Source: Chloromonas sp. AAM2 (Eukaryota; Chlorophyta; Chlorophyceae; Chlamydomonadales; Chlamydomonadaceae). From it: 41,991 nucleotides of DNA. The notes under the pieces are model-generated. The model did not search any database and was not told where the DNA came from. It saw only the letters and a program-made list of their open reading frames with translations. The stretch is from the NCBI GenBank assembly GCA_004335635.1, contig QAXH01005962.1, positions 1 to 41,991 of the forward strand, read 5' to 3'. Shown here one piece after another: positions 1-41,991 of this stretch (position 1 is the stretch's first letter; each line of letters opens with the position of its first letter). Both the position numbers and the translations under genes were made by a program.

Positions 1-61
1 ACCTTTTTTGGCTTAACGATTGTCAGGCGCGTAATTCTTGGAGAGATATTGTGTCTAGCTG

Positions 62-118
62 CACCACCGTGGGTTGAACCATGAAAAGCCATGTAATGAT
101 GATGATGATGAACCTTCT
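62..118 (+). repeat. Dispersed repeat, copy 1
   Basis: A segment containing ACCGTGGGTTGAACCATG followed by a short ATG/ATGATG run. The same word order recurs inverted at about 26757-26806, and in weaker form at about 38044-38085 inside an intron of the second nitrite reductase gene. It is non-coding and its family is unknown. The rest of 1-887 is the 3' flank of the minus-strand aquaporin. Read on the minus strand it carries TGTAA words at 649-653 and 631-635, about 240 bp past the stop codon, which are candidate poly(A) signals. Open frames here look random in composition. Confidence 0.55.
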
Positions 119-887
119 GCTCCCAGCTTGTAAACAGTCTGATATCTTGGCAAGGGTCAATCGCCCTTGTTACATACAGCGATTGGACAGGCTGGCTTCA
201 AGGAGACTGTTACAAACTCTCGAATCGTCAAAATGTGACACACATGTGCAACGGCCTGCATCCGAACTCATGAAAACACTCAGCAAAGAGTCTATATCAA
301 CACCTCTACCAACTGTGAGCCTTATCCGTGTGCAACTACCAGCAACACTCGAGAGCAAACCCCGAACAAAACTTCAACAAAGTGGACAAGAGAAATCGCT
401 GGTCGACAGCTGCTGCCACCAGCTGTGCTTATTGATGCATCAACCATGACACCAACACACAAAAAACCCAACCATCTGGGGTCCAGTCAAGCCCATCCAT
501 CCACACACACACACACCGCGCAGCTTGAATTGCGCAAACCAAGAGCGCATGCCAGTGCTGCTTGCCATGCTGCACATATTGCCTTGGCACACACTAACAT
601 GGCACAAGATGCAAGCAACGCGAGCTGTGGTTACAGCTGCCTGCATGCAAGCTTACAACTTGCAGGCCATGTGGCGTGTCCTCAGTCCGTAGCACAAACT
701 CCGCACTCCAAACCTCGCCTGGGCCAAGCCTTGCCCACGCATTGCCTGTTTGCACCAGCTCGAGCGATCATTCCCCGTGTTGTGCGCTGCGGTGACGACC
801 CTCCATTCGTAGGTCCCTTAAATCCGTGGCACATATGGGCCTGCGCGTGCGCTTGCTTGGCACATGCACAGTGTGTGCTTGCGCTGC

Positions 888-3531
888 TTAGGCGATGGCT
901 CCGCCCGTTGTGCCTTGGGGCTCCTCCCTGGTCACCAGGGAGCCAGCGTAGTGGTAGCCGGTGGGCGCGAAGGTCGGGTGGATGGGCCCGGCGGGCTCGG
1001 CCCCCGGGGCGCCCAGCAGCGTCTCACGCAGCGCCTCTGTGGCGGCACCACCTGCACAACATGCGACGTCTGATGGGCCCAATGAACTTGTTTTTCCTGT
1101 ACTAAGAAATGCTCAAGTGATAGCTAAGCGACGCTCAACAGCCACGCACTGTGTCTTGTGTAAACGATTGCTCCATCAGAAACGGAAGAAATGCGCCCAT
1201 TTGCGTGGCCACATCACGCGCATGCCCACACGCCGGGTAACCAACCCCAGTGACGAAGCGCGCGCGCCAACACCAGCTGAGGCACGCACTGGCTCGCCAT
1301 GCAAGGGGGTCGCATGGAGCAACTCACGCTGGTAGAATTCGCCCTTGCCGAAGACCAGGAACGCCCAGCCGGCAGCCAGGAGGGCGGCGGTCAGCTGACC
1401 GGAGATGTACCTGCAGGACGAAAACATTTGAACAGCGGCTGCGTGACTGACAGCCCTCCTGGGATCATGACGGCCGCGCGACGCACGAAAAATGTTCAAC
1501 AAAACAAACATAGCATTCCACACCACTAGCCTGTGCGGCAGTAGGCATATGCAGGCCCCTCGCTCACAAAATTGTCCAACTGTCACTACATGACAAATTT
1601 GACATGGGCAAAGTAAACTCTCCATTATCACGTTTATCTCGTTCTGGAAAGTCTCCCGAAATCATGCTTGTGTGCTGCAGGTGCGGGGACCACGATACAA
1701 GCTTGCTATGCATTTAATGGCAGCAGGCAAAGCAGGCGACTGTTGGTGCTGGTTCAGCATAAAAACCAGAACGACAGATAAGGAGAGTAGCTTATCAGCC
1801 GACAACTTATCAGATTACCAATGCAGTGTTTGTGTGGCCCTGCGCCTATGTATTGGCGTGCTAGGCTCGCAACGAGCACTTACACAAACGCCCAGCGCCA
1901 GAAGCACTTGAACACCAGGCTGCCAGCGAACACACGCGCGGGGTTGAGGGGCGACATGCCCGTGTACATGCCACCTGCACAAACACAGGCCGTGCAACTC
2001 TCCCTCAGCACCAGAGTACTGTCGGATGCGACCCTGCCAAGTAACTCGGCAACCATTTGCGCTGCTGCGACCCTTGGATGCAACCTCGCCTCGTGCATGA
2101 CAGCTGAAGCTCTTAACATGTGGGGCCCTCTGATGTAATCTGTGATGCAGCTCAACCATCTGTAACAGCCTCGCAGGCACATTGCTATAAAATAATTACT
2201 TTCCACCAGTTTCATTCACTGTAAAATCCTGTCCAGCCTGATGACAACCTGCCCATACATCCCAGATGCCCGAGCGTGAACGCTAGCAAGCCATACACGA
2301 GACCAGGTTGGATTTGGCCCGTCCTGAATGGAATCCCGGTATTTTCCGGGTACAGCATTCCACTGCTCCAGAAGAAAACTTCCCGTGCCCGGTATGAATA
2401 CAAAGCATGCTGAAGACGCTTGCCTGTGGAGAGGGCTGCGAACAGTGCCAGGCCAGCGGCCAGCGGTGCAGCGTCACCGTGACCCGGGCGCACGAAGATG
2501 GATGCATACATGACCACGATGAACAGGAACGTCAGCATTGTCTCCCAACCAAACAAACCCCTGCACAGAAATGGGCAACATACACAACACATACGGATGG
2601 TGAGAATAAACAATTGATCAATTCGAGGTTCAGCGTGGTTTTGAATCCCAGCGTCGCACCAGTTTGAGAGCTCCTTGACGGGCGAGAAGCAGCCGGGTCC
2701 TGCCACTCCGACTGCGCTGTCGGGGCTGATGAAGCCCTGGACCAGCGCGCCAGCGATCGCACCCAAAAACTGCGACAGAACGATGGGTCAACAATTGAGT
2801 TGAAGAGGGGCGAGTCCAGGTGACGGACACATGTCACGCCGATCCAAGGTTCAAATGCTCGCGAACTTTGAACTCAAACCAGCTGGACACGGGTTGAACG
2901 AGATGACACCCAGGAAACTCAACATGCGCAGACGATCGTCGAGAGGTGCCGATCCAAGGTTAGATGTGTTGAAAACAGAGGCTTTTCGCCCTTTGCACAG
3001 CTCATGCGCCTCACCTGCGCGACAATGTACGAGATGCCTCGGATGTAATCGATGTGTCCGGAACACATTGCTGCCAGGCTCACGGCAGGGTTAATGTGGC
3101 CTCCGCTGATGTACTTGGTCGCGTACCTGCAAACCGCGGCCAACACGCTCCGTTCTTTCAGAGACACGCAAGCACACAATCACATCCAATCGCTGAGCAG
3201 CTGGCGGCACACGCTTCATGAAGTTCGGGACAGGTGCTCATGTTGGCGCGCCTGCAGCTCCGCATGTTGCTGGCCCAAACAACTCACATAACGGCGGTCA
3301 GACTGAAGGCGGATTGAAGGGGGTCATCTGAGGTGCCTCCAAGCAATTGGAACAGCCCAGTACCTGTGCACGTGTCGCAAGTCTCGTGCAAGTTTGCTAG
3401 GGCTTTGTTTTGATGCCGTGCGCAATCATTGCGTCGCCGCTTTCTGACAGAAGCTTACCGATGAACTCAGCTAGCAGCGAGATATACAGGTAGGGGTCCC
3501 GTATCGCCCAGCGCAAGTGAATAGCGGGCAT
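888..3531 (-). CDS. Aquaporin / major intrinsic protein (8 exons, 281 aa)
   Basis: Channel protein of the MIP family, expected to pass water or small neutral solutes through a membrane. Exons on the minus strand in order: 3531-3459, 3363-3288, 3126-3015, 2769-2660, 2560-2424, 1974-1884, 1410-1328, 1051-888; phases join to 846 nt. The N-terminal helix reads LLAEFIG at the first splice. The first pore motif is GGHINPAVSLA (NPA at residues 62-64) and the second is LNPARVFAG (NPA at 180-182, Arg183), a normal spacing. Hydrophobic stretches between them fit six helices. The intron after exon 5 uses a GC donor (ACAG|GCAAGC). The start is the Met at 3531, just after an AG (TTACAG|A). The frame stays open upstream to a Met at 3837 (102 more residues, not MIP-like), so a 5' intron or longer N-terminus is possible. 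The family is secure; subfamily and substrate are not. Confidence 0.9.
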
Positions 3532-3837
3532 TCTGTAAGAGTCCAGAGGATGCGTCACAGTCAGAACCAAAACCCTGCTTCGCGTGTCGTGTCTGAATAA
3601 AGCTGACCGGACTTTGCTCACTTCATAAGCAGCAACAATGAAGGTTGAGCTATCAATTGCAGGTCCAGCCCAAAGCGGCGCTCTCAGGGTTCTTGCAATG
3701 AAAGGCGCTTTGACACCCGTTGTCGTCAGTCTTTTGAATCCGCTCTCTGCAGAATATTCTGATCCCGCAAAGTCCGGGGCTTCAAGTCTGGGTCGTGAAG
3801 CAAGCACGTGAAGCAAGTTTGGAGCGTTTGCAGACAC

Positions 3838-4347
3838 AGTGTGACTGCTGACATCATCGCCATCTAAGGCCCTTCCCTCACTAGCCTTACGCTCACGGCA
3901 GAACCGATGTGAAGGCTGTCGAGGCTTCGCACTGCTTCAGTATCATTGGTTCTGTCCATGCCTGCAGCTTGATGCCTCGAGCCATGACCGCATGATCCCG
4001 GCGCAAGGTCCGCAATTCCCGGGCAAAGCGGTTGGAGCCCAACAAGTGGGTGGAAACCCGATGAGGCGGTGTCTTGCAGTGTGTGTGCCAGAGGATGGTG
4101 GTATGTTGCATGGCGAGCAATTTCAAGGCGGGCCACAACCAGGTGATCTACATTCAACCAGGAGGGTTGGGTGGCAGGGATTGCGCTTCAAATGTGTTGA
4201 TGCCCCACATGCAGGTTGTCCTCGGAAGGCATCTCAAGCCCGGTGCAGCCCTGATCACCGACATTGCAATTGAAACTCACAAGGAGGGGCTGCACAACAG
4301 GAAGCACCAGGTTGCCAGTATGTGCACCTCGGTATTTGATTGATTTG
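3838..4347. other. Unassigned stretch between aquaporin and inverted-repeat element
   Basis: About 500 bp upstream of the aquaporin. Overlapping short frames exist on both strands (for example plus 4074-4343) but none shows a family motif, and splice signals do not link them. It probably holds the aquaporin promoter. No clear regulatory site is visible. Confidence 0.4.
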
Positions 4348-5079
4348 TTACATCAGGGAAGCCGTCAAAGGACACGAGACGGGATGTGTACCGCCCTAGC
4401 AGAAAGGAAGGCAAGCGGCTAAGAAAGGAAACTAACCAGGGAGACAGAGACAGAGCACAGAAGGCGCAAGCAAAGCGCGCCAGTCAAGCGGGCCATAGAA
4501 ATTATCCAAGCGTTTCAAGAAAAGAGTCCAGGCAACCAAATGTACGGTCAGTATGACAAGTGCATCTTGCTGTCCACAGGACGTATCACTGAACTGGCCA
4601 GCCAAACACGTGGCAGCATGCACCTGTGATGGCTGCAAAGCTGGGCCTCTACAGGTTCGGCAGCATCAAAATCAAAACACAAGAATGCTTGATTACCGTC
4701 AGCACCCGGACATGGGCTTTGTCAAGTACATTCCTTGTACCCCAAGCTGCTGTGGACAACCTGGTGAGGAGGAACTTTGGGACAGGATGGCAGCTTTTCA
4801 ACCCAGTTGTTCAGGCCAAAACACGTCGCATCTTAAAAGTCACTGATTCGCCCGCCGCAGCATGGCTTGTGCACCGGCCTATACACCAATCTCTTGGTAG
4901 CGTGCGTATTGCACAGACGTTGCGACTGCGATTAAAACTTCGGCTGCTTCGTCCTGTTTTGCTTTGGGTTGGCCTGCCTTGCCTGCTTTGTTCCCTGCTT
5001 TCGTTTTGCTTTCTTGCTCAGGGTAGGCCAGGGCGGTGCCCATCCCGTTCCGTGTCCTCTGACGGCTTCCCTAGTGTAA
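4348..5079. mobile_element. Short element with 53-bp terminal inverted repeats
   Basis: The left end (4348-4400) begins TTACATCAGGGAAGCCGTCA. The right end, read in reverse from 5079 to 5027, begins TTACACTAGGGAAGCCGTCA. The two arms match over about 53 bases with roughly eight differences, all substitutions. The interior (about 630 bp) has no recognisable transposase; the longest frames (around 4553-4846 and 4626-5144) match no family I know. No clear target-site duplication is visible. A third copy of the right arm lies at 41264-41372. This looks like a non-autonomous TIR element (MITE-like) or the remnant of a larger one. Confidence 0.65.
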
Positions 5080-5567
5080 ATACACACACATATACATATA
5101 TATGCACACTAGGAAGCACGCCCAACGCAAATGACTCGACATAACTTGCATTGGCTGAGATGTCTCTTGCAGTACTGGTGCCATTCAAGCAGAAGGTCGA
5201 GTGATGAAAGCATGATGAAACGTACTAATGCACATGGAGCCACATGTGAAAGACATTCAAAAACGCAATGTTGTTGGCTATGCAAGCTGCTGATTAGTAT
5301 AAATAGCATCACAAAAAAAGGAAGCTTGCCAGTTCTGGGACTTGTTTTTTGAGTGGGAACCAAGTCAGAAGCCAGAAAACGTAGCAAGAGGGTTGATGTC
5401 ATTATGTGTGCAACAGGTGCGCCAAAAAAAAGGGTTGCCAGTCCAACACACAAGACTCAGCTTCTGTGCTGACACAGCTTCTCCGGAAAAACCTTCCGTC
5501 ATCTCTGGATGTGCATGCAACTTGCTGGTGTCAGCACTCTGTGGCTGTTGCACATACCCCTGTGATC

Positions 5568-8500
5568 TCAAGCCTGGCTTCCACCTCTGATTCTCATGCC
5601 CGGGTTCCATCGCTCGATAGCAGCCACCCGCACGCCATCACAAGGGCAGGCATACCGCCGGTCAGCTGCCGTGTTCGACGCTAGGCAGAAGTAGCAGTAG
5701 CAATGACCGCACGGAACCGCTACCACAGCAAGTAGCATGTCATCTTGACCACAGACAGGGCAGGGGCCTGGCGGGCGTGTCAGTGGCCCTTGCTTTGCTC
5801 CGGGCGAGACAGGAGAGACCGGGGTGTTCATTTCCGTTCCTGCTCCCGCCCCTGCTCCCACGCTCGTCACATCTACATCTGAATACTCACCACTAGATTC
5901 ATGCGAGCTGCCACGCCTCCCCTCCACCCCACCTGCGACCTCTGGCCGTTTCTTGTAACGGTCAGGAGAAACATCCGGAGTGGGGAAAACCGACAGCGGG
6001 ACGTTTCTTCTTGCTACGTCAGCTGCGGGTGTGGTAGTTGTGGCTCGGAGTCCAAGAAGCGAACGAGGGTTGGGGAGGCGGGGCAGAAGACGGGAAAGGG
6101 CACCCCTGGTCCGGAGGCCGTCTAGAAGGGGTAGTACAAATAACAGGAGCTCGGAAATCTCCTGCCACACCAGCTGTCGGTTCAGATATTCGAAACTGAT
6201 GATGCGGGTCATGACGGGCTGCATGTAGACGAGCCGGGCACCAGCTAGCCGCTCCAATAGAGACCTGTGGCAGGCAGACGTGGCGATCACACTGTCATGA
6301 ATGAATACATGACCTTAATCACGAATAAACAAACAAATAAACAAATAAATAAATAAATGTGAATAAACAGCGCATGTGAATAAATGGAGACTAGATGGCT
6401 GTGAAGGCTATGGATCTGGTCCCTTGGTGCATGGAAAAGGAAACAAAAGGCGACTTCTACTGGGCAAGCACCTCGCGATATCAGATTTTAAACGCACACC
6501 AATCAAGTGACAGTAATCTAAACAGTGCATGCACAAGCGTGTGATTTGAACCTTCAGCTGCGATGCCAGTCTAGTTTGATTTAGAACCTCACCAAAGAAA
6601 GGCGACAACATGTCTTGACTGTCAACTCTACGTGTCTCACAATTCCACAAGCATTCGCTTCATATGCGATAAGCTGTGCTGTGTGTACCTAAGGTGACTG
6701 GTCAAGTATAACATATGCTTGCTTTTAAAATGTCTCGAGATGCCTCGACTGTCATTCTGCTTGCTCTTACTGTCAATACTGCTTGCTCGTACTGTCTTTT
6801 CTGCTTGCTCGTACTGTCTTTTCTGCTTGCTCTTACTGTCAGTTCTGCTTGCTCTTAGATTCTCTTGAAGATGCTTTCACTGTGATTCTCACCCCACACT
6901 CGGGGAAGGGCCCAAGAAGCCTTCACTGTAACTCTTACCTGTATTGTCCACCTGCTAGGAAGACCATCATGTTGAGCAGTGCCAGCCCGCGATAGACACC
7001 TTCCACTGCTCGCATGCCCTGCCACACGTGGTCGGCGGTTAGAAACCGAAAACTGAAACGTCCGTTGGCCCGCCTCCACCCTTGTAATGCTGCGCGCCAG
7101 GACCGTGCCAGATGCCGCCATAGCGAATGGACTGCACATAGCATGCGAGACGGAGCACGCAGCAGCAAGCGCAGGACAGCCCCAAGCACGCCTTGCTGCA
7201 GAACCAGGTGTACCAAAGAATCGTCGTGTCTTATCCGTGACACCCCTCCACTGGTGTTTTCAGGCTCGCTGGCTTCACTTATGCCCTCTCCTTGGCCCTG
7301 TTGCAATTCGTGCTGGCTGTCTGGCTGTTTTGCCTCCTCCTTTCCAGCTGATTTCTGCTGCTGCTGCTGCTGCTGCTGCTGCCGCTGCTGCTGGTCCTGC
7401 GATGCGTTTTCTTCAGCCAGCAAATCCGCCCAACTGACCGCCCCTTGTCCCATAGACGCCCTTGCTAGCATCGTGCCAAGCCTTGCCCATGCATACGGCA
7501 AGACCACCATACCCAATCCCAACACAAGTTTCTGACCCAGGCCCAACCCGGGCCCTTCCACCCCTGTCCTTCCACCCAACACTTCACTCTCAGCCACTCT
7601 ATTCCCACTCATCCCATGCCCAGTCCGCCCCAACAAACTCATCAGCCCGCCTTTCCGTTTCTGTGGCCGTTTTTGATGTGGCATGGAAGGGGTGGCGGCT
7701 TTTGCTGACTCGGCGTGCGTTTTGAAGCGCGGTTGAGTGTGTGGAAGCGCAGCAGGCAGAGTGGTCGATGGCTCTGAACGGTAGCGAAGGTTGAGTAGCT
7801 GACTGCCGGGTGTGGCTTGGCCACGCATGACTGACAGGCAAAACACCTGCATGCAATGGTGAGCAGGGTTCTTATCAGGCCCAGGGTTCTTATCTGGTTA
7901 TTTGTCTATTCATTAGATTAAACGGACTGACATGTTGGTGCATGTTGAGTTTGTGGGGGGGGGAAGAACGAACCACAAGCTGGTCTACCGCAGTTGAAGG
8001 CCCATGGCTGGCTATCTTTCCGAACGTGAAACGGCATAAACATGCCATTCGATCCTCCGTCCGTAGCGGAAGGACTGCATGATGTTAATGAAGATGTCAC
8101 TGAGCTTGACCGTGTAATGCTGACAATGGTGTGAACGACATACTGACACGCTGTTGGTGTGCTCGCTGATCATGTCACTGATCATGTCACTGATCATGCC
8201 ACTGATCATGTCACTGAACTGTCCCTGATCATGTTATTGATCATGACCTCGTATCACTTGTCCTGTCACTGATCATGACCTCTGTGCTTGCCTGTGCCTA
8301 GCTAAGAGATGTCAGCTTCCAACTACCCACCACCCACAACCACCAGCCACCTACCAGGAGCCTCAGCAGTGCGTTCAGCTCTGGTTCCCAATCAGCCACA
8401 TTCGCCTGCACAACAGTAGTAGTACAATACAATGATCACATCGTTCATACTGAGTTATCTTAGGGATGAACAGCTGGCCTTCTAGAAAAGTTGCTAGCGT

Positions 8501-9473
8501 TCATGCTCGGTGCATGTGGACCCCCTGATGTAATCAATGCATATGTATACCCGGGACCTGGTCTGTTTAGCTTATGTATCGTAAATCCTTCGACCTCTCC
8601 TGTGTGGCACAGGCTGGCTGACTTGCTCATCATGGTGATGGCATTACGCACGAGCTTGCTACAGAGAACTGTTTGGTTGTTATGCGCATCTGAGACTAGA
8701 TTGATTTATCCGAAGCGTGGACAGCGCTGCTGTTGCCAAACCACACACTTGGCTGGCACGACACCTGTGCCCCTCATAGCCTTTGTGACCCATGTCCTTG
8801 TGTCCCATGCCTTGATATTTCATGTTCTAGTGTTCCATGTCCTTACCGGTTGAAACCACATGAGTGCCTTCATGAGCTGTTCCTTAAGTAACGTCTGCAA
8901 CTCAACGTCCAGCCGATGTGCATCCAGCTGCGAGCTCCTCAGCACTTGTAGGGGCCAGGGGCGAAGCAATGGCTGCAGTACGGTGTGTGCACGCTGGCAA
9001 TGCATGCCTGCAGGCTGTGCTGGCTGTGATGATTGTGCTGGTGCTGGCATGGCATGGTGTTCTGCTGAAGCATGTGGGCCCTGGAAAGCATGACTGGCTG
9101 CTTCTGGGGTGTGCTGCAGCAGTTCAAGCGCCTGTGGCGGTGATGAGAGCATGGGATGGTGGCGTACGGTGTCTTGGGATGCCTCGTGCTGCTCTGAGGC
9201 AAGGTTTGCAAGTGGTACTGTGTTGCCGACCAAGCTGCTTGGTGAAGTTCTCCCACTGCAGGCAAGGCAAGGGTGGGCGATGGTCAACGCATACGGCTCA
9301 TATCCATCAGCATGCTGCCGGCAGGACATGCTTGTTTTTTTGCATGCGCACCTTGAATTCCGGGCTGGTGGAGTGCTGTGCAGAAGCGCCCATGCTGTCT
9401 GCCATGCTTCCGCAGGCGGGTACTGGTCCACAAGACCGGCTGCCGGTATAGCTGGGCTCGCCGCCATGATCAA
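5568..9473 (-). CDS. PEX2: Peroxin-2, peroxisome biogenesis RING E3 ligase (4 exons, 760 aa)
   Basis: PEX2 is an integral peroxisomal membrane protein. With PEX10 and PEX12 it ubiquitinates the import receptor PEX5 for recycling. Exons on the minus strand: 9473-8847, 8405-8355, 7846-6939, 6264-5568; phases sum to 2283 nt. Family blocks appear in order: SQLDAHRLDVELQTLLKEQL, WEPELNALLRLL (a 17-residue exon), TPGSQLLNLRYR, YAWARLG, then GGQYRSLLERLAGARLVY and ISFEYLNRQLVWQE. The C-terminal RING is at residues about 697-737 (CPVC, CGHCYCYFC, CPC). The protein is about twice the usual 330 residues because of an N-terminal extension (about 170 aa) and low-complexity inserts, including a Gln run at 7355-7393. 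The start is the first in-frame Met of the long first exon, so the N-terminus is least certain; a hidden intron there is possible. The last RING Cys pair is C-x1-C instead of C-x2-C. Confidence 0.88.
6322..6386. repeat. AAAT/AAAC-rich simple repeat in PEX2 intron 3
   Basis: Runs of aataaac and aaataaat form a simple A/T-rich repeat in the intron between the last two PEX2 exons. It has no coding potential. Confidence 0.8.
6757..6858. repeat. 22-bp minisatellite in PEX2 intron 3
   Basis: Four to five tandem units of 22 bp with the core CTGCTTGCTCKTACTGTC. Neighbouring units differ at one to three positions. It lies close to the donor side of the intron, about 80 bp from exon 3. Confidence 0.85.
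7355..7393 (-). repeat. CAG (polyglutamine) tract inside PEX2 exon 3
   Basis: A trinucleotide run encodes nine to ten glutamines plus four, interrupted by one Arg, in the variable loop between the conserved membrane-region blocks of PEX2. It is in frame and likely length-polymorphic. Confidence 0.85.
8166..8280. repeat. 12-bp tandem repeat with TGATCA core in PEX2 intron 2
   Basis: Seven or so imperfect units of CTGATCATGTCA. Each contains the palindrome TGATCA. The array lies in the intron between PEX2 exons 2 and 3. Confidence 0.8.
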
Positions 9474-9790
9474 TTACGACGTTGTTGCAAGGTCAGAGCT
9501 ACAGCTCAAGCCCTACAAGACGACACGTGGGCGTTCGGAGCCCCGTTACAATCGTTGAGCCAGCAGCGACCCACTCTCAGCCAGCTCATCTCAGCAAGCA
9601 AGTCAAAGTGCTGCCGCGTGTATTTGTCTTATAGAAGAATTAAAGGGTTAAGGTTAGGCGGCGTCGTTACCAAGCCGCTGATGTCATATGGTACTCCAAG
9701 CCAGGATCCATGATTGGGACTTTTTCTTTCGGATTGTTCTAGGGACAGCGATTCACTCTGCATTTGGATGTGCGCAGAAATGCATCCTTC

Positions 9791-9874
9791 AGATCGCTGC
9801 ACCCCTGGTTGAAAGTCATCCTTCAGAAAGTCATCCTTCAAAAAGTCATCCGCAGATCGCTGCACCCCTGGTTG
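9791..9874. repeat. Nested direct repeats
   Basis: AGATCGCTGCACCCCTGGTTG occurs at 9791-9811 and again at 9854-9874. Between them lie three 15-bp units with the core AAAGTCATCC. On the minus strand the segment reads as repeated DDFLK units in an open frame, but no known protein is recognised. Confidence 0.85.
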
Positions 9875-10919
9875 TGCCAGCGGGGTACGCACCGTGATGC
9901 TTCTGCGGATAACCAGGTCCACCTCGTCTTGGCCTACGATGATTTCCTGCTAGGACTGCAGAAGCCGGCCTGCGTTCAGGGGTTGACGAAGCGCAACGTC
10001 CGGCGGTATGTGCGGCCACCCAGCGCGACTCTTTAAACGCTGACCTTCCCCATTTAGTACGAGGACCACTCTCGTGGGGCCAAACGAGGTGGACTTCAAT
10101 AGTCGTGCGGGGAAACACGGCTGACTGGATGTGTTCTGCAATCACACGCTGCAACAAACCGTTGTTGTTCTGCAACTGCAATTATTGCGTTCATGTTGGT
10201 GAGCTTGTATCGCATCTCATGTGAGTCTGGTAGAAATGGCCCAGCAGCCAACACGGCAGCCAAGAGACGAGAGAGATTCACGGATTAGAGTATCGTTGAT
10301 ACGCCAAGCTCATTGTGCCTGTCTATTACAAACGCCCGCTCCATGTGTGCGCACCAATCGTGCCAACCGAAGCATATATGCGCAACAAAAAGCAGGGGTG
10401 AAAAGCAGAGATCATGCAACTCGCATACACTATGCACGTTCATAGGTGTCACACGGGTCCATGCGATACCAACATCAGAGGAAATAGACAGGCCTAGGCC
10501 TGTCTCCACCCTGACTTGCGTGGTTAGCTTGCCTGGGAGGTCAATGGTTGGCGGGCTGGATATGCGACGGGCTTCAACCAGGCGTCAACCACAAGCAGTC
10601 AACCAGGCGTCACAACGCCTAACTAAGCCAACTGTATGACGGGTGGCAGGTGGATGGATAACCACCTTAGACTGCATTCATTGGCGGCTGCTGTTCCGTC
10701 CCACTCAAGTTCAGGAGGTGTGGGAGTTCGAATCAGCCTCTCGGCTCTCGTCCACGTCTTCGCCTCCCCATGTGGCCCTGTCCTTCTGCATGTCGTTCTG
10801 TGAGCGCTTCTGCTCTGCGCCTGGCCGGTGCCGTGTGCCTTTGGAGACGCAGCACGCGCATGGAAGAGCACAATGCGCTTGTGATTGTGCACCGCTTAGT
10901 TGCATGGACAACGTCTGCA

Positions 10920-10943
10920 TTCTCCATTGAGCGCAATGGAGAA
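10920..10943. other. Perfect 10-bp inverted repeat (hairpin)
   Basis: TTCTCCATTG, loop AGCG, then CAATGGAGAA. The perfect stem sits alone in unassigned sequence, with no T-run to suggest a terminator. Its role is unknown. Confidence 0.7.
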
Positions 10944-11796
10944 TACACAGTTCAAACTCTTGTGCAAACTGCTTCTGATGTTGGTTACACATTTCAGGTG
11001 GTTTGAATGCATGCGCAATGCATGGTACCGCAATGCCAGGTTGGTTGATGCACGCCATCCATGCTCTACCCCTCGCCACGTCAGGCAGGAGAACTGGACC
11101 AGAACTACCATCGCTGGACCAGAACTCGCTGCTTCTGATGCCAAGTATAAAGCCAATGGATATACCTGATTGAAAAGAATTCCATGCACTGATAAAGTGT
11201 CCCTCGTACCGATATAGAGTGTGTAGTATTTTTATTTTTTGAGTCAAGCGGTTGAATGATACATACGGCCTGCCCATGCCCTACCAAAATGCCCTACAAT
11301 CAATGCGTACCATCAACAAACATCAATAGAGAGAGAACTCAGTGGGCATGAAGGAGGAGCTGGCTGAAATCTCACCGTGCTTTGCATGCCGCTTGTTCCT
11401 ACTGTCAAGCTGTGCTGTGACTGCAACTGGCCAGAAGGCGCGCGTCCATGGCAAGCCACGGTGTAGTGCAGGCCGACCTGAAGAAGTTCAAGGAGGGACG
11501 GAACGACAGGTGATTGAGGGATGCAAATTTTCACAAGTCTCCATGCGACATAGGGACTTGATAGCAGCTGTCAGTCAAGGCCATCGTAATCACGGCCAGT
11601 TGCATGGGTGGTGGCTGGCACTTGTTGGTTGCATCAAGTTGGCTGCCACAAGTATCGACCGTTTAAAACAATTGGTGAATCACCATCAGATTGGCAAAGT
11701 ATATGCACGTTTTTGGCTGTTTCTGACCGCAAATGGATCTATTGGATCCAGTGCCGCGCTCCTGCAGGTCTCGCCGCAGCAAACCAAGTGCGAAAA

Positions 11797-14700
11797 ATGC
11801 AGGTGGTTGCTAGTCGGAGCTCCGCAGGCAGCTGTGCAAGCCGCTCGCCTGCCAGCGGCTGCCCTGTGGTTATTCATACAGTTCCACATGCAAACTCTTA
11901 CTTGAGTAACAACACACGGCCCAATGTGCCAACTGTTTGCATCAGTAGTCTGACCAGGCGGGCCGAAGACATTGGGACTCAGGGCTCGCTCGATGATTTG
12001 CCGAATGGCCAACCAGGTCAGAACATCTCATTGCTGTGGATCAAGGTTTGAGCATAGATCGGAAAAGTGGCATGACGGCTGGGCTGACTTGCCTTTTCCT
12101 TTTGCTGAGGCCGCAGGCCCCGCTGGCAAGCTTAAGCCTCCGCCTCGCACGAGCCTGCGCATGGGACTTCCGAGCAAGGGCCGGATGGCAGAGGACACCA
12201 TGGCGCTTCTGAAGGTGCGGGCATGCTTGCACAGACTTTCGCCTCAGCAAAGCAACTGACCTGTACCAACCAGCAAGAACAGCAAGAACATAATGTAAAT
12301 TGTGCAGCAGTTTGCCACTTTCAATTCATCCATCATGTGCTGCATGCTCCCTTGCTTGCAGGACTCGGCACTGTCTGTGTACAAGCCCAACCCTCGCCAG
12401 TACGTTGCATCCATTCCCCAGGTCAGTTGGCCAATGCTAACAGCATGCAATGCCATACTCTTGTTTGCATGCAAGAACCAGCGGCACGGCATCTGTTTTT
12501 TGGCATCTCTTTGGTGCGAAGCAGATTATTGTTCGGTTTACATGCACATCAGAGGTGTGTGCGAACGCTGTTGGGGCAAGCTCCACCTTGCAAAGCCATC
12601 ATTGAAATGTGCCCGAACGTCAACACAGCCTCCTACCAGCATAGTTAACGCGGCCGGCTGGCGGTCCACCACATGCATTTGCCAGGATGCATGCCAGGGA
12701 CTGTGGCATTGGAACCAAGGCCTAGCCATGCACGGGAGATTGGCATGGGCAAGACTGCATGAACCCACAAACATAACGAACAGCACCTCTGTCAACTGCA
12801 ACCACATTGTGAGACCGCCAAGTCTGACGCTGGATTGTAACCCAGAGTTGCAGGTCTTTGCCATGCATGACCATGTGTCAGTGCCTCTTATGTTCTGATC
12901 ATCCGGGTTGCCGACGGGTCAGTGCTCGCAGGATTGTTCCATGATGTCACCATATGGCTACAATGCATGCTGCTGCATGGCTCCAAGTTGAGTCCGCCGC
13001 CCATTTTGTGCATGCAGACTCCTGGCCTGGGAATGTGGTTCCAGCGAGCCAGTGGCATGTACACAAACCCATGCATGACTCCATGTCACAAAAAGGGAAA
13101 TTACATGACGCAATTCATGATGCGCAGATTCCCGGGCTTGAGGTGTGGTTCCAGCGAGCCAGCGATGTCGTTCGCAAGCTACGCTACGGCGATGTTGATC
13201 TGGGCATCGTGGGCGCTGACATGTTTGCTGAGCTGGCAGATAGCGATCCAGATCTCATCGTGTGCCACGAAGCCTTGGACTTTGGACAGTGCAAGCTGGC
13301 CCTGGGCATTCCTATCACGGGAAAGTGGGCCAACATCGAGACTATTGATCAATTGAAGGCCATGGACTGGTCACCGGAGTCACCACTCAGGGTCGTCACA
13401 GGGTGAGCATATCACAGTACAAGTACATTATAAGAACAGTAGCAGGAGTAGTAAAAGTAATGGTACAAACAGCAGTAGTAACAGTAAACCATGTAGTATA
13501 AGTAAGATAATAACGATGACTAATAAGAAGCGTGATGGTCAGCTTTAATGGGAGAGCCCATGGTACACTGGGCATGGCGTGGCCTGAATTTGGATCAGTC
13601 ACACTCAGCCATGCCTGAGCCATTCAACATGCACTGCATGCCCATGTGCACACTATGTACCGGCACGGCTGTGTCTTGTGCTTGAGCATTCAGAACATTG
13701 CACTCTGCCCCGCATGCCACAAGGTTTTGTCAGGTTTGCAGAACCACCCCACGTGACAGCAGTTGCCAAAGGCTTGTCTTGTCCTCCAAGGAGCGTCACC
13801 TTCAAACCATACCTCACGGACATTGCAAGAGATGATTCTTCGTAACAGTCACTTACTTCTGAGCACATGAATCATTACACTGTGCGGCACGCCATTCACG
13901 GCGATGACTGCTTGCGAGGATTGCTTACAAGGCCAGCCCTCCTTGCATTGCCATCCCTTGCTGCCAGGTACCACAACATCGCCACAAAGTTCTTCCGTGA
14001 GAAGGGCTTTGCCCATGTTGCTCTGCTGAGTGCTGACGGGGCGCTGGAGGCCGCTCCCGCCATGGGCTCAGCAGACATTATTCTGGATCTGGTAAGAGAT
14101 AAGGCGCCAAGGGGATGCAGACGTGCAGAACTGTTTTCAAGAGTTCAATAGTATTGCATAAAATCACCACTGTATCCACATTACATGGCCTATCGCTGTT
14201 CAGTCTGCAGGCCAAACGCGACCTTTGGGTCGCTGCTGTTGTTTGTGCTGCTGCGAACAGGTGTCGACGGGGGTGACCTTGCGTGAGAACAACCTAAGGG
14301 AGATCCGGGGTGGCACTGTGATGGACAGCCAGGGGATTCTGGTGGCCAACAAGAAGTCGCTCCTGGAGAGGCCTGGGCTGCTCAGGGTGAGTGGTGGCTG
14401 ACTACCACCTGTACGATGACCACCATCGTCAGGTATAGGCGCCTGCTATCAAGTGACCTTTCATGTTGTTTCTGTGTTGTTTGGTTCGTGCCAATTTATT
14501 ATGGCAGCTTGTTCATGCCTCGAGCTTGTTCAGCTTGTTCATGCCTCCAGCTTGCACATGCCTATCCTTTACTTGCTTCAGGTTGTTCGTCAGCTGATCA
14601 AGGGCTTGATGATACGTCCATGCTATTCCTTCACTACCTGTTTGTAGTGCGTGCAGTACGTCAGCCTGTTTGATGCCCACCTCAAGGCCGAACCCTTCCT

Positions 14701-15804
14701 GACGTGTGGTGTTGTTCATGCCTGTTATTTTCTGTACTCTTCAGGTTGTTCACGAGCTGATTGAGCGATTTGATGCCCACCTCAAGGCCGAGCAATTCTT
14801 CAGTGTAATTGCCAACATGCGAGGAAGCAGTGAGGAGGACGTCGCAGCACGCTTGCTGCAAGCACCCGGACTGCAGGGGTTGCAGGTGGGAGTCATTACA
14901 GGCCGTGACAGGTTGGTAGAGGCGGTTGCAGGCGGTTGCAGGTGAACAATTCAACGTCTGCCATGACCGTGATCACTTGAGAGGGGGAGACGGAGACGGA
15001 GACGGAGACGGAGATGGAGACGGACCAAAATCGGCCGTCTCCGGTTATCATGGCAATGGCATTGCAAGTCATCACATGGAGCCAGCCACAAAGACAAGAA
15101 GCGTATGCTATGGTATCGCCGACTTTCCGTTGGTCATTGGTTTCTCGCACTGTATGTGAAAGGTAATAATTGTTCACGGTGGAAAACGATGAACGATGCT
15201 AGAAAACATAATGCATTTCACCAAACCCTTTCTTAATCCCTAGTTTTCTGTCACGTGTGCTCTACAGGGCCCATCCATCAGCCATGTCTACAACCTCACA
15301 GACAACAACGGAGGTGGTGTTTCAGCCGCTGCCAAAAACTACTACGCTGCCACTATCTGTGTGCGCAAGAAGCAGCTGTACGGAGCAGTCAAGGCTCTGC
15401 AGAAGGTGAGGCTCATCATCATAATAAGTAATGCAACAAGAGTAATGAGACAAACAGGATAACAGCAATAATAATAATAGTAATAATAATAATAATAATA
15501 ATAATAGTAATGATAACAATATAATAATAATAATAGTACAGTAATAATGGGACTGCGAATGATGGGCTGTGTTCCTCTCATCCAGAGCTGTCATCTTGAC
15601 TGTTATGAACCCCTCATACCCCAGAAGGAAAGGTGGTCTTATGATTTGTGCTTGGAGCCGCGATTCTGCTTGCCCTCCCTGCTTTTGCAGCTCGGCGGCA
15701 GTGGTGTGCTTGTTCAGCCCATGACCTACATCTTCGACGAAGAGCCAGAGCGCTGGCATGCACTGCTCAACAACCTCGGACTGGACGAAAAGGATGTGCT
15801 GTAG
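11797..15804 (+). CDS. hisG: ATP phosphoribosyltransferase, plastid-targeted (9 exons, about 394 aa)
   Basis: Catalyses the first, committed step of histidine synthesis, joining ATP and PRPP; in plants and algae it acts in the plastid and is inhibited by histidine. Exons: 11797-11905 (tentative), 12117-12214, 12362-12421, 13128-13402, 13968-14091, 14261-14386, 14745-14885, 15268-15405, 15691-15804. From exon 2 on the phases are unambiguous. Motifs: [11 protein letters not shown] at the N-lobe, the [13 protein letters not shown] block, the PRPP loop region [14 protein letters not shown] across exons 5-6, and a C-terminal regulatory part ending in [21 protein letters not shown], which marks the long form (HisG-L) that needs no HisZ. 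Exon 1 gives a Ser/Ala/Arg-rich transit peptide starting [13 protein letters not shown] chose donor A|GTAACA at 11905 because it restores phase 1, but this exon is inferred. Introns 3 and 6 contain duplicated exon pieces. Confidence 0.9.
13018..13060 (+). repeat. Degenerate copy of the start of hisG exon 4, inside intron 3
   Basis: GTGGTTCCAGCGAGCCAG and flanking bases here repeat the beginning of exon 4 (13128 onward), 110 bp upstream. The copy keeps its own CAG acceptor at 13015-13017. Splicing there would shift the frame of the protein. Confidence 0.8.
14582..14691 (+). repeat. Partial copies of hisG exon 7, inside intron 6
   Basis: After a CAG at 14579-14581, GTTGTTCGTCAGCTGATCAA repeats the first bases of exon 7 (14745 onward). 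Further on, the 23 bases 14669-14691 match 14769-14791 of exon 7 exactly, 100 bp apart. Between them the frame is broken by a stop, so this is not a usable alternative exon. Confidence 0.85.
14986..15024. repeat. GGAGAC hexanucleotide repeat in hisG intron 7
   Basis: About six near-perfect GGAGAC/GGAGAT units just downstream of exon 7. Confidence 0.9.
15466..15544. repeat. (AAT)n microsatellite in hisG intron 8
   Basis: A long AAT/ATA run with a few AGT interruptions between exons 8 and 9. Confidence 0.95.
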
Positions 15805-16904
15805 GCAGTTTTGACGGTTGTAACAGCTGATACAAGCATGTGACGGGCGATGAAAGGTCATTATGCGCATTCGACTCGAACGACGGTGTGTTCACTCTCT
15901 TGTGTGCTGTCTAGTCGGTGAACGTTTTTCGTTTCGGGCTTTTGGCAGGGTCTCCAGCAGGGTTTGTTTCCTCCGTCAACCGACCGACCCAGTGTGTAGC
16001 AAGGGGATCTCTGTGTACAGCAGCCTTTGCCACTTGTGTACAGTCAGTCTGAGCTGGGCTCCTGTATACGTATGTAAATGTTGGAGCGGCGGCATGATAA
16101 GGCATCGTGACACCTGATGCCGGCATGTGTCGAGCGATCGAGAAAGGGTGCGCAATGCGCATGACTGTGAGCACATGCATGCTGCTTTTGCAGACTGCGT
16201 TTCGGCGCATTCTTTGGTACACACGTACAGTTTCATGCAGCAACAACTGCTTTCACAACTGGATCCACAGCAGGGTGGGCAGCATACCCGGCAACCCAGG
16301 GGCCTGAAGGTGGCAAGATGGAATGTTGTCTGATCATCAGTTCATCACTGTTGCACCTGACCAAACCTGAAGGTGCCTGCGCTGAGCTTGAACTCCAAGG
16401 CAATGTTGGCACATGCCAATGTATGCAACAGAAGAGCCAAAGACAACACCCTGACCCTCCCACCCTGTGTTACTGACAACCTGGGCAGTCAGGTCCAAGT
16501 CAATACCACAAGACCAGAGCAGAGCTAAAACGAAGGTTGTCATCCGTGTTAATACGTGGAGAATGACCAATCCATGAGGCCGAATGTAGGCCGAGAGGCC
16601 AAATGACTGGTTGACGTAATTGGTTGCAAGAAACGTCACCGCCCATCCTGTTCCACGGCCATGTATTCACGACTGGCTTGAGTCTTCTGCAAATTGGATG
16701 ACGTCGATTTCGCCAGGTTGACAGGTTCTCGAACGACCTACGGCACCAGGCGGCACCAGGCGGTTACAAAAAAACGAACCCGTAGTGTAAAATTTGCAGT
16801 TTACCGGCAGCCCGTGAAAAAGAAAATCAGCCGGAACAACCCTGCTGTGTGTGCAACCTTAGCCAAGTGAGACATGTGCTTGCTGCCTGGGCCTGGGTTG
16901 CAGG
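15805..16904. other. Intergenic region hisG to Crinkler-like gene
   Basis: TGTAA words occur about 15 bp and about 270 bp after the hisG stop; the second (near 16073) is the better poly(A) signal. A GGCACCAGGC direct repeat lies near 16741-16767. The exon-1 ATG of the next gene follows directly after a TTGCAGG acceptor-like sequence at 16899-16904, so that gene may have an untranslated first exon here. Confidence 0.5.
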
Positions 16905-19900
16905 ATGGCAGAGAAGATTAGAGTGATCGTTGTGGATGCCAAGGGGAACATCATTACAGTTGAGCCAGAGACCTTCAAGCCTGAGCCACCGAAGACCTGT
17001 GAAGCAATTGTCCAGGAGCTCCAGGCTGCAAAGTACGGCGATGGGCTCCTAAAGGATCAGGACGGTGACACCGTGCTGCGGCATGAGTCAGTGCCAGCTG
17101 GGAACTACCAGTACAAGCTGACAGGTGACTGTTGCTGTGTGCTCTACCCAGCAGCTCAAATATCGCACACACTGCTACCATACCATGGGGCATCGTATGT
17201 GTGCGCGTGCATGTTTGTGTGAGGGATTTCCGGTCAAGGGTTACATGTACCAAGGGTGTGCTCACCCTGTTGCCACTCGTGTAGCACATGTTGCACCGCA
17301 AGCGGCAGTGGAAGGGTTGCATGCGGGCCACTGATATGTTGTGCGCTCGCATCGCATGGGGCTGCATGTGGGGATGTGCATGCTGGTTTTGCATAAGTTG
17401 CGTATCTTGTTGTATGGCTGCTTGTGTGTTGCTCCATGTTGGACAAGAGCACGCATGTGCCCATCCACTGCGCACGCAGCACAGGCACGGTGCTGCAGAA
17501 CAGTTATGCATGCCAGGCATACCGATATGTACACCGCCCATACGCACGGCAGACCCATGCCCGCACGAGCACAGACATAAGATTCATGCCCGGGCATGTG
17601 CCCCATGTCTCAGGCACGGCATCATGCACACGCCCTGCATGCGCCCATATCGCAACATGATATCATGCCTTGTCTGTGTTCTTAGGGTGCATGCCTGCAT
17701 GTATCTTGTTTGCATGAGGGCACGATCACAGTTTAACCCACATCACATGCATGCAGAGCACGTGTGCGTACGCATGCTGACACATGACGTTGATGAGCAA
17801 CATGCCGGCAGCACTGCCTTCTTCCTGCAAGCGATTGTGTCTGTTGCACTGCATTGGAAGGAGCGCATTTAGCCAGCGCCCTTGCTGCATTGTGGTGCCC
17901 ATGTGCAACATGCAGTGTTAGGGCTTATTCAGAACATGAACATGGCTTTGGCGCACGCCACCCTGCTCTGCCAGGCTGCTTGTGCGCATCTGTGGCCACA
18001 ATCCAATGCATGTGTTGCGCATGAGCTGACATGCCGCCAGATGCATGCAAGCACAACTTGACGCGCACAGAGGTCTTTAGTGCACGTGCATGCACATCCG
18101 ATTTGTGTTAGGGCTCGCACAGTGCTGCCTGTGCATGATTGCATGAGGCTGGTTCTGGCATTTCATGTGTGCCTTGCGCTTGGAGCTTGTATCTGGGTTG
18201 AGTTTAGCAGCCATAATGGTGACTTGCGCACTCGCACGTTGTGAGCAGCGCAATGCATGGCACTGCCATGTGTTGATGTATGGGTTGATGTATGTGCTTG
18301 CCTGCATATCTAATCCTATTGTGTGCCGCGCATGCTTTGTTTGCTGAAGGCGGGAGGTCAGCGAGCAGCGGAGGAGGCGGAGAAGGTGGGTATGACACGG
18401 GCAGGGCACAAACACACATCTGACAGCGCCTGCCTTTGCAACATCCTACCTGTATCTGACTGCACGTGGCATTCAAAAATCCTCACAAAGCGCGGCTACA
18501 CAGCGCAGTCATACACGGCCAATACACATTCAGTACATGAGTGCCACGGGCTTTAGCGCGGCAGCTCAGGCTTCTGACTTAACTTTCAGTAAGGGCATGG
18601 AGCAGTGCGCAGCTAAGCGGCATGGCCATGCATGTCCATGCGGACGAAGGCAGGGGCAAGCAGGCTGAGGCGAGTTGGTGGAGCAGGCAGGCACGGGCAT
18701 GCAGTCCGGGGCATGCTGAAGGGGCATGCAGGGGCGGGTAGACAAGGGCATGAACGCACGGGCAGACAGGGGCGTGGCAGGCTGGGTCAAACTGGCGGGG
18801 CAGGCGGGTACGGGCACATAGCCAGGGGCACGCTGGAAGGGGCATGCATGGGCGAGTAGACAGGGGCATGCACGCACGGGCAGGCAGACAGGGGCATGGC
18901 AGGCATGCAGGTGCAGACAGGCACGGGTTTGCTGTCACGTGGGAATGCTGGAACATGTGCATGCAAGTGCATGGGCAGCGTAGCACAGGCAACTGTCCTG
19001 GTAGTATGCATGGAACGTGTTGCATATATGTTTGTGCTAGCACGGCATTAGATAGTTAAGGAAGCATTGCATGGGACGCAGCCAGGAGTCTCTTCCTGTA
19101 TCACAAGAATGTACATGTCCATACAAGGACTGCACATGAAGTATGCATCCACAGCCTTGAAAATCCATGTGTGTTGTATAGCAGGGCATGCGGCCTGTTT
19201 TTGTGGGAGCGTGCCGAAACCCCATACCGTTCTTGTGCCCATTCACTTATCTGTCCCAGCTGCCAATGTAAGGGACTGTTGACACTCCCACTTCACCATG
19301 TGCATGATGTCCTCTGCAGCGAGGCGCACGTATGCAATCATAGGCCTACAGAAGAAGCTGAAGGACTTCACGGCCTCAAGCATCATCACCTTCGACGAAC
19401 TCTCGGGGCACATCAAGCGGCTGTGGCCCTTCTACCAGAATGTGGAGTTTGATGTGTATACAGAGGATGCCGTACAAGCCTCCAACAGGAAGAGGAGCGC
19501 TGGCCGCAAGCCATTGGATGGCAATCAGTTGAACCAGGTCTGGGAGTAGCCATTCTCTACACCTTAGCTTTCGTTCTCTACACTTTAGCTTTCGCTCTCT
19601 AGCCTCAGCTGGGTTGCCAGTATAGATTGCTGTCAATGACAACATCAGCGATGGCAAGGCTTACATGTGATTGCCATGTTCCCGTGCACATTCTGCAGGT
19701 GTGAGACTCTGGCAGGGACCAGAAGGTGTGACCGACTGCAATCAGAGCTGTGCTACGGCTGCTGCTGCTGTGCATGCGTGCAGGATAGATGGCTGCAACA
19801 TCTGATCAGTCTGGTGGCAAGTGCAGAGGTCCGTGTGGTTGTCAAAGCCAAGGGCAAGCCTTTTTCGGAGTACAATGGAATGAGTGACGACCTACTGCGG

Positions 19901-22900
19901 TGAGCTTCTAGGACCTGAGCAATTTGCATCTAGAAATGTGCTTACGGACTGCACCATTACAGTATAAGAAGTATGTACTGATGGGACTGAGGGGACTGCA
20001 GGCCCTTGTACATATACTGCGGTGACTAAACAGACATAAGATGTCTTCCTATTGTTCCCTACACTGGTTGTGCATGCAGCTTTCGTTGGTGCAGCTTTTG
20101 TCCAAGGGCAGCAGCGCTGTTTAGTCATAAGACTACTCGCTATCAAACTTGAGCTCCAGACTGAATGACTTGAAAAACTGTCATAAGAGACTCTTGACTG
20201 CCGCTTTCGAATTTACATTCACGACAGTCGTTGAACTGACAGTCGTTGACAGTCGTTGAACTGACTGTGACTGCAAGGGGAATGTCATGGATTTGCTGGT
20301 GATTGTTACTAGATTGCAACAATCACAACACGGTGTCACAGGGCGATTCTGTTCTGATTGGGTGCTACTCCTGGCAAAAACTGTTTCGCATGGTTGCACT
20401 GTTTCACTGTTTCAGGAAGCTGGTGTACGATCACACTAAGCTGACCCTTGAGTCGGGTAAGCCACTCCTGGACGATGCTGAGTTCGAGCCACCCCCAGAC
20501 TTTGCCCACGGCGATCAGCTGCTGCATTGGGGCGTGACACCACCGCTTCGGCCTGATGCGCTGGCAGCACAGCACAGCACAGCTGTAGGGGCCACCAGCA
20601 CCCAGCATGCCAACTGCCCAGTCTGCTGCACCACGTTCGAGACGGCTGCACCAGGGCAGGACGCACAGGCAGCAGGCAGCAGCATTGGTGGGGCACCTCC
20701 CCCTTTGCACAGCCGGCAGCAGGTGCCCCAACGCGGTGCACAACAGCCAGTCAAGTTCAAGCATCTGATCACAATTCTGGCTCATGCGATGATCTGCTTG
20801 GTGCAGTCACTTGCCTCTGATCGTCCTTTTGAGAAAGTCGTGCACAGGTACGCCGGGCTGCCAAACTGCTTGTTGAGATGCATCTGCCAGCGGCAGCTGG
20901 CGCTGATGCAGAGGGATTAAAAGGCTCTCTGGGAATTTTCAAAGGAATGACGCAAAAGACAGCGACAACCCCAAGATGTTTGACGAATAACCCATTGGAG
21001 ACTTTCATAGAACAGGCGCCTGTTCTTCCAGATGGTACCCGTCACGGATGACGATGGCGAGCAGATCGGCGAAGAGCTGGGCAAGGCGACCAGGTCCAGC
21101 CGTCTGGTGAGCCTGGCGCGCTGCAAGGCGTGTGTGGTCGCGTATGACGATTGTGGCAACCCCTTGCGGCAGCAAGTGGTGCGGGAACAGAAGGATCACG
21201 GCAATTGTCTGCTCTGCACCAAGTACCTGAAGGACATGAAGAAGCGCGCCGATCGTCTGTGTGACAAGTGCCGTGCTGACGGTGCGTTGGAGCTGGAGAC
21301 GCCGATCCGCGACCAGAAGGTGATGCAGACCCTGCTGGAGAAGCCGGTGATTGAGTGCACCGGGTACCATGTGGAGGTCGAGCGGCCCGAGTTCTGGATT
21401 GAGGGCCGTCGCGTTGACTACAAGGTGAACGCTTACAAGAAGCGCTCCGATGGCTCCCGACCGTCCATGCCGACACACATAATGTATCTTGAGCTGGACC
21501 GCGAGCACAACGACATGGCTGACCGTCCCCGGACTCGCACGATCTGCAACTACATGTACGGATTGTGGCGGGAGCACCATGGCAAGCCTACCCATGTCTG
21601 GCAAGCGCTGTTCCGTTACAACCAGAGCGGCCAGTACACGGATTCCCGTGGCGTCGTGTACAAGAAAACCCCGACCCACATCCGCCACCTGGTGCTGCGT
21701 GAGTGGTTCGTCGGGTGGCTGCGTCACACCGAGTGCGCCGGCCCCACCGCGACAAGTGTGAACGGCTATCCTCGTGTCTTCGCGTTGTATCTCTTCTATC
21801 GAAATGTGCGTCTGTGCGTGGAGAACACCGCGCGTGCCTATGGCCCTCCGCAGCTGCCCAGTGGCCACCTGGTGGACTGGAACGGCATGGGCCCGTTCTG
21901 GCGCAAGTCCGCCGAGAGCGTCGATCCCTGCCTGCCGCTGCGTGAGAAGGTGGCTCTCCCGTCCTGGGCTGGCATCGTCCAGGTGAACGATGAGGAGGGC
22001 GGCGAGGCGGCGCAGCCATCGCGATCGCGACTTGGTACACGGTGCTATGTCGGGAGGGCTCGTCGGACCATTTAGTTCTCAGAGTTCTCATGAGAGTTCT
22101 CAAGGTTCTCATGAGTAACACAGTGTAACACACCAAGTGGTTATAGAGTCGATTTCCCCAAGCGTGTCTTGGTGGGCGACTCGGAATGGCTATATGGTCT
22201 TGTCGGCTGCTTCTCAGGCCATGAGGCATAGTCCAAAACATCAGTAGTTCTCTTCAGTTCCCACCATGAGAACTGGGGGGGGCAAAAAGTTGTTATATCT
22301 CTGGGCCCCGCCACATTTTCATTAAAACCAAGCAATGTCACAGTGCAGGCTGCTCATACGGCCTCATATGTCGCTTGAATCGGCGCAGAGACTCAGTGCG
22401 GGCAATGTTATTCAAGAAAAACTATTTTATCGCAAGTGAGCCTGCAGGAATTCAGCAGCTGCTCGCCTGGGCTGCCTGGCCTATGATTCAGGAGGTTAGA
22501 CCGTTCCAAGAGCTCTATGCTTCATGTGTACGCAGGGGCTTCATTGATCTTGTGCTGTCTGGTGCCTTGATGTTGGCCAAGTCCCTTAAGCCCAGGAGCA
22601 GCGGACAACGCCCCTACATGAAAGCGGAGCATGCATTGGCGGGTCCCATGGCATGGGGCAAGGTCGACTACCTGCTGGTGTACCGTGCCCTTGGCATCAT
22701 GGTCGTCGAGGTAAGGTTACTAAGGTGGCAAGCGTGCTGTTGCTCTGTGCCTGCATGAGCTTGCAGCTTTTTGCCTCAGCCTTGCATGGTGCTGTGGGGC
22801 TGATCAGTGCTTGGTTGCACATCTTAGCTTTTAGCACTCCCCTTAGGTCATGTATTGATGGCGTACTGCCTCCCTGGCACACAATCATGATGCAGGCCAA

Positions 22901-23809
22901 AGCCGGAAACATTGACGACGCATGGGGGCAAGCGTTCATGGAGCTTATTGCCATGCATCATGTCTTGGTGCACCAGCTGAGGAGCTTGAGCTCGGGCAGC
23001 GACAAGAAGCGCACCGCATGCGAGGTATGTCCTGGATCGCTGGTGGCAGGATGGACTGCAGCAGTTGGTTGGATGACCATGCAGAGATGTGTGGTCAATG
23101 CAGCATTGTACTGTGGTTTCAGCGGTATCTGGGGCTGGATGTTGTAGTCAACACAGTCAGCTGCTTCATGATGGTCATGTCACTGTTCACAGTTTCCCTG
23201 GGTGCTTGCTGCAGGCTTTTCTCACAGAAGAGCTCAAGATCTACATGCTCATCTGCAACGCCAACAGCTACCGTCTGGTTTTGTATAAGCCGCAGACTGG
23301 CCTGTGGTGGTCCGCCGTCAGTGAGTTGTCCTTCAGTGCACGGACCTCTGTGGAGCAGCTGGCGCCTGGTCTGGAATATTTAATCAGAACGCTGGCATAT
23401 GCTCTGACTTGCCAAATGGATTGGCTGGACAAGGGGCTGGACAAGTTTGCTGAACTGGCCATCCCTCCACCAGAAGTCTCAGGTGGGCACGCGTGCTCTG
23501 GTGTGGCCACCTGCTGGGAGAACATCCTGTCCGAACCTTAGATAGTCTGTTCACATTCTTTTCCTGTAGCTATTGTGGGAAACTCTCAGGATGGGAGCGC
23601 AATCCTTGGGTGCCAGATGGTTGCCTCACAAGGTTGTCGCAAGCACTGGTTCACCCTGCAGTACACAGGCAGTTGTGTGCTCCCGCCATGCAGGTGAGGA
23701 CGTGGAGAATGCCACAAAGGACTACACGCAGGATATGGCACAGCAGCAGGCGCAACAGGAAGACGAACTGGATGCAGACACCGCAGCGCAGAGACTAGAG
23801 GGGCTCTAG
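16905..23809 (+). CDS. Crinkler-like protein: ubiquitin-like header plus C-terminal PD-(D/E)XK nuclease domain (8-9 exons, about 621 aa)
   Basis: Exons: 16905-17124, optional 36-bp 18350-18385, 19320-19537, 19784-19899, 20416-20847, 22344-22710, 22896-23024, 23215-23482, 23694-23809. The first exon (73 aa) reads like a ubiquitin-type header ending PAGNYQYKLTG, similar in position and shape to headers of Crinkler (CRN/CR) proteins. The middle has an acidic, Ala-rich linker and a CPVC pair. The C-terminal part carries the nuclease-fold signature: Asp in GKVDYLLV (codon 22666-22668), then VVE at the end of one exon and AK at the start of the next, followed by a Gln in GQAFMEL. Such domains act on DNA in Crinkler-type systems; activity here is inferred. 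Phases agree throughout except at the 22344 junction, where two acceptors (after 22343 or 22348) give different frames. The downstream nuclease frame needs the first; the second leads to a stop. A tail rich in Gln/Glu follows. Family assignment is by architecture and motif only. Confidence 0.6.
18684..18910. repeat. Two-copy 117-bp tandem repeat, GGGGCATGC-rich
   Basis: A unit beginning CAGGCAGGCACGGGC at 18684 is repeated from 18801 with about 85-90% similarity, inside the long first introns of the Crinkler-like gene. Each unit is made of smaller GGGGCA words. Confidence 0.75.
20225..20275. repeat. GACAGTCGTTGAACT short tandem repeat
   Basis: Three closely spaced copies of CAGTCGTTGA in the intron before exon 20416-20847. 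Confidence 0.75.
21032..22075 (+). CDS. Intron-nested ORF: zinc-finger-like plus giant-virus-type nuclease-fold protein (347 aa)
   Basis: An intact, intronless reading frame lies wholly inside the intron 20848-22343 of the Crinkler-like gene, on the same strand. Residues 31-80 carry three CxxC pairs (31/34, 59/62, 77/80), likely zinc-binding. Residues 118-202 then run RPEFWIEGRRVDYKV, HIMYLELDREHND, and ALFRYNQSGQY. This order (RxD, a strand with E-x-D-x-x-H, an Arg-containing helix, then RYN) resembles the restriction-endonuclease-fold proteins common in giant viruses and viral-like elements, which read RPD / IEIDExQH / RFNPD. Asp129, Glu154 and Asp156 are candidate metal ligands. Its third codon positions are mostly G or C, unlike the flanking exons. 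The ATG directly follows TTCTTCCAG, so it could be an exon start. It may be a captured viral or homing-type gene. Function is inferred from motifs only. Confidence 0.6.
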   Translation: MVPVTDDDGEQIGEELGKATRSSRLVSLARCKACVVAYDDCGNPLRQQVVREQKDHGNCLLCTKYLKDMKKRADRLCDKCRADGALELETPIRDQKVMQTLLEKPVIECTGYHVEVERPEFWIEGRRVDYKVNAYKKRSDGSRPSMPTHIMYLELDREHNDMADRPRTRTICNYMYGLWREHHGKPTHVWQALFRYNQSGQYTDSRGVVYKKTPTHIRHLVLREWFVGWLRHTECAGPTATSVNGYPRVFALYLFYRNVRLCVENTARAYGPPQLPSGHLVDWNGMGPFWRKSAESVDPCLPLREKVALPSWAGIVQVNDEEGGEAAQPSRSRLGTRCYVGRARRTI

Positions 23810-26050
23810 CTTCGGTTCTCCAGCCTTATGGCTCACGCCTTGGTTGGACACTGGTCGGTGACTGGGGCTTTGTATGAGTTATGAGTATGGTCGCCACAGT
23901 ACTTGCCTCACCATCAGCACCAATTTTGTGGTGCACCATCACGGCAGCTTAAATGATGGTGGCATGTGACCGGGGCTGCGTATCCGCACATGCCGCAGTC
24001 CCTGGCAACCTGCAACGTGAGGACATGACAAGTTGACAACCACAGCCCCTATTGCAAGATTGCCACATCTGACCAGTACGCATGGTTGTGTCTGATCTGA
24101 ACGTACTCCTCACATTGAACAGATTGCTACCACGAGCAAAGGCATGGTAACTGAGAAGGACAAGGTATCGTGTGTCCCAGTCTTCTATCATCTGGTGTTG
24201 GGACTGAGTCTTTACTCTTCATTAAGAGGCGCAGCAGGCAGCAGCAGCCGACTGTGGACGTGTTCCCATTCACAGAGTGCCATATGCTACAGACCTGAAA
24301 TGTGGCATAGCGACGTTACTTGGGTGCTGGCCGTGGGTGCTGGCCATTCGTACGCAATCACCTGACGCATTGCTGGAAGAGGCGGGCATGAACCTCATGT
24401 GCCACTGTTGTGATTGTGCCGCATGTTGCTAGCTAGAGCTTGCCAGAGTGCACGTCCACTTGTCCAGTCAGCATGCCTGGGAATAGGGTGTCTGGGAATA
24501 GGGTGGTTGTCGTGGTTTGACACGTAACCGTCGCAATGGTGTGATATAAGCTGGACTCGACCACTACACACTGTATGGATGTATGAAGCAAGGATCTGGC
24601 TGCTGCCTGAGGCGTGGCGCTGTGAGTAGCGCTGTAGAAACCATGAGTTGCGAAGTAGTCAGTCGATCTGAGGAGACCAGCCATCGGCTCACCACCTCAG
24701 CCACAGTACGATGATTACATTGTTGTAGGGTCTCCAAGGACCAATGTGAACCAGAGCTGAGGCCAGGATGGGGACCAATCTCAACGCGAACTGGTGGCGC
24801 AAGCCACAGTTCGTGCACTATCAACAACTATCAGGAAACGACTATCACAACAATCACTCTTGCCATGGATCATACACACGCCAGAACCTTCATAGTTCAT
24901 ACTGTGATGTTCTCCAAATGACCGCGATGACTTAATCAAGCAACCATGCAAGTCATGAACAGTGGCTTGCATAACAGTAACCGCCTCGTATAACTCTGAG
25001 GGGTCGCAACTTCAAGTAGAGCAGTTCATTGCGATGATATTGCTATGGAAATCATAACCAGCAGTCTGCCTCGAGACATCCAAGGTAACGGAAGAAAACA
25101 GTTGCATGGGAAGCTGGACAGTAGCAGGACTCGGGCTCATGCTATACTACTTGTCTCATTAGGCGTGTAGGTGTCCCAGAGCGCCTACAAAGCAACAACG
25201 GCTACAAGGCATGACATGGTGATTAGAGCAAGGACCGACACTCTGCCACAGTGTTCTTGTACACAGTGTTGCACCACGTTACGGTGGGTCTCGCCATGTT
25301 TGCGTGCTTGTGGCATGGCCTGTGCCGTGCGTGGTAGTAGGAAGTGCCATATGCCTGGTAGTCTGTGAGCCGGAATGGCATGTGCTTGGTTGCGTTCCTG
25401 ACAGGTTTACGCGGTCAGACTGCTCATTTGAAGAGTCCAGCCGCGAGAGCATTGAGTTGCACATCTCTCAAAACTTTGTTGCCCCTATCCGCCCTTTCGA
25501 GAACTGGTCCTATCAGAGGTTTGTAAGGCTTCAACCGTATAGTGCGGGGCGCCGCGTTTGAATTGTGCCGTTTATTGTCAGCCCTTGATGCTGCATACTC
25601 ATGCTTGCGTGTAGACCCCGCGCTGCATTCACTCAGCTCAACAGTTGACTACAAACCATTCGGAACCCTTTTTGGAAGTGAGTTGCAGGTTGGCAGCAAC
25701 GTGCACGCGAAACCGTGCAGCCACACGAGGCATCGCTTCCTTACAGATGCCTGTATCATGCTGGACCGTTGCTGTATGACAACACGGCCCAACCCACGCT
25801 TGAGCCTCTCTCCTATTGCAGCAAGCAGCCCGTATGCGGAGTTGCGGCTTGTAGAACTCATTGGAGCCTGGGTGGGGACGTTGGCCAGGACAGCCCTTGT
25901 GGCGACTTGACAACCCAACCCTCCTGAGTGTACGTAGACCGTTGACTGCACCCCTGTTGGCGTTGTCATGCGCCTCTCTACCTTCAAGCTCTGTGCGTTG
26001 GACCATCTATGTCCTTGTGCTGGTCTCCGGACTGCTGGGATTCTGGGTCT
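23810..26050. other. Unassigned region downstream of the Crinkler-like gene
   Basis: No gene can be named. One plus-strand stretch, 25405-25532, looks like an internal exon: it follows CAG, is open in one frame (contains ISQNFVAPIRPFENWSYQ), and ends before GTTTGTAAG. Frames at 25542-25910 and 25715-25927 may belong to the same hypothetical gene. No family is recognised and no complete model can be drawn. Confidence 0.35.
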
Positions 26051-26059
26051 AGTATACAA

Positions 26060-27010
26060 TCTGGGTCTGACATGCTACATCACAAGCCCCTGCGTGCCAC
26101 TCCCTCTGTCCTGCATTGGGTATCTGGGTATCTGAGTGTACGTCTGACGTGCCACATCACAAGCCCTTGCATGCCAGATGTCAAAGGTGTTGGAATACCT
26201 GTGTACATGTTTGGTGTGCGCGCCCATGCATGCCGGACTCCCTCTGTCGCGCACTATGTGTCTGAGTGTACGTCTGATGTGCCACCTCACATGCGTTTGC
26301 ATGCCACTCCCTCTGCCCTGTGCTAGGTGTCTGGGTATATGGGTGTACGCCGATATGTTGCATCCCAGGCCTTTGCATGCCACTGCCTTGTCCCGCGCTA
26401 GGTGTTTGGGTGTCTGAGTGTCTGGGCGTACATTTGATATGTTGCATCCCATACCTTTGCATGCCACTCTCCCCTTCCTGCGCTAGAGGTTCGAGTGTCT
26501 GGGTGTACGTTTGACGTGTTGCATCCCCGGCCTTTGCATGCCACTCTCCCTGCCCTGCGCTAGGTGTCTGAGTGTCTGGGCGTACGTTTGATGTGCTGCA
26601 TCCCATGCCTTTGCATGCCACTCTCCCTGTCCTGCGCTAGGTGTCTGGGTCTCTGGGTCTACGTCAGATGTGTAGTATGCTATGACCGTGTATGCTACTC
26701 CCTCTGTCCTGCGCTGGCTGTCTGACTCTCCGGGTCTCTGGGCATACGTCTCATTCATCATCATCATTACATAGCTTCTCATGGTTCAACCCACGGTACC
26801 GCAGGACCAACCAGCTAGGGCATACGTCTGATGTGCGGCATCTCAAGCCTTTGCATGCCATGCCCTCTGTCCTGTGCTGGGTGTCTGGGTCTCTGGGTCT
26901 CTGCGTATACATCTGATGTGCGGCATCCCAAGCCTTTGCATGCACGTCCGCTGTCCTGCGCTCTTCCCTGTGCTGAGTGTGTGGGTCTCTGGGTATACGT
27001 TTGATGTGCT
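26060..27010. repeat. Minisatellite of about 80-90 bp, 10 or so degenerate units
   Basis: Units contain, in order, TGCATGCCACTC, CCTGCGCTAGGTGTCTGGGT, GTACGTYTGATGTG and GCATCCCAAGCCTTTGC. Units vary in length and sequence, so the array is old. It is interrupted at about 26755-26815 by an inverted copy of the dispersed repeat at 62-118. The long minus-strand frames here are translations of the repeat, not genes. Confidence 0.9.
26757..26806 (-). repeat. Dispersed repeat, copy 2 (inverted, within minisatellite)
   Basis: Read on the minus strand, ACCGTGGGTTGAACCATG followed by ATGTAATGATGATG matches 62-118 closely. It breaks the minisatellite periodicity, which suggests it was inserted. Confidence 0.75.
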
Positions 27011-28025
27011 GCATTGAGACAGTGATTGATGTGAACAACATGCTTGGTATAGCAAGTCGGACAACACGCTAGGTTTCCTAAGATTGTATGGACGTGGTGT
27101 ACACTTGGGAAGTGGAAATGTTGTCCCTCCAGGCCGCCTCCTGCACAAATCAAATGATCAACACTGCAGATTATCAATGCCCTGCCGTTTGATCCCCTGC
27201 AAGCCGTTGGCGTCTGAACTCCTTTGTGCCAATCCAGACCAGTAGGCTGCTCCAGACCAGTAGCCTGCCACGCCTACAGGCGACAGCACTGGAACGACTG
27301 CACTGCTGCCATCCCTGCCCCAGCCCCGCTGACGGCTGCCCCCACACCTCCAACAAGCACTGTCGTTGCCACATGCACCTAATTGTATGTACAATTCCGT
27401 TCGTATTCGGGATTGCCGCCACAGGACAAGAAACAGAGGCTGAACACAAAGACGAACCACCTAACACTAACAAAGGCCAGCAGACCAGGCAAGCTATTAA
27501 AAAGCAGAATCTCAACTCGCGCACACATTGACCTAGGGAGAGTGGCTCTAGACAGGTACAGCAGCAACAGCAGCCAAGCCATGCTCATGCGCATGCGCAG
27601 GTGCATCTGCAAGCCACCCAGGATCAGCAGGGCAGCACCAGGACCAAGCAGACCTTCACCCCAACATCCGAGCAAGCAGCTGCGTTTGTGACGATGCAAC
27701 GGGTTTGCATGTTCGCTGTTTATCAGAAATCTCGCTCGTACGCCTCAGCCGGCGATCACCTCGTGTACCAGATGCCTGATAGCCGCCACGCCTGCATGGC
27801 GGTAGCCTCTGCTTTGCCACTGTATGGATTTGTGCGGCTGTTTGGCCCCTTCCATTCCCAAAGGACCACCCGGCGAGAAAAGTAGCAGTAGCACACATCT
27901 CACCGATGCAAGATTTATGAATTGCATCAATCGTCAGAATCCGCAACAAATGCAGTGAGTACGAAGGGTAAATGCCTGGAATGTCGTCTCACCAGCACCC
28001 TCCATACTCACGTGCCTTTGATGCG
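27011..28025. other. Unassigned region upstream of the nitrite reductase pair
   Basis: Frames at 27158-27460 and 27379-27699 (minus) and 27601-27885 (plus) have no recognised family. From about 27765 onward short blocks match the region upstream of the second nitrite reductase gene (for example CCAGATGCCTG with CATGGCGG, and AAAGTAGCAGTAG near 27880 and 33777). This marks the left part of the tandem duplication. Confidence 0.45.
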
Positions 28026-28069
28026 CACGTGCTCTGTGCGGTCCTGTGCGCGAGTTTTCAGGCCACGTG
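28026..28069 (+). promoter_or_regulatory. Double CACGTG block upstream of nitrite reductase copy A
   Basis: CACGTG lies at 28026-28031 and 28064-28069, 38 bp apart, the second 145 bp before the ATG. The second sits in GAGTTTTCAGGCCACGTGAC, and the same block with 37-bp spacing occurs before copy B. CACGTG is the core G-box bound by plant and algal bZIP/bHLH factors; the regulator here is unknown. Confidence 0.6.
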
Positions 28070-28213
28070 ACCGATCAAAGTTGGGACCAAAACGATGGGA
28101 CTGGACCGTGACGTTCAGCTCATTTGCGGCGATATACATTGCCGAACAGATAACCAGGCCGGCACATAGGCATTCGTTTTAACCGCTACCTGCAAGCACG
28201 AACAGCACTCAAG

Positions 28214-31200
28214 ATGTTGCACCCCACTCGTGGCGCTCCTGCCCTGCGCCAGCAGCAGACGTCATCGTCCATAGCTGCACCCAGCCACTTCATGCTTTAC
28301 CCAGCTCGTTCGGCTGTTGTGGTAAATGTCGCAGCCCCTGAGGCGCCCACATCCGCACCCGCATCCGCACCAGCGTCCGTGGCGGTAAGTCTTCTGAATC
28401 TGTTGGCATCAAAACATGTGCAGTTTGATGCTTACACTGGGCCTGGATGTCGCGACGCTTCGCGGGGGCGACTCGTGCTTGCGTTAGATGATGTGCTGCA
28501 CACAGGCCCATTAATGAGGCAGACAGCAAGGTGATGCAGAATAGCGACCTCTTCGCGCAGGTCAACGGCCTCAAGTACCTGCCCCAGGACGCACAGGAAA
28601 GGGCCAAGAAATCCAAGGTACGGGTCAGTCACGTGCGCGCGGCTGAGTGCGGACAGGTTTTTAAGCAACGCGCTCAAGAACCGTGCATCACTTGATCACC
28701 AGTTCAAATGAACATGCTCCTTTCTCTTGCAATGGTACCTGAGCTTCTTAGTTGAGATGGGCGGGCAGGTTGCACAATGGATGCAGTTTGAAGGCTACAA
28801 AAACGTGTGCATTGGCTGTGCGTGCAGGTCAAGCAAGAAAAGGTCAAGGTTGAGAAGTGTGGTTCCAACATGTGGACAGAGGTTCCTGAGCTGGCCAAGC
28901 TGATTCGCGAAGGAAAGACCAAGTGAGCCAAACAGGGTGTTCCAGGTGCTGGGCAGACCCATTGCAAGAAGCAAGCTCGAGTATTCACACACATACAGGA
29001 CACAATCAAACACACACGCAAGACAGAGTCAAACACATCGGGCCTGGACGTGTCATGTATACTTGGCTGACTGACTTCCTGAGGTGCAGTCATCACCTCA
29101 TGGGTGCCATGCTTTTACGTCACGCGACAAAATGGCCTGTTTGCGTGCTGTGCTCTCTTGCTCTGTTTACTTGCCCCTGTTGCATCCTATAGCGTAAGAA
29201 AGCACGCACGCACATGCCTGCTTGGCTGACATGACACCTGTGTCCTTATCACATGCTGAAACCACATCAAAGTCCGCACAAACTGATGAAGTTATTTGAG
29301 TATTGGAATAATGCAGGTGGGAGGACCTTGATTTGGATGATGTCGACATTCGCATGAAGTGGGCCGGTCTGTTTCACCGTGCCAAGCGCACACCAAAGAA
29401 GTTCATGATGCGTCTGCGTGTGCCATCTGGAGAGCTAAACGCTGCCCAGCTTCGTTTCCTTGCCTCTTCCATCCGCCCATATGGCGAGGATGGGTGCGCA
29501 GACATCACCACACGCGCCAACATTCAGTTGCGTGGCATTCCCCTTGAGCACGCTGACCAAATCATCGATGGCGTTTTTCATCACGGCCTGACTAGCTTCA
29601 TGAGTGGAATGGATAACGTGCGCAACCTGACTGGCAGCCCAATCGCTGGAGTGGATCCCCATGAGATTATCGACACAAGGCCCATCCTGGCGGTGAGTAC
29701 ACACAATAAAAAACAGAAAAGAACTGACAAACTCTAATAAGTGGTATGTCGGTATCCCTTTCGTACCTCATCTTGTAGGAGATCTGCTAGAAAGAACGGG
29801 CTGTCCCCATGCGCCAACAAACGCCCACAATGGAAACAATGAATCTAATGCTTCCTCTTGTTGTGCGTCCCTGTCTTTGCAGGAGATGCAGAAGATGATT
29901 GTTGGCCCGGATGGCCGTGGCAATGCCGCGCTGACCAACCTGCCACGCAAGATCAACATCTGCATCTCGCCCACACGCGATGACTTCCCACACACACAAA
30001 TCAATGATGTGGGCTTTGAGGCTGTCACCGACCCAGCCACCGGCAAGGTAATACTACTGTGAGAGATGATTTCAACAATAATAACGATGTTGGCTTTAAG
30101 GCTGTCGCAACACAGCCATTGGCAATGTGGGCAGGGGAAGGGGCTCGGCTAAGACATAAACGTAAGAAAAGAAAACCAAAAAAAGACATTCATGAGTATG
30201 GCTTGCTGTGCATGTGCAGGTGGTGTTCAATCTCCAGGTCGGCGGTTACTTCAGCATCAAGCGCAACATCATGTCCGTTCCTGCGCCCTTCAGCGTGACG
30301 CAGGAGCAGATCATTCCCTTCAGCAAGGCCTTGCTGGAGGTGTTCAGGTGAGGCATGGATATCTAAAATACAAATGCCAAAAATAATTGCAATATCAGCA
30401 TCCATGATTGGTGTTGTATTGAAGAATTTCCATCAATTTGATGGAGAAATGCCATTCCAACTACTTCTTGCAACCATCATATTATTTCGTGTGTCTGTGT
30501 TCAAGGGACCACGGCCCACGTGAGGACCGTCAGAAGACGCGTATGATGTGGCTGGTGGAGCAGGTTGGCATGGACAAGTGGCAGGCGCTGCTCGAGCAGT
30601 ATCTGGGAGAGAAACTGCAGCCAGCCGTTAAGGTGAGGCAAACGCCCTTTTCCCCCTTTTCCCAGCCCTGACTTGTTATTCTCAGATTCAAATCTCGGCA
30701 CTAGGAAGCCTGCAAACCCATGTGTGTGGACTAGAAACATGGTTGTGCGCCACATGGCATGGGTCGCGTGTCGCATGGCATGGGGTTGTGGGCGTGCGAC
30801 ACATGGCATGGGGTGTGCGTGCGACACATGGCATGGGGTGTGTGCGACATGGCATGGGGTGTGTGTGCGACACACGGCATGGGGGTGCGACACATCGTGT
30901 GGGTGGGCATGGGTATGCGTCACCATGTGGTGTGACCTGACACAAATGCTCTTTGGCTTTCTCTACTTCAGGTGAACCACGAAGGCCACTGGCCTCGGCG
31001 AGATGTGCTGGGCGTGCATGCCCAGAAGCAGGCAGGACTTTGCTGGGTGGGCGCATGTGTGCCGGCAGGCCGCTTGCATGCACAAGACTTTGACGACATG
31101 GCGCGCATCGCAGAGGTGAGAGCAGCCTGGTTGCTTAGTCTTGCTAGGTCTTGCTTAGTCAGCCGCGTTGCAATCGCAAAAAAAAGGCCAGACTGCGCAA

Positions 31201-32902
31201 CTAGGGTTCATGTTATAGGGCCAAAATTGCAGCGAACTCCAAGCGGACACTGCAGTAGTTTTGCACCCAATCTCAGCTACCTGTAGAGCCCCGGATCGCA
31301 AACAGTGCAGTGTAGCGCACAAGCGATCCTTGGAAGCAGTTCTCGGTCAGGCTTTTGACAATGTGTAAGCTTTCGTGAGATTTGAACAGTTCCGGATAGA
31401 GGACATCGAGAGCAATCAAACAAGCCTAGACTCACAGAGAATGCTGCTGGCATCGCGAAGCAAGTTTCCAAAGACTTCACATGGCCATTGGGTCACATGG
31501 AGAGAACCTGCGCTTTTGAAATCTGGTGTACAAATGTACAGAAATGTAATTTGATTTATTACAGATGTAAATGTACAAATGTACAGCATCCCAACCGCGG
31601 AAATCTACCGCATCTTGGGATGAACACTGACATGCTGTTTGCCTGCTTGTCTATCCTTTCACAGAAATACGGTGACGGCACTTTGCGTCTGACCTGCGAG
31701 GAGAACGTCGTCTTTGTCAACATCCCAGAGGCAAAGGTCGACGCCATGCTGGCAGAGCCTCTCTTCCAGAAGTTCAAGGTCAACCCAGGTAGGTCCGACG
31801 CATGGCAAGTGGGCTCCAACCGTGGCGTTTCTAGCGCAAGGGTATTGACAGCTGGTTCAAATCCGAATGGATGAACTTGCAGCAGGTACTTAGTATGTTA
31901 GCTTTCTTCTAAAAAGTAGCTCACAATCAGCAGCAGTGAATAGGTGCAATACAGTTAACAGGTGCCGCTTCACTGGCCTGTGCGCACAACCCTACATGCA
32001 CCGAGCTTGCTGCCCCATAGCGTGACTGTCAACCTGCATTCTTGTTTTCCACAGGCGCCCTGACTCGTGCCATGGTGACATGCACCGGCTCCCAGTTCTG
32101 TGGCTTTGGCCTGGCCGAGACTAAGAACAGGGCTGTGGTGATGATGGAGCGCTTGGAGAACGAACTCAACCTCAAAGCGCCGCTGCGCATCCATTTCACG
32201 GGATGCCCCAACTCGTGCGGCCAGGCACAGGTGCGCAGCCTGCATTTCATTGTTTATCATGTCATTGTGATCATTAATGTACAAATAAGAACAATGTACA
32301 ATATGGCACCCAGCTGGCAGTGCGGCACTGCAGCATCTCAAAGACTGAGCACATGAATAATCTCATTTGCTTGAATCTGTTGCGCCTTCCCTGTCATCCC
32401 TTGCACATGCCTTCTCTTGCTTCCCAGGTTGGCGACATCGGTCTGATGGGTGCACCTGCCAAGAAGAATGGCAAGGCCACTGAAGGCTTCAAGATCATGT
32501 TGGGAGGCAGGGTTGGAGAGAATCCTGCGCTGGCAACAGACTTTGCACCGGTGAGTAGAGGCTAGGAACGCTACTTTTCACATCCAGGTGCGTGGTGACT
32601 TCTTGAACGGCATGTGAATGGGTTGCAATGGTGACTGTTCAAACCAGTTCAACTGAAAGGTCCAGTACTGTGAGACCTCGTGTGCTCTTGGTTTGAATGT
32701 CAGGAAGTCCTGGGTGCGCTCGCATCATTCTTAGACCATATGCGCTCGTTTGACTTGTTGCCCGTTGCAGGGTGTACCCGTGGAGGATCTGCACGACAAA
32801 CTGAAGGAGATTCTGATCGAACAGTTTGGAGCCACACCCAAAACAGAGAAGGAGATGCTGTTGACCCCCGTCACCAACTACTTCAAGATTAGCACAGCGT
32901 GA
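28214..32902 (+). CDS. NII1: Ferredoxin-nitrite reductase, copy A (12 exons, 605 aa)
   Basis: Chloroplast enzyme that reduces nitrite to ammonium with six electrons from ferredoxin, using siroheme and a [4Fe-4S] cluster; second step of nitrate assimilation. Exons: 28214-28384, 28561-28617, 28828-28922, 29317-29692, 29883-30047, 30220-30347, 30506-30632, 30972-31115, 31665-31788, 32055-32230, 32428-32550, 32771-32902 (1818 nt). Exon 1 is a Ser/Ala/Gln-rich transit peptide (MLHPTRGAPALRQQQTSSS). Family blocks include RMKWAGLFHR, DITTRANIQLRG, MDNVRNLTGSPIAGVDP, LGVHAQKQAGLCWVGA and the cluster ligands C472/C478 (CTGSQFC) and C513/C517 (TGCPNSC). Length is normal for the family. The acceptor of exon 2 was chosen by comparison with copy B. 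The neighbouring copy B has the same exon phases. The gene appears intact. Confidence 0.95.
30084..30130 (+). repeat. Decayed copy of the end of exon 5, in intron 5 of nitrite reductase A
   Basis: GATGTTGGCTTTAAGGCTGTC and following bases repeat the last 45 bases of exon 5 (GATGTGGGCTTTGAGGCTGTC) with changes. An equivalent copy lies in intron 5 of gene B at 36262-36315. Confidence 0.85.
30735..30930. repeat. GCGACACATGGCATGGGGTGT minisatellite in intron 7 of copy A
   Basis: About six imperfect units of 20-30 bp with the words ACATGGCATGGGG and TGTGCG. Absent from the same intron of copy B, which instead has a CA repeat. Confidence 0.85.
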
Positions 32903-33904
32903 TCAACTTGGCGACACACGATCAATGTGACTGGTCAGTATTCTCCACACAGCATGATGTGTCTGGCTTTGCTTCAACTCGGCAGGCACACCACAGGTGT
33001 CTGGTGCAGCTGGTGGCGTCCCGACAGGTCCTGAGTGACAACCTGGATTGAGTCAAGGGATACGTTTGAAACAGCAGTGCCGGCAGTTATTCCAACAGTT
33101 ATTTAACCAGTTTTGAACAGTATAGGGATCTGCACCCGTTGTTCCTGACAGAGCGGTCACATGACTGAAGGTTGCCCGAATAATGGTACGAGGCCACAAG
33201 CCCTGCAGCCGATTACTCCTTGCGGTAAGGTGTTCAGTTTGGTTGTTGCATGATTAGAGAGCTTCTAGCACGTTGACACGTTAGTAAAGGAAGATTGAGC
33301 ATTTCCAATGGAAGGTCACTAACAAACCATCTAACAAATAACTTTGACTTGCCAGGCTCGTTTGGCATTTCCGGCACCTTCAGATGAGTTCAAACGCAAC
33401 CTTTTTATGAGGTGTGTTTGCTTGCGTTGTGGCTCAACCCTACAGGTCCCTCCCTTGCGTCCTTTCTTCTGCTTTTTGAGCTGATCTCTGTCTATTACTG
33501 ACACAAACATGTTGCGCTTTCCAGGCAAGAATAAATTGATGTGGTCTGTCAGCCAGCCAATTTCACACCGAGGCATGACAGTAGTTTATGGTCCTGTGCT
33601 GTTTGGAACCCAGACTGGTGTGCAAGAGTGAGATTGCACTTGCATCAGAAGCGATGTTATTGTTGTCCTACTCCCATGCCAGATGCCTGCATGGCGGCAT
33701 TTGTCAGTGCTTGGATGAGTCCTTTTTTGCGCCCGTCCTTGAGCGCCCTTTGAGAAAGTGAATGAGAAAGGTAGGAAAGTAGCAGTAGTAGACTTCCCAC
33801 GGAGAGTGGCAGCGAGGAAAGTGCCTTTGTCGTTGTGAGAAATATTTGCTTGTCACAACAACTCAGCCAAGGTTGAAAGCGAAGGGTTGTTATGCGTTGA
33901 TGTT
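32903..33904. other. Intergenic spacer between the two nitrite reductase genes
   Basis: The first bases after the stop (GATCAACTTGGCGACAC, AATGTGACTGG) match those after copy B, so the 3' untranslated region was duplicated with the gene. The right part resembles sequence before copy A. No gene is seen; frames at 33331-33576 and 33657-33962 look random. Confidence 0.6.
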
Positions 33905-33947
33905 CACGTGCCCTGCGCTTTTCGCAGCCGAGTTTCAGGGCCACGTG
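33905..33947 (+). promoter_or_regulatory. Double CACGTG block upstream of nitrite reductase copy B
   Basis: CACGTG at 33905-33910 and 33942-33947, 37 bp apart, the second within GAGTTTCAGGGCCACGTGGC and 164 bp before the ATG. It matches the block before copy A while much of the surrounding sequence has diverged, which suggests selection. Confidence 0.6.
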
Positions 33948-34110
33948 GCTGAGGGTTCGCAATCATGTAATCCACACCAGTTGGACCGCATCTTATAGTG
34001 CACCTCACAGGGCGCCAACGCATATTGTTGATCTACCAGACAGGCCTGGTCAAAGGCATGCAATTCAACCGCAACCTGCAATAAACTGCTGCACGAGCGT
34101 AGCAATCAAG

Positions 34111-37100
34111 ATGCTGCACCCCTCTCGTGGCGTTGCTGCCCTGCGCCAGCAGCAGACTTCATCATTTACAGCTGCGCCCAGCCACCTCACAATCTACCCA
34201 ACCCGTTCGGCTGTTGTTGTGAATGTTGTAGCCCCACCCGAAACGGCCGTCAAGGTGCGTCCTATGCATATGATGGTCTTATGCGTGCGATGGCATGCGC
34301 ATCATGCCGCTTGATGCCTGTACCGGGTTTACTCATGGAATCTTCGACGGGTTTACTCATGCTTGCTCTAGATGGTATTGGTCCATTTATAAGGCAGTCA
34401 GCAAGAAGATGCAGACGTTTTGCGATTTCTTATCGCGCAGACCAGCGGGCTAGAGCACCTGAGCAAGGAAGCACAGGAAAGGGCCACAAAATCCAAGGTA
34501 CGAACCAGTCACGTGCTTGCTTGCGTTTGAACTGCACGTGCTCATTGGCCCATCTGCAGACCCTACAGTTCGTGCTGCCCTTTCCTGTCTGATGATCTTG
34601 GGCTGGCTACTTCGCTAGTACAGGATGCACAACACATGGCGACGGTATGCTCAGGCATCATTCTGTACATGTGCTGTGCAGGCCAAGTATGAGAAGGTCA
34701 AGGTTGAGAAGTGTGGTTCCACCACGTGGACTGAGACTCCTGAGCTGGCCAAGTTGATTCGCGAAGGAAAGACCAAGTGAGCCAAACGCGCACCCAACGC
34801 ACAATCAAACACACACCTAACACACAAAGCAGTGACTCGCTTGTTGGCCTGCTGCTCTCAATCCCATGTCACCTTACACACACGCAAGACACAAACACTG
34901 GTGGTGGCTGCTGCGCATGAACTGCTCTCACAAACATGAATATATCATTTGCTGATCGCCAGCCGTGCTTGCTTTTGACCGGGCAACAAGTCACTTGCAG
35001 AGGGCTCAAATAAGCTGAAGTTTGACAGAGCCTAGATGTGTCATTACACTTTCTGCAGGTGGGAGGACCTCAATCTGGACGATGTTGACATTCGCATGAA
35101 GTGGGCCGGTCTGTTTCACCGCGCCAAGCGCACACCTAACAAGTTTATGCTGCGCATTCGCGTGCCGGCGCACGAGCTCAACGCTGCCCAGCTGCGCTTC
35201 TTCAGCTCTGTCATTCGCCCGTACGGCGAGGCTGGGTGCGCAGACATCACCACAAGGGGCGCTTTTCAGCTGCGCGGCATCTCTCTCGATCGCGTGGACG
35301 AGATCATCGACGGCCTGCAACGGCATGGCCTGACCAGCTTTCAGACCGGTATGGACAACGTGCGCAACCTTTCAAGCAGCCCAATCGCTGGAGTGGATCC
35401 GCATGAGCTGATCGACACAAGGCCCATCCTGCGGGTGAGTTCGATTACCTGCAGAGAATTGTTTGAAAACATTTCAAAACTCCAACGTTGTTTCTGGCTG
35501 TGAGTACAAGTAAACTGATAGAGACGTAACAAAGGTGCAACACACAAGCACTGTAGTGTTTCAGGGGCACGAACACTGGTCAGAGACACATGCTTGGTTT
35601 GATACGCACTGTTTTTAAACAGGATGCAGCCAGCCAACATTTTGCAACCACTTTGGATCAATTGCTCGGTATTCGACAACAGCCTGACAGAGCGATGCTA
35701 AGCGCCTATGTCACTCACGTTGTGCTTCACAGCTGTACTTGTGGCCTTTGCACCTGATGTTGCACACTTGATGCTTGCTTTTCTCCGTCCCATTGTCTGT
35801 CATGTTCCTTTTAGCTGCGTGTTTGGCATGGCAGTGTGGCGATCTCAGTTTTTGTGGTGTTTTCAGCAATTTCAGATCGTTTCGAATCCTTCTTCAAGTC
35901 GGTATCTCTTTCGTACCTCATCTTGTAGGAGATCTGCTGAAAGAACGGGCTGTCCCCATGCGCCAACAAAATGCCCACAATGGAAACAATGAATCTAATG
36001 CTTCCCTTGTTGTGCGCCCGTGTCTTTGCAGGAGATGCAGAAGATGATTGTTGGCCCGGATGGCAGTGGCAATGCCGCGCTGACCAACCTGCCACGCAAG
36101 ATCAACGTCTGCATCTCACCCACACGCGATGACTTCCCACATTCAAAAATCAATGATGTGGGCTTTGAGGCTGTCACCGACCCAGCCACCGGCAAGGTGA
36201 TTTTATACCTAACGGCAATAGTAATAGACAATAGTAATGACGACAATGATAGAAAATGATATTGATGTGGGCGTTGAGGCTGGCACTAACCCAGCCACCG
36301 GCAAGTTGGGCACAGAAAGGGGCCTGGCACATGTCACATGTGGTATACTTCTGGTTGAGAGCTGGTATCTGGGAGTGCTGTCAGTAAACAGAACAGAATA
36401 TATCTAACTAAGCAGTTAATAACAATCAATGAATGGTAACAATGCAATGGCTGATTGGCTGCCTGCGTACGTCCCTGGGTCACGCAGGTTGTCTTCAACC
36501 TCCAGGTTGGCGGGTACTTCAGTCTCAAGCGCAACACCATGTCCGTTCCTGCGCCCTTCAGCGTCACTCAGGAGCAGATCATTCCCTTCACCAAAGCCCT
36601 GCTGGAGGTCTTCAGGTGAGGCAAGGATCAAGGCCCCAGCTTCAGAAGTTTACGACGGCAAGCCTGAGGTTGAGCGGCATTACAAAACCTTGCAAACGCG
36701 ACTTACTAGTATATTGATTATCGGTTTACCGAGAGCCGCCAAAGCCGCCGAAAAAAAAGATGTTTGCCAGTTCTGGGACAGTTTTGAAGAACAACACTGG
36801 AACCAGTGTGGGGCCCAGGTGCATGCTTCAGAGTGGTCACAACAGCTGAGGCCGTACGGGAAGAACTCGTCAAATGCGTGAATGAGGTGGACTCACAAGT
36901 GGAGACGGCAAGTGACAGCATCGGGTTCTGGGATACTGTGGCCTGCAGCATGCAGCTGCAGCTGCAGTTTTTTCGAAGTACATCACGCGTTGATCATGCG
37001 TGCGATGTTTGTAAGGGCATCTGCGCCCTCTGCGCTGGCCAAAGAATTGCCTGGAGTTGGATTGTAGCCAACTTCGTGATTGCGCTACTGTTGCGAGGGA

Positions 37101-40100
37101 AGCTAGTGTCGGAATCATCCGTCAATGCAGGACCCTGATCACCGCAGCCTCCAATTCCTTGGTAGCCTTTGCGAGCATGAGATTGGATGATTTGATTGGA
37201 TGACGTTGCTTGCAGCAGCCATAGCGAATCAACCGCTGGTCTCTGCATGCTCGCACAAAATCAAAATCGCAGCTGCAGCCCGCCCTAGCCCTGCAGCCTG
37301 AATTTGCTACCCGATGCTCAGAAAAAAGCCTCATGCATCGATTCGCAGACAGACCCGAGAACCTCCCACTCTCACGTAGCTGTCCAAGGTTAACTTGCAA
37401 GCATGCTGCCGCGTAAACAGTCGCATTTCCTTGCTTTCCTTTCCTTCATGGAGGAAACGGCCAAGTCGCTGTCTTAGAAAGGTTCATGGGCCTGCCTGAC
37501 GTAAAATGCACCCATGAACAACAAACAGAAATGCCCCCATGGCGCACTTTGCCACGTCACAGCAAACGTGTGACATAAAGTGAAAGAAAGGAAGAGAAAA
37601 GTATGGAGGCCAAGCGGTCAAGCCCAGCCCCCATGATGCCAGATAACGAGTACGGACAGGGACCAACGAAACTCAGGTATGATGAGTAAATGTCTGTGTC
37701 TGTGTTCCAGGGACCACGGCCCACGTGAGGATCGTCAGAAGGCGCGTATGATGTGGCTGGTGGAGCAGGTTGGCATGGACAAGTGGCAGGCGCTACTGGA
37801 GCAGTATCTGGGGGAGAAACTGCAGCCAGCCATCAGGGTGAGGCAGACGACGTGATGAAACCACACACACGCGCGCATGTGCACACATGTAACACGCATG
37901 TAAACACACACACGCTTTTACTCCTTCCGGCCATGAAGCAGACCATTCAGACCCTGACCATTGCATGTGCTTGATTCCTTAGGGCACCTCTGTTTTACGG
38001 GGCTGGTTGGCTGCTGTTATGCACCTGAATTGAAATGATTGGTCTGCAGCACGGTGGCTCAAACCATGATAAGCCATGTGATGCTGGCGCTGGCCCACAC
38101 ACACGTGGTTCAGGTGGCCCACACGCACGTGTTTCAGGCCACACTTGCGCGCGCGCACACACACACACACACACATACACACACACATGCGCACACACAC
38201 ATGCATTGCAGGTGGCTCACGATGACCACTGGGAGCGGCGTGATGTGCTGGGCGTGCATGCCCAGAAGCAGGCGGGCCTGTGCTGGGTTGGTGCATGCGT
38301 GCCGGCTGGCCGCTTGCATGCAGAGGATATTGACGAAATGGCACGCATTGCTGAGGTGAGAGAGCTTGAGTTTGCATGTTTTTCTAAATAACTTCATCGG
38401 TGTATCTGCGAGTGACACTGGCCTTACACCTCACTACACAAGGTTGTATACAAACGCGAGAAGTAGTATAACTAAGTGTATGTACTTGCACAAAACGGCA
38501 TGCAACACGCAGGGCGCGGAGAGGATGCAAGGAACAAATGAAGGCCTGGGTCAACAGGATTTGAGTCATTGAGCTTCTGCACGCAATCCATCCTCCTGCA
38601 CACACTGCTTGTCTGCTTGCCTGTCATGCTGCAGACATACGGAGACGGCACCTTGCGACTGACCTGCGAGGAGAACGTCGTCTTTGTCAACATCCCAGAG
38701 ACAAAGGTCGACGCCATGCTGGCAGAGCCCCTGTTCCAAAAGTTCAAGGTCAACCCAGGTAAACTCCAGTCAGGCTTGCAATGAAGCAGGACTTGGAAGT
38801 CGTTTGGTAAACCGGGGCATGCAAGTGGAGAAACCGCCGAGGTCTAGGTTCTTTGCCACAATGCAGTACCCTTGTAATCATACAATAGCTGCAAGTTCCC
38901 GCAACAAAAGTCATTTTGTTTGTAGCTTGCCACTCGAATCACTTTGTGTGCCAACCAGCCAAGGTGCGTCGTCCATAATCAGCGACTGTGGTACATCGTG
39001 ATAATTCCTGCCGTTCCATTCATTTTCAACAGCAAACAGTTGCATGCAGCAGAGTGGCACCCCTGGCACTCCAACACCATATCTGGGCCTACTGCCCCGT
39101 TGAATGACAAATGTCCTGCACTTCTGAAGTGCCCTTGTACACTGTCTTTGTATTCTTCTTGCTATTTTTTGTTATCATTCTTGCTGCCTGCTGCCTGACT
39201 GGTGCCCACAGGCCCCCTGACACGTGGCATGGTGAGCTGCACTGGCTCCCAGTTCTGTGGCTTTGGCCTGGCCGAGACTAAGAACAGGGCTGTGGTGATG
39301 ATGGAGCGCTTGGAGAACGAACTCAACCTCAAAGCGCCGCTGCGCATCCATTTCACGGGATGCCCCAACTCGTGCGGCCAGGCACAGGTGCGCAGCCTGC
39401 ATTTCATTGTTTATCATGTCATTGTGATCATTAATGTACAAATAAGAACAAAGTACAATATGGCACCCAGCTGGCAGTGCGGCACTGCAGCATCTCAAAG
39501 ACTGAGCACATGAATAATCTCATTTGCTTGAATCTGTTGCGCCTTCCCTGTAATCCCTTACACATGCCTTTTCTTGCTTCCCCAGGTTGGCGACATCGGT
39601 CTGATGGGTGCACCTGCCAAGAAGGATGGCAAGGCCTCTGAAGGCTTCAAGATCATGTTGGGAGGCAGGGTTGGAGAGGACGCTGCGCTGGCTGGAGCCT
39701 TGACCCCAGTGAGCGTACGGACACAAAACTATTGTGTGCATTTATATCTACAGCATTTGATATATTGATGTATTTTGATATTTACATTTAAAAGGAAGCC
39801 TAACTACGCCCAGCCCCGGTCTTGATCTGCAACCTGTTTAAAAAACATTGGAAAGAGCATATCAAGGCGTAGGAGAGAGCATAGCAATCCAGAACTGACC
39901 CGACCCCAGGACCAGAAGACCACTATTCAAACAAGTTGGACCATTGACCGCATGGGAGGTGCCATGTGACGGTGACTACTGGCACTTTGCCGGCCAAATC
40001 ACATTCATAAAGGTCCAGTGTGATGTCTGCCGCACGGATGATCCAGATTAAAATCAATATGTTCTGTTCCCTCTCGACTCTTGTTGTCCGTTGCAGGGTG

Positions 40101-40177
40101 TACCCGTGGAGGATCTGCACGACAAACTGAAGGAGATTCTGATCGCTGAGTTTGGAGCCACACCCAAAGCAGCGTGA
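34111..40177 (+). CDS. NII1: Ferredoxin-nitrite reductase, copy B (12 exons, 579 aa)
   Basis: A second full gene for the same enzyme, in tandem with copy A. Exons: 34111-34254, 34441-34497, 34682-34776, 35059-35434, 36032-36196, 36488-36615, 37711-37837, 38212-38355, 38635-38758, 39212-39387, 39586-39708, 40097-40177 (1740 nt). Every internal exon has the same length and phase as in copy A. Transit peptide MLHPSRGVAALRQQQTSSF is nine residues shorter. Cluster ligands are kept: C463/C469 and C504/C508. The C-terminus is 17 residues shorter through an in-frame 51-bp loss. Intron 6 is about 940 bp longer than in A. Exon 4 differs at many codons, while exons 5, 10 and 11 are nearly identical, a sign of gene conversion. 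No stop or frameshift is seen, so both copies should be functional; they could differ in expression. Confidence 0.95.
36262..36315 (+). repeat. Decayed copy of the end of exon 5, in intron 5 of nitrite reductase B
   Basis: GATGTGGGCGTTGAGGCTGGC and then CCCAGCCACCGGCAAG repeat the last part of exon 5, but the donor GT after GGCAAG is now TT. Sequence after the copy (GGGCACAGAAAGGGGC) also matches that in copy A. Confidence 0.9.
36660..37600. other. Intron 6 expansion in nitrite reductase B, possible insertion
   Basis: Intron 6 is 1095 bp here and 158 bp in copy A. The extra sequence has no recognisable protein, no clear inverted ends and no obvious target duplication; short frames (36429-36881, 36806-37138) show no family motif. 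Confidence 0.5.
38044..38085 (+). repeat. Dispersed repeat, copy 3 (diverged)
   Basis: CACGGTGGCTCAAACCATGA followed by AAGCCATGTGATG resembles 62-118. It lies in intron 7 of nitrite reductase B. Confidence 0.5.
38148..38203. repeat. (CA)n microsatellite in intron 7 of copy B
   Basis: A CA dinucleotide run preceded by GCGCGC, ending just before the exon 8 acceptor at 38211. Confidence 0.95.
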
Positions 40178-40512
40178 TCTGCTTGGCAACACGCAATCAG
40201 TGTGACTGGCCAATATCTTCACACACACAAGAGTGCTACTATATTCGAGTGCTACTGTATTCTCCTTCGCTTTTTGCTTTTTTGCTGTCTGCTTTTCCGC
40301 TTTTTGCTCTTTCGCTCTTTCACTTTTCTGCTCCGCTCGTATATACTGGATTGGACCACAGACGCAGCGTACTTCTGGAACATAGAGTTGTACATACGCT
40401 GTGTGGAGTACATAGTGTGCCACTATTCCTTATCCCATGAGCTTCGCTCACACTGGGCTGACTTAACGTCAGCGTGCCTGTGGGCATTGAGTTCCTTGAG
40501 AATTCGATTGAT
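40178..40512. other. 3' flank of nitrite reductase B
   Basis: The first 40 bp after the stop match the 3' flank of copy A. The rest includes a T/C-rich stretch (40255-40330, TTTTTGCT words). No gene is visible on the plus strand. Confidence 0.5.
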
Positions 40513-40641
40513 TTATGATGAGAGATCCCATTTCTTGATTTCGTTGAGGTGTTTAATCCTTTCATCGTGAGAGATGCAGCGCACGCAAGTGAAGGCAGCT
40601 TCCAAACAGTCAGCAAAGCTTGGATCAGGAAGCGCATTCCC
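40513..40641 (-). CDS. Possible last exon of an unidentified minus-strand gene (42 codons)
   Basis: On the minus strand a TTCCTTCAG acceptor at 40642-40650 is followed by an open frame of 42 codons ending in TAA (40513-40515). It contains DPSFADCLEAAFTCVRCISH and ends in KKWDLSS, with a composition more like protein than the surrounding frames. Upstream exons would lie between 40660 and the satellite, or the gene may be a remnant; one candidate stretch is around 40770-40900. No family is recognised. Confidence 0.3.
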   Translation of the reverse strand, partial: GNALPDPSFADCLEAAFTCVRCISHDERIKHLNEIKKWDLSS

Positions 40642-40659
40642 CTGAAGGAAAGGAATGTA

Positions 40660-41263
40660 CACTGAACCAGCACATACTGATCGTCCTCCTACTCAAGAAG
40701 AGTCCATGTGTAATGTGCTAGTCTGGCAGCTTAGTCTGGAAAAGTAACAATAGGACACACAGTAAGGAACCTGGTTCATTGCTGGGCACGTTGTCCACCC
40801 TGATCGTGGTACTCCCTTGAGTCATTCGGCATTGAGCGCTGAACGCAGTCTGTCAAGCCATGGTTGTGCTGCCAGTCATTCATCAAGCTCTGCATGTTCA
40901 AATTCAAGCATGCGGGAATGAGCAGTAGCATCAGTCGCCGGTTAGTGTGAGTTTATGACTTCGTTTTCGTTTGCCCAGTGCATTCGTTTGCCGGATGCAG
41001 GAGGCATTCACAGGGAGGGACAAGGATGGCGACCCCACCGACACCATCTGTGCCACAACGACGGCAACTGCTGGACCATCAAGCTCCAAATGCCATGAGC
41101 AAGTGCAGCACCCTATGACCATCTGGCCTCAGGTAGAGTAAACGCAATGAAGGTGGGAAGGTTAGCGGTATGAGCAGCAGCGCCTAAACCTGTAACATAA
41201 CGACCCGCAAGGACGTAGCATTACTGGGTTGTATACGTGGACCCTGCATATAAATGTATGTAT
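40660..41263. other. Unassigned region before the second inverted-repeat end
   Basis: Contains an open plus-strand stretch from about 41000 to 41132 (GRDKDGDPTDTICATTT, ending before GTAGAG) that could be an exon, and overlapping minus-strand frames. Nothing is assignable. Confidence 0.3.
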
Positions 41264-41372
41264 TTACACCAGGGAAGCCGTCAGAGGACACGGAACGGGA
41301 TGGGCACCGCCCTGGCCTACCCTGAGCAAGAAAGCAAAACGAAAGCAGGGAACAAAGCAGGCGAGGCAGGCG
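41264..41372 (+). mobile_element. Isolated end of the inverted-repeat element
   Basis: From TTACACCAGGGAAGCCGTCA onward, about 109 bases match the right arm of the element at 4348-5079 (reverse complement of 4971-5079) almost exactly, including the inner AGAAAGCAAAACGAAAGCAG part. No partner arm is found to the right before the satellite, so the copy is truncated or lies partly outside. Confidence 0.75.
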
Positions 41373-41504
41373 AGAAAGTGTTGCTGCTCCCTCAGATACT
41401 CCTCAGATTACCATAGATTTCACTATACAACAGTCAGAGATAGAATCTGAAGATATCCACAGATACAACTCGAGAGATCTCCAGATACCAAGGCTAGGCA
41501 CATG

Positions 41505-41991
41505 TGAGACTCTCTGGCTAGGCCCAATCTCCCGATCTGGCCATCTTAACCATCTCAGCTATCTGCACTCTACCTTTGCACTCCCTGGCTAGGCCCAATC
41601 TCCCAATCCGGCCATCTTAACCATCTCAGCCATCTGCACTTTACCCTTGCACTCCCTGGCTAGGCCCAATCTCCCAATCTGGCCATCTTAACCATCTCTG
41701 CTATCTGGGCACTACCTTTGCACTCCCAGGCTAGGCCCAATCTGCCAATCTGGCCATCTTAACCATCTCTGCTATCTGGGCACCACCTTTGCACTGTCTG
41801 GCTAAGCTCAATCTCCCAATCTGGCCATCTTAACCATCTCTGCTATCTGGGCACTACCTTTGCACTCCCAGGCTAGGCCCAATCTGCCAATCTGGCCATC
41901 TTAACCATCTCTGCTATCTGGGCACCACCTTTGCACTGTCTGGCTAAGCTCAATCTCCCAATCTGGCCATCTTAACCATCTCTGCTATCTG
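41505..41991. repeat. 71-bp satellite array with dimeric higher-order structure
   Basis: The word GGCCATCTTAACCATCT recurs at 41539, 41610, 41681, 41752, 41823, 41894 and 41965, always 71 bp apart. The last four units alternate between two types (CCCAGGCTAGGCCC and GTCTGGCTAAGCTC), forming a 142-bp dimer that is itself repeated. The array continues past the window end. Confidence 0.97.

Follow-up and report, generated by a model that had tools for sequence, protein, structure and literature searches.

Nested reading frame and host gene

The window, a stretch of 41,991 nucleotides, is a whole contig (C1859) of a 74.4 Mb genome. The longest of its 40 ATG-initiated open reading frames (ORFs) of at least 120 amino acids has 347 codons and lies, as the first-pass annotation had described, inside an intron of another gene and on the same strand, a position that also holds for the intron as re-modeled here (Table 1). 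The three CxxC pairs (residues 31/34, 59/62, and 77/80) and the RxD, ExDxxH, and RYN motifs reported for this ORF are all present, the latter as RVD (127–129), ELDREH (154–159), and RYN (195–197). Scanning six frames, we found the pattern R.D(14-26)E.D..H once in the window, inside the 347-codon ORF. The claim that its third positions are G/C-rich and unlike those of the host exons was borne out by a comparison of GC3 (0.80 in the ORF vs. 0.67 in the spliced host exons).

Table 1. Coordinates of the host gene borders, the inserted element, and its parts in the window
Feature	Coordinates	Strand	Basis
Host exon before intron	20416–20847	+	In-frame model; 54% identical to C154
Host intron as re-modeled, 1688 nt, GT-AG	20848–22535	+	Paralog-matched donor and acceptor, exons in one frame
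Inserted mobile element, about 1513 nt	20925–22437	+	C154 comparison (5′), homology ends of copies (3′)
Leader of element, apparently non-coding	20925–21031	+	GC 0.46; third-position GC 0.43–0.49 across the three reading frames, stops in two
ORF, 347 codons, ATG to stop	21032–22075	+	Translation of window ORFs
Three CxxC pairs, putative zinc-binding region (residues 31–80)	21122–21271	+	Sequence reading
Putative nuclease core RVD/ELDREH/RYN (residues 127–197)	21410–21622	+	Motif only
3′ untranslated part: AGTTCT-rich stretch, hairpin near 22260–22286, palindrome-like terminus	22076–22437	+	Four-copy alignment, consensus fold
Host exon after intron	22536–22710	+	In-frame model; 88% identical to C2295, 75% to P0006

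We modeled the host gene as exons 19322–19537, 19784–19899, 20416–20847, 22536–22710, 22896–23024, 23215–23482, and 23694 onward, which join in one frame and yield 483 residues over the exons modeled. A paralog on contig C154 has a GT at the position of the donor (20848), and contig C2295 has an AG at that of the acceptor before 22536. Single-base gaps, as expected of an intron rather than an exon, occur in the alignment of the window with C154, some 50 nt past the donor, and in that with C2295, just before the acceptor. The intron most likely spans 20848–22535 rather than ending at 22343, as had been proposed: splicing at 22343 would also leave an open frame, yet that acceptor was rejected since it falls within a repeat whose homology runs on to 22437, and the paralog-matched acceptor before 22536 joins the exons in frame. 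Another candidate acceptor, at 22447, was rejected because the frame would close 16 codons later. C154 and C2295 break off at one and the same point of the host paralog; C154 carries the exon upstream of the intron and C2295 the exon downstream, and the two are probably a single gene split by assembly.

In a search of a protein collection with the host protein, P0006 was the only match at E ≤ 1 among 7998 candidates scored. In this protein (273 residues), 62 residues (186 nt) separate the end of the exon before the intron (exon c) from the exon after it (exon d). The description of the host as Crinkler-like was not supported, as the 483-residue model matched no Pfam family up to E 10. Across an exon junction, at window 22660–22910, the host protein has a D-x13-E-A-K arrangement (GKVDYLLVYRALGIMVVE/AKA), a type of pattern that occurs in PD-(D/E)XK nucleases.

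We performed a Pfam search on ten other ORFs of the window; six matched ordinary cellular families and four matched nothing. The matches were to a RING finger (24.9 bits, narrowly short of the 25.2 cut-off), Pex2/Pex12, HisG, and three NIR/SIR ferredoxin-like half domains. The three half-domain ORFs lie at 29354–29737, 31497–31874, and 35036–35503, two of them with closely similar beginnings, suggesting duplicated nitrite/sulfite reductase genes. A scan of the window for bacterial promoters and terminators found none, which is not informative for a eukaryote.

Searches for relatives of the ORF protein covered protein, profile, structure, and genome collections. The ORF had no match at E ≤ 0.001 among 1600 candidates from the protein collection, and the alignment of its copies (A1) had none at E ≤ 10 among 7301 candidates. 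Pfam, NCBIfam, and PHROGs returned nothing or sub-threshold matches only (lowest E 0.022, to Pyridox_oxase_2 with the C990 piece, below that profile's cut-off), the putative zinc-binding region had no profile match above cut-off, and no family match placed the ORF in an ordinary algal host family. PDB sequences gave no credible match (best E 0.069), and a tblastn search of phages returned 5 records (best E 2) and no relative. In viral contigs, a collection judged poor in giant viruses, 44 pattern stretches included no relative of the ORF, and further motif scans gave 11 and 2 stretches, none of the ORF family by eye. At least 80 stretches from prokaryote genomes were among the matches listed, with no ORF relative. 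AlphaFold on a four-row alignment gave a mean pLDDT of 35.3 and no usable fold.

The ORF motifs may resemble a giant-virus nuclease type; no relative was found in the viral contigs searched, and the label "giant-virus-like" was not supported. As for the nuclease label, the motif order is present, the pattern is unique in the window, and a copy on contig C990 conserves D129, E154, D156, and H159 (RYN is RCN there) along with CxxC pairs 2 and 3, its sequence stopping short of pair 1. Because of the motif order, the conserved residues, and the unique pattern, we lean somewhat toward reading the protein as a nuclease; on the other side, no profile match came near its cut-off and the fold prediction was unusable.

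Dispersed repeat with a shared 3′ end

The ORF is part of a dispersed repeat, with further copies or parts on contigs C990, C1333, C1538, and C1478. A DNA search of the same genome, using the intron stretch as first annotated, matched C990 (79% identity, from the contig end onward), C1333 (where a run of Ns precedes the match), and C1538; at the protein level, a search of the genome recovered the ORF from C990 and the C-terminal part of it from C1333. The C1478 copy was found by a search with the 3′ part of C1333. Copy counts from these searches are lower bounds. Two of the other copies hold ORF sequence (C990 and C1333, their upstream parts cut off by contig end or Ns), and the C1538 and C1478 copies comprise the last 250–300 nt, without the ORF.

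The 3′ ends of homology coincide at one base for window–C1538 (window 22437), C990–C1538, and C990–C1333 (C990:1378, C1333:1156), and those of C990–C1478 and C1333–C1478 agree with the same terminus. Homology between C1538 and C1478 ends one base later, that between the window and C990 runs 17 bases further, to 22454, and window–C1333 and window–C1478 homology fades 9 bases earlier, at 22428; C1333 and C1538 gave no local match in the pairwise comparison. We searched the genome with the terminus GAAAAACTAGTTTTTCAAAAGT at up to 3 mismatches and found three occurrences, each at the 3′ end of a family copy, while the reversed control found 0. The termini of the window and C1478 are too divergent to match at this setting, and the pattern has no match anywhere in the window.

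The 3′ edge of the window element is accordingly placed at 22437, or up to 22454, and its 5′ edge may lie anywhere within about 30 nt (20917 to about 20945). Since query 20740–21190 found no second genome copy of the 5′ stretch, the window is the sole source for the 5′ end. No target-site duplication was recognized by eye, given this uncertainty in the 5′ edge. A consensus fold of the four 3′ parts has 48 pairs, 14 of them with a both-sided change in some copy, and includes one hairpin common to all four copies; we take this fold as a hint only. Rfam over the intron gave 3 matches, all under gathering scores.

The terminal inverted repeats of a cut-and-paste DNA transposon were not seen: the terminus occurs only at the 3′ ends of copies, and of 129 inverted pairs in the window, none of the 25 longest links one end of the element to the other. 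On C1538, a 150-bp foldback (9519–9668; two 50-nt arms, 98% complementary) starts at the base directly after the 3′ terminus of the copy. Neither this foldback nor the 3′ flank of the C990 copy has a second copy in the genome. Pfam matched none of 20 ORFs around the C990, C1333, and C1538 copies.

Insertion site, reading-frame end, and age

Similarity between the C154 paralog and the window extends to about 20924, beyond which C154 continues without the element. When the window flanks were joined, they aligned best to C154 with breaks at 20917–20925 and 22430–22438, though the right half of this empty-site alignment is weak alone (local score 29; the best of 500 shuffles reached 28 and other window parts reach 33). 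Without the element, the window intron would measure about 175 nt, compared with 186 nt between the same exons in P0006. Because C154 lacks the element and the P0006 interval is close to what is left in the window, we think it likely that an intron of about 180 nt was already in place and grew to 1688 nt when a mobile element entered it. The suggestion of a mobile element within the intron thus agrees with the other genome copies, the C154 site, and the short interval in P0006. A two-protein system sharing one transcript, also put forward at first, is unlikely given a paralog without the insert, and a strict homing-type element fits poorly, as the four other copies sit in surroundings that showed no similarity to the host gene and the corresponding C154 site is empty.

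We compared the 17 bases after the 3′ terminus among four copies. The window and C990 agree at 12 of 17, whereas the other five pairs agree at 1–5 of 17. The window (22438–22454) and C990 (1379–1395) flanks both end in GAATTCA, which also occurs at the C154 empty site; the agreement may be target preference or chance.

Where the window reads CAG (22013–22015), C990 and C1333 have the stop TAG, after EGGEAA or EEGGE. The copies suggest that the original ORF ended at 22012 and that TAG changed to CAG in the window, and the last 20 residues of the window ORF look like read-through. The frame had been called intact; it does run from ATG to stop over 347 codons, but with this apparent extension in place of the stop of the copies. 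The C990 copy has a one-base frame change, and its ORF was found in two frames. With a probable lost stop in the window and this frame change in C990, a functional copy is demonstrated for none of them.

We then calculated substitution rates between copies. Over 271 codons, the window and C990 differ with a dS of 0.29 and a dN of 0.086 (dN/dS 0.29), a ratio that points to purifying selection on the ORF and hence to a protein that mattered while the element family spread. The ratio was 0.81 between the window and C1333 (74 C-terminal codons) and 0.60 between C990 and C1333, and the C-terminus of the protein thus appears little constrained. Host paralogs have dS values of 0.66 in exon c, 0.67 in exon d, and 0.88 in exon f. 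Because the element dS lies below these values, the element family appears to have spread later than the host duplication.

Interpretation and relation to known systems

Given a repeat family with a common 3′ terminus, a paralog site without the element, in-frame exons with paralog-matched borders, and apparent purifying selection, all established by sequence comparison, the best explanation is in our judgment a probable one: a small dispersed one-ORF element of about 1.5 kb was inserted in sense orientation in an older intron and is probably spliced out. Its ORF would most likely encode the element's own DNA-cutting mobility protein, in which a PD-(D/E)XK- or Vsr-like nuclease core, placed after a CxxC zinc-binding region, would open target DNA. 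The structured 3′ module may be the end recognized in copying, by which 3′-only copies would also arise, and the host would tolerate the insert because it leaves with the intron. Nuclease activity, mobility role, splicing, and copying mechanism are the parts of this explanation that we infer.

The main rival, though unlikely, sees in the element the 3′ portion of a longer non-LTR retrotransposon, one with a C-terminal restriction-like endonuclease and with copies 5′-truncated by target-primed reverse transcription. The fixed 3′ end, the two copies with only the last 250–300 nt, and the lack of a terminal inverted repeat among the 25 longest inverted pairs would all fit, the upstream parts of C990 and C1333 are out of view, and in retrotransposons of this kind a zinc-binding region precedes the nuclease, as proposed for the ORF. 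However, the ORF starts with an ATG of its own, an in-frame stop precedes it, the leader appears non-coding, and the window element contains no reverse transcriptase. In addition, 17 reverse-transcriptase loci (1.9–3.6 kb, with short flanks) gave no DNA match, and their protein matches were at chance level (E 0.25–0.83). It is improbable that the element broke an exon rather than an intron, leaving the window gene disrupted. Beyond the donor, C154 stays open until the contig ends, P0006 stays open over the 186 nt, and the two translations show weak similarity in this stretch (a score attained by 32 of 1000 shuffles), but single-base gaps occur against C154 some 50 nt past the donor and against C2295 just before the acceptor, and GT and AG sit where strong protein similarity stops and resumes, after which the exons join in one frame.

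A cellular spliceosomal homing intron, with a homing endonuclease gene specific for its target, would account for a nuclease-like ORF in an intron and for the shared window–C990 flank with its GAATTCA; we regard it as very improbable, since the other five flank pairs do not agree in this way, the copies are dispersed, and the intron is older than the insert. Least probable is an endogenous giant virus fragment, for which a motif resemblance is the only point: no viral relative was found in the contigs searched, the repeat has a defined end, and ordinary genes lie nearby. The earlier idea of viral capture likewise found no support, given the absence of a viral relative in the searches and the six of ten other window ORFs in ordinary cellular families.

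Among these readings, the sense insertion of a one-ORF element into an older intron is the one we carry forward. A mobile element in an intron is a familiar situation, and this family is unclassified and without detected relatives. What had appeared to be a nested pair of nuclease genes becomes an insertion whose relative age can be read from an element dS of 0.29 against 0.66–0.88 for the host duplication. Should the nuclease reading prove true, the insertion would represent a mobile family that encodes a nuclease and has no detected relatives, with relevance to the way endonuclease genes reach spliceosomal introns. It is doubtful, if conceivable, that the family represents a new kind of eukaryotic mobile element, with one Vsr/EDxHD- or PD-(D/E)XK-type nuclease ORF and no transposase or reverse transcriptase of its own, surviving in introns, with a 3′ module of about 270 nt that also spreads alone, as a cellular non-homing counterpart of mirusvirus nuclease introns.

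Of the six types of homing endonuclease, at least two, GIY-YIG and PD-(D/E)XK, occur in eukaryotic transposable elements, as stated in an excerpt of PMC5718144. Non-LTR retrotransposons with restriction-like endonuclease resemble the present family in the fixed 3′ end and 3′-only copies, whereas here the ORF is separate and has its own start, and no reverse transcriptase was found in the window element or linked to it in the 17 loci. Introners, as the excerpted text of PMC9860276 presents them, likewise place transposable DNA as intron sequence; here the splice sites are those of the host intron, not the element, and only five places are known. The element ends (about 20925–22437) do not coincide with the splice sites (intron 20848–22535), and assignment as an introner was rejected.

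In the available excerpt of the report on mirusvirus spliceosomal homing introns, or shintrons (PMC12768974), 334 intron-harbored endonuclease genes are described, 16 of them VSR-like, and endonuclease genes in spliceosomal introns are said not to have been observed before. Assignment as such an intron was also rejected: in a shintron the intron itself moves and is bound to a single target gene, whereas here the element lies inside an older intron, and other copies lie in sequence that showed no similarity to the host gene. Compared with the shintrons in that excerpt (PMC12768974), the element here is smaller than its intron, the intron is older, the copies are dispersed, and the putative nuclease lacks profile support. 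The likeness is an endonuclease-like gene in a GT-AG intron, with VSR-like and PD-(D/E)XK types present there, and on the excerpted text the mirusvirus shintron (PMC12768974) is the nearest published pattern.
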